Shown here piece by piece: positions 1 through 64,000 of a DNA stretch of 64,000 nucleotides. How positions within the stretch are numbered: the first letter of the stretch is position 1; each line of letters begins with the position of its first letter. The notes under the pieces were generated by a model. The model was not told the origin of the DNA. It searched no databases and saw nothing but the letters and a program-made list of their open reading frames with translations. Both the position numbers and the translations under genes were made by a program. Origin of the DNA: Gracilariopsis chorda (Eukaryota; Rhodophyta; Florideophyceae; Gracilariales; Gracilariaceae); the NCBI GenBank assembly GCA_003194525.1, contig NBIV01000114.1, positions 62,001 to 126,000 of the forward strand, given 5' to 3'.

Positions 1-424
1 GCGGTAGTCTTCCAATTCCGTATACACGATGTCGATCTTTGGGACAATGGAGCACAAAACCTCTTCCAAAAAAACCCAATTGACATTGCCACGGTGCATA
101 TCCATGTGCTTCAATGCAGCCGGTATTATGCACAATTTTCCAATAATGTACCCAAGTGCAGTAGAATAGCATATTTACGGTCGCGCAAATGGTATAGTTG
201 TAGGTAGTGAACCTCTGTTTGGGACATATTGGCCATAGTGTTAGACGATACTTGAAACGAAGAAGTAGAATGAGATAAGTTGTAGGTGGCTGCTTGGAGA
301 AGAGTTATCTGCAACTTTATGGTACGCTCTAGCTTAAGTACACAATCGCCAGCACATTAGACAATAGGTAAAATAAACACGTATCCTGTTCAAACAGCAA
401 AATAGATAACGTATAGTACAACCT

Positions 425-561
425 ACGTATACCCTTCTAACAAATTTGGTTGTAATCTATGTAATGCATACGTAGGCTGCGCAGTACTGCAAACGTATAC
501 CCTTCTAACAAAAATAGTTTTAATCTATGTAGTGCATAAGTAGGCCATACAGTTCTAGAAA
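425..561. repeat. Imperfect tandem repeat, period 68 bp
   Basis: Two diverged copies lie head to tail, starting at about 425 and 493. Both open with the same 17-base block (acgtatacccttctaac) and continue with a shared 'aatctatgta.tgcata.gtagg' block. A weaker third fragment may follow to about 590. The repeat lies just upstream of the Helitron relic. No gene is supported in 1-870; the long minus-strand reading frame there is A+T-rich and resembles nothing. Confidence 0.7.
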
Positions 562-885
562 CATAGAACGCTGTAACAAGAATAGGAACAAACAATACGT
601 TGCATACGTAGGGTAATCGTACTCCATATGTATTGACGTCTGAGACCAAGACCGAATAAGAATGCAATGCATATGTACTTAGTAAAGTACTACGTATGTA
701 AACTATCCAGGTACTGATGGCGTCAGGAACATCTTGAGACAATGAAAACAATATGTATAGGTATATGTAAGGCGGGAAACTATTGTGCAACACCAGTTCT
801 CTACTTAAGGGGCAGACACGGTACATGTTACATGGAAAAGTGATCACCAAATCTCTAAATCTCTCTCCGGTTCTTGCAGTCCGAC

Positions 886-3805
886 ATGAGTTCTTCTTCG
901 CATCGACCGCCATCACGACGTGGTGGTCGCCGGTCAGGGGCAGGCCGTCGTCCAAGAGAGAATATACAGCCCATGCATCATCGAGACATGACCGATGAGC
1001 TTGTGCAGGTGGACTTAGGAACTAGAACCGAGCTTCCTCAAAATGTTACGGGACCTCATAACCATGAAGAGATTTACTTGAACTCCTCTCATTCATACGG
1101 TATTCAACAGGAACGAGATAGGACGGTTATGCGGTTCGCTGAAAGACCTCGCCAAGGAATTCACTATGGAGCAAAATATGTCTGGGATGCAAGGGCAGAA
1201 AATATTCGTGAAGGCCTCGCACGTCCATGCTCTTCATATCCGGAGTACCAACCAATCACTGGCACACTTCCAGCGTTTTGTAGGACGTGCGGTGCAAACT
1301 GCCATCGAGCACCTCTGTGTCCTCTCAAAGATTCGGGGTGGGTGCTTCGTATTCGTATGTGCAAATATTGTGGTGCAGTTCTGCTTGGTGCAGAGACCGA
1401 AGGAGCATGCTGTGCATATAAAAGCTCCGTATCGCTTGGAGTTTCTTTCAGACGAGTGCATATCAATTCGCAACTTGAAGAAATATATCGCTTGCGTTCT
1501 TTTCAAACGCTATCAACACACTTAAATATGTTATTTGCAAGCTTTGTCACATTCATGGATATGAAGTACGTTCGGGGTGGAGATCCGTCATTTCTTCGAC
1601 TTCAAGGCAATGCGTCTCTTTCTATTCCAGGCCAGGACGTGCGCTACACATCTTTGTGGTCGGAAGGTCCTCCCAGTCTTAATTCACGGGATTATTATTA
1701 TTCTTCCACGAGAAAAATGGTGTCTAACCCGAGTATTTGATACTTGGTTCCAAAGTTGTACGATCTTATGCAACCAAGACCAGATATTGTCGGACAGAGA
1801 TATAGAAATCTGTTCAGACCAGACAAAAGTGTTCGCAGGAGATCAAACGCGGACGAGTCTATTCTGGACATCTCTGCAGACGCTATTCATGAAAGAATAT
1901 TTGTCCGGAATTATCAACGTGCCCATGAAGCCCGAATCGAGGTGAGCTCTGGTGCAGGACCATTACCAGAAGACAGCTGAGGTAGACCTCTTGCAATGAG
2001 AGCTTTCGTCGTAGAGCCAAGTGGACTGTTCAGGTCGGAAGCCCCAGTTGCCCAGCTGGTAGGCGGAAGAGAATCCCATCACATGTCAACCAGAAATCTT
2101 CGACGTCGAGTTGTCAAGTACAAGCGTTTGAAGCCTGATTCAATGGAAGCTGAGAAAGGAGTTTTTCTACTGCTCTACCCCTACGGTGACAGTCATGCCC
2201 TGTATGATACAACAACATGTATTTCATCGAGGGATGCGAACAAGAGTGACGAAAGGGGCCTAACATGGGCAGAACACTCTAAGCGATGACTGTACAGTAA
2301 TAATGTCCTGCTGAACTCTGGTACTCTTCTTCAGCAATGGTTGCTTCGTACTAGCACAAAAACTGAAGACTTGAGACTTCGCTACTTGGAAAGAGAACAG
2401 ATGAGAATGGTTGAAGAACGGGAGCTGTGGGCTGGAACCCACACTGAAATAGATGAACTTGGCCCTCCCGGTACACTATTTCTTCCAGGTAATCACAAAA
2501 ACTCTCCGGCGTACTGGAGACAAAAACGACTGGATGTGCAAGCAATGGTCGCTCGACTGGGCTCCCCGACGCTTTTCGTCACAGTCAAAATGAACGTATG
2601 GCGGGAAGAGATGAAAAGGCTTAGTATGGACAACGAAAACACTGGAGCATTTTCTCTACAGGGATACGGAAGCCGTCCTTTTGATAGGCCAGATCTTATT
2701 GCAAGAGTTTACAAACAGTATGAAAAATCAATCATGAAGGATCTACAGAATAATTCAGAAGAGCTCTTTGGCTTGAAATGCATTGGGATTGCCACCAAAC
2801 TTGAGTTCTAGGAGAGAAATACTCCACATCATCACATTCTTCTTTGGTTGGAGGGGGGCGTGATTGAAGATCCTGAGATCATTGACACTTTGATCAAAGC
2901 CGAACTGCCTCGGAGTGACTCACCTGAGGACCAGGAACTCCAAAAATCGGTGAAGAAATTCAATATGCACAGACACTCCACATACTGCCGTGGTCGTAGC
3001 TCTGACGGGAGGTGCAGATTTGGGTATGATCGAAAAGAAATTGTGACTGAAACAACGATAAATAAGTACACAAACCGAGTGACCTACCGAAGAAGAAGGA
3101 CAGAAGATTTGAAAGTGGTTCCGTACAATCCAGATCTCACAATGAAGTACAAGGCTCACATAAATGTTAAACGAACCCAAGGGGGCAGCGCTGTTGCATA
3201 CCTGATGAAGTATGCTTTCAAGATTACTAAAGAACAGGAGTTGGTTGTATCAAGTCGAACGGAAAGCCAATCAAGTGCACACAGCGACATGCGTCAAAAT
3301 GAGATCAGGGCGTACATGAGAGCGAGAGTGGCGGGCGCGGTTGAAGCTGCATGGAACCTCTTTGAGTTCAGGCATGTTCGCATGCGTCCAACTGTACGGG
3401 CACTTGAAATACATCTCCGTGGAGAGCGACAGGTTTTGGTTCGAAACGTAAGACTGCCTAGACGTCTGAAGTCTTCCCTGCTGGAAAGATATTTCAAACG
3501 ACCCTCCCGGTACATGGAATTGGACTACATGACATACTACGAGACTGTGCCTGTATAAGATAAGCTACCCCGCTCTGTAACAGAGTCTGACTCCACTCGG
3601 GATGGAGGAAGTCTACGAATGCACGTCGTGCAATGATCCGAAAATGATCGAACTGTGACTCGAATTAGATTTGCTTCTCCCGCAAATCCCGAACTCTTCG
3701 CTCTTCAAGTATTGTTTATGAACTCTGCATTCAGCTCCTTTGATCATCTGAAACGTGTTGGGAGCGAATCCTACTCAACTTATAGAGAAGCGGCAGTAGT
3801 GCGTG
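886..3805 (+). pseudogene. Helitron Rep (HUH nuclease) relic, C-terminus and helicase lost
   Basis: This is a decayed rolling-circle transposon Rep protein. The first ATG is at 886. The N-terminal region has a CKYCGA...E...CC zinc-type motif (about 1357-1440) typical of Helitron proteins. Next come the 'LLYPYGDSHALYD' block (about 2167), the FVTVKMNVW block (about 2575), the HUH metal site PHHHILLW (about 2825-2848) and the YLMKYAFK block that normally carries the Rep tyrosine region (about 3200). The ARVAGAVEAAWNLFEF block (about 3320) and RIRFASPANPELFALQ (about 3661) follow. Everything is in one frame, broken by stops at 1738 (TGA), 1978 (TGA), 2287 (TGA), 2809 (TAG), 3556 (TAA) and 3634 (TGA), with no frameshift. 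Similarity ends at about 3805, where a minus-strand retropepsin begins. The Pif1-like helicase is missing. It cannot be functional as read. Confidence 0.85.
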
Positions 3806-4280
3806 AAGTATATATGGCCGTCACGTGCCTGTTGATGAACTTTGTTCCCAACAAGCACGATGTGGCTAGGTTTGTGTAGACTAGGAAATGGTCCCAGACT
3901 ACCCGACTACCGATTCGGATAGACAGGCGGATTACTGGTAAATTCCGCATACTGTTACGAGACACATCTGTCATCTTTGGATGCGATCTCGTGAGCAGCT
4001 TTGATTGCCATCCGGGCGGGAGAGCGTTCGCGTGGACCAGGTTTGGTCCCGCACTGGGGTCAAGAACACCAGTGACAGGGAGTTGCACCTGAGAGTCGAG
4101 GCCGATTGAGAAACGGACTTTGTAATGCGCTCTGCTGAACAGCATTATCGGATCGGTCTCAGACTCTTGTTTTACGTCCGTGCGTTCGTCTCCCGATGGA
4201 GCCGGCGCTCTCGAATTGGATTCATTATGAGTCCGCTCGGTCTCCTTATTGAGGCTTTCACGCCTCGGGGGGTGGGTCAC
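3780..4280 (-). pseudogene. Ty3/gypsy retropepsin (protease) relic
   Basis: The minus-strand frame shows a retropepsin-like order: a GVLDPSAGPNLV segment, resembling the D-[ST]-G-A active-site loop with the motif damaged, then a 60-70 residue spacer and LLGTKFINRHVTAI, the usual second signature 'LLG..F...H..AI'. It follows the gag relic on the same strand in the order expected for gag-protease. RT and integrase should lie further left, but the Helitron Rep relic lies there instead, so this element was cut at about 3805. The frame differs from that of the gag piece, so at least one indel separates them. Confidence 0.7.
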
Positions 4281-4294
4281 CTCTACGTACCCTC

Positions 4295-6549
4295 TCAGGT
4301 AGTTTTCAGGAGTGGGTGGTGTGTCGGTGCCACCACTTGGACTGCATAGCCCTGTGTGCCCGAGTGGGCTTGGGTCTGGGGTTGACTCTGGCGTATACCG
4401 ATACTAGCCCGTGGGGGTCCGGTATTACTAGTACTTCCGGACGGACTTCTTGGGAAATTGTAATACCCTTCCTCACGGCGTAGGGTATAATTAGCCTCCC
4501 GTGCAGCTAATAGGGCAGCATGTACTTCCGGTGCTAGCATTTTGCAATAATCCGGCTCTCGGGAAAGACATATCCGGCACAGTTTGTCAAATAACCGTGC
4601 GGATATGGGGGCTACACCTCTGCCTGGAGTACCGAATTGGACCGTCCGGGAAGAATGAGACGTGGTGGAGATCGGTGTGGTGGGAGGAGTCGGTAGACTA
4701 CTCCCGCCTCCCATCACAAATACTTGACCACACGGTGCCTCTGAATCATCCTCGTGCGAGTCGGTAGACTACTGCCCCTTCCCATCACAAATAATTGACC
4801 TCCCGGTGCCTCCGAGTCATCCTCGTCCTAGTCGGTCTCCAGGCTCATCACTCGTGAGCATGAGCCACGAAAATGAGTTGGCAGAGAGTCCGTGCGGATT
4901 GTTTGCCGTTTGGTCGCACGGTGCATGTCGCCGTAGGATTCTGCGTATCGGGCTAATGCGTTCAGTCCGATGTGCGGGTTGTGTTGTCAGATGGTTTTTG
5001 ACTTTCGACCGTATGGCAGGCAGCATGTTCTCCACGAAGATGGACTTCAAACGTCGATCTGAGAACACGTTCCCACAGCGTAGTGCTTTATCCCAGAGTT
5101 TCTGGGCGCATTCCGTTTCGGAAATACTTGAGAACTGTCGATAAGTCGTCACCTCAGCGTATGCGTCTGCAACTACCTCGTCGGTCACATAGATGGTTAG
5201 CAAATAGTTCACCACCTCTGAGTATGTTGGCAACGATTCCCGTTTACGGACGTCGACCGCATTGGTTTCTCACGTGATACGGGATTGAACCAGCGCGTGT
5301 GCCCGCCCGGTCAAATAAAACTGAAAACAACAGAGGGCTGCGCCCTCTGTAATGCCATTGAGGTCGCATGCGGTCTTGAATCGTTGTAAGAAGCCCAGTA
5401 CGGCGATGGGGTCCGATCCGAAGAATGGGGGCCCGTTTAGCTGGAAATCCAGCTTCTTGTGGTAGCGAAAAATGTTCCCGGCGACCCGGGCATCTTGCCG
5501 TGCGGACTTCTTGAGAAGGCGATATGACCTGTAGTCTACGGCCCTCCGAAACAAGTCGTTAAGTGGCTTCAACCGCTTAAGTGACCTCCTGCCCAAACGG
5601 TGATGCAAACCTCGTGGGTCGTCGCTTGCTCCTTCTTCCGACTCGGAAAAATCTGCTTTGGAATCTAAAGTCTCCGTTCGGTCTGTCTCTGAGTTTGAAC
5701 GGTTAGGTCTGCGTTTGTGACGGGAAGTTCTCTTCATGCCGCGGTTTGTACGATCCGAACCGGACGGTTTATCCCGACCGCCGCGTCTGTCGCCGTCTGA
5801 CCTCCCTCCATCGGAGCCCCCTCCATCGGAGCTACTATCGTCAGGATCTCCGTTCGGATCTGGCTGACTGGGGATTGCCGGTAGATAGATCGTTCGGGAA
5901 TTTCCTCTTTCATTCCCGTCCGGAATACCTATACCGGACTCTAGGGCCAGTGCCGTGCCCGTACGGTTTGTTTCAAACATTGAGAGGGTCTGGGTGACAT
6001 GTTGTCTCACAGATAGCGGCTCATTTGTCCGATTTGGCTGCACTTCCGTGCGGTCGACGCTTGGCTGAAGGCGTGACATCACTTCCTCGGTAGCCGTGCG
6101 GATTGTCTCAGAGACCTGTCACTCCAATATTTGGGGCTCCCGATCGGCAAGATACTCTTCGACCGCTACTGGGACCCTTATTTCGAGTTCTGTGCGGACG
6201 AATACCGACAAGTGAGTCCGGATACGGTCCCACAAGTTGTCGAAGCCAATGTTCCCGATCGTTGTATCGCGTGAGGACCGGCTGCCTCAGTAGTTGCTGT
6301 TGGCAGCTGAGATGCCGGCGGGCTGTGCGGTGTAGAGGAGGACGCTGCCGCACTACCTGTGCAAAGCAGTGACTCCGGGTTATCCAGTATGGACGTGTTG
6401 AGTGCTGGGGCATTTCTGGTGCTTCGTTCTGAGACCGAAGCGGTGTCAGAGACCGCCGCCGAAGTGGCCTGACACTCCGTAACGAGCTGGGCTGTTTTTA
6501 TGCCCTGCGAACCGTTCTGACTCCGTGGTTTCGGAAGTTTCGATTCCAT
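4295..6549 (-). pseudogene. Ty3/gypsy gag relic
   Basis: This is a decayed capsid-type gag read leftwards. The N-terminal piece (6549-6178) is Ser/Thr-rich and starts with a Met. A charged region rich in Asp/Arg/Ser (about 6082-5600) leads into a capsid-like domain at 5560-4900 with DFQLNGPPFFGSDPIAVLGF, LQRFKTAC and a helical segment up to about 4960. A stop (TGA, 5270-5272) interrupts this domain, and the same frame resumes to 4817. The corresponding domain recurs in the relic at 20.8-22.7 kb, marking both as one gag family. I saw no CCHC knuckle in what survives. The last piece (4717-4295) is Ser/Thr/Pro-rich, after the 71-bp duplication. The locus is unusually rich in CCGNNCGG palindromes. 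Confidence 0.7.
4689..4840. repeat. 71-bp tandem duplication inside the gag relic
   Basis: Two near-identical copies start at 4689 and 4760, each opening with gtcggtagactac and containing ccatcacaaat and catcctcgt. A third, truncated copy starts at 4831 (gtcggtctcc). Seventy-one is not a multiple of three, so one duplication shifts the gag frame. Confidence 0.85.
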
Positions 6550-7500
6550 TTTTGGTCCGTGATTGGTCTTCTAGGTCGGGAGACCAATGTGGGGAAGCGC
6601 ATTGCTTTAGCAAAAGATGTTGACCAGTCGGACGCGCCTAAGCTGTCAGTAGAAGAATTTCCTAGAAAGTCCGGGCGGAAGATGGGCTAGGTGCTCCGAC
6701 CGGTAGAAGTCAGGAGACGCCGGTCAAAGGCTGCGGAACCAGACGGGCAACTGCGTCAGGCGTGGTCAGGGAGCAGGCCTAGAGTGTTGGCGGTCGTGTA
6801 CCGCTCGTGGTTTACCGTGTGGAGTCGTAGTACAAGCTAGTGGGTGTCTTTATCGCCAACTAGAACAAGAAACTAGCCCGTTTGGTGGTATGACGTCTGC
6901 CTTTACTCGTTCACGAGGGTCAGGGAGTACGGTCATCCTAAGTAGACCCGCCGGCCTCGAGGTGCAACTCAGCGAGGATGCAGTTCGGCAGATATGGGCC
7001 AATGGCGGGCCTGCGTACGCATTACCTAAAAATTAATTAAAAATTATCTAAGGTCTTGCAGGCATGCCTGCCCTTCCTTCCGGTCGGACACGTGTATCCC
7101 GTCCCAACAGTCCCCAGGTGTACCGCGCCGGTCAGGTGCACTCTTGCCATCTGTCCACCGTCCGGTCTCCCACTTCATCGCGCATCGGTGTTCGATGTCG
7201 TCCGTCCTGATCTGACGCCCGTACGGTCGTTATACCACCACCGTCCTTATCAGACGGTGAGACACAAAGAAATGGACCAGACCATCTCATCATCCTTGGG
7301 GATGGTGAGGAAGCCTCTTGATTTCTCACCATCCCTAAGGATGGTGACATGGCCTGCTTACAATGCCGCATGCATAGCTGCGTGCATCTAGCTCAGTCCG
7401 AGGAAGACGAGTAGCGTCTTTCTCTCCTACTAGAAAAGGGAGAGAACAGAGCGCAACCCCGGTCTCTGTTCTCAACAGACTTAACTCCAACTACTTTAAC
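6550..7500. other. Probable leader/LTR-side DNA of the minus-strand Ty3 relic; hairpins at 7287-7352
   Basis: No coding sequence is supported. By position this is upstream of the minus-strand gag and shares its CCGNNCGG richness (6671, 6696, 7080, 7159, 7219), so it is probably 5' untranslated or LTR DNA of that element; I could not define LTR ends. At 7287-7352 two short stem-loops (catcc...ggatg, then accatcc-ctaa-ggatggt) sit about 30 bp apart and are related to each other. Confidence 0.4.
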
Positions 7501-8219
7501 TTGTGTTCAAGCAAAGGAATCTTCCTTTTTGGGCCGTCTCTAGCTATTGCCACAGGACGTCTCTTTTTTTTAACCTATTATTTCACGAAAAATAATGTAG
7601 GATTAGATGCACATGATTTGAAGTGTAATTATTTTGGTTTTATTCCGTATGACAGTTTTGTAGGTAAAACCCTAGACAACCCTTAGAGGAAACTTTTGGA
7701 GTAATGGGAGTGCATATGAAGAGTGCACCACTCTTGTGGATGATGCAAGGAAGCTAAATCAATGCCCTCCGCAGGTTTCGGAGTCCCTTTCTCTGGCCAA
7801 AATTCGAGGTGTCCAATTGGAAGATACAGGGATAGCAGATGGTAAGCAGATGTAATGTTGGCTATATAATTTATATTCAGTTTACACTGCGACTGAAATC
7901 CTTTGAAAACGAGCACAGTACATATGCCATCGGCGCGACATACGAAAAATGAACACTGGGATCACTTTTATGCGATAGGTCTCCATTGTAAAGATACATG
8001 GAGTTCTGCGCGAATGCAGATGGATTGTGAAACCCTTGAATATTGCACTTCAACTAAACGCCTCAAATTGCATACAATTCGTCAAGGACACCTGCACATG
8101 TGGGAAACGTGATCCGATGTTTCTATGTGTAGTTTTTCATTGCCTTTGTTTCTGGATGGAGTTCTGTGAAAACTCTAGAATATTGCGATAAGTAGAGAAG
8201 AAGTGGTTGTAATCACCTT
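7501..8219. other. No supportable gene
   Basis: This is A+T-richer DNA between two retroelement relics. Short reading frames on both strands show no recognisable domain. It may be the decayed gag end of the plus-strand gypsy relic that follows, but nothing in the sequence proves that. Confidence 0.4.
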
Positions 8220-10340
8220 CCTTTCGCACAAGGTGAGTCACGAAGTTATGTTCTTTTTGTACAAGGGAAGGATGGTTCGCTTCAATTGTGCGTGAACTTT
8301 CGAGCAATAAGAAAAATATTGTCTAAAAACAATGTACCATTTGCTCGAATAGGTGAAGTATGGATGGCAATGCTATGTATTTCACAACAAAAGATTTGAG
8401 ATGAGGACAAAAAAATAATGGAAAGGGATATTCCAAAACCAGCATCTCCTGCAAGATAAGGACACTTCGAACATCGTATCACAACATTTGGAGAAACTAG
8501 TGGGCTTGGCGTTCTCCCAAAAATCGATTACCAATACTTTCAGACCGTTCTTAGAGAAATGTGGAATGGTTTACATAGATGACATTCTAATACAGACCAA
8601 AACAAGAATGACCATTTCCAATGTTATAAAAGTTTTAAGGTTTCTATGTCAATGAAAGTATAATATACCGTTTGCTCAAGGCTTTGCAAAAATGGCTTTT
8701 CCCTTAACAGAAATGAGAATACAGAAGAAGTATGTCGTATGAGGAAATTCTCAGCAAAGAGTCTTTCATGTATTGAAATGTAAAGAAAAAGGTACAACTT
8801 TACGCAAATATGCACACCCTACAGTATCATATGACGTAACTCAGATGCCATCTTCAGACGATGAAGAACAGTATAAACCCAAACAGAGAAAAGAAACGGA
8901 GTAATAGCCCTCATTTCTAATAATCGCAACGAAACTGAACCGAACCATTGTACTGAAGAAAAAGAACTAATCACCATCCGCGAGAATGATTCAGGAAACA
9001 GAGCCTTTTTTGCTTGGCAATCAAAGCACGAAGGACTCTGCCAGGGAAATGGACAAGAGGGGTTGAATTCATGCAAGAGTTTCATTACACTATTTGTTAC
9101 GTTGAAGAAACATACAGTAGAGTAGCATATGCCTTCTCAAGGAAGACTGGGGAGGTTAGTAAACTTTCCTGGAGTTTTGTGACAATATTGCTCACTTAAC
9201 TACCATAGATATTTCCGATGATTGGTTAAAAGATAGAGAGAGATTGTACAAAATTGCTTACACTCCCTGCAGGCACTACAAAATCTAAAAGATCCATATG
9301 GACGTGCGGTGAAGCGACTATATTTTGAAACTCGTTCACGCACATCGGAAGGAAGGATAAGTGTAACAATCTTCCATCAAATTCATTGCACTCCATTAGA
9401 AGGGCATCGATCGTATCGAAAGAATGTTTTACTAATCAGAGAAAAAGAACTTTGGAATACAATGAAAATATATTTTAAGGAATGTATATTTTAATCTGAA
9501 AACTATCAAAAGCCGAAAGAAGTGAAAAAATCGATGGAAGCACTACTACAAAGCTTTCCAAGTTCTACAAGGAAATAGGAAGTCATATCAAGGAACTTCA
9601 TATTGGATTTACCAAACACGGACAAATGCACTAGCGTTTGGTCTGTTATAATCAAATTTTCTCAATGGTTATACCACATTCTAGGCGGTGAAAAGAGCAA
9701 AGCACCATAATCGCTACAACGTTCTCCAAAAAAGTATATAGACGCCATGGAATGCCAAGAATCATTACATCAGATAAGGATAACAGGTTTACCAAGATAT
9801 TCTGAGATACGGTGAGGAAGCGTACAAATGTCAAACAATACTTACCAACTTCATTTCATCCTCAAAATGATGTTGAAACGTAGGACATGTCTGGAAGTAG
9901 AGACGAGACGATACGATACGGTGTATCCCACACTCAGAGAGAGACTGCATAAATTATATCCCTGGTCTCGAGTTTGTCTGCAATACCATAATGAGTAGCA
10001 CCATCTTATTCCAATCTTTATTCTGAGAATATGGATAACAGCAAATAGAAATGAACGATTTTCTCTACAGCGAACAAATTGATGAAGAGAGGAACACCTG
10101 AAATACGTTTTCCAAGGAAATACCGAAAGCGAGCGAGGTTGCAAAAACTGTGTTTGAAGTGGACAATGCAAGAACTACAGATAATGGTAGTACTGCAGAA
10201 AAAGCATACGATGTAATATCAAAGATTACCTGTCTTTATCGACCAAAAAGCTGATTATTCCTAAAGAATGATCCAGAACGTTCCCCAACCACGTATAGGA
10301 CCATTTCGAATACTCTCTTATAAAACGTTGCAATTTTCAA
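8220..10340 (+). pseudogene. Ty3/gypsy RT-RNase H-integrase relic
   Basis: Pol domains survive in the right order across several frames. RT: GKDGSLQLCVNFRAI (about 8262-8306) and the polymerase box VYIDDIL (about 8570-8592). RNase H end: EFMQEFHYTICYVEETYSRV...SR (about 9066-9150). Integrase zinc-finger half: HCTPLEGHRSYRKN (about 9384-9425). Integrase core: HGMPRIITSDKDNRFTKIF (about 9740-9800) followed by SFHPQNDVET (about 9851-9880). Integrase C-terminal: RIGPFRILSY (about 10288-10317). Several frameshifts and stops show it is long dead. A+T content is higher than in the minus-strand relics either side, suggesting a separate family or age. Confidence 0.8.
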
Positions 10341-10980
10341 TATACTCGAACAGCGAAAAAAAATGCTTTGAAATATCACTGTATTCACCTTTTTCATTAC
10401 TGAAAAAGTTCAGTAATAGTTCTGTAAGCAAGAAAACTCATGGATATCAAGATTGTCATTCACAATGGATACAAAATATCTTTTTAGGTAGTCGCCCATA
10501 AACTACCGGATAAAAGCATACATTACCTTCTATTCACTGTAGCCCATCGTCTCAAGGCGACAGATTACCTAAAGAGGTTTCCAGCCAAGCTCTTGTAGAA
10601 CGCATCATCAGATATATAGACCTCCATGCCAGACGCAAGTCCAGAGTGAGTTTGAGGTCGGGGCTCCCTTTATCTACGGAGTTGGTGCGAAGTATTGGTA
10701 AGACGGTAGATCTGATATGCCAGTCTTGTATTTCGTGTTTCTAAACGCGAATCCAGAGTGGGCAAAAATAGCGAAAGAAACATAAAGGATAAATGTAACA
10801 ACGTGGGCGATAGTGCAGAAATGCAAAAGAGACCCAAAGGTGTGTTGAAGTTTATTCAGTAATCGTGGGAAAACCCAATACTGAATCTAATGGCCTTCTT
10901 TACCCACAAAAGTAAAGGGCACCAAAAAGGTAGTAAACGTGGTGCAATGCCTGTGAGGGGGAGAATACCGACAGAAGTTC
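10341..10980. other. No supportable gene
   Basis: Spacer between the gypsy and copia relics. It may hold the 3' LTR of the former or the 5' LTR of the latter, but I found no matching direct repeat around either relic. Confidence 0.4.
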
Positions 10981-13900
10981 AAGATCCTTCCTTGTTAGTG
11001 GTGAACACAGTTGCTTAGAGTCCTTTCAAAGATGGCAAGACTATGTCTGGTTGTAAGGCCAAGGCCACCTGCCGCGACTTGCGCAGGGAGGTTGACGCAA
11101 GAATTGGGTATCCACGGAAATGGTGTGCGTGTGTAAGTGTCGTCACCAGACGTGTCCGGGGAGAAGGTAACCGCTTGGATGCTCCAGAAGTACGACACCA
11201 CGACTTCAGAGACGAAGACAGAAGGATCAGGCCCGGCCGGTCTCCTGAGTACGGAGAGGGGATTACCGACGAAAGTGGAGGGTAGGAGTTTCAAATGTGG
11301 CCAAAAAGACTATACAAACAAGACTATAGATCGGTCACGCCAGATACTGGTGCGGGTGAGACAAGTACCCATCGAGCTCTAGTCACCAGAAAAGGAGACC
11401 ACCAACTCATTGTTGAATCTGGTGCAACTTGTCACATGATTGGAGACCGTGCTTTGTCGCATTTAGTTTACCGCTCCTAGCCCAGAGCTATTGTGTTGGG
11501 CGATGGGAGGCGGGTGGTAGCATCAAAATTAGGACAAGTTCGGCTTAATACATCGCAGCCTGGAAGACGTTATGTAGAGCTACTACTGCATGACGTTCTT
11601 TAGGTTGAAGATATGGACTGCCACCTGATATCTTGCTCCCACCTAACGGAGGAACAGTACCAAGTATCTTTCGATTCATCGTTGTGACTCATCAAAGGCT
11701 CCGATTTCATGATCAGAGCACCAATGAGGTCAAGGGTTTATCAGTCCTGGGGCAGTCCAGCTTCCAATGCTGCATATGTAGCGAAAGAAACACAAGGTAT
11801 ACAGCTCCGGCTTGAGAGATTTTGACATATCGGAATTCAGAGAATATGAAGAATGACAAGCAAAAACACTAACCATGGACTGGACCTCAATATATCCCCA
11901 GAGCATAATTCCGACTGCATTCTGTACAGTGAAAGAAGGATGACACGAAGGAGCCTAGGCAGCAAGAGTAAGAATGCTAATTTGATCGCAGATGTGATAT
12001 ACACGGACATATGTGGTCTTATTAGTACGCCAAGCATCAGACGGAAGAGATAATTTGTGTGCTTCATCGATAAAAGGTCAAGGTACAAGGTTGTACGTCT
12101 CATTGCAAAAAAAAGACTGATACCGGAGTTCAGATGCTTTCAATTGAAGTTTGAGAGAGAGACTGAAAGAAATACCAAAGTTGTTTACTATTACAATGCT
12201 CCAGAGTACATCTCACTGCGAAAATATCTCTTCGAAGTCGAAATAGACTAGGATAACAGTGTTCTATACACTCTGCAGCAAAATGGAGTCGCAGAACGAC
12301 TTAAAAGATCGGTTATGGGGATGAATAGAGCAATGTTACCATATGCAGGCTTCCCACAGAAGTTCTGTGCTAAAGCAGTCGTTACTGATACCATAAAAAT
12401 GAGCATCATCAGTTGTGAAGCACCGGATAGGAAGACCCCCCACGAAACTCTCACTGGGAGGATACCTGGCGTTCTCTCTTTAAGACGTTTGGATGCGAGG
12501 TCTGGGTACATGTAGCTAAACGAAAGACGTTAGAGAGCAATGGAAGCTGTGGAATTGTCTTACGCTGCCTTCTACACCGCAATTATCGCGTCTATGAAAA
12601 TAAACGTGGACATATTAGGTTCGCAATGCATGCCAGTTTTAATGAAGCTGTTGTTCCGGGAGGACGATTGTTCAACACTACAGAACAGATGAAGTTGAAA
12701 GTCATTCCTGAAGTTGCTGACTGACAGCAGGAATCAGCTGACTCAGATGATGATGAAGAGCCAGATGCAGAGTAGCCAGATGGTGTTGGAGCTGATAATG
12801 AAGAGAGGCTGGTAACTGGACATGGTGGACGTAATATAAATGCAGATGAAGTCATGGAAAGTGGAACTAATGAAGGTGAAGAGGACGATCAGGTACTTGA
12901 AGCACAATCGGACCATTTCTAAATGACACCCAGCATGCAAGAAATCTTGAACCATTAACCAGTACACTGCTACCCTGATCGTCAGCCAAATCCTCGAAAT
13001 CATTATTCAGACACACACCGTAACAGTCTTGTGACGAGGGAGCAACCAATAAGTATCTTCCCTGAAAGCTCGCAGGACGCAAAAGATTCTCCTGGCTGGC
13101 AAAGATGGAGAAAGGCAATTGACCAAGAACTCTATTCGCTTATGTTGATGAAGACATGGGAGGTCTTAGACAAGCTTGTTGGAGAGGATATCATAGACTC
13201 CAAATCTTGTTTGCTCAAAAGCATGACGAGGATGGCTCTATCACTAGATACAAGGCACGCCTTGTAGCTAAAGGGTGCCATCAAGGGAATCGTACAGATG
13301 TCTACTCTCCAGTTGTTTAGTTTGGAACTGTAAAGCTAGCATTGACATTGAAAGCTAGTTTTGACATTGGAATAAACCAGTTGGATGTCAAAAGTGCTTT
13401 TATAAACGGACATATCGATGACAAAAGGTCAGTTTATATGTCCCCACCCAAAGGTCGGGACCTTGGTTTACAAAGGAATTTAGTGCTCAACTTTACTGGA
13501 TTAATATATGGTCTGAAGCACTCCAATGTATTTTGGAGCCAAGTTTCACCAAAAGTTTGAGGAACATAGGCTTTGTACAATGTGTGCCAGATCCTTGCTT
13601 CCTCCACAAGACCTGAGGAGGACACCAATTATGGATACTACTGTATAATGATGACCCCTTATTGATCGGCAATGACCCCAAGAAAACTAGTAAAGTGAAG
13701 AGCATGCTCTTTTCAAAGTTTTAAATGAAGTAATGCTTTTGTACAGAGAGGGTTTTTGTGGTTTACATACAACTTGAAGAAAATGGAATAACTCTGCACC
13801 AAAGTCATGGTATGGAACACATACTACACAAAGTCAACATGAAGACCTCCAAGCCGGTGAATACACCACTGAGTCCGGGATACAGACCTGCATGAGCATC

Positions 13901-14541
13901 AAAATCAGACCTTTTCAAGCCTAAAGAACTATATCAGGAAGCAATAGGGTCCTTGCTGTATCTATCTTCACGTACCAGGCTGGATGTCTGTGCTGCCGTC
14001 AATATTCTCTCACTGGCTCAGTCAAGGCCTAGCGTCATACACTGGACTGCAGTGAAGAGAGTATTGCGTTTCTTGAATGGTACAAGAGATTATGCGATGC
14101 ATATCAAGAAAACCTCCGAAACCCTCCCAGTTCTGTGGGCATATACTGACGCAGGTTGGGCTGGAGATGACACGAATCGCAAAAAATACAAGCAGATTCT
14201 GTCTCTTACTCTTTGGAAACTTGATATTTTAAGAAACATTTAAACAGAGAAGCATTACAACCTCAACTATAGAGACTGAATATACTTCATTGTCACATTG
14301 TTTCAAGCAAGGGAGGTGGGTTCGCAATATATTACTTGAAACAAAGCTTGCATCAGTTGAACGACCTACAATCATTTATGAGGACAACACCGGAGTTTTG
14401 AATTGGGCCGCTGCTGGCAGACGAGTGAAGAATGTTAAAATACGATATCATTTTGTAGAAGAAGGTGCTCAGCCAAACGAAATCGTTTTGAATTACTGCT
14501 ACACAGAAAACATGCTTGCTGGCATAGTCGATAAGGGTATA
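10981..14541 (+). pseudogene. Ty1/copia gag-pol relic (protease, integrase, RT, RNase H)
   Basis: Domain order PR-IN-RT-RH identifies Ty1/copia. Protease: LIVESGATCHMIGDR (about 11410-11455; copia family 'DSGAT.H' with D changed to E). Integrase: ADVIYTDICG (about 11989-12018) and the end of the catalytic core LQQNGVAERLKR (about 12272-12310), then MGMNRAML..AGFPQKF. RT: WRKAIDQELYSL (about 13105-13142) and QLDVKSAFINGHI (about 13379-13420), then GLIYGLKHSN. RNase H: YLSSRTRLDVCAAVN (about 13955-14000), LWAYTDAGWAGDD (about 14133-14172) and IIYEDNTG...RYHFVEE (about 14370-14465). From 11043 to 12515 the pieces share one frame and are split by stops. Frames change after 12.5 kb, so indels exist there. 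Confidence 0.85.
10993..11170 (+). repeat. Dispersed repeat, copy A (copia gag side)
   Basis: This segment (ccttcct..ttag.gg.ga.c.cagtt, then tgtctggttgtaaggcc and cgacttgcgcagggagg) matches 24370-24545 in the same orientation with substitutions and small gaps. Here it sits just upstream of the copia protease, so it is most likely part of the copia gag region. The reading frame around it contains no clear CCHC knuckle. Confidence 0.65.
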
Positions 14542-15507
14542 TAACAGTGAAGCCATCAAGAACTGGGGACTTTGCTTGGACTTGTGAGATGCTCTCGTGG
14601 CATAGGGAGGATGGTGTGAGCAGTATGCCATTGAGCACTCACACTGTTCTCACGTATCACTCTCACACTATGTGATGCGTCCCCTTAGTGCTGCATGAGA
14701 GTGTTGCAAGAGGTAGGGTGTCTACATCTCGGCTGCAAACAGTACGATACAACTTATGTTGATGAAATATCGGATATTTGTGGTTCCCTGCAGCTGAGTT
14801 ATAGAGCGTTGATCACAAGATAGAAGTAACTTTGATTTTTGCAGGGTTTTGCCAAGGTATTCTTCCATATATAAACCGGATGTCCTTTTGAATGAACAGA
14901 GAACTAGTCCCAACCATACCAAATACGCTGCCGACATGTTCATAGAGGAATCTCCGGATGGGTAACTCTGGCCCCTGGTCTTCTAACGCAAGGCGCCAGG
15001 CCTTCATTACCCAGCAGGAGTACGGTCAATGAAGGCGATTTCATCGTTTCTTCTTCGATGGAGCGAGTGGTAGCGCTGCAGAGGTTTCCAATGATGTCAC
15101 TGCCATGGTGGACGCATTACCTTACAGCTTTGCGAGTGGGCATGGCCCAAAAAATACGAAGGAGTTCAACATCTATGCCAGGATTACGGTCTGTTTCACT
15201 GGCTTGGCCAGTAGTTTATTGTAGTATCGCTACAGAAGCGTGAGGTTCCTGAAGTAAAGGTTCCATTTTTGAACGTTTTGCTCTCGTTAAGTACCATCCT
15301 TGACGTTATCCTTGCAAAGGGGGTACTCCTGGTTTCTGCCTTCCTCGTTTTCGCGGCAATTTTGTCCTAGTTGGGCATTGCACATCGTAGTTGGAGTTGC
15401 AAGTCCTGCATTGCTGTAATATCTAACCGCCTTCGAACGTGGGAGATGTTCGATGGTTTCCATGGTATCTCAACTTCTTTCTTATCCGTAACAACGGACC
15501 AGGTATC
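14542..15507. other. No supportable gene; possible copia 3' LTR start near 14612
   Basis: A purine-rich stretch (gggaggatgg, about 14602-14611) directly after the copia RNase H is followed by tgtgagcag, the arrangement of a polypurine tract and LTR start. I could not find a matching 5' LTR, so this is unproven. Nothing else in the stretch is recognisable. Confidence 0.3.
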
Positions 15508-16436
15508 TTAGAATACCCTCCTGGCCCCGGGTCTGCCCGACAACAGGGTCAATGCCAATTCTTTTTTGTATACTTGCCGGCTTTGCCGTATTGTGGTGAC
15601 CGTACTTGGTGAAGGTGTCTCGTGGTACGAAATAATGTCCCTGGGAATGGTTCTGGGATGCAAGGGATAACTTCGGGCTTCGCTCGAAGGGTACTGTGCA
15701 GGGTGCGGGCCGATATTCCTCAAAAAAGGGCCTTCATGGAACGGTTGCCATGTGGCTTCATTGGTGCAACGGAAATCGTTCCAGCTTTTGCTGCATTCTT
15801 GCTGGAGCGCTAGTATGCGGAGGTTTGTTGTACTGCTTTCACGGTACATCTGTCGAACCGATAGTTGATGGGCATCTTGCAGCTTTGGCAGGTGTTCCGA
15901 AATCATTCCTGGTTGGGTTTTTTGCGTTTTACAGTGGTTGAAGCGAGGGGCCTCTCCCCCATGAATGCACGTGAATCTCACGGTATATGGTCCTGTACTG
16001 CATTCGTGCGATCCGACTTTAATGGAAAGGGCCTTAAAATTTCTGGCTGCGCCGTTTGTTGCTATTTTGGCGCCCGGTATCCGGCGATTACTTTCCGTCC
16101 TCCGGTGTATTGCCTCAAATTCCCTGATGGGGTGTATAAAACACGCAGTGTGGACACCATTTCTGTGGACATTGCCTCTAACTGAGATGTGATAATTTCC
16201 TCGAGAGGTGCATCATCCGGAACGACCGGTTCAACTGTGGCGACAACGCCAGAATTCTCCGATACTCTCCCTATATTACAGCGACTGCGCGGATCCTTCA
16301 GCATGTCAGTGCCCGAAGATCGCGGAACATTTCCGTTGTGAACGGGGGGCATTTCCGGCACTTTAGAGCCAGGGCCTGGAGGAGCAAGAGATAACTTCCT
16401 GCATTTTTCCCTCAAGAGCGTACCTTCATTTGCCAT
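15508..16436 (-). pseudogene. Unrecognised retroelement-like ORFs downstream of gypsy integrase
   Basis: Two minus-strand reading frames, 16436-16062 (124 aa) and 15981-15508 (157 aa), lie downstream of, and on the same strand as, the gypsy integrase that ends at 16982. The first is Pro/Ser-rich, then helical (about SQLEAMSTEMVSTLRVLY). The second has scattered Cys/His but no zinc knuckle spacing. By position they could be an extra ORF after integrase or the gag of a further element. I recognise neither and give no function. Confidence 0.3.
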
Positions 16437-16981
16437 TGTTGCTGGTATTCCAATGCGTGCGTGGCCGGCTACCTGCGCTATGGATGGGGTTGAGAAATCT
16501 TTTTTGGCTGTAAACCTCTGTTGATGACTGTCCTTCGACTACACCTTGGTGGAGGGTTTGCGAAGTGGTACCTCTACACTCGTTTGTCAAGGATTTGCCC
16601 TGCTTCAAGGGTGTTGACAGCGATATAGGTTCATTCTCCCGTGTCATAAGGTGTCATTGCCGCTGGTGTAACGTCGGTACGGAACTCTGTGGGGGTGGCA
16701 TTGTGACGTTCCATCACCATTCCTTGTTTTACGGTCATAAATCCGTTGTGACGGGCACTTGGAAGATACCTTTGTGGAGTGAGCCGTATTAGATTCGGGT
16801 TGCTTCAGCTGAAAATGGGTTTACCCAGCACGTGTTCGTGTCTCACGTTCGGAATCTGGTTGCGACAGCGATAAATGTACATCATAGAGATAGGTTTTTC
16901 CCCGTCCCTAGACAGAGGAAGGGGGAAGCAACAAGATATCCTGCATGGAGTGTATAAATGGGCGCCAAGGTGGCGGAAGTT

Positions 16982-19900
16982 TTAAGAGCAGAAAAAAAGT
17001 CCATTATGACCTGAACGATCCAGCTGAGCCAGGGATTTCCACCAAGTCAGTAAATCTGAGAGGTCCGGAGTAAAGTGTGGTGGAGCACTCGTTCTAGATA
17101 TTCCGGAGCTCTCAGGCGGTACTGAGTGCGTAAGGAATGGTTTTCCTGTATCCAAGATGACTTCAGAACTGTGACGAGGAGGAGGCAAAACACGATCGCG
17201 AGAACTCTGCTTGTGCGCATTGCCCATTTTGAAAACCACAGTGCCAGAGTTAGCTGATACCACTCTACATCGTTCATACATCACAAGTGAGAGATTGGCA
17301 CGCTTCTCACGTTTCGGTTTATAATATTCCTTGCATATGAAGACATAGTTATCAGCCGGTACTTTAGGATCACTACCTCGTGTGTGAGCGTTAAAATGTC
17401 GCTTGAACACGGCTTGTGCGGGTTCTCCTGGCTTCCACGCCACGGGGACCAGCTTCATGAGCCTTTGCTTCTGTTGCTGGCTGTAGCGACCCACAGATGG
17501 GAAAGTACCAAATGTGGCTTGGGTTTCTAATGCGGCAGGTGAGGGTGAACGAGATAAACCCAGCTCTAGTGGTGATACTCATGCATTCCGGTGAACGTGC
17601 GTACTTTATGAAAATTTTAACGTATCTGCATACAAGTCCCAAGTATTCGGGTGATCAGAAACGAAAACACGAAGAGAAACCAACAAATTCTGGTCAAACC
17701 ATTCGACCTCCCCACTACATTGAGGATGATACGTGGTCATGAAAAAGTTCGCCACGTCTTGGATGGGAGAGAAATCATGGAAGAACTTGAACATGAACTG
17801 TTTTTGGTTATCAGAGAGCACCTTTACAGGAGGGCCGTAGACAAAGTTCCAGTGCGTTACCAAAGGCTGGGTCACCGTAAAAGCAGGTATGCTTTGGAGA
17901 GAGACAGTGCAAACAAGCTTTAAAAAGCGATCCGTGACTACAGTTAGAAGCTTGTTGCCTCTCTTTTTAGTAAGGAGGGGTCGGAGGTTACCTATCGCGA
18001 AAAAGTGAAGTGTCCATTTTGCAGGGAATAACTTCATTTTCTTCGTATTCCTGCGGAGCGTCACCCTATTGTTCGAGCATTCGGTACAAAACCGCACTGT
18101 TTCGTGGCAATCAACCGCCATGGCCAGCCACTAAGGAGCCCTTCCCAGGGTGAGGTAGAAGTTTTCCCTACCAATGTGACCGCGAAGCTTCGCATAGTGC
18201 GAGAGATGTAAACCCGCGACTGCAGCGAATGAGGCACCAAAATCTGTGAGCGGGCATCGGCCACCCGAAAGAGGGAGCTTTTATCACTTATCTCGAATGG
18301 GAGGTCCTCACCACCGTCTAGAAGGGCACAAAACCCCATACAGAGTTGTTATCGTATCAATTCCTGCAGTGAAACCGGTACAAATTTACCCAGTAAAGGG
18401 TTCTCAGTGATCTTGCAGGATGCAAGTAAACTGTCCAAGTCAGCCTCTTCATCCCAGTCTTCTGGCTAATTTTCGAACTTTCACTCCGGATCATCCGGTT
18501 TTTTTGCCATGAAGCATGTAATTTTGGCATCCTCCGTTGGGGGCGCTTCCCCAGTTGTGGTTAGACGCGACATGGGGTCGGCCTATGTGTTCTGCGCACC
18601 CTTTTATGTATGACCCCGAAGTCATATTTCACAAACTGGGGTTTCTAGCGCATAAGGCTGCACGATGGATCGGAGATATTCATTAACCATATAAAAGAGG
18701 AATGATCCATGTACACGGTGAAATGAATGCCCATATAGGCGTAGTGTGGGAAGTGTGCACGTGACAGCGAGACACTCTTTCTACGACACGGAGTATTTCC
18801 GCTGGTAGACATTGAGCGAGAGTAACCAATGTCCAGTTGGCCTTCAGTAAAGTTCTGGGTTCGTTTAGAAAAGAGCACAAGCAATTTGGTAGTCGCTCTA
18901 TTTGGTGCCCACGGATTATAGAAGTCCCAGTTTGGGTAAGGATAGAATAGGTGCAGACATGAAAGCCACCTTTAAGAACGTAAACGCTTCCGAATGCTAA
19001 GGCGTGAGTTCCGTCAATTATGGAGGCCTTACTTTGCATAGAAAAAAGTGTAAAGTTGCCGAAATGTCCGAAAAGTCCAGGATAAAGGTTCAATAGACGT
19101 CGAAGAGCCCCGAAAAGGAGCAAAGCTCTTTTTGGGTACGGGGTTCCTTGGCCTCAACTAGGGACTTGATTTGAGCTTTCTCGATCATCAACCGTTCTGG
19201 ACGGATAATATGTCCCAGATACTTCACCTTATTGGTAAAAATCTCGCACTTCCTGAGCTTGAGAGTAATTCCCGCATCGCAGAGTACGGTTAGAACGTCC
19301 CTGACATGGGTGAGTTGGTGAACCAAATTATTCGAGAAGATGATAGTATATCCTGCTACACCAAGCAAATCCACCACGGGAAGCGGTTCAATTGGATATC
19401 TATTGCACGCTGAAAGTTAGTGGTTGCATGGGCCAAACCAAATAGCATCCACTTAAAGCGGTACGACCCTGCATGGCAGATGAACGCGGTTTTATCGAGA
19501 TCCTCCTGTCTACCACGGACTTGCAAATATCCCCTATTGACATTTAGAGCGGTGAGTACGTTGGTGTTTCGGAGGGATTCGATGCACTTGTCCATACAAG
19601 GGATGGGATATGTTTCTCTAACAGTCACAGGATTCAACCAGCGATAGTCGACACAGAATAGTCTGGTTACGTGGGCTTTTAAAGCTAGTACAACTGGGGA
19701 TGCTCAGGATGATTGAAAAGGTTCTATCACACCTGCACGGAGCACTTTGTTCATTTGCTACAGCTCATCTTCCGGAGCGTTTGGCCCGGCCCTGTGAGGA
19801 AGTTGTACCATCGGATAGGTACCCGATAACAAATCAATCCGGGCTTCCATACCAATAATCTCGCCGAGTGAGCCATCCTATTTCGTGTTAAAGTCCTGTC

Positions 19901-20676
19901 ACATTTCACGCAGCTTGTCGCCATGTGACTCTGGCATATGGCTGAGGTCTATCTTTTTGAGTGGCTTCATGGGTTCTATCCGGGCAGAACTAGTTCAAGC
20001 ATTGTTCTGTGATACAGGTGTGGCAGTTTTCTCCAAGATACTTGGGTTATGAGATCTTAAAACACCGGTTCCCTTCCGCTCCTCCCACGAAAGCTCGTCC
20101 GTGGGTGGGGTAACGTCCTGACAAGAGTTGGCGATTCTGAGAAAGTTTGCAGTCATCATCTTCGTCAGGAGGATACCAAGGGTGTGCGGAGTGACGCTTC
20201 CAAGTACTTGGTTATTTACCAAAGACTGAGGGCGTTGGCAAAAATTGGCAACAAATATCCGGAAAAGAGCCAGGGGTAACGTGAACAATTTCGTTCGCCA
20301 GCGCAAGCTGGTATTTCTCGTATAATGAGAAACAGGGCTGAATAACAAGAAGAACACGTTGAGAGCAATTGGCCGGTGCCCAGACTTGGGACGCAGGCGG
20401 TATAGAAACCGAGGCTAAGAATCAGATTTTGATAGACTCCCGGGACGTGGTCGATGGTTCCTGCGCAGGTGGTAGTGGGAATGGCTCCTGCAAAGCACGC
20501 TTCTGATGGGGACGGACAATCTGGACCGACGATCCGTCGTCAAGTTCCACACGCCTAAGGCGGGGCATGGTTGCGTCCAAAAATCTGTCGCAATAATCAC
20601 ATCCTAGTAGAACTGGAGCGGCCAATGACCGACAAGCAATAAAGTCGAGCTCAACCACGGAGGTGCTTAAGCGCAC
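16982..20676 (-). pseudogene. Ty3/gypsy pol relic (protease, RT, RNase H, integrase)
   Basis: Read leftwards, the pieces are protease (VLLGCDYCDRFLDA, about 20617-20576), then RT (ALNVNRGYLQVRGRQEDLDKTAF followed by YRFKWMLFGLAHATTNFQ, about 19560-19410). RT thumb and connection follow (GITLKLRKCEIFTNKVKYLGHI, about 19283-19210), with YxDD lost at a frame break near 19370. Integrase pieces include the CHETVRFCTEC half finger (about 18108-18075), the SDNQKQF core motif (about 17820), TTYHPQCSGEVEWFDQ (about 17725-17680) and a C-terminal domain at 17494-16982. The first catalytic Asp of integrase appears replaced. Multiple frameshifts are present. The gag on the right (20.8-22.7 kb) belongs to the same element. 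Confidence 0.8.
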
Positions 20677-20841
20677 GAATAAGTCGACTGTACCGATTCG
20701 TTTAACGAATTATTGTTCGCATCTGCGACGGCAGGGACCAATTCCGAACGGATACGAGACCGCACCTGCGGGGGGGTAGCAGAGTTTCCACGATGAAGCT
20801 TGGGACTGAACGTTTGTCCGGAACTGTTAGAAATCTCACCA

Positions 20842-22742
20842 TTACATGGATTTCAAGGCCAAGGTCGACATAAACCTTGTAATTGCGCTTGGCCATGACC
20901 AGCACTCTATCCTGGATCTAGAGGTTTTTAATCGATATCGACCGACGACGCAGCACAGAAAGATCTGCACAGTCCACGTTAGTGGTGTCCATGCTCGAAT
21001 GGATTGTCCCCTGGAAGCGTGGCAGAGACGCCTGGGGCATCGAAAACTCATATCTGAGTAGGGCTCCACCGAAAGGGAGACTCCCTCATTTAATTTTTCC
21101 TGAGAAATCCCGGCCCTAGGCTGTGTTCCAGGATCGTCGACCACGAGGCCTTCAGTCCAGGGGCTGGGGTTGTTATCCGTGTAAACGCTGGTTGCATAGT
21201 ACAGTTTCACAGTTTTCCGAGTCGGGGTGATTGAATATAGCTGCGCACGTGAATTATGTGGCAGGGCCTGTGAGAAGTCCGTTTTAGCAAAGAGGTAGGA
21301 TGCGTCGGAACGGAACGTTTCTCTTCTGGAATGAGGCCCTCATGATTTGCCAACATCTGAGTCATGTCCTTCAGTGAGCCGAGACGCTGCGGGTGGGTAT
21401 AGCCATCGGCGTAGCAGAGGTGGCAAATTATGTCCAACACTGCGATACGCCAAGTAACATCCATAGCATTGGGGAAGTGTACCACAGGATGGGTTTCCGT
21501 CTACTCAGGCCGATGATAAAGGGATTGAACGTTCATAAACGGGACGCGTGGTTGCTTAACGCTGTTTTTTGTCACGTAAAAGAAGGGGTTGTCCTGCCCC
21601 GTTTCGAACGATTTCTCCATCATTGAAGGTAAGTCAGTGGTTGATATAAACAAACCATCTCCATGTGCAAAATGTACTTGTCGTTTCCCTGATGGAGGAC
21701 TCCATCCACTCAAAGCGAGGGTAATGAGTAGTCGCTCTCCATCAAGAACGCCTTGGTGGGTCTAGACCGATGATTTGAACTTCATCCACGCAGTAAATCC
21801 CCCTTTACTCGAGCGTATTGGACACGCTCGAAGTATGCAGATTTCTGCTTGTCTTCACCGTAGAAGGTGACAAAACTCTGAATTGCCGGATCCAGGCAAT
21901 CGATGAACATGGTACAACGCTCCCCTGCGATGTATACAATCCCAAAACGGTGAACGGCCTTGTCAAAGAGCACCGAGTCACCGGTTTCAGTCTCGCCCAC
22001 GTGCTGACAAGTTTCTATAGCAAAGCAAGGATTTTCCCCTGAATGGCAGTATTGGTGGCGTATGAGAGCAATGAATATTGCATCCCCTTCGGCCAGCAGA
22101 TCAATCTTTCCTTGGAGGCAAAAGATGGTTCTCTGGCAGAGGTGTAGTGGACTTCCGCCACTCCCCATAAGAAATAAAGCAATGCGAAATGGGCTTTTCC
22201 TTAATTCATTCCGAGAATATCTGCTTCCGCAGCAAAGTGCGAAAGAAAGTTCAGCAAAATAATTGGGTCTTTTCCGGTAAAAGACTGGTTACGCAGTGAG
22301 ATTTGCTGAATTTTTTTGCATTCTTTCACCTTCCCCATGACATGGGGCGCACGCTCTATGGAGGAATCGTCGAGCGGGTAGTAGCGGTATGAAAATAATT
22401 TCCGATCCAACCGGCTGGTCGGTTTCAATTCCCTGAGACCAAGGTGCCTTTTCTCCTTTTGGGGAGTGAGAATCCCTCCTTCGGTGGCAGAGGACCGCTC
22501 TGAGTGGGTAGAGATGGCTCGTCTCCCGTCCTCCGAATTGGATTCCGAGCAACTAGAACCATCCGAACCGTTTCGGAAGAATATGACGATGTCATAGAAT
22601 CAGAATCCAAATGATATCGTTTGAATTTAATCGTATTGTGGTGCTTCTTTCTTCTAGCATACTGGTGGTGGTGTGATGCAGCTGGTGCCAGATCATCTTC
22701 AAACGGTTTACCCATCAAGATAAACGGCTGTAACGTCTCCAT
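20842..22742 (-). pseudogene. Ty3/gypsy gag relic, same family as the one at 4.3-6.5 kb
   Basis: The N-terminal piece (22742-22425) is basic and Ser-rich. A frame change leads to 22428-22201, which holds the capsid-like segment QSFTGKDPIILLNFLSHFA.EADILGMN. This lines up with the FGSDPIAVLGFLQRFKTACDLNGI segment of the minus-strand gag near 5.4 kb. Further capsid-like pieces continue through 22168-21782 and 21485-20842 with breaks. It directly precedes the protease and RT of the same strand. Confidence 0.65.
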
Positions 22743-24369
22743 ATGGACACGAATGCGATCATATCGAGAGTCAACTCCTTCTATAAGTTGGAAAGCTCCC
22801 TCAAACTTTCTAATATAGAGTTTGCATCATACCGTAAGATACGGAGATGTTCAGGAACCACCTTTGCACGGGTGCCCATCACCATCTCACGGAGGGTCTA
22901 TAATTCACCCCAAAGGTTGTCATGAGCGTTCAACACAGCAAGAAACATCCCAGGTAGCTACCTTGGAGGATGTTCTCAACCACTGGACGGGGCTTGGGTT
23001 GGGCGACAGCGGGTGTGGACTGCAGCGCGTGTTCAAAGGAAACAGCCGGAGCCGAATGAGCACAATTCAAGGCGTTCCATAACGAAATGGACGTGGAGTT
23101 CCGATGTTCGCGGTGTTGGTTTGAATTCCGAGACGACGCACCCTCAGCACGGCTGGAATGAGCCCGAGTCAAAATCTGTGACACGAACAGAACTGCAGAA
23201 CAAAACCCTGACAAGAGTGATGTCCACCGGATGTTCTGATTACGCGCCCTTGGGAGGTAAACTCAGCGGAAACAGCCCTCTGTCCGTGCTCAGTGCTTTG
23301 CACGCCAGTTCTATGTCCAGACACAGTTGCTGAATATATCTACAGATTTGTGCAAAAAAGGGATGATAAGACCAAGGGTACTGGTAGAAAACCTTGAGAA
23401 TAGTTGGCAAAAGGCCGCAAAAAGGGGAACCGTAGAATGTTGAGTATTTTCGGGAAACAGAACCCAAAGGGGCGCCGCGAACCGTGCGAAAGGCGGTAAC
23501 AGGTCCATAGGCGAAGTGAAGACGGTAATAATAACCAAGAAATTAGCCCATACAGGAGCGGAAACTGATCTCAGTCTCGGGATGACGCTGGAACCCGAAA
23601 AAAGGTGACAAACGATAATGTGTTTCCTAGTTGAACCTGAGTAGTAGACGCACCAGAGTTTAACTTGGTTACTCTGCGCAAGGAGTTATAAACCTACGCA
23701 GATGGTTGCAAGCATAGCCTGGCCTTGGGAAAGAATACACGACTCAGCTGCTCTTCTCTATGAGGGAGGTGAGCTGAACTCAACCTGCCTTAGGTACATT
23801 CTACTAAAGTAAAGTGCAATAACTATTTAAGCCTATTTGTACACCTTGCAAGGTCCTCACAGGTCGCTGACCTGCCGTGCGGGTGCTGACTGACAGCGGT
23901 GCCACCAATATCTACGCAACGGGTTCCTGCCAAGCACAGTATACCACCAGTGCTAGGGATCATATAGAACCAAAATGTAAGGCTTCTGCTATCAAATAGC
24001 TCCAAAATGAACCCAAGAGTAGGTAACAAGTCATAGAAGTCTGCAAGTTTGTCCACCGAACACAGTCTTTATACGAGAACCATCTAACTTCGGCCTTCGG
24101 ATTACCCATTGTTCCACAAGAACTGCGGGATTATCTTTACCATTATGACAGCGGCTTCGCGGGATGGCATGGTCTGCAGCAGAGGCTTTCCTGGAAATGA
24201 GTGCCAACCGTCACGAGGTGAAAACGACGGAACTTCCGCAGAACGGATAGAAGAAATGAAAACCTGAAAGAAGGAGCAAAACACAAACCCGATTCTAGGT
24301 TGGGAGACCACTTTGTGATGCAATGCCCGTTAGTGGAAGATCACCGAAAGGCGTTTGCGATCTTTCCTC
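22743..24369. other. No supportable gene
   Basis: Upstream side of the minus-strand gypsy relic, so its 5' LTR should lie here, but no direct repeat of any 3' flank was found by eye. Short reading frames on both strands show no domain. Confidence 0.4.
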
Positions 24370-24545
24370 CTTAGAGGAGACCCCAGTTTGGTAGAGCAAG
24401 CCCAGAGGTGGCACGAATATGTCGGGCTGTAAGGCCGAGGCCGCTTATTACGACTTGCGTAGGGAGTGTGAGGGTAGAATTGGGTGTACCCGGAAGGGGT
24501 TTGTGTGTGTCAGTGTACTCTGAAGAGGAGTTGTCTACAGGAAAG
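24370..24545 (+). repeat. Dispersed repeat, copy B
   Basis: Homologous to 10993-11170 in the same orientation (shared tgtaaggcc.aggcc, gacttgcg.agggag and gaattggg blocks). No copia protease or integrase follows this copy. It is therefore either a truncated second copia insertion or a fragment carried by another element. Confidence 0.65.
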
Positions 24546-24849
24546 CACCCCGTGCGAACACGGGCCGCAGATGACGGGAAAGGCACTCTATAAAGGAAAA
24601 CCGAAGAGAGGAAAAGTACGGAACGAGCGGGAGGAGGCTGAGTCACGGGGGTGACTAGAAGCAAAGGTAATGCGGGTAAATAGTCCTTGTACGAAAGCGA
24701 ACACCAAGATAATTGGAATTTAGGTGGCCAAGGGGGATACAATTTCCGTAGACTACGGTACTTCCCTCTAAGAAGGATTAGGAAGCACGCGGAGGCAGCG
24801 AGGTCTAGAGCCAATCCCCCAGGTTGGGGTCACTTTTTGAAAAGCTTTA

Positions 24850-27800
24850 CTGGTGTGGAGGCAACTTGCCGTCGCACTAAGTACTAACCATCCCAGAAAT
24901 GGGTGTAAAGTAATAACTAAAACTATTTATAAGTACTCCACATTGGTGGTTCATGCCCACTATTGTGGCCAACCGCCAATTGACTATTCCTTGTCCCACG
25001 TATCCAATCCAATATTAGTGGGCCGCAGTTCATGCAATGACTACATTACCGAAGCATTCGGGAAATCATCCAAGTCCCAAAAATATCTCCCTGAGGGCGT
25101 TGCACTTCAGTCAAAGAAAATAACTGGGCGAAACCACAGGGTACAGCAGGAAATCAGCTCTGGTGAATACTGTGCACGGGAGAGTATCGAGACCGGACGG
25201 GGTACAACAACTTGAGCAGTTCTGCTTTTGGTGCAGGCGATAAGCTCAGAGCCGAGACACAAACTGACTTTACATCGATTTGCGACAGCAGAACAGTTTA
25301 TTCCTAATTGGTTGTTAGTAGAGTAAACTATAAGTACTAACGAATGCAGTGCAACAAAAGTGTGGTCGACAAAAGTGTGTTCGTGACTATCATGACCAGA
25401 TATATCTCATCACGAAACGTGTGGGCTGTGCAAGAATGAGGTAATCATGTAAACGCAAAAGCCATTCCATCCATACAGGATATCACAAGCTCTGCCTGCG
25501 AAGGGAACGAAATTGGAATAGGGACTCACCCAGCATGACGCCAAACATTTTACGGTTTGACTCATATTTGAGTAGAATCGTGGTGACCTCGGTACTAGTG
25601 TATATGATCAAAGTCCCCCGGGGTTTTATGGAAGTAAAAATTGCGCTACACATGAAATGAAAATGTGACATACACAATCAAATCCTAAAGTCAAAATCAG
25701 GTTGGTTACTTTGGCAACGGGGCAACCCGGCTGTTCAATTTGGCCGAGATATTAAACGACGCTTAAAAAAGAGGGCCAGAATTGAGCGGTGGTAGACAGA
25801 AATGGCGGACGGTCTCGTTAGGGGTGTTCGAGTACGCGCTATAAGCACATCAAGCTTTTCAATATGTTGGGTGTCCGATTGGTCGTTCACGCTGATCTGG
25901 AGTACTTGGAACCACTGTCGGAGAAGTGGGGTTTAACGTTTACTTTCTGATGGTGCTGTAGCGCGAGTGGCACTTAGTACTGCACCTACACCCCGACTCA
26001 TGCTGCAAATACTACCCTTCTACCTCGTAAGGAAGAGATAAAGTTTTTCTCAGACATATGGTACGGGTGCCACAAGCCAAGTGGCTACCCATACAACCAG
26101 GGCATACGATTCTGCAACGTATCTGTCGACATGCTTGCATCAATGCGTCAGAGCTCCGTAGCCTGCTACGGTGCGCAAACTAATGAATGCCCGGGGCCTC
26201 CATTGGGCGTCCAATCTCTGGCACAATCAATCGGATAACGTATAACAATGCCGTCGTCCGTCTTGTGTAAGGTTTGATAAGAGCACGGGAACGGCTCGTT
26301 TTGAGGTGTGCAGAATGCAAAAACTATGAGGTAGCAGTCCGAAACTACTGAGTGCTCAAGATACCCAGACATGCTGACTGTAACTAAAGTTTAATGTTAT
26401 TCGTAGACTCATGCGTGCTACTAAAGCCTGGACAGTTTTAGGTAAACATGAGGGTGGAGTATAGAAACCAATTGGTATCACGCTTAGCCAAGAGGTGCTT
26501 ATTTAAGGGTGTGTGAAATTCAATTTCATATGCAATCTGCCACATCCCATACTTTGGGGACGGCTTTAGTAGAGTAGACCCATGGCGCAGTAGCATAGTG
26601 TCACTAGCAACATAAAATAAGTAAAAAGAATTAGTACTCTAATTATTAAACCACTTTTACCAACATCGCACACTATGCAACTCAATTCTTCACGCCATCA
26701 CCGCTTCCAAAAAAGCGCCAATCACTTGCCCGTCTGAATGTTTCTGAACACGGGCATTCAGTAGTCTGAAACTACGATAATAAATTATGTTCTACTTGGA
26801 AGCTACGAACCAGTTATTAAAAGAGTTTGGCAAGAAGGATGGTAATTTAACTGCGCTACTTGTTTTAGAAAGTTTTGATCATGCACCAAATGATGGTAAT
26901 TCTTTTTGAAGAATGGAAAATGATTTGTACAAAGAAAACGAAAAGGATAATTAGTTATCAAAAAGAATCAGTTTAACAGAAGTAATCGTATTATATATTC
27001 CAGGAACCAGAAAATGCTATATAATATAACAATAATAGTTAAGAACAAAAACTGAACAGAAGAGAGAAACGTTATAGAAGATAGCAGAATTGGATTTTAT
27101 GACAAACAACAGGAAAGAAGGTAATTAGGCTTCAAATGTTTAGTAGACATGGGTTATTTTTCAGGAAATATAGGTTACAAACTTCCGTACAGATATCTAA
27201 GAAAAATCCTATTTCAATAAAAAAGGTCTGTAAGCGACATCTTGAATTTCGAAACGAGGCAAGAGATCCGGACTAAGTTGGGTCAAAAGTCCAGTCGTCT
27301 GTCATAAAAACACACATTATGGCCTGAGTCCGTTAATGCCCAGATCTTGAAAATTGTCAGTAATTGAAACCAGATCCACATACCAATTAAAGTAGTCTTG
27401 TTTGGCATATTGTGCGCTACAACTACTTTCGGAACAAAAAAGCCGTTGCTGGGTTTATCACGACGGGGTTTATGTTGAATTTGGGCTCCAACGTGGCACT
27501 CAGAGAAGACGCATCACGCTGAATCACTACCAATAACCAAAAAAATCAAATCTTCTGCCTGTATGTTTTTTATCTTACGCTGACATTTTTCATTGTTCCG
27601 TGGGAGGTAATATTTTATCTCGCTGAATGTAATGATCAATTCTTTGAATTCACCATTAAAAAAAGCTGTGGTGAAGAAAGTATGGGCTTGCAGCAAGTTT
27701 CGGCGTTCGAGTTGTTGACAATAGCACTACTTTGTATAAGCAACAAACTCAATTGAGTGCGAGTAAAGCGCTTTGCTACCTTCGTAGTATACTGCTCGGG

Positions 27801-28080
27801 CTAGTTAAACTATTTTTATGTAGATTGTCTGAAAAAGAGATTTCTGGTGAGCTGATCGATTTTTTATGTTGTAAAGCATGAAATGATAAGAATCATTCAC
27901 TTCTTATTTAAATATTTTATTCTATGACAAAAATTGATAAATCATTGTGGGAGAACATCTTGTTGACTTCCAAGTGCTTTTTAAAGTATGACGCTCTTGG
28001 CCACGCCAGGCACCTTCAGTTTATTCTCATCCGCGGACCGCTTCCCTTTTTATGCGCAAGAAAAGTGGATGTTGGGGGCG
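24850..28080. other. A+T-rich stretch without supportable gene
   Basis: About 3.2 kb with only short, unrecognisable reading frames on either strand. A minus-strand frame at 27696-27514 contains FFTTAFFNGEFKEL, faintly like the copia RT block 'DVKTAFLNGEL.E', which hints at another very old element, but the match is too short to call. No tRNA-like cloverleaf or other RNA gene was seen. Confidence 0.45.
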
Positions 28081-28082
28081 CG

Positions 28083-28312
28083 TGTTGTTAAACGGAAGGT
28101 AGAGGCGTTGTGGACGAAGGTGCCACTAATTTTTTGGGTGTGCAAGGTGCTTGCTGCCTTCCCCTGAAACGGTGAATCCACAAGCGTAAGAGGTGCGCAT
28201 TTATGCGGGCGCTATGCTCAGCTTCCATGCTGGAAGCTGGGCAGCGCCCAATTAAAAAGGTGCAAATATAAAACATATCCAACCAACTCGTGTGCACCAC
28301 AGGCACACGACA
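28083..28312 (-). repeat. Solo LTR, reverse orientation, related to the adjacent Ty3 LTR
   Basis: Read on the minus strand it starts TGTCGTGTGCCTGTGG and ends TTTAACAACA, with the same interior order as the intact element's LTR: the cagcttccagcatggaagctg palindrome, a cataaat block and a cttg.gg.ttcac block. It has no internal domain attached. It differs at many positions from the 28338 copy, so it is a diverged relative, about 230 bp long. I saw no target-site duplication at its ends. Confidence 0.75.
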
Positions 28313-28337
28313 CCTTTAATGCAACTCCGACGCTTTT

Positions 28338-28602
28338 TGTCGCGTGCCTGTGGTGCACACGCATTGATCTACATATAGTTTTTATTCTGCACAACTTTAT
28401 TGGGCGCTGCCCAGCTTCCAGCATGGAAGCTGAGCATTGTGCCCTCATAAATACGCGCCTCTCACACTTGCGGCTTCACCACTCGGAGGGGGAAGCAGAA
28501 AAGCAACCCGCACACCAGAAAAGTCCGTGGCCCTCCCTTCGTCGCCATCATCTGCACCCCCACAACAACAACGCGCGTCCTCCCCCGTTTCCTTGCGCAA
28601 CA
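28338..28602 (+). repeat. 5' LTR of the complete Ty3 element
   Basis: 265 bp, TG...CA ends. It contains a 21-bp perfect palindrome centred on the block cttccagcatggaag and an A+T-rich promoter-like segment (acatatagtttttattctg, about 28371). A run of ccccca/caacaacaa occurs near the 3' end. Target-site duplication copy ctttt is at 28333-28337. Confidence 0.93.
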
Positions 28603-28620
28603 TGGTACTCTCGAGGAGGG
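28603..28620 (+). promoter_or_regulatory. Primer-binding site
   Basis: TGGTACTCTCGAGGAGGG starts immediately after the LTR. The leading TGG pairs with the CCA end of a tRNA, as expected. It departs from the common initiator-Met site (TGGTATCAGAGC) after five bases, so the primer tRNA is a different one and not identified here. Confidence 0.75.
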
Positions 28621-28637
28621 TTGATGCTTCGAATAGT

Positions 28638-31600
28638 ATGGCCACTAAACTAATGTTTGACCGTGAAAGCGTCGAGGTTGCAAAGTTCTTTTTTCTACTT
28701 CGAGAATGTGTTGATGAGAGGTAAGCCTGAAGATGAAAAGTCCACTGAGCTTCTCTGTCATCTTGAGGGAAAAGCCTTTAACTACTACTATAACACCTAT
28801 GCAGCTGATGGTGTATTGCTTCCTGCAGCAGATGACTACCAGGCCGTGAAAACCGGGTTCTTCAAAGAGTTTACAGAGAATGTCGGGCCTCAAGAATACA
28901 TCCGAAGAGCAATGATGTGTAGATTACGCCCTGTTGATACACTGGCATCTCTTCAATAGATGGATACCTGCTTCAACAAAGCTAGATTCAATATGGAAGC
29001 CAAGTTTGGACTGCTAAGGAATGCAGTGACCGAATATATGGACATGACACAGTTCGTTCTTCTTCGTGGTGTTACTGACTACAATTCTCTGAAGGCAACA
29101 ATCAGAGACTTTTTGGCTTGCCGAGAAACTCTAAACTCTTCCTTCAGTGCCAGAACGCCACTTGGTACGGAAAGATCTGAGAGAAGACGGGTTCTTCGCC
29201 GACCAGAGCAGACGGTGCAGAGCCTGGAGTCCAAAATGGAAGACTTGACGGACAAGCTTGCACATCTCACACTACTGGTACAAAAGAAGCAAAGTGACCA
29301 AAGTGTTGACGGAACTGTGAGAACTTGTTCTTTCTGCCAAAAGCCAGGACATGGCGCCAACAGGTGCCCCTCAAACCCACACCGTGACACAAGATGTGGG
29401 CGCTGTCATAAGCTTGGACATTCTGAGGCTACGTGTTGGTCCCGGTCCCCTATTGAGAAAGAAAAACACGTTCGACTTGCGGAAGCAAACGTCGAATCCA
29501 AGGCAGAGGAACCTCTGAGAAAGAGGATTCCTCTACAGGATGCAGAGGCCACTGCCGCACAGGTCACTGTAGTCACCGAAGAACAAGAAGAGGATCCTGT
29601 GGTGGCAACGAAACGTGGTCCAGATGGCGAAGCACTTCCTAAGCAACCAAGGACCTCAAGGGTTGATATCGGCTCACTGCTAAACCCGAAAGACCAACTT
29701 CCATCTACAAATTCTAAAGGTATAATAGACCTAACCAGCCCAACGATGTACAGAAAACGCAGAAAAGTGGCTTCACGAAGGAAAGGTGCGAAAAAGAAGC
29801 CAGTAACCAGAGCCAAACAATCAATTCCAGAACACGTTGGAAGGTACAATGTCTTAATAGAGCTCGCTAATGCCTCTTGCGGACTCAAATTCGGCCAGTT
29901 GCTACGTGGAGACGCCGAGGAGGCCAGACGCGAAATTAGAAAGTTGTTCGAAAAGGGAACCACCCCACGAAAGGTAGCAGCGGTGGAAACCGGGACCAGC
30001 CGGAGGAGACTTAAGGTAGTAACCGTGAAGCTATACGGTACGACAGTGCGTGCACTGCTCGACTCTGGAGCCGTACCCAACCTTTTATCCACGAAACTAT
30101 GCGAACGGCTGACCCTCTCTCCAGAACCTAGTGTAAGGAAGATTAAGGTCGCCAATGGGACTTCTTCCACAGTTCGAGGGGTCCTTTGCGACGTCCCTGT
30201 TGTCTTTGGATATTCAAGAGTCACATTGAACTTTCTCGTTGTAGATGACCCCCCCGTTGATGTCATAGCTGGTTGCCCAGTGTTAGAGGAAGTAATGGCT
30301 TGCATCGATCTTGGGAATCAAACCGTTTTCGTTACTATCGACGGGGTAACATCTGTGTTAGAACTAGAGTATAATCAGAGAATTTCTGAGTTATTAGAAT
30401 CCGAGACTGATAGTGAGGATTTCACGTCCGACTCGGACCTTGTTCCGTTATCATCGAGCTCAGAAGAAGAGAAAGATGACCTGGTACTGTCCGTGAGAGA
30501 CGTCGAACCGTTTGAGCCGGACCTCTCAACTGCAGAGGAAGCTGAAGGACTTCCAGATCTCATCGAAGAAGATGCAGAAGAAGAGGAATACGGTCACGAC
30601 CAGGAGATCATAACCATGCAAGACCACGACGATGATGATGAGAAATCCCTACTTCTCGCAGCAAAATTGAGACATTTACCGACAAAGATTCAAAAAGAAT
30701 TCATGAAGATGCTAAGAGATGAAAATCTCGCAGCCTGGTCCCTAAATGAGTTGCGTCCTTGGGACGTGCCAGTGAAGCACTCTTTTGAGCTCAAAGATAA
30801 CAACCCAATCCACTACCCTGCAAGGCGCCTCTCACCACGCCATAATGACCTCGTCAAAGCAGAAATTGATAATATGTTGAAGACAGGTATCATTACGCCC
30901 GCCACCTCAGCATGGTCCTTCCCGATCGTCATAGCCACTAAGAAAGATGGCAAGCCACGATTCTGTGTGGACCACCGAACGCTCAATGACAGGATGAAGG
31001 CTGATAGATGGCCTCTCCCGAAGATTGAAGAGATATTTGACGATCTAGAGGGAGCCAACGTCTTCACCACACTAGACCTTTTTTCCGGATATTGGCAGGT
31101 CCGGGTATCGGAGGATTGTAAGGACGCCACCACCTTTGTTTGTAGATTTGGCACGTACAAGTTCGAAGTAATGCCGTTCGGACTTATGAAAGCGCCAGCC
31201 AAATTTCAGCGGATGATGGATGTTGTCCTTAGAGGATTGAAGTATGCTCGGGTATACTTAGATGATTTCGTGATATATTCGAAATGTATAGACGACCATC
31301 TGACACATTGTCAAAGTGTGTTCGCTCGCATCCAAAACAATGGTTTGAAATTGAAAGTGACAAAGTGTAGTTTCGCCCAGGCCAGAGTCAAGCTATTAGG
31401 ACACATCGTGGACAAGACAGGAGTTCATGTAAACCCAGAGAAAATCGCAGCCATACAGAAGGCCCCGAGCCCCTCGTCGACAACGGAACTTCGAAGCTTT
31501 CTTGGCTTAGCGGGGTATTACAGAAGATTCATTCCAAATTTTGCAGAAGTGTCAGCCGTTCTTCATGAAGCCACATCGTCAAAGAAGCAGTGGAGTTGGA

Positions 31601-33330
31601 CTCCGGAGATGCAGGATGCATTTAACCATCTTAAGAACAAAATGATGTCACCCCCTGTGCTTACATTCCCAGACTTCAATCAACCTTTCATAGTAGAGAC
31701 CGATGCCTCATCGATGTCACTGGGCATCGTACTATCACAAAAGAAGGAAGATGGGAAGATCCACCCTATTCAGTACGCTAGCCGCACTATGAACAAGGCT
31801 GAACGGCGGTACTCCACATGTGAGAGGGAAGCTCTAGCAGTAGACTTTGCTCTCAAGAAGTTTAGGGTGTATCTCTTGTCATCAATGCCCTTCACACTAA
31901 TCACTGATCATCAGGCGTTACAGTACGCTTTTCGAAAGAAAGATATCCACGGTAGACTAGCCAGGTGGATGGACCTTTTGGCCGAGTATGACTTTAAGAT
32001 TCATTACCGAGCCGGTAGCAGTAATCAGGCCACGGACTACCTTTCTAGAATTGACATACCGGAAACGGTGAGAGAGGGAGATTTGAGTCTGGTCGTACAG
32101 AATATCACGCTAGACAACGACCTTGAAGACGAGTTGGTGGCTACAAAAAGATTTCTTTCTGGCGTGGAAATAGGAATTGAAGACGCACAACGAAAATGCA
32201 CAATTAAAAGGAACGCAAAAGGAATCATTGTTTGGAATGGAAGGCTCATGAGGAGAACATCAAAGGGATTGCGATCGATCCCCTGCCGAAATGACAGAAA
32301 AGTGACCTTAAGAGCCTTTCACGACGACATCGGTCATTGGGGAATAGACTCTACCAGGAGTTTCGTATTGGAAAGGTACTGGTGACCGAAGATATATCGT
32401 GACATCCTGGACTATGTGAAGAGCTGCAACGGGTGTTAACGAGCGGTAGGCATTCCGGCGTATAAAACTGGCCTAAAGTTTCCCTTGACTGGGCTCTTTC
32501 ATGTGTTTTCCATCGATTTTGCGGGACCACTACCTCCATCCCAGAAGGGAAATCGATTCATACTAGTATGTGTGGAACACGTGACAGGATGGCCGATTGC
32601 TCGAGCCACTGGAACGGCGACGACCCAAGTAGTTATAAAATTCATACGCGAAGAGATCATACAGCCATTCGGTCTTCCCAGGTTCATTATATCTGATAAT
32701 GCAACCTGTTTCCGAGCTAAAGCACTGAAGGAATTCATGAAAGAAAAGGGTATCACGTGAAAAACGGTACTCGCTTATGCACCCATGTCAAATGGGAGAG
32801 CAGAACGGATGGTTGGTACCCTGAAGAGTGCGATAGCCAAAGAGGTTATCCAAGGAAATAAAGAATGGGACATAGTTCTGTCAAGAGTGCTTTACGGATA
32901 TCGAAGACGCCAGATGGTAGATAGGAAGTCCCCATTTGAGCTACTATATGGTACAGAACCACGAATGAACAACCACGAGCCCGTCGCGCTTGTTGCTCAC
33001 TACAGCAGTATCCACAGGAGACTAGAGCTAATGGACGCGGAAATAGGTAGAGCAACTCGTGCCTTACGCCAGGAAGAAATTCAGCGTGACGAAAGCAGAG
33101 TAATTCGCTTCAACGTTGATGACGAAGTACTCGTAGCAAAAGGACAAGCACTCAACGCCAAGAAGAAATGGGCTCTATTTGAGTCCTGGTTCTACGGCCC
33201 CTGCCGAGTAATAAGAGCATCTCACCCACGCTATGTTCTAAGTAGCTCGCATCGAAGGGTGTCCCGAGATCCTATACACGCCAGACGGCTGGTATTATAC
33301 TATCGACGTCCTGCTCATCTGCAAGAGTAG
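28638..33330 (+). pseudogene. Gag-pol polyprotein of the complete Ty3 element, disrupted
   Basis: Gag starts at ATG 28638, 36 bp after the LTR. A T-run at about 28687-28694 shifts the frame by one; from there a single frame runs to the TAG at 33328. Domains: capsid region (28.7-29.2 kb); two CCHC knuckles, CSFCQKPGHGANRC (about 29329) and CGRCHKLGHSEATC (about 29398); protease LLDSGAVPNLLS (about 30055); RT with YLDDFVIYS (about 31255); RNase H with ETDASS (about 31697); integrase finger H...C (about 32320-32436), core DFAGPL (about 32515), SDNATCF (about 32692), the Glu in NGRAERM (about 32790), then a C-terminal domain. In-frame stops: TAG 28957, TGA 32383, TAA 32437, TGA 32758. Gag and pol share one frame, so the original probably made one polyprotein. 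Confidence 0.92.
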
Positions 33331-33484
33331 ACTATACAAGCAACTGTGATAGGAATCACTGCGTACAACTTAGGATAATATAGTAGCTGCTAAGAAGAAC
33401 GATTATCCGCAGCTACCTGCGTTTATTTATGGGAATAGAATCCATCCATAGTATCGACCGAAAAGCTAGTTCGGAACCAGCTCA

Positions 33485-34075
33485 TCAATTACCGCTTTCG
33501 ACTTCATCATGGGGCAAGTACTTGATGGAACTTTCACCTGGGTCTTTGCGATAAGCCCATACATGACTACCGTCCGAGAACTGAACGGGATAAGGAAACT
33601 CAGCAAGAGCTCGGCCACCTAATTTAGTTGCAGAAGACATGACTTGGCGAACCTTCTTCTCTCCGGCCACGATAGGTACCATTACGGCATGAAATTGAGG
33701 GTCATCTTCCTTCCGATCAACGAGGCGGGAGCTACTAGAACGTCTCGTAGGACCTTTGCCGGCTGCACGGTGAACTGGAACAGGCTCGATTATCACACGA
33801 ACCTCGCCCAAGGTAGCCTGAGGGAGAGCAGCGGAAGCTCTGAAAAGTTCCGGCTCATGGCGATAACCACCTCGAGTAGTTCTGGTTGGCGGCATCTGCA
33901 AGGCCCCACGACCTATCGGAGGGACGATACCAATGGCATTGTCACCTTGCTCGACATGCGTGCCTCTACCAACGGACGTGTAGGGATCTTGAACCCCCCG
34001 GAAGCGAGTATAATGTTCCCTTAACTCCGGGCAAAGGCAATCAAGGCCAGTAGTTTCATCACGGGATTGACTCAT
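33485..34075 (-). CDS. Antisense ORF 3 of the Ty3 element, unrecognised
   Basis: A 196-residue minus-strand frame starting at ATG 34075, between integrase and the 3' LTR. The C-terminal 70 residues (QFHAVMVPIVAGEKKV, FPYPVQFSDGSHVWAYRKD) look like a folded domain with mixed hydrophobic and charged residues. The N-terminal half is Arg/Pro-rich. I recognise no family. It is third in line after two other minus-strand frames, in the same frame as antisense ORF 1 but a different one from ORF 2, so splicing or separate translation would be needed. The opposite strand has no matching long frame. Confidence 0.5.
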   Translation of the reverse strand: MSQSRDETTGLDCLCPELREHYTRFRGVQDPYTSVGRGTHVEQGDNAIGIVPPIGRGALQMPPTRTTRGGYRHEPELFRASAALPQATLGEVRVIIEPVPVHRAAGKGPTRRSSSSRLVDRKEDDPQFHAVMVPIVAGEKKVRQVMSSATKLGGRALAEFPYPVQFSDGSHVWAYRKDPGESSIKYLPHDEVESGN

Positions 34076-34409
34076 GATTGGAAGAACTTATCTAAACGAA
34101 CTGGTGACTTCGGTGAAGGGAAAAACTAACGCAATCATCTCTTGAACAGCTCTTATATAGAAGAGCGTTGCAAAGCGAGTGAAGACCACTTTGTAGTTAT
34201 GTCTACACCGGAGAAAAGCCTCACGAAGACAAGATATATGCACAGAAAGAAGAATCATTTGTTGGGCTGGAAGGAACACCATACGCATAGGAACTATGAG
34301 GACAATTCACTTAGTCTCGGCGACCTTTTGGACAGAGCTGACGGACCTCAATGATCTTCGAATACCGGGGATGACCCCCAGCGACTAAGAAGAGGGAATC
34401 CTTACAGAG

Positions 34410-34841
34410 TCACAAGGGATGGCGCTCTGCAATATCCAGTATCATTCGGCGACGTCCATCGACCGCGACCAAATGGTTAAAGCGGGATGAAGCATGACGG
34501 GCATCATACAAGATACGCACGAGGTAGTAGCCAGAAGTCACGTTATCCCAGGCGGAGAAGTTCCGAAGCTCGATAGAAGTTTTTCGAAGCTCAACCTTAA
34601 AAGGGAGCCTCGTCACGAAAGAGCTCATCTCCCACAGACTCGCGAATGTAGTAGGATTCGTCTCGAAGTACTCGGACAGCCTGTTAGCATCCTCTCGGCC
34701 ACATGTGGCATCTATAATATTCAGGAGGGCTGCTTGCATACACTCGCCATCGTTACTGTAGTGCAATACATTCCCGCGTACGGGCGATGGTGAAACTCAT
34801 ATCTGAGGTGTACTCGGCGCGAGCGATGAAGCGGGATGCAT
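34410..34841 (-). CDS. Antisense ORF 2: small cysteine-peptidase-like protein (broken by one stop)
   Basis: From an ATG at 34841 the frame has one TGA (34797-34799), then is open to 34410, giving about 118 residues after a TTG at 34766. The open part begins with SNDGECMQAALLNIIDA and ends with FNHLVAVDGRRRMILDIAE. A Cys at the start of a helix followed some 80 residues later by His and then Asp on paired strands is the layout of papain-like/C39-like cysteine peptidases (N/D-G-x-C ... H-x-V-A-V ... D). The match is to the general pattern, not to a named family. If real it could be a polyprotein-processing or deubiquitinating-type protease carried by the retroelement. Enzyme activity is inferred only. 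Confidence 0.5.
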
Positions 34842-35257
34842 GAATATTAGCCCCCGTTTACTGGGCTAATTAGCGGTCGGGTTACCCAGGGTGGTTATGG
34901 GAACATTCATATTTTGTGGTACTTGCCTGGCAAGGATGGTGGACACGGGGCTACAGCCCCGGCCAGGGGGCCCAAAATGGCTACTTATTTTAGTGTAGTT
35001 TAGGGGTTAATTTTGCTTAGGCTAGTGCACTACCTACTGTACTGCACTGACCTAGTACTTGAGCGTCGGCCGCACGACGGCGAGCTCACGAAGAAAAAAA
35101 AAAACCGAGTTCGGCTCTGACTCTATTCGCTATGCGAAGTGTCTAACTCCTCGCGGAGGTACACCGCTTGCCCGGTAGTTTCACCCGACTCGCACCACCG
35201 AGGAGACCGTGCTCGTCGTACCCAGTGGGTTGTGACCACTCGTGGTATTCATTGTTG

Positions 35258-36412
35258 TCATGTGACCGCCCGTACAGGCCCTATCTCCGCCCCAGTTTTG
35301 GGTATTGATATTACCGACGTGTGTCGTGAGACCGTGAGACCATCTCTTCCCCTCATATCCCCTAACCGCCGCGCGGTGCGTGTTCGTGCGTGTGTATCGG
35401 CACCCTCCTCCGGGGTCTGTTCCCGCTTTCCGCACGCCCCCGTCGGGTGGTCCCTTTTCCTCTTTTGTTCCCCTGCTCGCAGGCTACTTCCGTACCAGCC
35501 GTGGTTCCGACCCGTTCTAACCCCTAAACCTCCGAGGTACATCCAGGCTCCCGACGGAGTTACACCCGTCATACGGGACACGGAGGGCTCTACCCAGCTG
35601 GGCCTACCTCTCCAAGAGAGCAAGGCTTCGAGCTGCCTTGGGTGCCTTTCCCACACCGGGATTGCACCACAGTTACTGCGAGTGTAAATACGACGCTCGT
35701 CTCGTATGTTGAACTCCAGCAAACGAGTATCCAACGGGCGCGCCCCTGAGCCTTGAGAGATGGAAACAGCGAACCCGGGATTCGCTTTGCACCATTCGAT
35801 GATCAAATTACGGCAGTCTCTACCATCGATATCAACGCCAGATCCCGGAGCAACAGGCGGACTAGGCGTATGTCCACCCTTCGCAAGATTCTTCTCGGCG
35901 GTCGCCATCGGAGGAATACGAAAAGCCGGGTGAAATAAAGTCGTGTCGAACATCTGCAGGGTCCATATATCAATCACCTGAAATCCGGAGAGTCCAACTT
36001 GTCTTCCAATTGCTCCCCTAAACTGTCCCTCAACGAATAGTATGCGGTGTACTTCCCATCCGGAGTGGCGTGAGCTCGATCTCGCAGAGTTGGATATTGA
36101 GGGGGCATCGTGGGCATGCGCCGAAGAAGAACCAGATTTGAAAGGAGCAGACCTTTCTCGAGGGGATCGATTATTACTCGCATCAGAGTGATGCGACCCC
36201 TTCTCTTGATTGGCGACGCGAGACGTCGGAGCTGGCACGGAGCGTAGTCGCGGAGACATCGGCAGATTTCTCTTCCCAGCGAACGATTTTATGGGGGCCT
36301 TTTGTCCTTGAGGGCTCCGTTTGTGTCGAGTTGACGGTTTGGATATCGATTTGCTAGGTCCTTGTTGCCGACGTTGTTGCTTACGTCGAGCGTTTTAGCC
36401 ACCTTTTTTCAT
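35258..36412 (-). CDS. Antisense ORF 1 with basic N-terminus (broken by one stop)
   Basis: The first Met of the 333-residue open stretch is at 36259. The frame extends upstream to ATG 36412 through one stop (TAA, 36397-36395). The extension is strongly basic (ARRKQQRRQQ followed by Lys/Ser/Pro-rich residues), as in nucleic-acid-binding tails of capsid-type proteins. Residues after about 65 look globular (VHRILFVEGQFRG, GFQVIDIWTLQMFDTTLFHP, NLIIEWCKANPGFAVSI). The last third (about 35600-35258) is low-complexity Arg/Gly/Thr and may not be coding. A TATA-like box lies 230 bp upstream at 36642-36649. No family is recognised. Confidence 0.5.
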
Positions 36413-36641
36413 GGTTTCTCTTCCTACTCGAACACTTATCCCTCTTCTATAACGTTAGTGTAGATTGATTTTGGAGGCGTAAGGGTCGCAGGAAGATATT
36501 TCCAAGGGTCGTTGCCTAGTCGTGTAGTTTACTTTCGGCTTAGTACCTAGTCACGCTAGAAGCGTTTTCGGTGTGGTCCGGTATCCGCTCGCGCTTGAAG
36601 GTCGCCAAGCGAGAGAGCACGGAACTTGGAGGGAGGGCCTG

Positions 36642-36649
36642 TTATATAG
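36642..36649 (-). promoter_or_regulatory. TATA-like box for antisense transcription
   Basis: The minus strand reads ACTATATAAC, the only clear TATA box between the 3' LTR and antisense ORF 1. It lies inside the element, about 40 bp from the 3' LTR, and points toward the three minus-strand frames. Function is inferred from motif and position. Confidence 0.45.
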
Positions 36650-36678
36650 TGCTGAAACGCCGCCCGGGGCGGCGGTTT

Positions 36679-36688
36679 GAGGGGGGAG
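36679..36688 (+). promoter_or_regulatory. Polypurine tract
   Basis: GAGGGGGGAG ends two bases before the 3' LTR, the position expected for the plus-strand primer in reverse transcription. Confidence 0.85.
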
Positions 36689-36690
36689 TG

Positions 36691-36955
36691 TGTCGCGTGC
36701 CTGTGGTGCACGCGCATTGATTTACATATAGTTTTTATTCTGCACAATTTTATTGGGCGTTGCATAGCTTCCAGCATGGAAGCTGAGCATTGCGCCCGCA
36801 TAAATACGCGCCTCTCACACTTGCGGCTTCACCGCTCGGAGGGGGAGGCAGAAAAGCAACCCGCACACCAGAAGAGTCCGTGGCCCTCCCTTCGTCGCCA
36901 TCATCTCCACCCCCACAACAACAACGCGCGTCCTCCCCCGTTTCCTTGCGCAACA
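36691..36955 (+). repeat. 3' LTR of the complete Ty3 element
   Basis: Same length and ends as the 5' copy. It is followed by the ctttt duplication (36956-36960), which marks the junction between the TE region and the gene island. Confidence 0.93.
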
Positions 36956-36960
36956 CTTTT

Positions 36961-37729
36961 CAACAGCTCTTGTCATTTCGGAAAAAAAGAAAATGAATGG
37001 CCACAATCGGCGGTTGTTGACGACGGGGCAATGCCCAGCAGAGGTCCAAGTACGGACACTTGTAGTCTCTTCCTCGATCCTCAATACACGTGAATCCCCC
37101 TCCGCCTTACAGAATTCCAACGTCAAGGATGGGCGATCCGTAGCGTCCGTAAGCACATAGCTCTGTAATCGGATTCTGTATGTAACAAGGGCAAAGAAAG
37201 ATTTTTTGACAACGGCGAGCTGTTGAGGGACAAATTCAGAGGCGAGGGGCACTGAAGCGGGCGATGTGAGTACTTGAGCGGTGGCGTTTTCAGAGGAGCA
37301 TATGTGACTGCGCGCGCTGCGCTCAGCATCGCTTTTGAGTGCGGACGTGAAGGTTATAGGAATAGAATGGTAATCCTTTATCTCGTGTACAAAGGAACAC
37401 GAGCGTTGCGGTGATGTATGAACGTGTGCTATCTGGTAGCATAGAATTACTCGCGGAGATGATGATGAAAGTGCAACAATGAAATGGAAAACGCGCAGCC
37501 GTGACACAGGCAGCTAGCAAGGTGAAAGTGTACAAAGCAAGATGTTTGGAGGTAAGGGCCGTCAGGACCAACGACACGAACCACAAGGAAGGGCGCGACT
37601 TGAATACTAGATAGTGCGATGTGAGTCGGGTTTGAGGGTGCAGTAGTAGGGCTCGAAGGGTGGCAGTGTTGTTGAGTTACATCGGGTGTTGTATGAGAGC
37701 TTCGGAGAAGGCGAAAAGGTGCGAACAAG
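36961..37729. other. Intergenic, no supportable gene
   Basis: Flank between the retrotransposon and the 3' end of the TUP1-like gene. The long minus-strand frame here runs into the LTR and shows no domain. It probably contains the 3' untranslated region of the TUP1-like gene. Confidence 0.5.
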
Positions 37730-38665
37730 TCAGTAGAGCCAAATATTAGCAGAACAGTCACCAGAACAAGAAGTAAAGGATCTGTTGGTGGGATTATGTG
37801 CGACTTGAATAACTGAGTTATCATGGGCTCTAAAGTTGGTAGATTGGCGCATCATGCGCAAATCCCAGATGTGAACATGGCGATCCCGACTGGCCGCAAT
37901 GACCCAGTGTCCGTTCGGACTGAAAGTGGCGGACAGAACATAGTCAGTAGCGCCGCTCAGGGTTATAGGACAGGAGACGGATGAGCTGGGCATGGATAGA
38001 TCCCAAATATTAATGGTGCGATCGAATGAGGCTGATAGTAGTAATCGTGCATCCGGAGAGTAGGCTACGTCGTACACTTGCTGGTCATGTCCGTGGAAAT
38101 GGCGGGTGAGTCGGTTGGCGGTTACATCCCACACGCGGGTAACGTTGTCGAACGACCCGGCTGCGACGTGCTGAGAGGAAGGCGACACGGCTACGGAGGA
38201 CACGCTATCGGTGGGGCCATACTTGTTTGTGAGCGTTTGCAGGCGAGTGCCGGAGTGCAGGTCCCACAACATGACGTAGTTGAGCGTGGATGCAGACGCA
38301 ATGAATCGGTTATCAGCGGAAACGTCCACACAATGCACGTCCATTCCATGTCCAAGCAGCGAGTGCTGGAGCGTGCAGGAGTGCAAGTTCCACACCTTGA
38401 ACGACTGCCCTTCCGAGCCGGTAACCAGCTGCTGTCCATCGGGCGAGAAGCAAAGCGAGCGCACGTAAAAGTGCTCGTGCTGCGGCGCGGAACGCTCCTT
38501 ATTGGTGGCGAAGCGGAACAAGCGCCGTCCGGAAGCGGCGTCGAATACGTGCGCAGAGTTGCACGTTCCAAGCGCAACGTACTTGCCGTCCCAGCTGTAG
38601 CACACGGACGACACCACCGTGTCGAACGCCAGGCCGTGTTGCAGCTGCACGGCCAGGTCCAGCAT
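37730..38665 (-). CDS. Tup1-like WD40 repeat protein
   Basis: A 311-residue protein made almost wholly of WD40 repeats, about seven blades. It opens with VVSSVCYSWDGKYVALGT.NSAHVFDAASGRR and continues with YVRSLCFSPDGQQLVTGSEG.SFKVWNL, a pattern specific to the Tup1/Groucho-like propeller. The last blade ends SGDCSANIWLY, close to the Tup1 C-terminal SGDC.ARIW. Tup1-type proteins recruit histone deacetylases and repress transcription in the nucleus. Fungal Tup1 has a long N-terminal helical tetramerisation region, absent here, so either the protein works as a bare propeller or an upstream exon is missing. The start at 38665 is only 66 bp from the divergent trithorax gene. An ortholog of another WD40 repressor cannot be excluded. 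Confidence 0.8.
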   Translation of the reverse strand: MLDLAVQLQHGLAFDTVVSSVCYSWDGKYVALGTCNSAHVFDAASGRRLFRFATNKERSAPQHEHFYVRSLCFSPDGQQLVTGSEGQSFKVWNLHSCTLQHSLLGHGMDVHCVDVSADNRFIASASTLNYVMLWDLHSGTRLQTLTNKYGPTDSVSSVAVSPSSQHVAAGSFDNVTRVWDVTANRLTRHFHGHDQQVYDVAYSPDARLLLSASFDRTINIWDLSMPSSSVSCPITLSGATDYVLSATFSPNGHWVIAASRDRHVHIWDLRMMRQSTNFRAHDNSVIQVAHNPTNRSFTSCSGDCSANIWLY

Positions 38666-38731
38666 GACGCGCGGCAGCTCCGAGCCGCTTCACAGCGCGC
38701 GCGGGGGGCGAAACGAAAGCGGCGGCGCCAT
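38666..38731. promoter_or_regulatory. Divergent promoter, TUP1-like / trithorax
   Basis: Sixty-six bases of G+C-rich DNA separate the two start codons, so the promoters must overlap or the 5' untranslated regions invade the neighbour. If the trithorax start is downstream (next Met near 39052), the gap is about 390 bp. No TATA box was seen. Confidence 0.5.
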
Positions 38732-41700
38732 ATGCAGCGCGTGTGCGACAGCAGCGTCCATTCCCGCACAACACGGCTCACGCTGTGCGTCTACCTACGT
38801 AACGCCAACGGCTGCGCTTTCCCCCCCCCCCAACCGCCGGCTAAACCGACCGTGGTAGCCGCACCGCTTCAAGCTCAACTGCCGTTACGTGTAAAACGCG
38901 CCAAATTGGCAACATCCAAAACGCAACTCATCTTGTTGCATCCCGCCCCCAGCCATCGCAAAAACATACATACCGAAGCTACGAAGGTAGTGCAAGCGTA
39001 CTGCGCATCTGCCTGCCCTTCCCCGAAACGACCTCCATTCCTCCCAGTCCCCATGCAGCCAAATCAACCTCCTTCCCAACACTCCGTTCACCCGTTCCCC
39101 CACCCCCCACCACGAGCACCCCCACTATCACAACCACCGTCACCGCCACCACTACCACCGCCACCACTACCACCACCACCTCCACCACCGCACCACCAGC
39201 AACAACAACCACAACGACAACAATCAAATCCTCCAACACAACCTCTAATCCCCTTTTCCCGCTCCACCAAAGGATCCAAGCGAGCGCGCATAATCTCTTC
39301 AACAACCGACACAAACAACCCAACAAAGCGACCAAAGCTCCCGAAACCGCACCAAACGCCGTCCTCTACCAAGCCCGCACAAAACAGCTGCATTTTCTGC
39401 GCCCAGCCCGGCGACATTCGACAATGCGAGGGCAAGCTATTCGGGCCCTTTCGCTCGCCAATCAACCTCAACAACGGCCGCACAACCTTCCACGCCCACC
39501 GCAACTGCGCGCTATGGGCCCCTGAGGTGTACGTAGACGACGCCGGCAACATGAAGGACGTGCACGTCGCTTTGAAACGAGCCCACAAGAAAAAATGCTC
39601 CATCTGCGCTGCATCTGGCGCCTCTCTTGCTTGTTCATTTCGCGGCGCTGCTTGTTGTCGCCCCATGCACTTCAGATGCGCTCTCACCGAGGGCGCCAGG
39701 CTGTTGAACGGATACAAGGTCTTCTGTACAAAGCACTCAAAGCATTCCAAAACTTCAAAGGAACCCCCTCCCACGCCGGATATGTACCTCGATCGAACCC
39801 CTGTAGGTGAAGAATACATCACCCCGGAATTTGGTTGCCCCTTCTGTACCTTCGATTCTTATGACGTGGATCGAGGCGCCCTGCTCACCTGTAGCGTTTG
39901 TCGCATGCGCTCGCATTCCAAGTGCGTGCTTCACGCTGTTGAAAAGGACGGTCCTTTTGCTGCCCTTTCTTGGAACTCAGCCTTCTTTTGTAAGAGTTGT
40001 ATGCTGTGCCCAACGTGCGCCAAGCCCGTCGATTCTACCGTTTACTCATCCGATCTCGCCAATGAGAATGAGCAATGTGACAGCCTCAAATGTCATGTTT
40101 GTCGCCACTTCGCAACGCACATATCATGCATTCCGCCCACTGCAAACCCTGAACGATGGCGTTGTGACGCCTGTCGAATATGTCGTCATTGCAATCTCGC
40201 CAACATCCCCATAGACAAGTGGAATGAACACTACGAAGCTTGTCCCGAATGCGCCATGGAGATTCGCAATGCAGGCGTTGTGTGTCCTGTTTGTAACCGC
40301 GTTTATCGCGAGTATGAGAACCTTCCGATGATTCAATGCGATTATTGTGACAAGTGGATTCATGCTGATACCTGCGGCGGCATGAGCATGGCCCGCTTTG
40401 AGAGAATAGGAAACAGCAAGGAACGATATCGATGCCCAATATGCACCTCTGAGAAGAAGAAGAGTGGCCTTAGCAAACGACGCCCATCAGCATCCTCCGA
40501 CCTCTTGGATCTGCCTACCACCATGAAAGAGCGCAACAACCGTTTCGATCTCGAGGCGTTTCTGGCGCAGATGAGTGCGCAGAGTGAAGACGGGGTTGTG
40601 TTTAACGTGGTTACTAAGGCGTCACATCACGCCGCAGAAATGGCTACAATAGGAGAGCAAATGGGATTGGGATCTGATGTATGTCGCCAGTGTGGTTCTA
40701 GGGGGGATGAGCATTCTTTGTTATATTGCACAGACTGTGGAGAATGCTACCACACTTATTGCCGTGGAGCTTTATCTCAGTCTCCATTTCTGGGTAAAGG
40801 AAAACCCTTGATGAACGCCTTGTTACTCAAACACGATGGCGGTCTACGCGCTGGCAAGCTAGGGGTTTACGCTGCTGCATGGCGATGCGTCCGCTGCGAA
40901 AGCTTTGCAAATCTACCTGTACAAAGTCCCGATGTAGACGTGCCTCCAAAGAAGATGAATGGTACCGTGGCAAAGCCCCAACAGCCTATCAGCACTTTCG
41001 AACAGCCACATGTAGAGGAGCTTACTTCTACGGATCCGGATAGACCGTTCGTTCGCAAGAGAAAGAATGGCGCGCTTTCACAGCCGCGTGCTTTGGCGAT
41101 GACAAGAGGGGATCTACCTCCGATATATGAACCGGTGCAATGGGTCGATAAGAGAAAATGTTGTCTTTGTTCCCGTGCTGAGGCGCCTACGGGGCGAGAG
41201 GGAAGGCTTCTTCCGTGGGCAAGCAGCACTGTGTCGGATTCGTCGAGTATTTGGGTACATGCCAGTTGTGCCATGTTGTCCAAAGGCGTCACTCTTCATC
41301 GCGTTTTGGCAACTCAGAAAGTCAGCTTGTTTGGTCTGCGGAAGAACATTGTAGGGCAGGCTCGTCGAACTAGCTGCGCGTTCTGCGCTGAGAGTGGTGC
41401 ATCTCTCCGGTGTTCTGCCCCGGGCTGTGTCGCTGCCTATCATTTTCATTGCGCTCAAGACGTCGGTGTTCCTTGCGTATTGCGAAGCGTCCCCGTACAC
41501 GGTAAAGCGCCTTCTGGTGGGCGTGGGACGGGGAAGGCGTGTAAGGAAGAGAAAATACCAACCTCGGTGCTTCAGCGTTTTTTGGTGTTTTGTCCGAAAC
41601 ATGTGACTGAAATGAAGAAAGCTGGAGACGACCACATGGCCATCAAAGATGTTCACTTGACTTTTAGCATGGATACAGTGATTAAGGTGCTTGATCGACA

Positions 41701-43000
41701 GGGGTTCGTTCCTGATGGCGTACCGCTACGAAAAAAGCCGCTTTCCGCCGATAGGATGCTCAGCTTACGTATAGGTTCCCTAACGGTATTGAGGTTTGGG
41801 CAACTTGTACCCGAGGTGAATGATTTCATCGTCAAGAAAAGTCTTGTGCCTTTGGGATATTGCGCTGCAAGAATGTTTTGGTCCATCTTGAATCCAGGGT
41901 ACAGATGCTTGTACTTTTTCGAAGTTTGCGGACATGCCCAGTCTGGTCCTTGTTTTGTAATACGCTGTAGTGATGCCCCTGAATGGAGAATAGACTCGGA
42001 TTGTCCTGACAAGGCATGGTCTAAGGTTGTGAAAATGGTGAAGAGCGCCAGGGAGAAGGCGGGCATGAGAGAACAATCCCACCAAGGAGTTCGGACAAGT
42101 GGGTTAGAGGCATTTGGCCTGCTGAATTGTATTCCAGTTGTGACGCATATCGAATCACTCCCGCTCGCCTCGATGTTCAATGGAAGGTACCTTCACAAAC
42201 GTGTCGTCACTCACAAGAACAAAGAGATCATTTTCTACAACTCGCTGTCCAAACGGTACTCACCCATCAAAACCGCAATGTGTCGGACGGGTTGTTCCCG
42301 CACCGACGGATTCTTGCCGAATAGATGTGTAAGTGGTATCAAACAAAGCGGCAGAAACCGCATCCCAACGTACTGGAATATGCAAACCGGTGCGGCGTTC
42401 CAGCTGGAAGTTGCCCGAGAAGCGATTGCCCGAAAAGAGCAACCGCACGTCGAATCAGATCAACAAGCCAAGATGGGATATAGGAACCGTACTGGCAAAA
42501 GAAACGCCAAAACAAGATCGACCCCACATCTGCCTGTTGCGACCGAACACCAAGGCATTGCAGAGTCTTCGAAACAAAGAACAGTTGTACTGCGATCTGA
42601 TATCGATGGATGGGGTGTTTTTGCAACCAAGGATATTCCAGCTGGACAAATGATCATCGAGTACGTCGGCGAAATCATCAGGCCATCTGTTTCGGATTTG
42701 CGGGAAAGCAAGTATGTTGACAAGGGAATCGGGTGTTACATGTTTGAGATTGTTCCCGGCGAAATTGTGGATGCGACAATGTGTGGAAATGCGGCACGGT
42801 ACATTAATCACAGTTGCGCTCCCAACTGTTACTCGAAGACAATCAAGATTGACCAGGGGAGACATGTCGTTGTGATCATTGCGAAGCGAAGGATTCAGAG
42901 AGGTGAAGAGCTATCTTATGACTACAAGTTCCCCCTCGATGACTCTGACAAGGTGAAATGCGGCTGCGGTACCGAACAATGCAAGGGATTCATGAACTAA
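38732..43000 (+). CDS. Trithorax/MLL-type histone H3K4 methyltransferase
   Basis: About 1422 residues from ATG 38732; the frame is open further upstream but there overlaps the TUP1-like gene. Order: Pro/Gln-rich N-terminus (to about 39340); extended PHD (CIFCAQPGD...CTKH, 39389-39740); PHD fingers at about 39835-40010, 40085-40205, 40280-40445 and 40680-40905; second extended PHD (CCLCSR...CPKH, 41158-41602); FYRN (LRIGSLTVLRFGQ, about 41765-41930); FYRC (about 41945-42220); SET (42600-42945) with YVGEII, RYINHSCAPNCY and GEELSYDYKF; post-SET C.C....C at the end. The catalytic and S-adenosylmethionine residues are intact. This class tri- or dimethylates H3 Lys4 at active genes within a COMPASS-like complex. 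A C10 run near 38821 sits in the unconserved N-terminus, so the exact start is uncertain. Confidence 0.95.
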   Translation: MQRVCDSSVHSRTTRLTLCVYLRNANGCAFPPPQPPAKPTVVAAPLQAQLPLRVKRAKLATSKTQLILLHPAPSHRKNIHTEATKVVQAYCASACPSPKRPPFLPVPMQPNQPPSQHSVHPFPHPPPRAPPLSQPPSPPPLPPPPLPPPPPPPHHQQQQPQRQQSNPPTQPLIPFSRSTKGSKRARIISSTTDTNNPTKRPKLPKPHQTPSSTKPAQNSCIFCAQPGDIRQCEGKLFGPFRSPINLNNGRTTFHAHRNCALWAPEVYVDDAGNMKDVHVALKRAHKKKCSICAASGASLACSFRGAACCRPMHFRCALTEGARLLNGYKVFCTKHSKHSKTSKEPPPTPDMYLDRTPVGEEYITPEFGCPFCTFDSYDVDRGALLTCSVCRMRSHSKCVLHAVEKDGPFAALSWNSAFFCKSCMLCPTCAKPVDSTVYSSDLANENEQCDSLKCHVCRHFATHISCIPPTANPERWRCDACRICRHCNLANIPIDKWNEHYEACPECAMEIRNAGVVCPVCNRVYREYENLPMIQCDYCDKWIHADTCGGMSMARFERIGNSKERYRCPICTSEKKKSGLSKRRPSASSDLLDLPTTMKERNNRFDLEAFLAQMSAQSEDGVVFNVVTKASHHAAEMATIGEQMGLGSDVCRQCGSRGDEHSLLYCTDCGECYHTYCRGALSQSPFLGKGKPLMNALLLKHDGGLRAGKLGVYAAAWRCVRCESFANLPVQSPDVDVPPKKMNGTVAKPQQPISTFEQPHVEELTSTDPDRPFVRKRKNGALSQPRALAMTRGDLPPIYEPVQWVDKRKCCLCSRAEAPTGREGRLLPWASSTVSDSSSIWVHASCAMLSKGVTLHRVLATQKVSLFGLRKNIVGQARRTSCAFCAESGASLRCSAPGCVAAYHFHCAQDVGVPCVLRSVPVHGKAPSGGRGTGKACKEEKIPTSVLQRFLVFCPKHVTEMKKAGDDHMAIKDVHLTFSMDTVIKVLDRQGFVPDGVPLRKKPLSADRMLSLRIGSLTVLRFGQLVPEVNDFIVKKSLVPLGYCAARMFWSILNPGYRCLYFFEVCGHAQSGPCFVIRCSDAPEWRIDSDCPDKAWSKVVKMVKSAREKAGMREQSHQGVRTSGLEAFGLLNCIPVVTHIESLPLASMFNGRYLHKRVVTHKNKEIIFYNSLSKRYSPIKTAMCRTGCSRTDGFLPNRCVSGIKQSGRNRIPTYWNMQTGAAFQLEVAREAIARKEQPHVESDQQAKMGYRNRTGKRNAKTRSTPHLPVATEHQGIAESSKQRTVVLRSDIDGWGVFATKDIPAGQMIIEYVGEIIRPSVSDLRESKYVDKGIGCYMFEIVPGEIVDATMCGNAARYINHSCAPNCYSKTIKIDQGRHVVVIIAKRRIQRGEELSYDYKFPLDDSDKVKCGCGTEQCKGFMN

Positions 43001-43505
43001 CTGTGCTACTAATTCATTACAGCTACTTTATCGTAGAAGGCAAAAGTGCGACAGGGGGTGTGACAGTCGAAAATCGTCCGCTATGGGATACACATGTAGA
43101 GTCCTGTTTTCAGGACAAGAAGAGGGGGGTCTGTATTCTCTCTCACAAGAACGGTGAGTTTTCCATACGGGAGGGGAAACAACGAAAACAGTTCTCACTC
43201 AAAAACACCTCCGACAAGAAAGAGGATTCTTGAGCAAAAGAAAACAAGTACAATCCCTTTATGGACATAACAACGATTTTGTAAAGAGCTGTGTATCTGG
43301 TTTCGAACACGACCAAGACAAGACAAAAAAAAAGGTAGATATAACAAAGGGGAAGGGCGTAGGGGAGTGGAGTGGAAAAGCGCTAGCATGTATTGTCGAT
43401 GTTTAACAAGCCGACCCGTGCGAGCATTGTAACGCACCTCTTCAAGAAAAAAAGAAGAAAAAACTGAAAGGAAAGAAACAACACCACTATTCCTGTGCGT
43501 GTGTG
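43001..43505. other. Convergent intergenic region
   Basis: 3' flanks of the methyltransferase (+) and the MYB gene (-). A-rich runs (aaaaaaaaa near 43325, aagaaaaaaagaagaaaaaa near 43446) occur. No gene or RNA was seen. Confidence 0.5.
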
Positions 43506-45491
43506 CTATGGTTCACTCCACTTTTGATCGTCCTGCAATGCAAGAGCAACAGTTCCAGCATCGTCAAGGTCATCAAAACCCATATGATTGAGCTGACTGA
43601 AGCTGAAAGTTCGATCTCCCATCATGGCAACAGGGTTACTAGCAGTCATGGTTTGACCAGTGACTAACGCGGCATTTCCTGCGGCGGTCATGTCTTTCAG
43701 AGCGGTTAGAACCTTATCATCTGTAGTGTCCAAACCGAGCAATCTATCAGTGCTCGGGGACTCGCGCATGACGGTGGGAATGCCACTAAGTAAGGAAAGA
43801 ATGCTGTTCGAACGGGTGACGCCCTTACCAGTTTGATGAATGAAAGAGTTTGAGCGAGAGAGCATGCCAACATTCTTTGACAATTCGGCAAGCACTGAAT
43901 TAGAACTACCGTTTCTCCGAAGTGGAGGTGGCTTGGCCGCACTCGGTCCAGGTTCGTCAGTGGCTGCAACAGCACGTATCCAAGTTCTGAGGTTGGACAT
44001 ACTACCTCCAGTCTCGTTAATGGTGGGTGGCTTCTGGCCAGGTGCGGGGCGCGGTTGCTGTTGCTCTTGTTGCTGCTCTTGCTGGGGTTGCTGTTGTTGC
44101 TGTTGTTGCTGCTGCTGCTGTTGCTGTTGCTGCGGCTGTTGCTGCGGCGACTCGGACTGGTCTTGTTGCTCTTGCTGCGGTTGCTGGTGGTGATGCTCTT
44201 GTTGTTGTTGTTGCGGTGGTGGTGGTGGTGGTGGTGATGGTGATGGTAATTGTGTTGGCGACGACGACGATGACGACGAAGCAGGTGGTAGTGGTTGCGG
44301 TTGAAGCTGTCGTTCAGTAGGAAGATGAGCACTCGATAGAGCTACGGTATTCTCAGACTTCGGGCCAAGGTTATGGGTACTCGGAAGCGAATGTGAAGAC
44401 AAAGGAGTAGTAGGAGAGGTGTGTGGAGGCTGCGGGGCACAAACTGGAGGAGATAGAAGAGTAGGCGATCGTTTGGCTTTAGAAGGTTTGCCACGTTTCC
44501 TAGGTCCATGACGCAGCGCAGTAGCGGCCGGTCTCTTCGGAGGCTTAGTAGCAGCGATCGCTTTCTCCGGAGCAAGATTGGGCTCTGACTTGAGTTTGGA
44601 CGGCTGGAGTGCGGGAGAAACAACGGGTGCTGTATGCGAGGGTGAGGAAGACGAAGCGAAATGAAGGCTATCGACGGTCGGGGTGTTTTCAAGGGACAGA
44701 GCTGGGGCAAGCGGTGTAGGAGGAAGATGGGTGTGACTGGCAGCGGTGTTCGGAGTGGTGGAAGTGGGGTTGTTGTGATGTGCGAGATTAGTTGAAGCAC
44801 TATTATTCAGGGAGGTGGAATGGGTTTCGGAGGGGTTGTTGGAAGCGGAGTTGAGTGAGGGATGCTCGGAGGGCGGCAGCGGTTTGTTGGAGGCGGCGGG
44901 AGACTTGTTGGGTATCTTACGTTCATTAGCGGCCTTTGCACGTTCTCGCTCGATGCGCAGGTAGTACTTCTGGGCGTGGGTGCGAACCTGGGTGGCGTTT
45001 CTAGTGCCGACGTGACGTGATATAGCTTTGATATCCTTCTGACCAAAGAGACGAAGACCCTCTAGAAAGCGGTTATGTTCGTCGGCTGTCCAATAACGAG
45101 AGCTTGTCTTCTTGGCATCGTCGGAGGGGTGATGATGCGGCTGGGGCGGCGGCGGGGACGGATGCGGAGAATCTGAAATTTGGGTATGCGTTGCACGAAG
45201 TCGCATAAGTTCCATTTGAGTGGAAGCGAGTTCCGCTTCGAGAGCCTTGATACGACGTTGTTGCTCAATGAGGAGGGCGTGCGCAGCAAACTGGCCCTCC
45301 ATGTACGTGAGCTGTGGGACAAAGGGCTGGGGCGGAATGTCAGGCGGTTTGTAGCGTAGCGGCGTTGCGGGCGGGGCGGTGGGAAACGGGTAAACGAAGG
45401 CGGGCGGTGGGGGCGGGGGTGGCGCAGGAGCGGGAACAGGAGGCACCGGCGGTGCGGAAGAAGCGGGGGGTTGTGGACGACGACCCGCCAT
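43506..45491 (-). CDS. Single-repeat MYB transcription factor (SHAQKYF class)
   Basis: 661 residues from ATG 45491; the frame stays open upstream but would overlap the Deg gene. Residues 1-60 are Pro-rich. Residues 64-103 form a predicted coiled coil (LIEQQRRIKALEAELASTQM). Residues 131-180 are one MYB repeat, SRYWTADEHNRFLEGLRLFG ending in THAQKYYLRIERERAK, the SHAQKYF motif with Thr for Ser and Tyr for Phe. A long Ser/Pro/His region and a Gln-rich tract (about 44050-44215) follow, then a Ser/Asn-rich end. Plants and algae use this class (CCA1/REVEILLE/I-box-like) in circadian and light control; other protists also have it. It is a likely nuclear DNA-binding regulator. Targets are unknown. 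Confidence 0.85.
   Translation of the reverse strand: MAGRRPQPPASSAPPVPPVPAPAPPPPPPPAFVYPFPTAPPATPLRYKPPDIPPQPFVPQLTYMEGQFAAHALLIEQQRRIKALEAELASTQMELMRLRATHTQISDSPHPSPPPPQPHHHPSDDAKKTSSRYWTADEHNRFLEGLRLFGQKDIKAISRHVGTRNATQVRTHAQKYYLRIERERAKAANERKIPNKSPAASNKPLPPSEHPSLNSASNNPSETHSTSLNNSASTNLAHHNNPTSTTPNTAASHTHLPPTPLAPALSLENTPTVDSLHFASSSSPSHTAPVVSPALQPSKLKSEPNLAPEKAIAATKPPKRPAATALRHGPRKRGKPSKAKRSPTLLSPPVCAPQPPHTSPTTPLSSHSLPSTHNLGPKSENTVALSSAHLPTERQLQPQPLPPASSSSSSSPTQLPSPSPPPPPPPQQQQQEHHHQQPQQEQQDQSESPQQQPQQQQQQQQQQQQQQQPQQEQQQEQQQPRPAPGQKPPTINETGGSMSNLRTWIRAVAATDEPGPSAAKPPPLRRNGSSNSVLAELSKNVGMLSRSNSFIHQTGKGVTRSNSILSLLSGIPTVMRESPSTDRLLGLDTTDDKVLTALKDMTAAGNAALVTGQTMTASNPVAMMGDRTFSFSQLNHMGFDDLDDAGTVALALQDDQKWSEP
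44050..44215 (-). repeat. CAG/CAA repeat coding for polyglutamine
   Basis: Mixed CAA/CAG codons on the minus strand give runs of Gln inside the MYB protein. The repeat is in frame and also creates Cys- and Leu-rich shadow frames on the plus strand. Confidence 0.85.
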
Positions 45492-45783
45492 GAGGGCGCG
45501 ATGGCGAAAGACGAGGGGCGGCGGGGGAGGGGCGTCTCGGCTGGGCGCGGGGGGGGGGAGCGGACTCGTCAACGGGATGCGTGCGCTCCGGCGAAAGGCG
45601 CTATGAACAACGGTGGCGCTTGGTGAGTGAGGGCACAAGCTGTACAGCGTGTGCACGTGGCCAGGTGTGGCGGCGCTGCCCGGCAGCCGTGTGTTGCACG
45701 TTGCACCTCGCGTACGCGGATCAAATGGCCGCTGGCGCGCGCGCGGAGACGACGGCAGCCGCGCGAAGCTGCGACCAGTCGCC
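45492..45783. promoter_or_regulatory. Divergent promoter, MYB / Deg protease
   Basis: 292 bp, very G+C-rich, separate the chosen starts. Both frames remain open into this region, which is why longer overlapping reading frames exist, but overlapping divergent coding is unlikely. It therefore most likely holds both promoters. Confidence 0.5.
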
Positions 45784-47103
45784 ATGGCGTTCGTGTCGCC
45801 GCTGCTGCTACGCGATGCTCGCTGCGTCGCGCCGCCTTCAAAGTGTCGCCTTCGCCCTCGCCTTCTCGTCAACGCCGCGCTTCCGCCGCTGCCCGCCCTC
45901 TTCAACCCCTTCTCCGCCCCGAAACAACCCCCCCCCGTGCCGCACACTTCACCCCCGTCCGTCGTCCGCAAGAGCGCACCCGCCCACAAATCGCCGGACC
46001 AGCCGCTGAGACTGCTCGATGCCCCGCCCAAGAAACCGCGCAACGCCACTTCCTTCGTCACGCAGGCCGTGCGCACCGTCGGCACCTCGGTGGTGCGAAT
46101 AGATACAGAACGACTCATACGCCCGCCCTCTCAGCAGATAGACCCCCTGTTCGACGACCCGCAGCTCGCAAAGATCTTTGGCGATATTCCTCTTCGCCAA
46201 CGTCTGGAGCGTGGCCAGGGATCCGGCTTCATAATTTCGCCGGATGGATACTTGCTTACTAACGCGCACGTCGTGCGCGCCGCGCAGAAGGTCACCGTCA
46301 CACTTACGGACGGCCGCTCCTTCATCGGCGTCGTGAAAGGCGCTGATGAATTTCTCGACCTTGCCGTCGTCAAGATAGACGCGGAGGGCAAGGATTTGCC
46401 GGTCGCCCCAATGGGCTCTAGCGCCGACCTGGAGGTCGGCGACTGGGTCATCGCCGTCGGAAACCCCGTCGGATTGGACAACACCGTCACCCTGGGAATA
46501 GTCAGCAGTCTAAACCGCTCCTCCGCAGAGGTCGGCATTCCGGAGAAGCGTCTCAACCTCATTCAGACATCCGCCTCACTCAACATGGGTTCCTCAGGCG
46601 GTCCAATCTGCAACCAGTGGGGAGAGGTAGTCGGTATCAGCACCGCCATTCGTCGAAATGCAGAAGCCATTGGTTTCGCCATTCCAATAGACGTTGCAAA
46701 GGAAGTCGCTTCCGATCTTGCACGTGGAAAGGCTATTGCTCATGCTTATGTCGGTATCAGGATTACTAACATCACCCCCGCGTACGCTCGTCAGAATAAT
46801 CAAGACCCTAATTCACTCGGCATTGTTCCAGAGGTTGATGGCGCGCTTGTCGTCCTCGTCTTGCCGAAGAGTCCGGCTGCTGATGCTGGTTTGCGTCGCA
46901 ATGATGTTATTGTGTCTATTGACGGCAAGAAGGTTAAGAGTGCCAAGGACGTCCAGAATATTGTCGATCGCTCGCGAGTTGGGCAGTTGGTTAGTGTTAA
47001 AGTCTTGCGAGGCGATTCCACTGCTCCCATCCAGTTGGGCATTAAGACGGGTGACTTGTCCAGCATTAAGGGTGACACCATGCTCAAGCCTCAATCGCAC
47101 TAG
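45784..47103 (+). CDS. Deg/HtrA-type serine protease with organelle leader
   Basis: 439 residues from ATG 45784, in a good context (gccATGg). Residues 1-70 are Arg/Pro/Ala-rich without acidic residues early on, like a plastid or mitochondrial transit peptide. The trypsin-like domain has the triad His in LTNAHVV (about 46255), Asp in DLAVVKID (about 46360) and Ser in NMGSSGGP (about 46590), each in the usual context. One PDZ domain follows (GIVPEVDGALVVLVL...DVIVSIDGKKV, about 46815-47050). Deg proteases degrade damaged proteins; plastid Deg1/Deg5/Deg8 act on the photosystem II D1 protein. One PDZ and the length fit plastid Deg1-like or cyanobacterial Hho enzymes. Plastid location is inferred from the leader. 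Confidence 0.9.
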   Translation: MAFVSPLLLRDARCVAPPSKCRLRPRLLVNAALPPLPALFNPFSAPKQPPPVPHTSPPSVVRKSAPAHKSPDQPLRLLDAPPKKPRNATSFVTQAVRTVGTSVVRIDTERLIRPPSQQIDPLFDDPQLAKIFGDIPLRQRLERGQGSGFIISPDGYLLTNAHVVRAAQKVTVTLTDGRSFIGVVKGADEFLDLAVVKIDAEGKDLPVAPMGSSADLEVGDWVIAVGNPVGLDNTVTLGIVSSLNRSSAEVGIPEKRLNLIQTSASLNMGSSGGPICNQWGEVVGISTAIRRNAEAIGFAIPIDVAKEVASDLARGKAIAHAYVGIRITNITPAYARQNNQDPNSLGIVPEVDGALVVLVLPKSPAADAGLRRNDVIVSIDGKKVKSAKDVQNIVDRSRVGQLVSVKVLRGDSTAPIQLGIKTGDLSSIKGDTMLKPQSH

Positions 47104-48140
47104 GTGCTTCGCTGCATGTTTAGACGCCTTCATTAATCAATACATATAACTTGATATGCTTTCCTGCACCCCTTTTTTGTCGTTAGTTCTAGGCACGAGA
47201 GCGTCTCGAATCGTCGCGCATCGTCAAGCTTATCTCTTATGCCGTCGGTGCAGCCCCTGCGAGAAAGTGGAGCTTGTATGCATGCTACCTTTGGAAACGG
47301 CCGGTACTCGTGTTCATGAGAAGTGGGCACACCGAAATTTTATTGCACTGTTTACCTTCAGGACCGAGTCGTTCACTTCAAACCACGGCCGTACATTTTG
47401 CTAAACTGCGTCGTTGCGCCATTGCACAAAACATAGCATAGGCACACACGCGCAAGGCATCTGCTAAAACCAACCGTTTCTTGGCGCGAAACGCCTTTGC
47501 CCACAATTGTGAGGCCCGCAGATAGCGTCCGCAGCCATGCCCGATATCCCGCCGCAGTTGCGCTCGGTTCTCGATCTGTACGCCTTCTTCCACGTTCCCG
47601 CGCAGCTTTCGCTCGTAGATGCAAGAGCTGACCAAAAGCACCGTCGGGAGACGAGCTTGTGGCATGAATGCTGACCAGTCGCTTGCGCGACAACCGATAT
47701 GCGCTCGGCTCTTGCCCAGTCGTGTTACCCCTCGCATGACAAATCTACCGGAGGACTTGTCCCGATCCGCGTGGCAACATGATGTCGTGTCCGCTGCCTC
47801 ATCCTCAGTTCTTGCATTCATTACATTCTCGTCTCTCGCTACTGTGAAAGGTCCGTCTGCTGTGGGCTGCATGCTGCAGCGAATGGCGATCACTCTCTAC
47901 ATAGCCCCCGCCGCCAGCTTCCGCAGAATCTGCCACGCAGCTGACCGCCAGGGCCAGTGGTTGCCGAGTCATATTGCATCCAGTAACATCTACCTCTGTC
48001 CAACACCCACCAGGAAAAAAAAAACGTCCACGATACAAACATGTGCGCTTCAGCACCGATACACATCAGGTAACCCTTAACCCTTTAGCATACAGCTCTC
48101 TGTTCCAGACTGTCAACAATTAGTTGTATACACATCGTTG
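47104..48140. other. Convergent intergenic region, no confident gene
   Basis: One kilobase between the ends of Deg (+) and APC8 (-). It holds a 171-residue minus-strand frame (47893-47378), a short plus-strand frame from ATG 47536 (46 residues, starting MPDIPPQLRSVLDLYAFF) and a 153-residue plus-strand frame (47619-48080). None shows a domain, and they overlap one another. A small gene could exist here but cannot be chosen from sequence alone. Confidence 0.4.
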
Positions 48141-49805
48141 TCACTCGTGGCCCTCCATGGAGTGGATTTGTCGCAACATCGTTTTCACAAAGTCCTTATC
48201 ATGTCCCGGGAAATCCAGAAGCCGAATGCCATATTCCTTGGCCTTGACCAGATCATTCTTCAGTACCCAATGTTCCGCAAGGAAGCGAAGAGCTTGCGCA
48301 GTTTCCTCCCCACCTAGCTTTTCTTCATCACGCATGGCCAAGTTTGCCGTATAATACTTGGCAGCCTGGTCCATGTAGAAGCCCACTTTTTCGTGCTGTC
48401 GGCCATCCTTCTGCGCCTCCTGTGCCATGCGGTTGTATAGGTATCCCAATTTTCCGAGCGCAAGCCCTTCCTGATCATCACATCCGACTGCTCGTTCGTA
48501 GCAACGAATGGCTTCGTCCCATCTCTTCAGTTCTTGAAGCGTTTGTCCGACTGCGCACCACATTCTTGCATCGTTTGGTCGCAGAGCTGCAGCCTTCTGA
48601 TAGTAATAAAGTGTGTATAAAGGCATGGTGAGAAGCTCATATGTTTGTCCAAGCCCGTACCACGCGCGAAAGTCTTTGGGATTGATATCTACGGCCCTCC
48701 GGTATGCCTCTACGGCAGCTGCGGTGTTCTTCATCTCCATGTACTCGTGTCCCATCAGAGTCCATGCAGAGAGATAGTTACGGTTCAGTTTCAGCGCTCG
48801 CCGGAAGTATGCAAGTGCTTGGTCATGCTGACCTCGTAACGAGTAGTAGTTCCCAATCACGCAACAGGTCTGCAATCGAAACTTGTCAGTCTTCATACAT
48901 CTGTTGGCCAACATGCTCAGCTGCACTCGGTCTTCCTTAACGTAGAGAATATTCGAATATATGTCAGCCCCCTCCATGTATTTGAGATCTGTCGCAAAGA
49001 TTTCTTCGTATAGTTGTTGTGCCTCATCAAACTTTCGCATGTTGTACAACGCCAGTGCGAGTTGGGTTTTAACGTATAAAGAGTCTGGCAAAACTTCGAG
49101 CACTCTCTCGTAAATCGCATGCGAATGATCAGCTGCGTCCGTTTCGTTGAGGAAGTGTGCAGTGAACAAAGTCTTCATCCAGTGGTTGTCAATGTCCAAA
49201 TTCTCAGCGGCGTCCCTTGTTTCACACAATCGTGATAACTCTAACCAAGCTCCCCAGTTATAAGGGAACATGGAGAGACTTTTTTGTAACGCATGAGAGG
49301 CCTCGTCTTTAATTTGAAGGCGTTGTAGTACGACGCCATACATGTACCACAAGTGGGCATCCATTTTGCTCTGATTTGCTAATCGTTTGAGCTCATGGCG
49401 CAAGCCATCGAGCTTTGAATTCACTGGAAGAACCCAACCTTCTTGTTCTTGTCGCTCTTCTTCTTTTCGTCGTTCCCCATCCAGATAAGTAGCGTACATT
49501 CGAAGAAACCGAGCTAGGGGTGTTTGCAATGGCTTTAGAGAGGATGCAGCACGCCCGTACTGCCTACTATCGAAGAAAGACTTTGCAAGGACGTAGGTCG
49601 GATTTTGCATGTGTTGCAAAATACTTGGATCAATTTGGGGAACTGAGTCTGAAAGGTCATCGGTTGGAAGAGAGTTGAGTAATTCAGAGGCCCATGTAGC
49701 TGACTGAACGAGACCACGGGCGTTCAGCTGGTGTATTGCATCTAGTAAGACATTGCGCACATCCGGATTGCGCAGAGATTCGAGTTCTGCAGTTTCCAGC
49801 TCCAT
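48141..49805 (-). CDS. APC8: Anaphase-promoting complex subunit 8 (CDC23), TPR protein
   Basis: 554 residues from Met at 49805 (MELETAELESLRN); a Met nine codons upstream (49832) is also possible. The N-terminus has the APC8-specific pattern ...LLDAIHQLNARGLVQSATWASELLNSL. The rest is a tandem array of tetratricopeptide repeats, with typical blocks such as AWTLMGHEYMEMKNTAAAVEAYRRAVDINPKDFRAWYGLGQTYE split over 48.6-48.8 kb. Length matches CDC23 of plants and animals. APC8 is a scaffold of the anaphase-promoting complex, the ubiquitin ligase that drives securin and cyclin destruction in mitosis. It binds neighbouring TPR subunits and the IR tail of activators. No intron is apparent. Confidence 0.93.
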   Translation of the reverse strand: MELETAELESLRNPDVRNVLLDAIHQLNARGLVQSATWASELLNSLPTDDLSDSVPQIDPSILQHMQNPTYVLAKSFFDSRQYGRAASSLKPLQTPLARFLRMYATYLDGERRKEEERQEQEGWVLPVNSKLDGLRHELKRLANQSKMDAHLWYMYGVVLQRLQIKDEASHALQKSLSMFPYNWGAWLELSRLCETRDAAENLDIDNHWMKTLFTAHFLNETDAADHSHAIYERVLEVLPDSLYVKTQLALALYNMRKFDEAQQLYEEIFATDLKYMEGADIYSNILYVKEDRVQLSMLANRCMKTDKFRLQTCCVIGNYYSLRGQHDQALAYFRRALKLNRNYLSAWTLMGHEYMEMKNTAAAVEAYRRAVDINPKDFRAWYGLGQTYELLTMPLYTLYYYQKAAALRPNDARMWCAVGQTLQELKRWDEAIRCYERAVGCDDQEGLALGKLGYLYNRMAQEAQKDGRQHEKVGFYMDQAAKYYTANLAMRDEEKLGGEETAQALRFLAEHWVLKNDLVKAKEYGIRLLDFPGHDKDFVKTMLRQIHSMEGHE

Positions 49806-50951
49806 CTCTGCGGCGCAAACTGAGGGGAACAACTTGTGTATACGGCGTCACTGAATAGGTCTGTGATGCATAGCACTCTTCTGACACGATTCTTTCGTCG
49901 GAAACACGATCGATGAAGGTGTTCAGACGCAGCGAAAGGCGTATCTCCCGCAGACGGACGGTTCGTAACAGAGCATAACGGTGTCTTACAATTAACGGCA
50001 GGTGCTTTAGTGCTCCCTTTCCCGAAGCTTAAGCGCAAATCGAATTTGTGCTGATCCCTTGTACGCAAAAAGGACTGTCCCACGAAGCATGTTTTCTGTA
50101 TTTAAAAGTTATCCTGCAAATTCCTGTCATAGTTTCTCCGCTGGTGGGAGTTGTCTGTCAAGCTTCTAGATTGCAAGACCGCCAACTTCATCATGAACGA
50201 TGATCGTCGTCACACAAATCTACATCCGTGAGGGTTCTTATCATCCGTATCCTCCAACGCCCCCAATGTTATAGACGCGAACTTTGCATGTTGTCGAATA
50301 GTCCCCCATTCTACTTCGACGACACCGCCCGCAGCCGCTACAGCAGCACTCATGCCCGTGGAGGATAAGGAACAGCACGTGAAGAAGGGCAGAAATAGCA
50401 AGTCCACCAAACTTACTTGAAGGAAAACTATGTTGCGTCAGGCGCAAACGTCCCTGGTTTCATTGTAGCCTCATTTCAGCTGGGAGTTAAACAATCACTT
50501 ATGTTGTATCCGGTTGCAACCTATCTTAACAACGAAAAGGCAGTGCGCCCATCAACATGCATGCCGAACGCTACGAATAGCGCAAGTCACTGTCTGCTTC
50601 GGTGCCGCTTGCTGGCGCTATTGAGAAGGTTTGAACTACTACGGCCTCAGTAGGGCATATTGGTTAGCGGTTTTGGACGTGGAGCGAGTGCTGTCCTGCC
50701 TTGACAGAGGGAGCTTCTTTTCGTAAGAAGCTCTACCTTGTGTTCGGAAAAAGCAGCCACGCCCAGAAACATACCTACACACATACCCGTGAGCATATCA
50801 GTAGTAGCCGGGGTCTGTAGACGGAAATAGGTGCAGTTTTGGCATGGTCGTGCAGATCATATTTGCACACTGATCCTTTTCCTCTTCAGCGCGCTCGTCA
50901 ACCTTCGCGTTTATTCCACTCGCCTGTCATTGCTTGTATTACGTGCGTTGC
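49806..50951. other. Intergenic, one doubtful small ORF
   Basis: Upstream flank of APC8 and further spacer. A minus-strand ATG at 50353 opens a 47-residue frame to 50210 (MSAAVAAAGGVVEVEWGTIR...GCRFV) with protein-like composition but no known family. Nothing else is supported. Confidence 0.4.
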
Positions 50952-51169
50952 GTTAAAGGGTTACAACCGCGTATTGGAATGTCGGCGGTAGTTGGTAGTA
51001 CTACTGTGGCATCGCTCCGACGGCGAACGTACAAACACAACCAGATAAATCTATGTCACAGTTAAAGGGTTACAACCGCGTATTGGAATGTCGGCGGTAG
51101 TTGGTAGTACTACTGTGGCATCGCTCCGACGGCGAACGTACAAACACAACCAGATAAATCTATGTCACA
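50952..51169. repeat. Perfect 109-bp tandem duplication
   Basis: Copy 1 spans 50952-51060 and copy 2 spans 51061-51169. By eye they are identical base for base, starting gttaaagggttacaaccgcg and ending ctatgtcaca. The second copy ends within five bases of the stop codon of the minus-strand 186-residue frame. Perfect identity implies a very recent event. Confidence 0.93.
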
Positions 51170-51725
51170 GCTCTTCTGTGTCATATGAAAGCCACTCCCC
51201 GCGTTCTTGCGCACTAGGAGTAGTCCTTTGGTAGTAGTGCCACACTGCGTCAGAAAACATAAAGTTTGCAAGAATTCCAAGCAAAGCATTAAGAACGTCT
51301 CGCCAGACTATATTCGCTCTTATACTCTCCAAGATCGTAGCACGCAAAACTACTTGTCCATAAATACACATAGAAAATGAATACGTCATGGACAAAGTTG
51401 TTGGCTGTAACAATGGATAAACCTGTTCAGAGCAAGAGGATTTAACTATAACAAAGTCCAGCAGGAGATCAGCATAGAGACTTCGTGCATCTCTGACGTA
51501 GGAGTACGCACAAGATGTCGTTGCTCTCGTGTTCAGCAAGGTAGAAAGACTTGAAACGTTCTTAAGATTCCATGCCGTCGTCGTTCTGGGGAGTCCTCTA
51601 CGAATTGGAGAAGAGCATAGCTTACACGCATCTTGAGCGGCAGCCGTTCTTATGCTCAATGAACATAAACTCAATGGCGATATTACAAACCTAACTTGAG
51701 TTAACCCAGAGAAGCAAGGAATCAT
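51165..51725 (-). CDS. Hypothetical 186-residue protein
   Basis: An open frame from ATG 51725 to 51165 with no counterpart on the other strand. It is Ser/Leu/Thr-rich at the start, possibly a signal or leader. Residues about 135-165 (VLRATILESIRANIVWRDVL, then NALLGILANFMFSDAVWHYY) could form an amphipathic or membrane segment, before an acidic tail ending SYDTEEL. I recognise no family. It lies head to head with the LPMO gene (290 bp apart), which is compatible with a divergent pair, and its 3' end abuts the 109-bp duplication. Confidence 0.4.
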   Translation of the reverse strand: MIPCFSGLTQVRFVISPLSLCSLSIRTAAAQDACKLCSSPIRRGLPRTTTAWNLKNVSSLSTLLNTRATTSCAYSYVRDARSLYADLLLDFVIVKSSCSEQVYPLLQPTTLSMTYSFSMCIYGQVVLRATILESIRANIVWRDVLNALLGILANFMFSDAVWHYYQRTTPSAQERGEWLSYDTEEL

Positions 51726-52015
51726 AGCACATGACGTTCATGCCGGTTCAAAATACGGTCGTCGCATGTAGTTTGGAAATAAAAGAGTTGGAAGCGAGCG
51801 GACCAGCTCATTTCTCATATATATCGTTTTCCCGACCTTTCCGGCTGTTTAACCCTATAGTCATCTCTCTCGCGAGCAAGACCCTCGTGAAGTGCCTTTG
51901 CCGCCCTGATGAACGTAATAGAAAACATGACCACTTCCACATTCAAGATGTGTAGGTCGCATCAGTATCAAGAGAAACGTCGACCAACATTCATCACAGA
52001 CAGGATTGAGACGGT

Positions 52016-53356
52016 ATGAAAAGCTTCACACTTTTTATCGTGTCCGTGCTTGTCGCAGTCTTCACGCATGTAAACGGACATGGCATGATGTGCACCCCAC
52101 GTCAGAGAGGTGCATATCACTCACAAAAATGTGGATCAAACCTTCAAGACCCCTCAAATCCGGTCATAGACTATTGTGGCCATTGCTTAAATGGAGGGAC
52201 AGTGGCCGGAGTAAAGAAAAATCTAGGAAAGGATGGGTGGTCAGAGTACGATCCTATCGCCAACCCAAGCACGTTGAAGAGAGCTGGGCTTTGTGGTGAC
52301 GAAAAAGGAAAGAATGACCATATGATAGGAGGCAAGTTCATGCCGTACAATAAAGTGCCAGTCGTGAAGAGATGGAAAACAGGTTCGGTAGTAGACCTGC
52401 AGGTGGAGATAGACACCAATCATAATGGATATTTTGAGTTCTATCTTTGTAACCTGGACGCATGCGGAGTTCGAGACATTGCAGAAAAGTGTTTCAGAAA
52501 CAGTTGTTACCGTCTAAACCGAGTGAAGGTTGTACAATGCGAATCACCCAGTAAGAACACTCACACCAAGTGCGGACCAGTAGATGCAAAATATCCGTCT
52601 CGTTTCTACGTCCCCTGTCGCAAAACAGGACATGTCGGTGTGCACCTTGTTGGAGGTGATGGAACAATGTTGTACCAGCTTCCAAAAGGAGTGAAATGTA
52701 ACCATTGCGTTCTTCAATGGTACTGGTCTTCAGCGAATTCATGCGCGCCGCGCGGCTTCTTGGACTATTTTGAAAGGTATAAGAATCCGTTCGGAACGTC
52801 TTGCGATAGCGATGGAGGAGGGAAAGGCGCGCACCGCCAAGGCATGTCAGGTTGTGGCGGCCAGTCCGTTCCAGAAGAGTTTTGGTCGTGCGCAGACGTA
52901 AGTATCAGCGAAGGAGGCAAGAGTAGTGCAACGATCCCAAACGGGAGTGAGAAGAAGAAAAAACACGGGAAAGTCCAAAAGGGGAAGCCATCGAAGAAGA
53001 AACGCAAACCGGACAAGAAGAAAAACCCGTCACAACAGCCGGGCGGCAAGAAAAAACCCATGAAGCCGTCCGTTTCGAAACACGGATCCGGAGACAAACG
53101 GAAAGAACAGCCATCAAAAAGAAGATGTTTCGCAAATCTAGCCCATTGCAATGGGAGAATTCCCTGTTGCGGTAGAGAGGATGTGTGCGTGTACAAGCGA
53201 TCTGCAAAGCGGTTTGTATGTGAGATATGGTGGAAGCTGTGGAGCGAAGTTGGCAACTCTGGAGTGGATCGGGCGCTGGTGCAACAAAAGGTAGAGAAGG
53301 AGAGTATACAGAAGAACGACGCAACTGCTGATATGGCCGACGATAGAGAGTTGTAG
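52016..53356 (+). CDS. Secreted lytic polysaccharide monooxygenase (AA15-like) with knottin-like tail
   Basis: 446 residues. Residues 1-21 are a signal peptide (hydrophobic core FTLFIVSVLVAVF). Cleavage after Gly21 exposes His22, the N-terminal histidine of the copper 'histidine brace'. The second brace histidine is probably His136 in TNHNGYFEFYL. Many Cys (26, 39, 54, 57, 93, 145, 150 and others) and the closing block EEFWSCADVSI (287-297) match the chitin-binding type-4/AA15 fold. Residues 301-370 are a Lys/Ser/Pro-rich linker. Residues 371-402 have six Cys spaced C-x6-C-x5-CC-x5-C-x10-C, like an inhibitor cystine knot. AA15 enzymes cut chitin or cellulose by oxidation outside the cell. Possible roles are cell-wall remodelling or use of external polysaccharide; the substrate is not deducible. 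Confidence 0.88.
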   Translation: MKSFTLFIVSVLVAVFTHVNGHGMMCTPRQRGAYHSQKCGSNLQDPSNPVIDYCGHCLNGGTVAGVKKNLGKDGWSEYDPIANPSTLKRAGLCGDEKGKNDHMIGGKFMPYNKVPVVKRWKTGSVVDLQVEIDTNHNGYFEFYLCNLDACGVRDIAEKCFRNSCYRLNRVKVVQCESPSKNTHTKCGPVDAKYPSRFYVPCRKTGHVGVHLVGGDGTMLYQLPKGVKCNHCVLQWYWSSANSCAPRGFLDYFERYKNPFGTSCDSDGGGKGAHRQGMSGCGGQSVPEEFWSCADVSISEGGKSSATIPNGSEKKKKHGKVQKGKPSKKKRKPDKKKNPSQQPGGKKKPMKPSVSKHGSGDKRKEQPSKRRCFANLAHCNGRIPCCGREDVCVYKRSAKRFVCEIWWKLWSEVGNSGVDRALVQQKVEKESIQKNDATADMADDREL

Positions 53357-53501
53357 AAAGAGATAATCGTTCAATATACGATCGGTGCACATAGAAGACA
53401 TGGTGCTATGTTATGTAGCGTTGTAGTGTTCATGCGTTTGAAAAAAGACATGGCATGACGAAGTGAAACATTCCGCAGGTCTGAACATAAACAAGTTGTT
53501 G

Positions 53502-54545
53502 TCAAGGAGGTTGAGTAGCAGTTTCCTCAAAAGTAAGTTGCCAAAAGTTGTCCGGAGTAGCCGGTTGTTCGTATTCAGTGCGATGTCGACAAGCCGATTT
53601 CAAAAGCTGTTGATAAACGAGTTGTGGATTGTCATGTGCTGCCGCCTCAGTTCTGAAGAAGCGTTCACATTCAACGCAGCTTCGTGCATCAAGCCCATTT
53701 CGATCACGCCCTCTCAAGGGACGTTGCACCCTCGGTGTATCGCGTTGTCGCTGCCGTTCAAGTATGGAATGAGCAGCTCGTACTGCTTGTCCGACGGAGC
53801 GAAAGCCAGTTATTGCGGTTGCGCGCGGATGCTGTACCGGTGGATCTGACGGTTGTTCAGCGTTCGTGGGCGTTTGTTTGTGGAGTAGAGTTTCGTTTTC
53901 GCGGTGGACGGCAGCGGGTTCTCTGATGGGTTGTGATCCGGACATGGCAAGGATTTCGTTTGTATCGTTTCTGGACTGCTTTTTCGGCGGCTCCGAGACT
54001 GGTGTGGGTTGGTCGAAATTGAGCTGGGCGCGGACGTGTGGTAGGGGGGGTGGGGATGGAGTTTGTTGGGTGTAAAGCGTGTCCATGTTAAGCGGGGTAC
54101 GTGGAGGACGCCTAGAGTTACGCCGCGGTCGTTTCAAGCGGGAGCGGTTGGCCGTTTGCGGCGAATGAGGAGCGAGCGGAGCGGGGGAAATGAGAGCGGT
54201 GTTACCGTTTGCCGGGGTGAACGGGGCGGGAGAGAGCTGTGCTTCGGGCAAGGGAGGCGGCGGCTGAGTGAGCTCATCAGACCCGACGAAGTTATCATCG
54301 AGGGCGTCGTCGACGTCGAAGTCGGGACGGGGGGAGCAATCGGGCGTGCGGGAGGCGTTGCAGAGCGACGCTAGACGCGTTTCGAGCGCGTTGTGCTGCT
54401 GTTGAAGGGAGGTCAGCTCGCGGAGTAAGAGCGTTACAATGGCGGATAGCGTCGACGCGGCCGCGCATTGCGGCGCCGTCGCGCGTAGCGCGCATAGATG
54501 CGCCTGCAGCTGCGTCACAGCGTTGCGTTTCGCCGCTTCCATCAT
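53502..54545 (-). CDS. CtIP/Sae2/COM1-type DNA end-resection factor
   Basis: About 348 residues from the Met pair at 54545/54542; the longer open frame upstream enters the neighbour's promoter and is rejected. The N-terminus (about residues 1-65, TLLLRELTSLQQQHNALETRL) is helical/coiled coil, as needed for CtIP oligomerisation. The middle is Pro/Ser/Asp-rich and disordered. The C-terminus has the conserved Sae2/CtIP end: a CxxC (RSCVECERFF) followed by SACRHRTEYEQPATPDNFWQL..F, equivalent to the C..HR....P.TP..FW motif. CtIP/Sae2 stimulates the MRE11 nuclease to start resection of DNA double-strand breaks in repair and meiosis. Phosphorylation sites (TP, SP) are plentiful, consistent with cyclin-dependent control in this family. 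Confidence 0.85.
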   Translation of the reverse strand: MMEAAKRNAVTQLQAHLCALRATAPQCAAASTLSAIVTLLLRELTSLQQQHNALETRLASLCNASRTPDCSPRPDFDVDDALDDNFVGSDELTQPPPPLPEAQLSPAPFTPANGNTALISPAPLAPHSPQTANRSRLKRPRRNSRRPPRTPLNMDTLYTQQTPSPPPLPHVRAQLNFDQPTPVSEPPKKQSRNDTNEILAMSGSQPIREPAAVHRENETLLHKQTPTNAEQPSDPPVQHPRATAITGFRSVGQAVRAAHSILERQRQRDTPRVQRPLRGRDRNGLDARSCVECERFFRTEAAAHDNPQLVYQQLLKSACRHRTEYEQPATPDNFWQLTFEETATQPP

Positions 54546-54898
54546 GCCACTTCGCTTCACGGGCGGAGCAATGCTTGTCTTAGATAATAATCGAAGGTAT
54601 CTAGCACCGCTAACCCTATCACTCCACTTCGCCTGCGTTCCGCCCCTTTCAAGCATGGCGCACTCGTGTACAGCAATGTTGGAATCGCACCTGCATTGCA
54701 TGCACCAATGCACCGGTGCATACCACCACCCATCGAATACTCTCATCTCGATGCATTCATTCGGTGATCGCAATACGGCAATACCAACGGTGCTCATAAC
54801 TATTACGCTATACGCAAGTACAATCACTCCCCGCCTGTTGATAGCAGTCCACCCTTTCCCCGTTCCACCCAACGGAAAGGAGCACTCCAACAACAAAA
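54546..54898. promoter_or_regulatory. Divergent promoter, CtIP / chromate-family transporter
   Basis: 353 bp separate the two starts. Repeated cattg.atgca blocks occur (catgcaccaatgcaccggtgcat at about 54699-54722). No TATA box was singled out. Confidence 0.5.
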
Positions 54899-56274
54899 AT
54901 GGCCACCACAGAGCAAACTGCACTCCTTCCCCAGCGAGCGCTACCCTCTAAGCCCTCTTTCCGCTCCTTTCTATCCTCCTTTTGGCCGATAACATTTATT
55001 GCATTCGGCGGACCACAAGCCCACGTAGCGCTATTCCACGAGACCTTCGTCGCATCGCCCGCCGAGCAAACCCCGAAAGTTCCCCAGTCCACCTTTCTAG
55101 AGCTGTACGCCCTCGCCCAGTCCCTGCCAGGACCCGGTTCAACTCAGCTTGCCACCTCGTTAGGCGCCACCTTTGGCGGCATTTCAGGCGCTATCATAAC
55201 CTTCTTGATATGGCATTTACCGGGCTTCTTCGTCATGACCTTTGCTGGTGTCTGGTTTCATTCCCATTTACATGACCCTTCTTCTTTACCTCTTGTCCAA
55301 CGCGTTACTCAGTATGCCATCGGACTCATTTCCGCCGCGTATGCATTCGTGCTCATAGCTGCTTTCAAAATCGTTGGCACTGCTTGTGCAGATGATAATC
55401 TCAAGATGGCCATTGCCTTGCTCTCAATGTTCATAGCCGTTGTCATTCCGCCTGCATCCTCTTCTTGGGTCTTTATCCTCCTTCTCGTAGCTGGTGGTCT
55501 TGCATATTTTGCCTACTCTACTTTGCGTCCTGCTCAATCTGACCGTCAGGAGCAATCCGATACTATTCCAGAATGGGACTGCAACCTTTCCCAAACAACG
55601 GGCATAATTCTTCTCCTCATATGTGCTGTCACAACTGTAATAGTCGCCGCGCTGCCTTCTTCACAACTCGGATACAAGATGCTCAAGATCTTCTGGCGCA
55701 TTGGACTTTGCGTTTTCGGCGGTGGTATCATTGTCGTACCAATGCTAATGAAGTATGTATCAACGCAACTTGCTTCCCCGATACATGTGAACGCAACGCA
55801 CTAACCACAACACGTAGTGAGATCGTTGAATCCGGTCTTCTCCCGTCGTCGGTCTTCCTTGCAGGTTTCGGTTTATTCGGTTGCGTCCCCGGGCCAATGT
55901 TCAACATAGCCCCCTTTCTAGGCGCCGCAATCGTTCCACTGAAGGGTGCATTTTTCGGATCTCTCGGCTTGTTCGGCCCAGGAATCCTTCTTCAGCTGGG
56001 CTTACTTCCCTTTTGGGAACGCATTCGTCGCATCAAAAGCGCGCAGATCATTCTTCAGGGCACCAATTCAGCCGCGTCTGGGCTTATTTTGGCGGGGGTT
56101 TGGATGTTGTTGAAGAGAACCATGGTGGGACCTACTGCTTTTGCTCTGACTTGCACCGCTGCTGCTGCCACCGTTGTATATCGTGTCCCTCCTGCTTATA
56201 ATATTGTCGCCCATGGCGTTGTGGGCTTCTTGTTGGTGGCCCTCAATGTCGGAGGTCCTTTTTCTGAAAACTGA
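54899..56274 (+). CDS. Chromate ion transporter (CHR/ChrA) family membrane protein, one intron
   Basis: Two exons, 54899-55752 and 55818-56274, give 436 residues; the joined frame is clean. The N-terminal half has FRSFLSSFWPITFIAFGGPQAHVALFHE, then LYALAQSLPGPGSTQLA, the 'GGP..H' and 'PGP' signatures of the family. The same fold recurs in the second half: FWRIGLCVFGGGIIVVPML at the end of exon 1 and FGLFGCVPGPMFNIAPFLGA in exon 2. This internal duplication of six-helix units is typical of long-chain CHR proteins. Bacterial ChrA exports chromate with sulfate-like handling; eukaryotic members are poorly characterised, so the substrate is inferred. About ten membrane segments are visible. Confidence 0.9.
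55753..55817 (+). other. 65-bp spliceosomal intron in the transporter gene
   Basis: Donor AA|GTATGT and acceptor ACGTAG|TG, with CACTAAC (55798-55804) about 13 bases before the acceptor as branch site. Removing it restores the family's 'VPML..E(I/V)VE.G' junction. It is the only intron I can support in the gene island. Confidence 0.85.
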
Positions 56275-56989
56275 CTTTTCTTTCATGCTGACGTGCTTGG
56301 GTTGGGAGTCTTTTGATGTCAAACCATGCTGTTCTCACTCGGGAGTAATTGGGGGAGGTGTCTGTCAGATGTGATGCTCGTGGTTCCTTGCTCCTCATAG
56401 CTCAAGTCGCAGCTCATTTGGCAACAGAATATGTCCAATGTCATGGATCACATCGTTTTCAGCAAGGGCCTATGCACATTCGCTAGCTATTGACTTGAGT
56501 GTTGTATATTTTGTTCACATTGGTTTAGAAACCTCCTTCGGGCGACCCTGCAACCATTCGGATGCTGCGTTCACAGGCAGCGAGAACTGGTCTTGCCAAA
56601 TATATTCAACTGAACTACGTCCCCTTACGTTTCGTTCTTTGGAGCTGGGGTCCTTTCGATATGTACTTGGACGAACAACAGACTTGACTGAATGCCGTTT
56701 GCATTAGCAGTACGAGCAAAACCGTTTATTGATGGATGCAGGTCGTATTGCCATATGCTCATCGAACAAAGACATGCGTCATTCTTGGCGTAATCAGCAG
56801 TGAGTTGTATTTAGTAATACCGTGAAGTTACTAGATTGATCAATCGGCTCCGCTACAAATGACACGCACTCAGTGCCACCCATTTACCCCTTAGTGCCAA
56901 GTTACCTCCCTCGCTCTGTGAGGCTTATCATTACAATGCTCATTCTTTGTGCCCTAAAGAAAGATGAGCCGTTTTCAGCAAATGTGCCC
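56275..56989. other. Convergent intergenic region
   Basis: 3' flanks of the transporter (+) and the nucleoporin (-). A 89-residue plus-strand frame (56438-56707) has no recognised domain. Nothing else was seen. Confidence 0.5.
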
Positions 56990-59900
56990 TTACGCTCTTC
57001 TCTGGGTGAACGCTGCCGAGGTGAAAGCTGGAGGCCCACTCCCGTTTCCAAAAACAAGTCCTCCCGAGTTACCGGCTAGAGCTGCAAACCCTGACTGTGA
57101 TCCAGCTGATCCACCAAACCCTGCACCCCCGCTCAAAGCTCCAAACGGCGACGAACTGCCCAAGGCTCCAGCGCTGGACCCAAATCCGAGCATTGCTGAC
57201 GTTTGGCCCCCCTGATTGCCAAAACTCGAGTCTCCGAACCTTGCACCTGGCATAGCAAATGGACTGCCTTGTGCTCCAACTGGGGAGGCGCTCCCAAACG
57301 ATGGAGTCATGCCGATTGCAGATGTTTCCCCAAACCCAGGTGTACCGCCAATACGAGAAGCCATTCCAAAAGCTGCGCCGCTACCAAATCCAGATCCTGT
57401 TCCAGAGGGTGTGGGACTTCCAAAACTGTTGGGGGTTGCTTGGAATGCATTCGATCCACCAAAACCGGACCCTGATTGTACAGGTGATTGGCCGAATTGG
57501 CCTCCTCCTGAGACAGGTGATTGAAACGCCGTTGAAAACGCTTGGCCGAACAAAGAACCACCGCTAGCGGACTGCGAACCAAATCCAAAGCTCGTGGTTT
57601 GTGATCCACTGAACGCACTCGAAGACCCCATACTTGTATCCATTCCTTGCCTAGGATTCTCGTCATCACTATCCTCAGAATCGCTTGCGGTAACTAGTGC
57701 ACCACCACCTCCAGTGTTGTTATCAGATCTGTTCATCTGTATAGCTGCTTGAAACATGTTTGTCCCTGCTTGGCTAGAACTCGATTGCTGAATGTCAAAC
57801 GCTGTAGAAGAAAATGGTTCTGCTGCTGCCTGAGCTAAACCATTCATGCCAAACACCCCACTAGTATTTGGAGGGAATGTAGATTTCTGTCCAAACAAAG
57901 ACGGTGTTGCGGAGGTTGTTGATGAGGAAGCAAAGCTTTGAGGAAACAAGCTCTCGGCGTTCGTTCCTGGGGGTTGTGACGCGTCCGTTTTCAAACTTGA
58001 AAACAAACCGGGTTGAGAACTTCCAAATGCGGGAATCGCTCTCTGTCGAGATCCTTCTTGAGGCGTTGCAGGTGTGACTAGTGGAGTCTCCGCCTTGGAT
58101 ACTTCTGCGGCGGGTTCTTGCCCAAAGGGCTTTCCTTTGTCAGGAAGGGAAGATTGCGACACCGCAGAATCTCCAACATGGGGTTGCGCGGTGGCGTCAT
58201 GATCCTCTGATTCCGTGGTTTGCGATTCATCCGTTTCTTCTCCATCAGGAGGCAAGCCTGCGAAAGGTATATCAGGCTTTCTCAGTGAATCTGTTCCACT
58301 ACTGAACTCATCAGGGGGTAAAGAAGCGAATGGTATTTTGGACTCGTTTGTTTTCTTTGCAGGAGTAAGGAAATCGTCCGGAGGAAGCTTCGCGATTGGC
58401 GCTGGTGTTACCCTGGAAGCAGAAGGCGTGACTACTTCTTCATGCCCAGTCTGTTTCGTCGTCGGCTTTTCTGAGCGTATCTTAGGTAGCGGTGGTTTGG
58501 CAATGCTCGCGGTGGTAACGGAGAGGCTCGTCACAGTGCCTTGTTGATGAGTCGGCATTGAAACAAAATCCGATGAACGCTTGTTGTTGGTAGAAGTAGA
58601 ACTTCTGCCGGTTTGCGTAGGAGTAAGACGATCAACTTCTCCAACGGTCGGGGGGTTTTCCGACAGATTCAAGAAAGAAAATGCATTCATTGCATCGGAT
58701 CCCTTCATAGCCAATTGTCCTCTTGATATTGAGACATCTGATTTCTCCTCATAGGATCTGGGAGGAGGTTTCGACGAGGCTTCATCGAATCGTTTTTGTC
58801 CTTGCGTTGAACCACTCGGTAGCTTCACTTGGGATGGTAATGGTTGCGGCAGAATGGTCCCGCGAGACTTGTTCTGTTGGATCAGACCGGAACGAGGTAT
58901 GGTTTTCTGAGGTAAAGAACTATTTGACTGAATCGAGTCAATGACAAGGGGCCTTTCTTCAAATGCTAACTTCGATGGTTTCTCCATTTTGAAGTTGAAA
59001 GCATTCGTTTGAGAGTACCCTCCTTGTTCTGTCTCTGATGACCGCCGCTTGCTGTTCAACAGTCCTCTCACTTCATCCATTTGAGAGTTAGTCAGCTTGT
59101 TGTGATTAGGCCTAATCTCATTCTTCAGACTTTCGTTCACGCACGGCTGTTCTTCTCTCACATTTGTTTGGGGAATCGTTTTAGCATCTTGGTCGTCTGG
59201 GGAAATGTGTTCACGCCCTCCTCGCATGGCAAGCTTCCGCAAAAGACGAGAAATCGTAGCCGGAAAGATCTCATGGCTGTCAGCCGGAATCGAAGAACTA
59301 CGGGAAACGCCTGGTCCTATGCCTTCAGAAACATATGTTTCTCTTGTTTTGGGTTTTCCTTCTCTTGAACCCTTTGCTTGTTCTGGAGACTTTCGGTCAT
59401 CTATACGCAGCTGTTCCAGGCGCGCCAAGGAAAGCCCCAAAGAAGATTGGCGTCCTCCTCTGTCATGCTCTTCTAGTCTCTGCGAAAGAGATCGCAAAAG
59501 CTCGTGAACCCGCCTTATTCGAATACCCTGAAGACTAAGGGATGAAAAGATTTCACGAACAACCTCTTTCGTCTTTTGATGGCGTTTGGATGCGGATTCA
59601 TCTGCCAGCCTCTCTTCGATAGATATTAGTGAATTCACAATGTCGGACTCCTTTGTGGCAATCTGTTCATCCACGGCCTTGTCCTCAGGTTTCAATTCTC
59701 GGCAAAAACCCGTGGCATTTTCCACTTCTAGTTCAAGAGATAAAGATTCGTAAGCCCTTGAAATGCGCAGAATATGCTCCAAAGTATCAGTAACCTCTTC
59801 TCGCAAAGCTGCTTCGGCTCTAAATCTCACCCTTGTGTGATGAAAGAGTTTTTGCAGGTTTCCACGTGCGCTTTCAATTTGTGATAGTATTACTTGACTT

Positions 59901-61975
59901 TGTGATATGAGCTCGTTTGTCATGACTTCGCCAGCTTGTCGGTTGGTAGCGAGCTCTTCTGACATTTCTAGCAACATTGACTTTATCAGGTCTCGTCCAT
60001 CGCCTGTGCTAGCAGTGTTTATCGCTTGTTCTAGAGAAGGCTGCAAAGAAACCTTTTTGGTCTCCCTGTATGGCTCCTGATTTCCCACGCGATGTGCAGA
60101 ACAAGTCTTTGGCATTTCTTCGCCGTTTTCCTGCGCGGTTGGGGTGAATACGCTTTCTGGCTTCGTTTCTGGTTGTTCTTGTCTGGAAAAGTGAGACAGA
60201 AACTCCTCTGTACCAGAAAACTCCTTTCTTGGTGGAAGACTTTCCAGGGAATCCTTGTAAGAAATCGCTGCTGTCTTGTCCTTCGTCGAAGTCTTCGAAA
60301 TGCCCTCAACAAGGCTTTGTGTTCTCATTTCACCTGAGCTACGGTTAGGGGGCTCCGGAAGTAAGGAGGTCAGCGGTGTAGTTTTCACAGGTGGGGATGG
60401 GGGCTTTTTGGCCGTGTGAATTGAAGTACTTGGACTAACTTCCGCATTGGTATCAGAGAACGACTCCCTTGGGCTCTTCTCTGTTGCCAGCACCGGCTCC
60501 TGCTTCTGCAGTTCCTTGAGAAGTTTATCCGTTTCTCCTGAATGACGAAACGGCGTTGGAAACAAATTGGTCATAGGAGACGCTCCAAACAAATCAGAAG
60601 TGTTCGACGATAGGGGGGTCTCCATGTACGTCGCACGGTTGCCTTCTGTGCTCTCACTGACAGCTAAAGTTTCAGTAGTTGATGAGTATGTGTCTTCATG
60701 CGAAAGCTCCGCCGACGATCTGCGACGAGTGGAAAAGTTTGGAAACGTCGCCGGATCCACTGGTGTCGTAGCTGTGACAGGTGGTAACGCAATTGGTGAA
60801 CGGATATGATCGCATTTCGCCTTCGGCCGTTCGTCGATGAGGGAGTACGGGAGAATCTTGAATTCAGATGTAAGCACAAGGTAACGCGGCATCGGCTGTA
60901 TCATATTCGAAGACGCATCCTCTGGTTCTATGAGATTTGTGTCGGTGAAGTCGAGCGCAGATCCTAGAGGAGGCGTATCCTCTCCTTCATCGTTTGTTGG
61001 CAAATACACGGATTTGCTCTCATCGAGTTTCCAACACTGCCATTCACTGTCGACCTTAGCTATTATCTCCGCCTCCGTGCTTACCGAAGATGAGATCATG
61101 CACATTTCCCAAGAAGGAATCACATTGAAAATGACGGTCGGATCTTCTTCAGAACCCACATCTGGTGAAGGAAGACATAATTCCCCGAACGGAAAACGAG
61201 GACCTATTGAGACAGAGTTGCCGCCAACAACAAGAGTCCACATGACGTATGAAGTCATGTTATCTCTGCTGTACGAAACAAGTACAGCATCTTCCTTGAC
61301 GAAGTGGACGGCGAAGGGGATCCATCCAGATTCTACTTCAACAATTGTCGTTGCCATAGATCCGTTTGAAGTAAAGTGAATTGAAACACAGCCCCGTTGT
61401 GTACCAATAGCGATAAGTTTGTTTGATGGAGAGAGGGCTAAAGACAAGGGCCCTGGAACATCAACCTTGGCAATTTTCTCGCATGACGACATGCTGACGT
61501 TATAGATGTACACTTTTGAGGTGAGGGTTGCGATGAGCTGCGAGGGAGGCGTACTCGATGGATTCGGTTCCGAGTATGCCGCGTACGTGATAGCTCCGGA
61601 GGGGGCGGATAGCTTACGCATTTCACCATTGACAAGCGCCGAAAGATGAAACAGTAGCACGACAGGAACCTCACATTCCGCATGTACGAGGAGCACGGTG
61701 TCTCCCATAACGAACTGCAAAGACATAATCACATTAACATTTTGACCGGACAGATCCACATCGATGGCTTGTGAGTTGCCATGTTGAATATCTCCAAGCT
61801 TCAGAATGCTCAGCGTGGAACCGTGGGCTACGACCGCATAGCCGAAACGTGAAGTACAAGCAAGAAGACTGGCGCAATTCTCAGACACATGAGATTTGGT
61901 GAGAGAAATTGGCGCTCTCGCAGTGCAGGAGAAAAACTCCGGTGACGCTTCACTCGGTGGACCAAGGTCGTCCAT
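56990..61975 (-). CDS. NUP214: FG-repeat nucleoporin, Nup214/Nup159 type
   Basis: 1661 residues from ATG 61975, with one continuous frame. Residues 1-390 have the repeated beta-strand pattern of a propeller (GYAVVAHGSTLSILKLGD; PLSLALSPSNKLIAIGTQRG), like the Nup214 N-terminal domain that docks the DEAD-box helicase DDX19/Dbp5. A disordered Ser/Thr/Pro region (about 390-690) follows. A coiled-coil region (about 690-880, e.g. ESARGNLQKLFHHTRVRFRAEA) would bind the Nup88/Nup62 complex. The last 400 residues carry FG repeats (SLFGQKS, SVFGMN, FGFGSQ, many xFGx) ending near the C-terminus. Nup214 sits on the cytoplasmic face of the pore and finishes mRNA export. Identification rests on domain order; FG repeats alone occur in other nucleoporins. 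Confidence 0.88.
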   Translation of the reverse strand: MDDLGPPSEASPEFFSCTARAPISLTKSHVSENCASLLACTSRFGYAVVAHGSTLSILKLGDIQHGNSQAIDVDLSGQNVNVIMSLQFVMGDTVLLVHAECEVPVVLLFHLSALVNGEMRKLSAPSGAITYAAYSEPNPSSTPPSQLIATLTSKVYIYNVSMSSCEKIAKVDVPGPLSLALSPSNKLIAIGTQRGCVSIHFTSNGSMATTIVEVESGWIPFAVHFVKEDAVLVSYSRDNMTSYVMWTLVVGGNSVSIGPRFPFGELCLPSPDVGSEEDPTVIFNVIPSWEMCMISSSVSTEAEIIAKVDSEWQCWKLDESKSVYLPTNDEGEDTPPLGSALDFTDTNLIEPEDASSNMIQPMPRYLVLTSEFKILPYSLIDERPKAKCDHIRSPIALPPVTATTPVDPATFPNFSTRRRSSAELSHEDTYSSTTETLAVSESTEGNRATYMETPLSSNTSDLFGASPMTNLFPTPFRHSGETDKLLKELQKQEPVLATEKSPRESFSDTNAEVSPSTSIHTAKKPPSPPVKTTPLTSLLPEPPNRSSGEMRTQSLVEGISKTSTKDKTAAISYKDSLESLPPRKEFSGTEEFLSHFSRQEQPETKPESVFTPTAQENGEEMPKTCSAHRVGNQEPYRETKKVSLQPSLEQAINTASTGDGRDLIKSMLLEMSEELATNRQAGEVMTNELISQSQVILSQIESARGNLQKLFHHTRVRFRAEAALREEVTDTLEHILRISRAYESLSLELEVENATGFCRELKPEDKAVDEQIATKESDIVNSLISIEERLADESASKRHQKTKEVVREIFSSLSLQGIRIRRVHELLRSLSQRLEEHDRGGRQSSLGLSLARLEQLRIDDRKSPEQAKGSREGKPKTRETYVSEGIGPGVSRSSSIPADSHEIFPATISRLLRKLAMRGGREHISPDDQDAKTIPQTNVREEQPCVNESLKNEIRPNHNKLTNSQMDEVRGLLNSKRRSSETEQGGYSQTNAFNFKMEKPSKLAFEERPLVIDSIQSNSSLPQKTIPRSGLIQQNKSRGTILPQPLPSQVKLPSGSTQGQKRFDEASSKPPPRSYEEKSDVSISRGQLAMKGSDAMNAFSFLNLSENPPTVGEVDRLTPTQTGRSSTSTNNKRSSDFVSMPTHQQGTVTSLSVTTASIAKPPLPKIRSEKPTTKQTGHEEVVTPSASRVTPAPIAKLPPDDFLTPAKKTNESKIPFASLPPDEFSSGTDSLRKPDIPFAGLPPDGEETDESQTTESEDHDATAQPHVGDSAVSQSSLPDKGKPFGQEPAAEVSKAETPLVTPATPQEGSRQRAIPAFGSSQPGLFSSLKTDASQPPGTNAESLFPQSFASSSTTSATPSLFGQKSTFPPNTSGVFGMNGLAQAAAEPFSSTAFDIQQSSSSQAGTNMFQAAIQMNRSDNNTGGGGALVTASDSEDSDDENPRQGMDTSMGSSSAFSGSQTTSFGFGSQSASGGSLFGQAFSTAFQSPVSGGGQFGQSPVQSGSGFGGSNAFQATPNSFGSPTPSGTGSGFGSGAAFGMASRIGGTPGFGETSAIGMTPSFGSASPVGAQGSPFAMPGARFGDSSFGNQGGQTSAMLGFGSSAGALGSSSPFGALSGGAGFGGSAGSQSGFAALAGNSGGLVFGNGSGPPAFTSAAFTQRRA

Positions 61976-64000
61976 TGTTGTTCAACAAACAAGAGCAGGC
62001 TCAATGAAGTTAAAGCGATGAGTATACGAATATCTACGCAAAGAGCAAAGACCCGTCCTTCAAAACCAGATTCAAGGCGTAGTATCGTAGCTGAGAAATC
62101 TACGCACACACTAGTTGTGATTCTTCGTCGTCAAATACGGTGTGATTCTGTTTCCGAAAAGTGAGTACCATAGTATTCTGTCTTTAAAACGTCGAACTTG
62201 TTTGCCTCATCCGCACAGTCCCGCCCTGAAACCCTCGGTTGTGGTGATGATAAGCCCAAGATTTCTAAGATGTTGTCGTTAACGTTCGGGAGTAACACGG
62301 ACTTCGGGAGGGCGAAGGGATCCTCCAAGCCTTCATGCCGCAGTATGACGGTTGGCACAGTTCACAGAGCTGTTTCACGTTGCACAGAACCAGAAACGCA
62401 CATAAATTATTAAAAAAAAACAGGTGCGGCAAGTCCTTTGGGGCTTTGAACAGACAAAGCCCCCTTTCGCCTGTTACATATTCGTTGGATCAATCCACCC
62501 CTAGCTTCAGGAATTAAAGATCCAGCCCTCATTAAACAGATCTGATGATCATCACCATGTGACATATGATTACATCAGATCTGTATACTTCTCAGCTTCG
62601 ACATCGTTCTAATCTTTGATATACAGCTTTTATATATAAGAAGGAAGCGTAATCTAATCGAAAGGAGGCACTTCTTGATAACGCGCAAGCCCAGGTAGGA
62701 GAGTACTTGATGTCTTTCCCTCTTCCGCTCCTCTTTGTACATCGTCTGGTTTTTGCCCTCAGATCACTTTCCATCTGATACCCGTCCGCCTCCTTCTCAG
62801 GCTGTACCTTTTCTGAATTCAAATCCGTACCATCCCACCTACTACACTACAGTTGCCTGTACCTTCGACTCCCCTTCTGTTCTATGTGGTCCACAGTTCA
62901 ATGTCCTTCTTTCGAACAACACTTCCGAGAATACTTCGCATGACAACAACTGTACATTTGGGACGCAGCAGACAGATTTGAGTGGGCAGACTTGGTGAAC
63001 CAAGTCGTGATCGCTTGTTTACCATCCCCAGCAGCTTGCCAAAAACACAAGGTTTCAGTAAACAGAAAGAAACGCAAGGCCCCTATGAGTCCTCTTCTCC
63101 CGCTCTTCTCGCTGCCGAGCATTCGGCCACTGAATTCTCTTGTGAGACCGTGGGTGTGAGCTCCCGTCGCTACCTCTAAAGATGCGGTAATTTAACTCAC
63201 TCGATTCGCTCGTCTATACTTAACGTGGGCCTCTTCCACAGATGTACTAGTCGGCTTTCTGCCTACGCTCTCTTTCGGACATGTTGCAGAGATCTTTGGC
63301 TCTAGCAACGACATGTGCTCTCCTGAATTCACGCAACACAAACTCAAGGATACTCTTCATATCAGAGGCACTGGATGCATGCCAAATGTGTGTGTGTGTT
63401 TATTTGAGCTCTTGTCTCTAATTCCAAGACCACGGTAGGGGTTACATTTAGAAGAACCCCTGTCTCTGTAGATAAACCAACAGCTTTTCTGGCCATGTCC
63501 TTTTTTGATGGCTGAAAGGTTGTTGGCCTCCGTGAGAGACCCAATCGCCTGTCCATTTCGCTTACCTCGTTGGCGGAAGGAAGACGGGTACACCTCGTGA
63601 AAGCGGATCGGCTTGTACCCCGTGCCAAATGATCATTGCAGACAAAGGTAGTATATCGTCCTTGAGTGATTGTTCATCGACATGACAACCGGAATGCTGA
63701 AGCCATGTGCGTGCTTTTAAAAGTGGTCTTATCTCTTAAAGAACCTTTTCAAGATATCGAGTGGCTCGTGTTTCACCTTTAAGATATGGACAAACACATC
63801 ATTCTAAGTACTCCCAAATACGGCGACAGAAGAAGAGGGACAAAGAAAAGACATGAGAAATGTAGTTCGGAGCTTTATACTACAAAACACCGTCTACAGC
63901 TACTATCTACGTTAGTTTAACTTTGTCTCAGAAACAAACATGAGGGCACCTGCAAAAGAAAGAAAACCTAAACTAACAAAGAGATAACCACACTGTCTAA
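61976..64000. other. No supportable gene
   Basis: Upstream of the nucleoporin. Small frames exist: minus 62358-62131, 75 aa, starting with GTG after a stop; plus 62735-62998; minus 63628-63362, 88 aa. None has an ATG start plus a recognisable domain. A short run of gt repeats (tgtgtgtgtgt, about 63388) and an A9 run (about 62411) were noted. It may mark the start of another TE-rich stretch, but no TE domain is visible. Confidence 0.45.

Follow-up and report, generated by a model that had tools for sequence, protein, structure and literature searches.

What is encoded by the minus-strand reading frames that lie between pol and the 3' LTR of a Ty3/gypsy retrotransposon in the red alga Gracilariopsis chorda, and are they a peculiarity of this one element? 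We analysed a window of 64,000 nucleotides (assembly GCA_003194525.1, contig NBIV01000114.1, positions 62,001 to 126,000 of the forward strand), for which an original prediction had proposed an antisense cassette of three frames inside an element bounded by matching LTRs and a 5-bp duplication. Coordinates given below are those of the window.

Two opposite-strand genes in a dead gypsy element

The host element is a dead Ty3/gypsy LTR retrotransposon that bears two extra genes on the opposite strand. As predicted, its 265-bp LTRs (28338–28602 and 36691–36955, plus strand) match each other, with 12 differences, nine of which are transitions, and a 5-bp duplication, CTTTT, flanks both ends of the element (28333–28337 and 36956–36960). 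The plus-strand gag-pol remnant (28654–33330) is interrupted by stops, leaving the frames 28654–28959, 28960–32385, 32440–32760 and 32761–33330, and contains an aspartic protease, a reverse transcriptase (RVT_1, E 2e-28) with RNase H and then an integrase, so that LTRs, target duplication and domain order all agree with the Ty3/gypsy class. The interval of ~3.3 kb between pol and the 3' LTR contains the predicted minus-strand frames (33485–36394). An inverted fragment resembling the LTR of this element (28170–28278) is located immediately ahead of the 5' LTR. Next to the element, there is a plus-strand frame of 1651 aa (38045–43000) with PHD-type fingers, FYRN, FYRC and SET, which resembles trithorax/MLL proteins and whose start is overlapped by a minus-strand frame (37730–38689) that appears WD40-repeat-like by eye.

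The cassette had been read as three frames of about 390, 144 and 196 residues. The third of them is an intact 196-aa gene, ORF-B (33485–34075, minus strand; coding 33488–34075, stop 33485–33487), but the first two are halves of a single gene, ORF-A (34314–36412, minus strand), so that there are really two genes, one of them split by a nested solo LTR. In addition to this insertion, ORF-A is interrupted by two stops: its N-terminal piece (35672–36412), which has a basic start, contains one in-frame stop close to its start, and its C-terminal piece (34314–34756) contains one close to its end. The latter piece includes the codons of three conserved residues, a Cys (34740–34742), a His (34473–34475) and an Asp (34434–34436). 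The segment at 34757–35671 is a solo LTR, 915 bp long and derived from another element, that is flanked by a GTTAC duplication (34752–34756 and 35672–35676) and has inserted into one antisense gene, cutting ORF-A in two; it has at least 33 further matches in the genome at 96–98% identity, and about 138 residues of the 378–390-aa frame described originally are read-through of this LTR. A genome search with positions 33485–36650 (91.3 Mb, 1081 contigs) yielded at least 46 matches, with 40 of 321 candidates scored, and at least six other loci join 33485–34758 directly to ~35665–36650, without the nested LTR, at 86–95% identity. Copies of the nested LTR are also found in pairs, 10.5–10.7 kb apart, on contigs C4, C5, C24, C38, C53 and C184.

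Both genes are open in the natural copies on C417 and C25, where they encode proteins of 393 aa (ORF-A) and 196 aa (ORF-B) and are separated by ~235 bases. Counted by eye, close copies of ORF-A (at least 53% identity) are present at 25 loci and copies of ORF-B on 24 contigs; at 23 of the 25 ORF-A loci, ORF-B is found on the same contig, in the case of C58 at a distance of 5 kb. All matches to ORF-B in the genome search were associated with the gypsy family of the host element. Based on coding evidence and anatomy, ORF-A and ORF-B almost certainly constitute a two-gene antisense accessory region that is situated inside the LTRs and directed towards gag-pol.

Selection on the antisense genes and their putative promoters

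Both ORF-A (393 aa) and ORF-B (196 aa) show the evolutionary pattern of protein-coding genes. When C417 was compared with the second-subfamily copies C394, C64, C2 and C138 (Nei-Gojobori method, stops skipped), dN/dS was 0.12–0.15 for ORF-A (dS 1.24–1.30) and 0.24–0.28 for ORF-B (dS 0.86–0.99); two pieces of the integrase, compared between C417 and C64, gave values of 0.23 and 0.17, and a third, 8 codons long, yielded none. Among the six possible frames, none but the antisense frame is uninterrupted in C417 as well as C64. The differences between these two copies at codon positions 1/2/3 number 70/66/190 for ORF-A and 48/37/81 for ORF-B, and the antisense frame has the lowest pN/pS of the six (0.28 for ORF-A, 0.41 for ORF-B). 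The sense frame that uses the same third positions has a pN/pS of 0.38 (ORF-A) and 0.47 (ORF-B) but contains 10–13 stops per copy. The remaining comparisons with C417 gave dN/dS values of 0.23–0.50 for ORF-A and 0.21–0.95 for ORF-B, the upper value being that of C199. Pairs within the second subfamily reached 0.36–1.12 (ORF-A) and 0.64–1.18 (ORF-B), as expected because copies decay after their insertion. Relatives of ORF-A from other element families showed values of 0.34 (C42/C170), 0.26 (C5/C43), 0.32 (C75/C159) and 0.21 (C369/C82), with higher values for the close pairs C369/C227 (0.63) and C2/C177 (0.71) and saturation for C75/C369. In line with the proposal that the element retains an antisense unit, the region is present in other copies of the family, its frames are open in some of them, and synonymous change is in excess.

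The broken state of the copy in the window, together with the finding that its longest frame is in part a chance read-through of the nested LTR, could be taken to mean that the antisense frames are merely fortuitous openings in dead repeat DNA. However, the existence of open homologues with low dN/dS and of a genome-wide family argues against this explanation, whose probability we consider negligible; the dN/dS values and the six-frame and codon-position test rule it out. It is also conceivable that the antisense RNA rather than a protein is the product, limiting the element itself through the formation of double-stranded RNA, a type of role that has been discussed for other elements (PMC7264820). 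This idea is already disfavoured by the strong selection at the amino-acid level and the third-position bias of the antisense frame, making it very unlikely.

The minus-strand TATA-like box that had been claimed at 36642 is indeed present (TATATAA, 36642–36648), 236 bases ahead of the ORF-A start codon, and another TATATAA motif (34153–34159, minus strand) is located 84 bases ahead of the ORF-B start codon. The ORF-B box recurs at position -83/-84 in all nine aligned copies, which represent both subfamilies. The ORF-A box is found 235–236 bases before the start in 5/5 copies of the first subfamily, that of the element in the window (the ATG itself is missing in C300), and its position reads CTACATA in 3/3 copies of the second. 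Three of seven relatives checked in other families, C75 (copia), C42 and C170 (both gypsy), have a TATA box 196–220 bases before the first Met, and none was detected in the 107 to 877 upstream bases examined for C5, C369, C227 and C2:762.6 kb. The background frequency of the motif, averaged over the window, is 0.13 per 330 bases of one strand. The boxes ahead of ORF-A and ORF-B may represent active promoters. Just upstream of the ORF-A box, at ~36658–36675, there is a GC-rich palindrome (CCGCC...GGCGG), which is retained, with some changes, in aligned copies of both subfamilies.

The ORF-A family in gypsy and copia elements

Rather than being a peculiarity of one element, ORF-A belongs to a protein family whose genes immediately follow pol, in antisense orientation, in several families each of gypsy and copia elements in this genome. 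Distant matches to ORF-A, with 23–30% identity mainly over residues 204–387, occur at many loci. In each of the first nine of these loci that were fetched, the gene lies antisense behind pol, with five representing copia elements (L061, L065, L066, L067, L068) and four gypsy elements (L062, L063, L064, L069); the class of pol was determined with Pfam for L061, L065 and L067 (RVT_2) and for L062 and L064 (RVT_1 with RNase H), and it was assigned by similarity for L063, L066, L068 and L069. The use of other family members as queries recovered the same family, which comprises at least 167 loci (266 matches merged). A coordinate test identified a pol match in tail-to-tail orientation within 3 kb at 105 of the 167 loci (60 gypsy, 45 copia); one locus (C170:164865) showed only a same-strand pol match ahead of the gene, and for the other 61 the pol lists that were consulted contained no match. 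A recheck of 153 loci against the pol matches that had been left out revealed no additional arrangement, and sequence inspection uncovered a tail-to-tail pol at ten further loci, C170:164865 among them. In total, 115 of the 167 genes are oriented tail-to-tail behind pol, other arrangements were confirmed at none of the loci, and 52 loci are unplaced. Six of the latter were inspected at the sequence level: three genes have no pol in the 1.0–1.5 kb behind them (C109, C58, C79), one is cut by an insert (C46:112200), one is a fragment (C112), and the sixth, on C439, is described below. In the one copia copy in which the LTRs were checked, pol and the antisense gene lie between two 266-bp LTRs that are 99.6% identical, and AACTT borders the element at either end.

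Viewed from the side of pol, a relative of ORF-A is located behind 39 of the 42 gyC pol matches (at least 61% identity) and behind 23 of the best 27 copia pol matches (E at most 1e-110), so that in both sets most copies of the family carry the antisense ORF. For 91 further gypsy pol matches, about half identical, none of the 153 rechecked ORF-A loci lay within 3 kb, a comparison that relatives too diverged for the queries would escape. The ORF-A gene marks some element families, not all, and given the many gypsy pol matches without a nearby relative, it does not appear to be needed by all elements.

Contig C439 harbours an open 424-aa relative of ORF-A (C439:5221–6493; L071:1222–2493, minus strand) that retains the Cys, His and Asp residues, with no pol remnant in the 3.7 kb behind the gene; it is possibly a domesticated or an ancestral stand-alone gene. 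A regular spacing of LTR-element genes (~6.76, 6.72, 5.68 and 6.35 kb) was observed on C638, C1064, C677 and C43 as well as on C573, C883 and C509, which suggests head-to-tail arrays of LTR elements or assembly collapse.

The copia rows do not form one clade in the ORF-A tree (84/89), although tests of their monophyly did not reject it (p 0.146, 0.198, 0.234); both an exchange between the superfamilies and a capture from one source would fit the distribution of ORF-A. Independent invention in copia and gypsy elements would not fit, since the proteins are homologous and occupy the same slot in the same orientation.

A candidate thiol enzyme and its possible role

Six residues of ORF-A (C251, H340, D345, I351, D353 and E356) are invariant in 12/12 aligned relatives, nine of which are distant and share 19–24% identity with ORF-A. 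The relatives also have in common a W-x-I/V-E-like region, and several of them possess basic N- or C-terminal tails. In papain-like peptidases of clan CA, the sequence order is Cys, then His, then Asp/Asn, an order also seen for the invariant residues C251, H340 and D353; in OTU proteases, likewise, Cys precedes His. A single-sequence model of the truncated C-terminal piece in the window, of low confidence (pLDDT 52.7), shows a helix with the Cys near its start, two further helices and four strands, placing the His on one of the strands and the Asp at the margin of the strand that follows. The Cys-His-Asp order and the modelled succession of helices and strands suggest a papain-like thiol peptidase, and we infer that ORF-A may be such a peptidase or a deubiquitinase-like enzyme; that it is a catalytic thiol enzyme of some kind appears moderately probable. 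No relatives of ORF-A were found in Pfam, PDB, phage and IMG/VR searches, and no peptidase match emerged from Pfam, PDB or fold searches, the last of which were uninformative. A scan of 12 relatives with an E cut-off of 10 gave no match to the OTU and Ulp1 families of Pfam or to the TRP28 (transposase 28) domain. The peptidase-like protein of the original prediction fits the C-terminal half of ORF-A with its invariant Cys, His and Asp but lacks a library match, and the capsid-like N-terminus has neither evidence nor a Pfam match in its favour.

Antisense genes in the slot between pol and the 3' LTR are already known from plants and fungi. PMC7264820 and PMC11963269 describe such ORFs in Grande (gene23), RIRE2, Retand (ORF4, with TRP28), PvRetro13 and Boty and report that a separate upstream promoter and a nuclear role have been proposed for the Grande/Retand type. 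ORF-A resembles this class in position and orientation and in that most copies of a family carry it, so that the parallel drawn with some plant gypsy elements stands, but it is set apart by its Cys-His-Asp signature and by having homologues in Ty1/copia elements within one genome, and, in contrast to Retand ORF4, it has no TRP28 match in Pfam. By analogy with Grande gene23 and Retand ORF4, ORF-A could regulate the element from within the nucleus without being a catalyst, whether in transcription, in RNA export or in the import of the pre-integration complex into the nucleus, with the Cys, His and Asp serving a structural purpose. The shared slot and strand, the basic tails and the lack of a peptidase match in any library are in keeping with this possibility, whereas the invariance of C, H, D, I, D and E at 19–24% identity is compatible with a catalytic site, and the gene is common to elements with unrelated Gag and Pol; on balance, we consider a purely regulatory role somewhat unlikely.

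Alternatively, the peptidase-like residues and the location of ORF-A next to the integrase end of pol could point to a maturation protease or a chaperone for Gag/integrase that complements the aspartic protease. However, the gypsy family already has an aspartic protease of its own, and such a factor would need to serve the unrelated Gag-Pol proteins of copia and gypsy elements, which renders this role improbable. Two systems provide partial parallels. According to PMC5408684, bdelloid rotifer ORF3 types (GDSL, DEDDy) are common to LTR and Penelope-like elements and thus, like ORF-A, represent one type of accessory ORF in unrelated classes of retroelements, but they are expressed from spliced messages, whereas ORF-A is antisense, encodes a different protein and occurs in copia and gypsy elements. 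Similarly, OTU and Ulp1 cysteine-protease domains are reported in PMC2836005 for Ginger, Helitron and Mutator transposons, showing that a cysteine-protease-like part can be carried by transposable elements and setting a precedent for a host-directed thiol enzyme; ORF-A differs in lacking a Pfam match to these domains and in being a separate antisense gene instead of a C-terminal domain of a transposase. Literature searches, which covered chiefly titles and the openings of abstracts, with subscription papers mostly outside, did not retrieve a homologous antisense gene common to copia and gypsy elements.

A putative promoter of its own may drive the transcription of ORF-A in integrated copies without any need for the LTR. 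Its basic tail, suggestive of a nuclear location, could mediate entry into the nucleus. Because the gene is shared by elements whose Gag and Pol are unrelated, it would more probably act on a host factor, such as a component of the silencing, ubiquitin or SUMO pathway, than on a protein of the element. ORF-A may then act in trans as a counter-defence/counter-silencing or licensing factor, with ORF-B as a presumed family-specific helper. We put forward the host-directed role tentatively, rating it below an even prospect; the broader picture, drawn from sequence, of an antisense accessory region with a nuclear, thiol-peptidase-like ORF-A that has its own promoter and a host target seems about as probable as its opposite. 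It is more speculative, and in our estimation rather unlikely, that ORF-A represents a mobile antisense module, i.e. a separately promoted nuclear counter-defence gene of the thiol-peptidase-like type that was exchanged between copia and gypsy elements within one lineage and left the gene on C439 as a stand-alone remnant. Kept backwards behind pol, such a module could be expressed while the LTR is silenced.

Collectively, these findings reveal one protein family with an enzyme-like signature that occupies the antisense slot in two superfamilies of a single genome. If ORF-A did move between copia and gypsy elements, it would represent a rare trade of an accessory gene across superfamilies in this slot. 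A recognisable family with such a signature makes the function of antisense genes testable, and its presence in two unrelated classes of elements suggests a common tool that is used inside or against the host.
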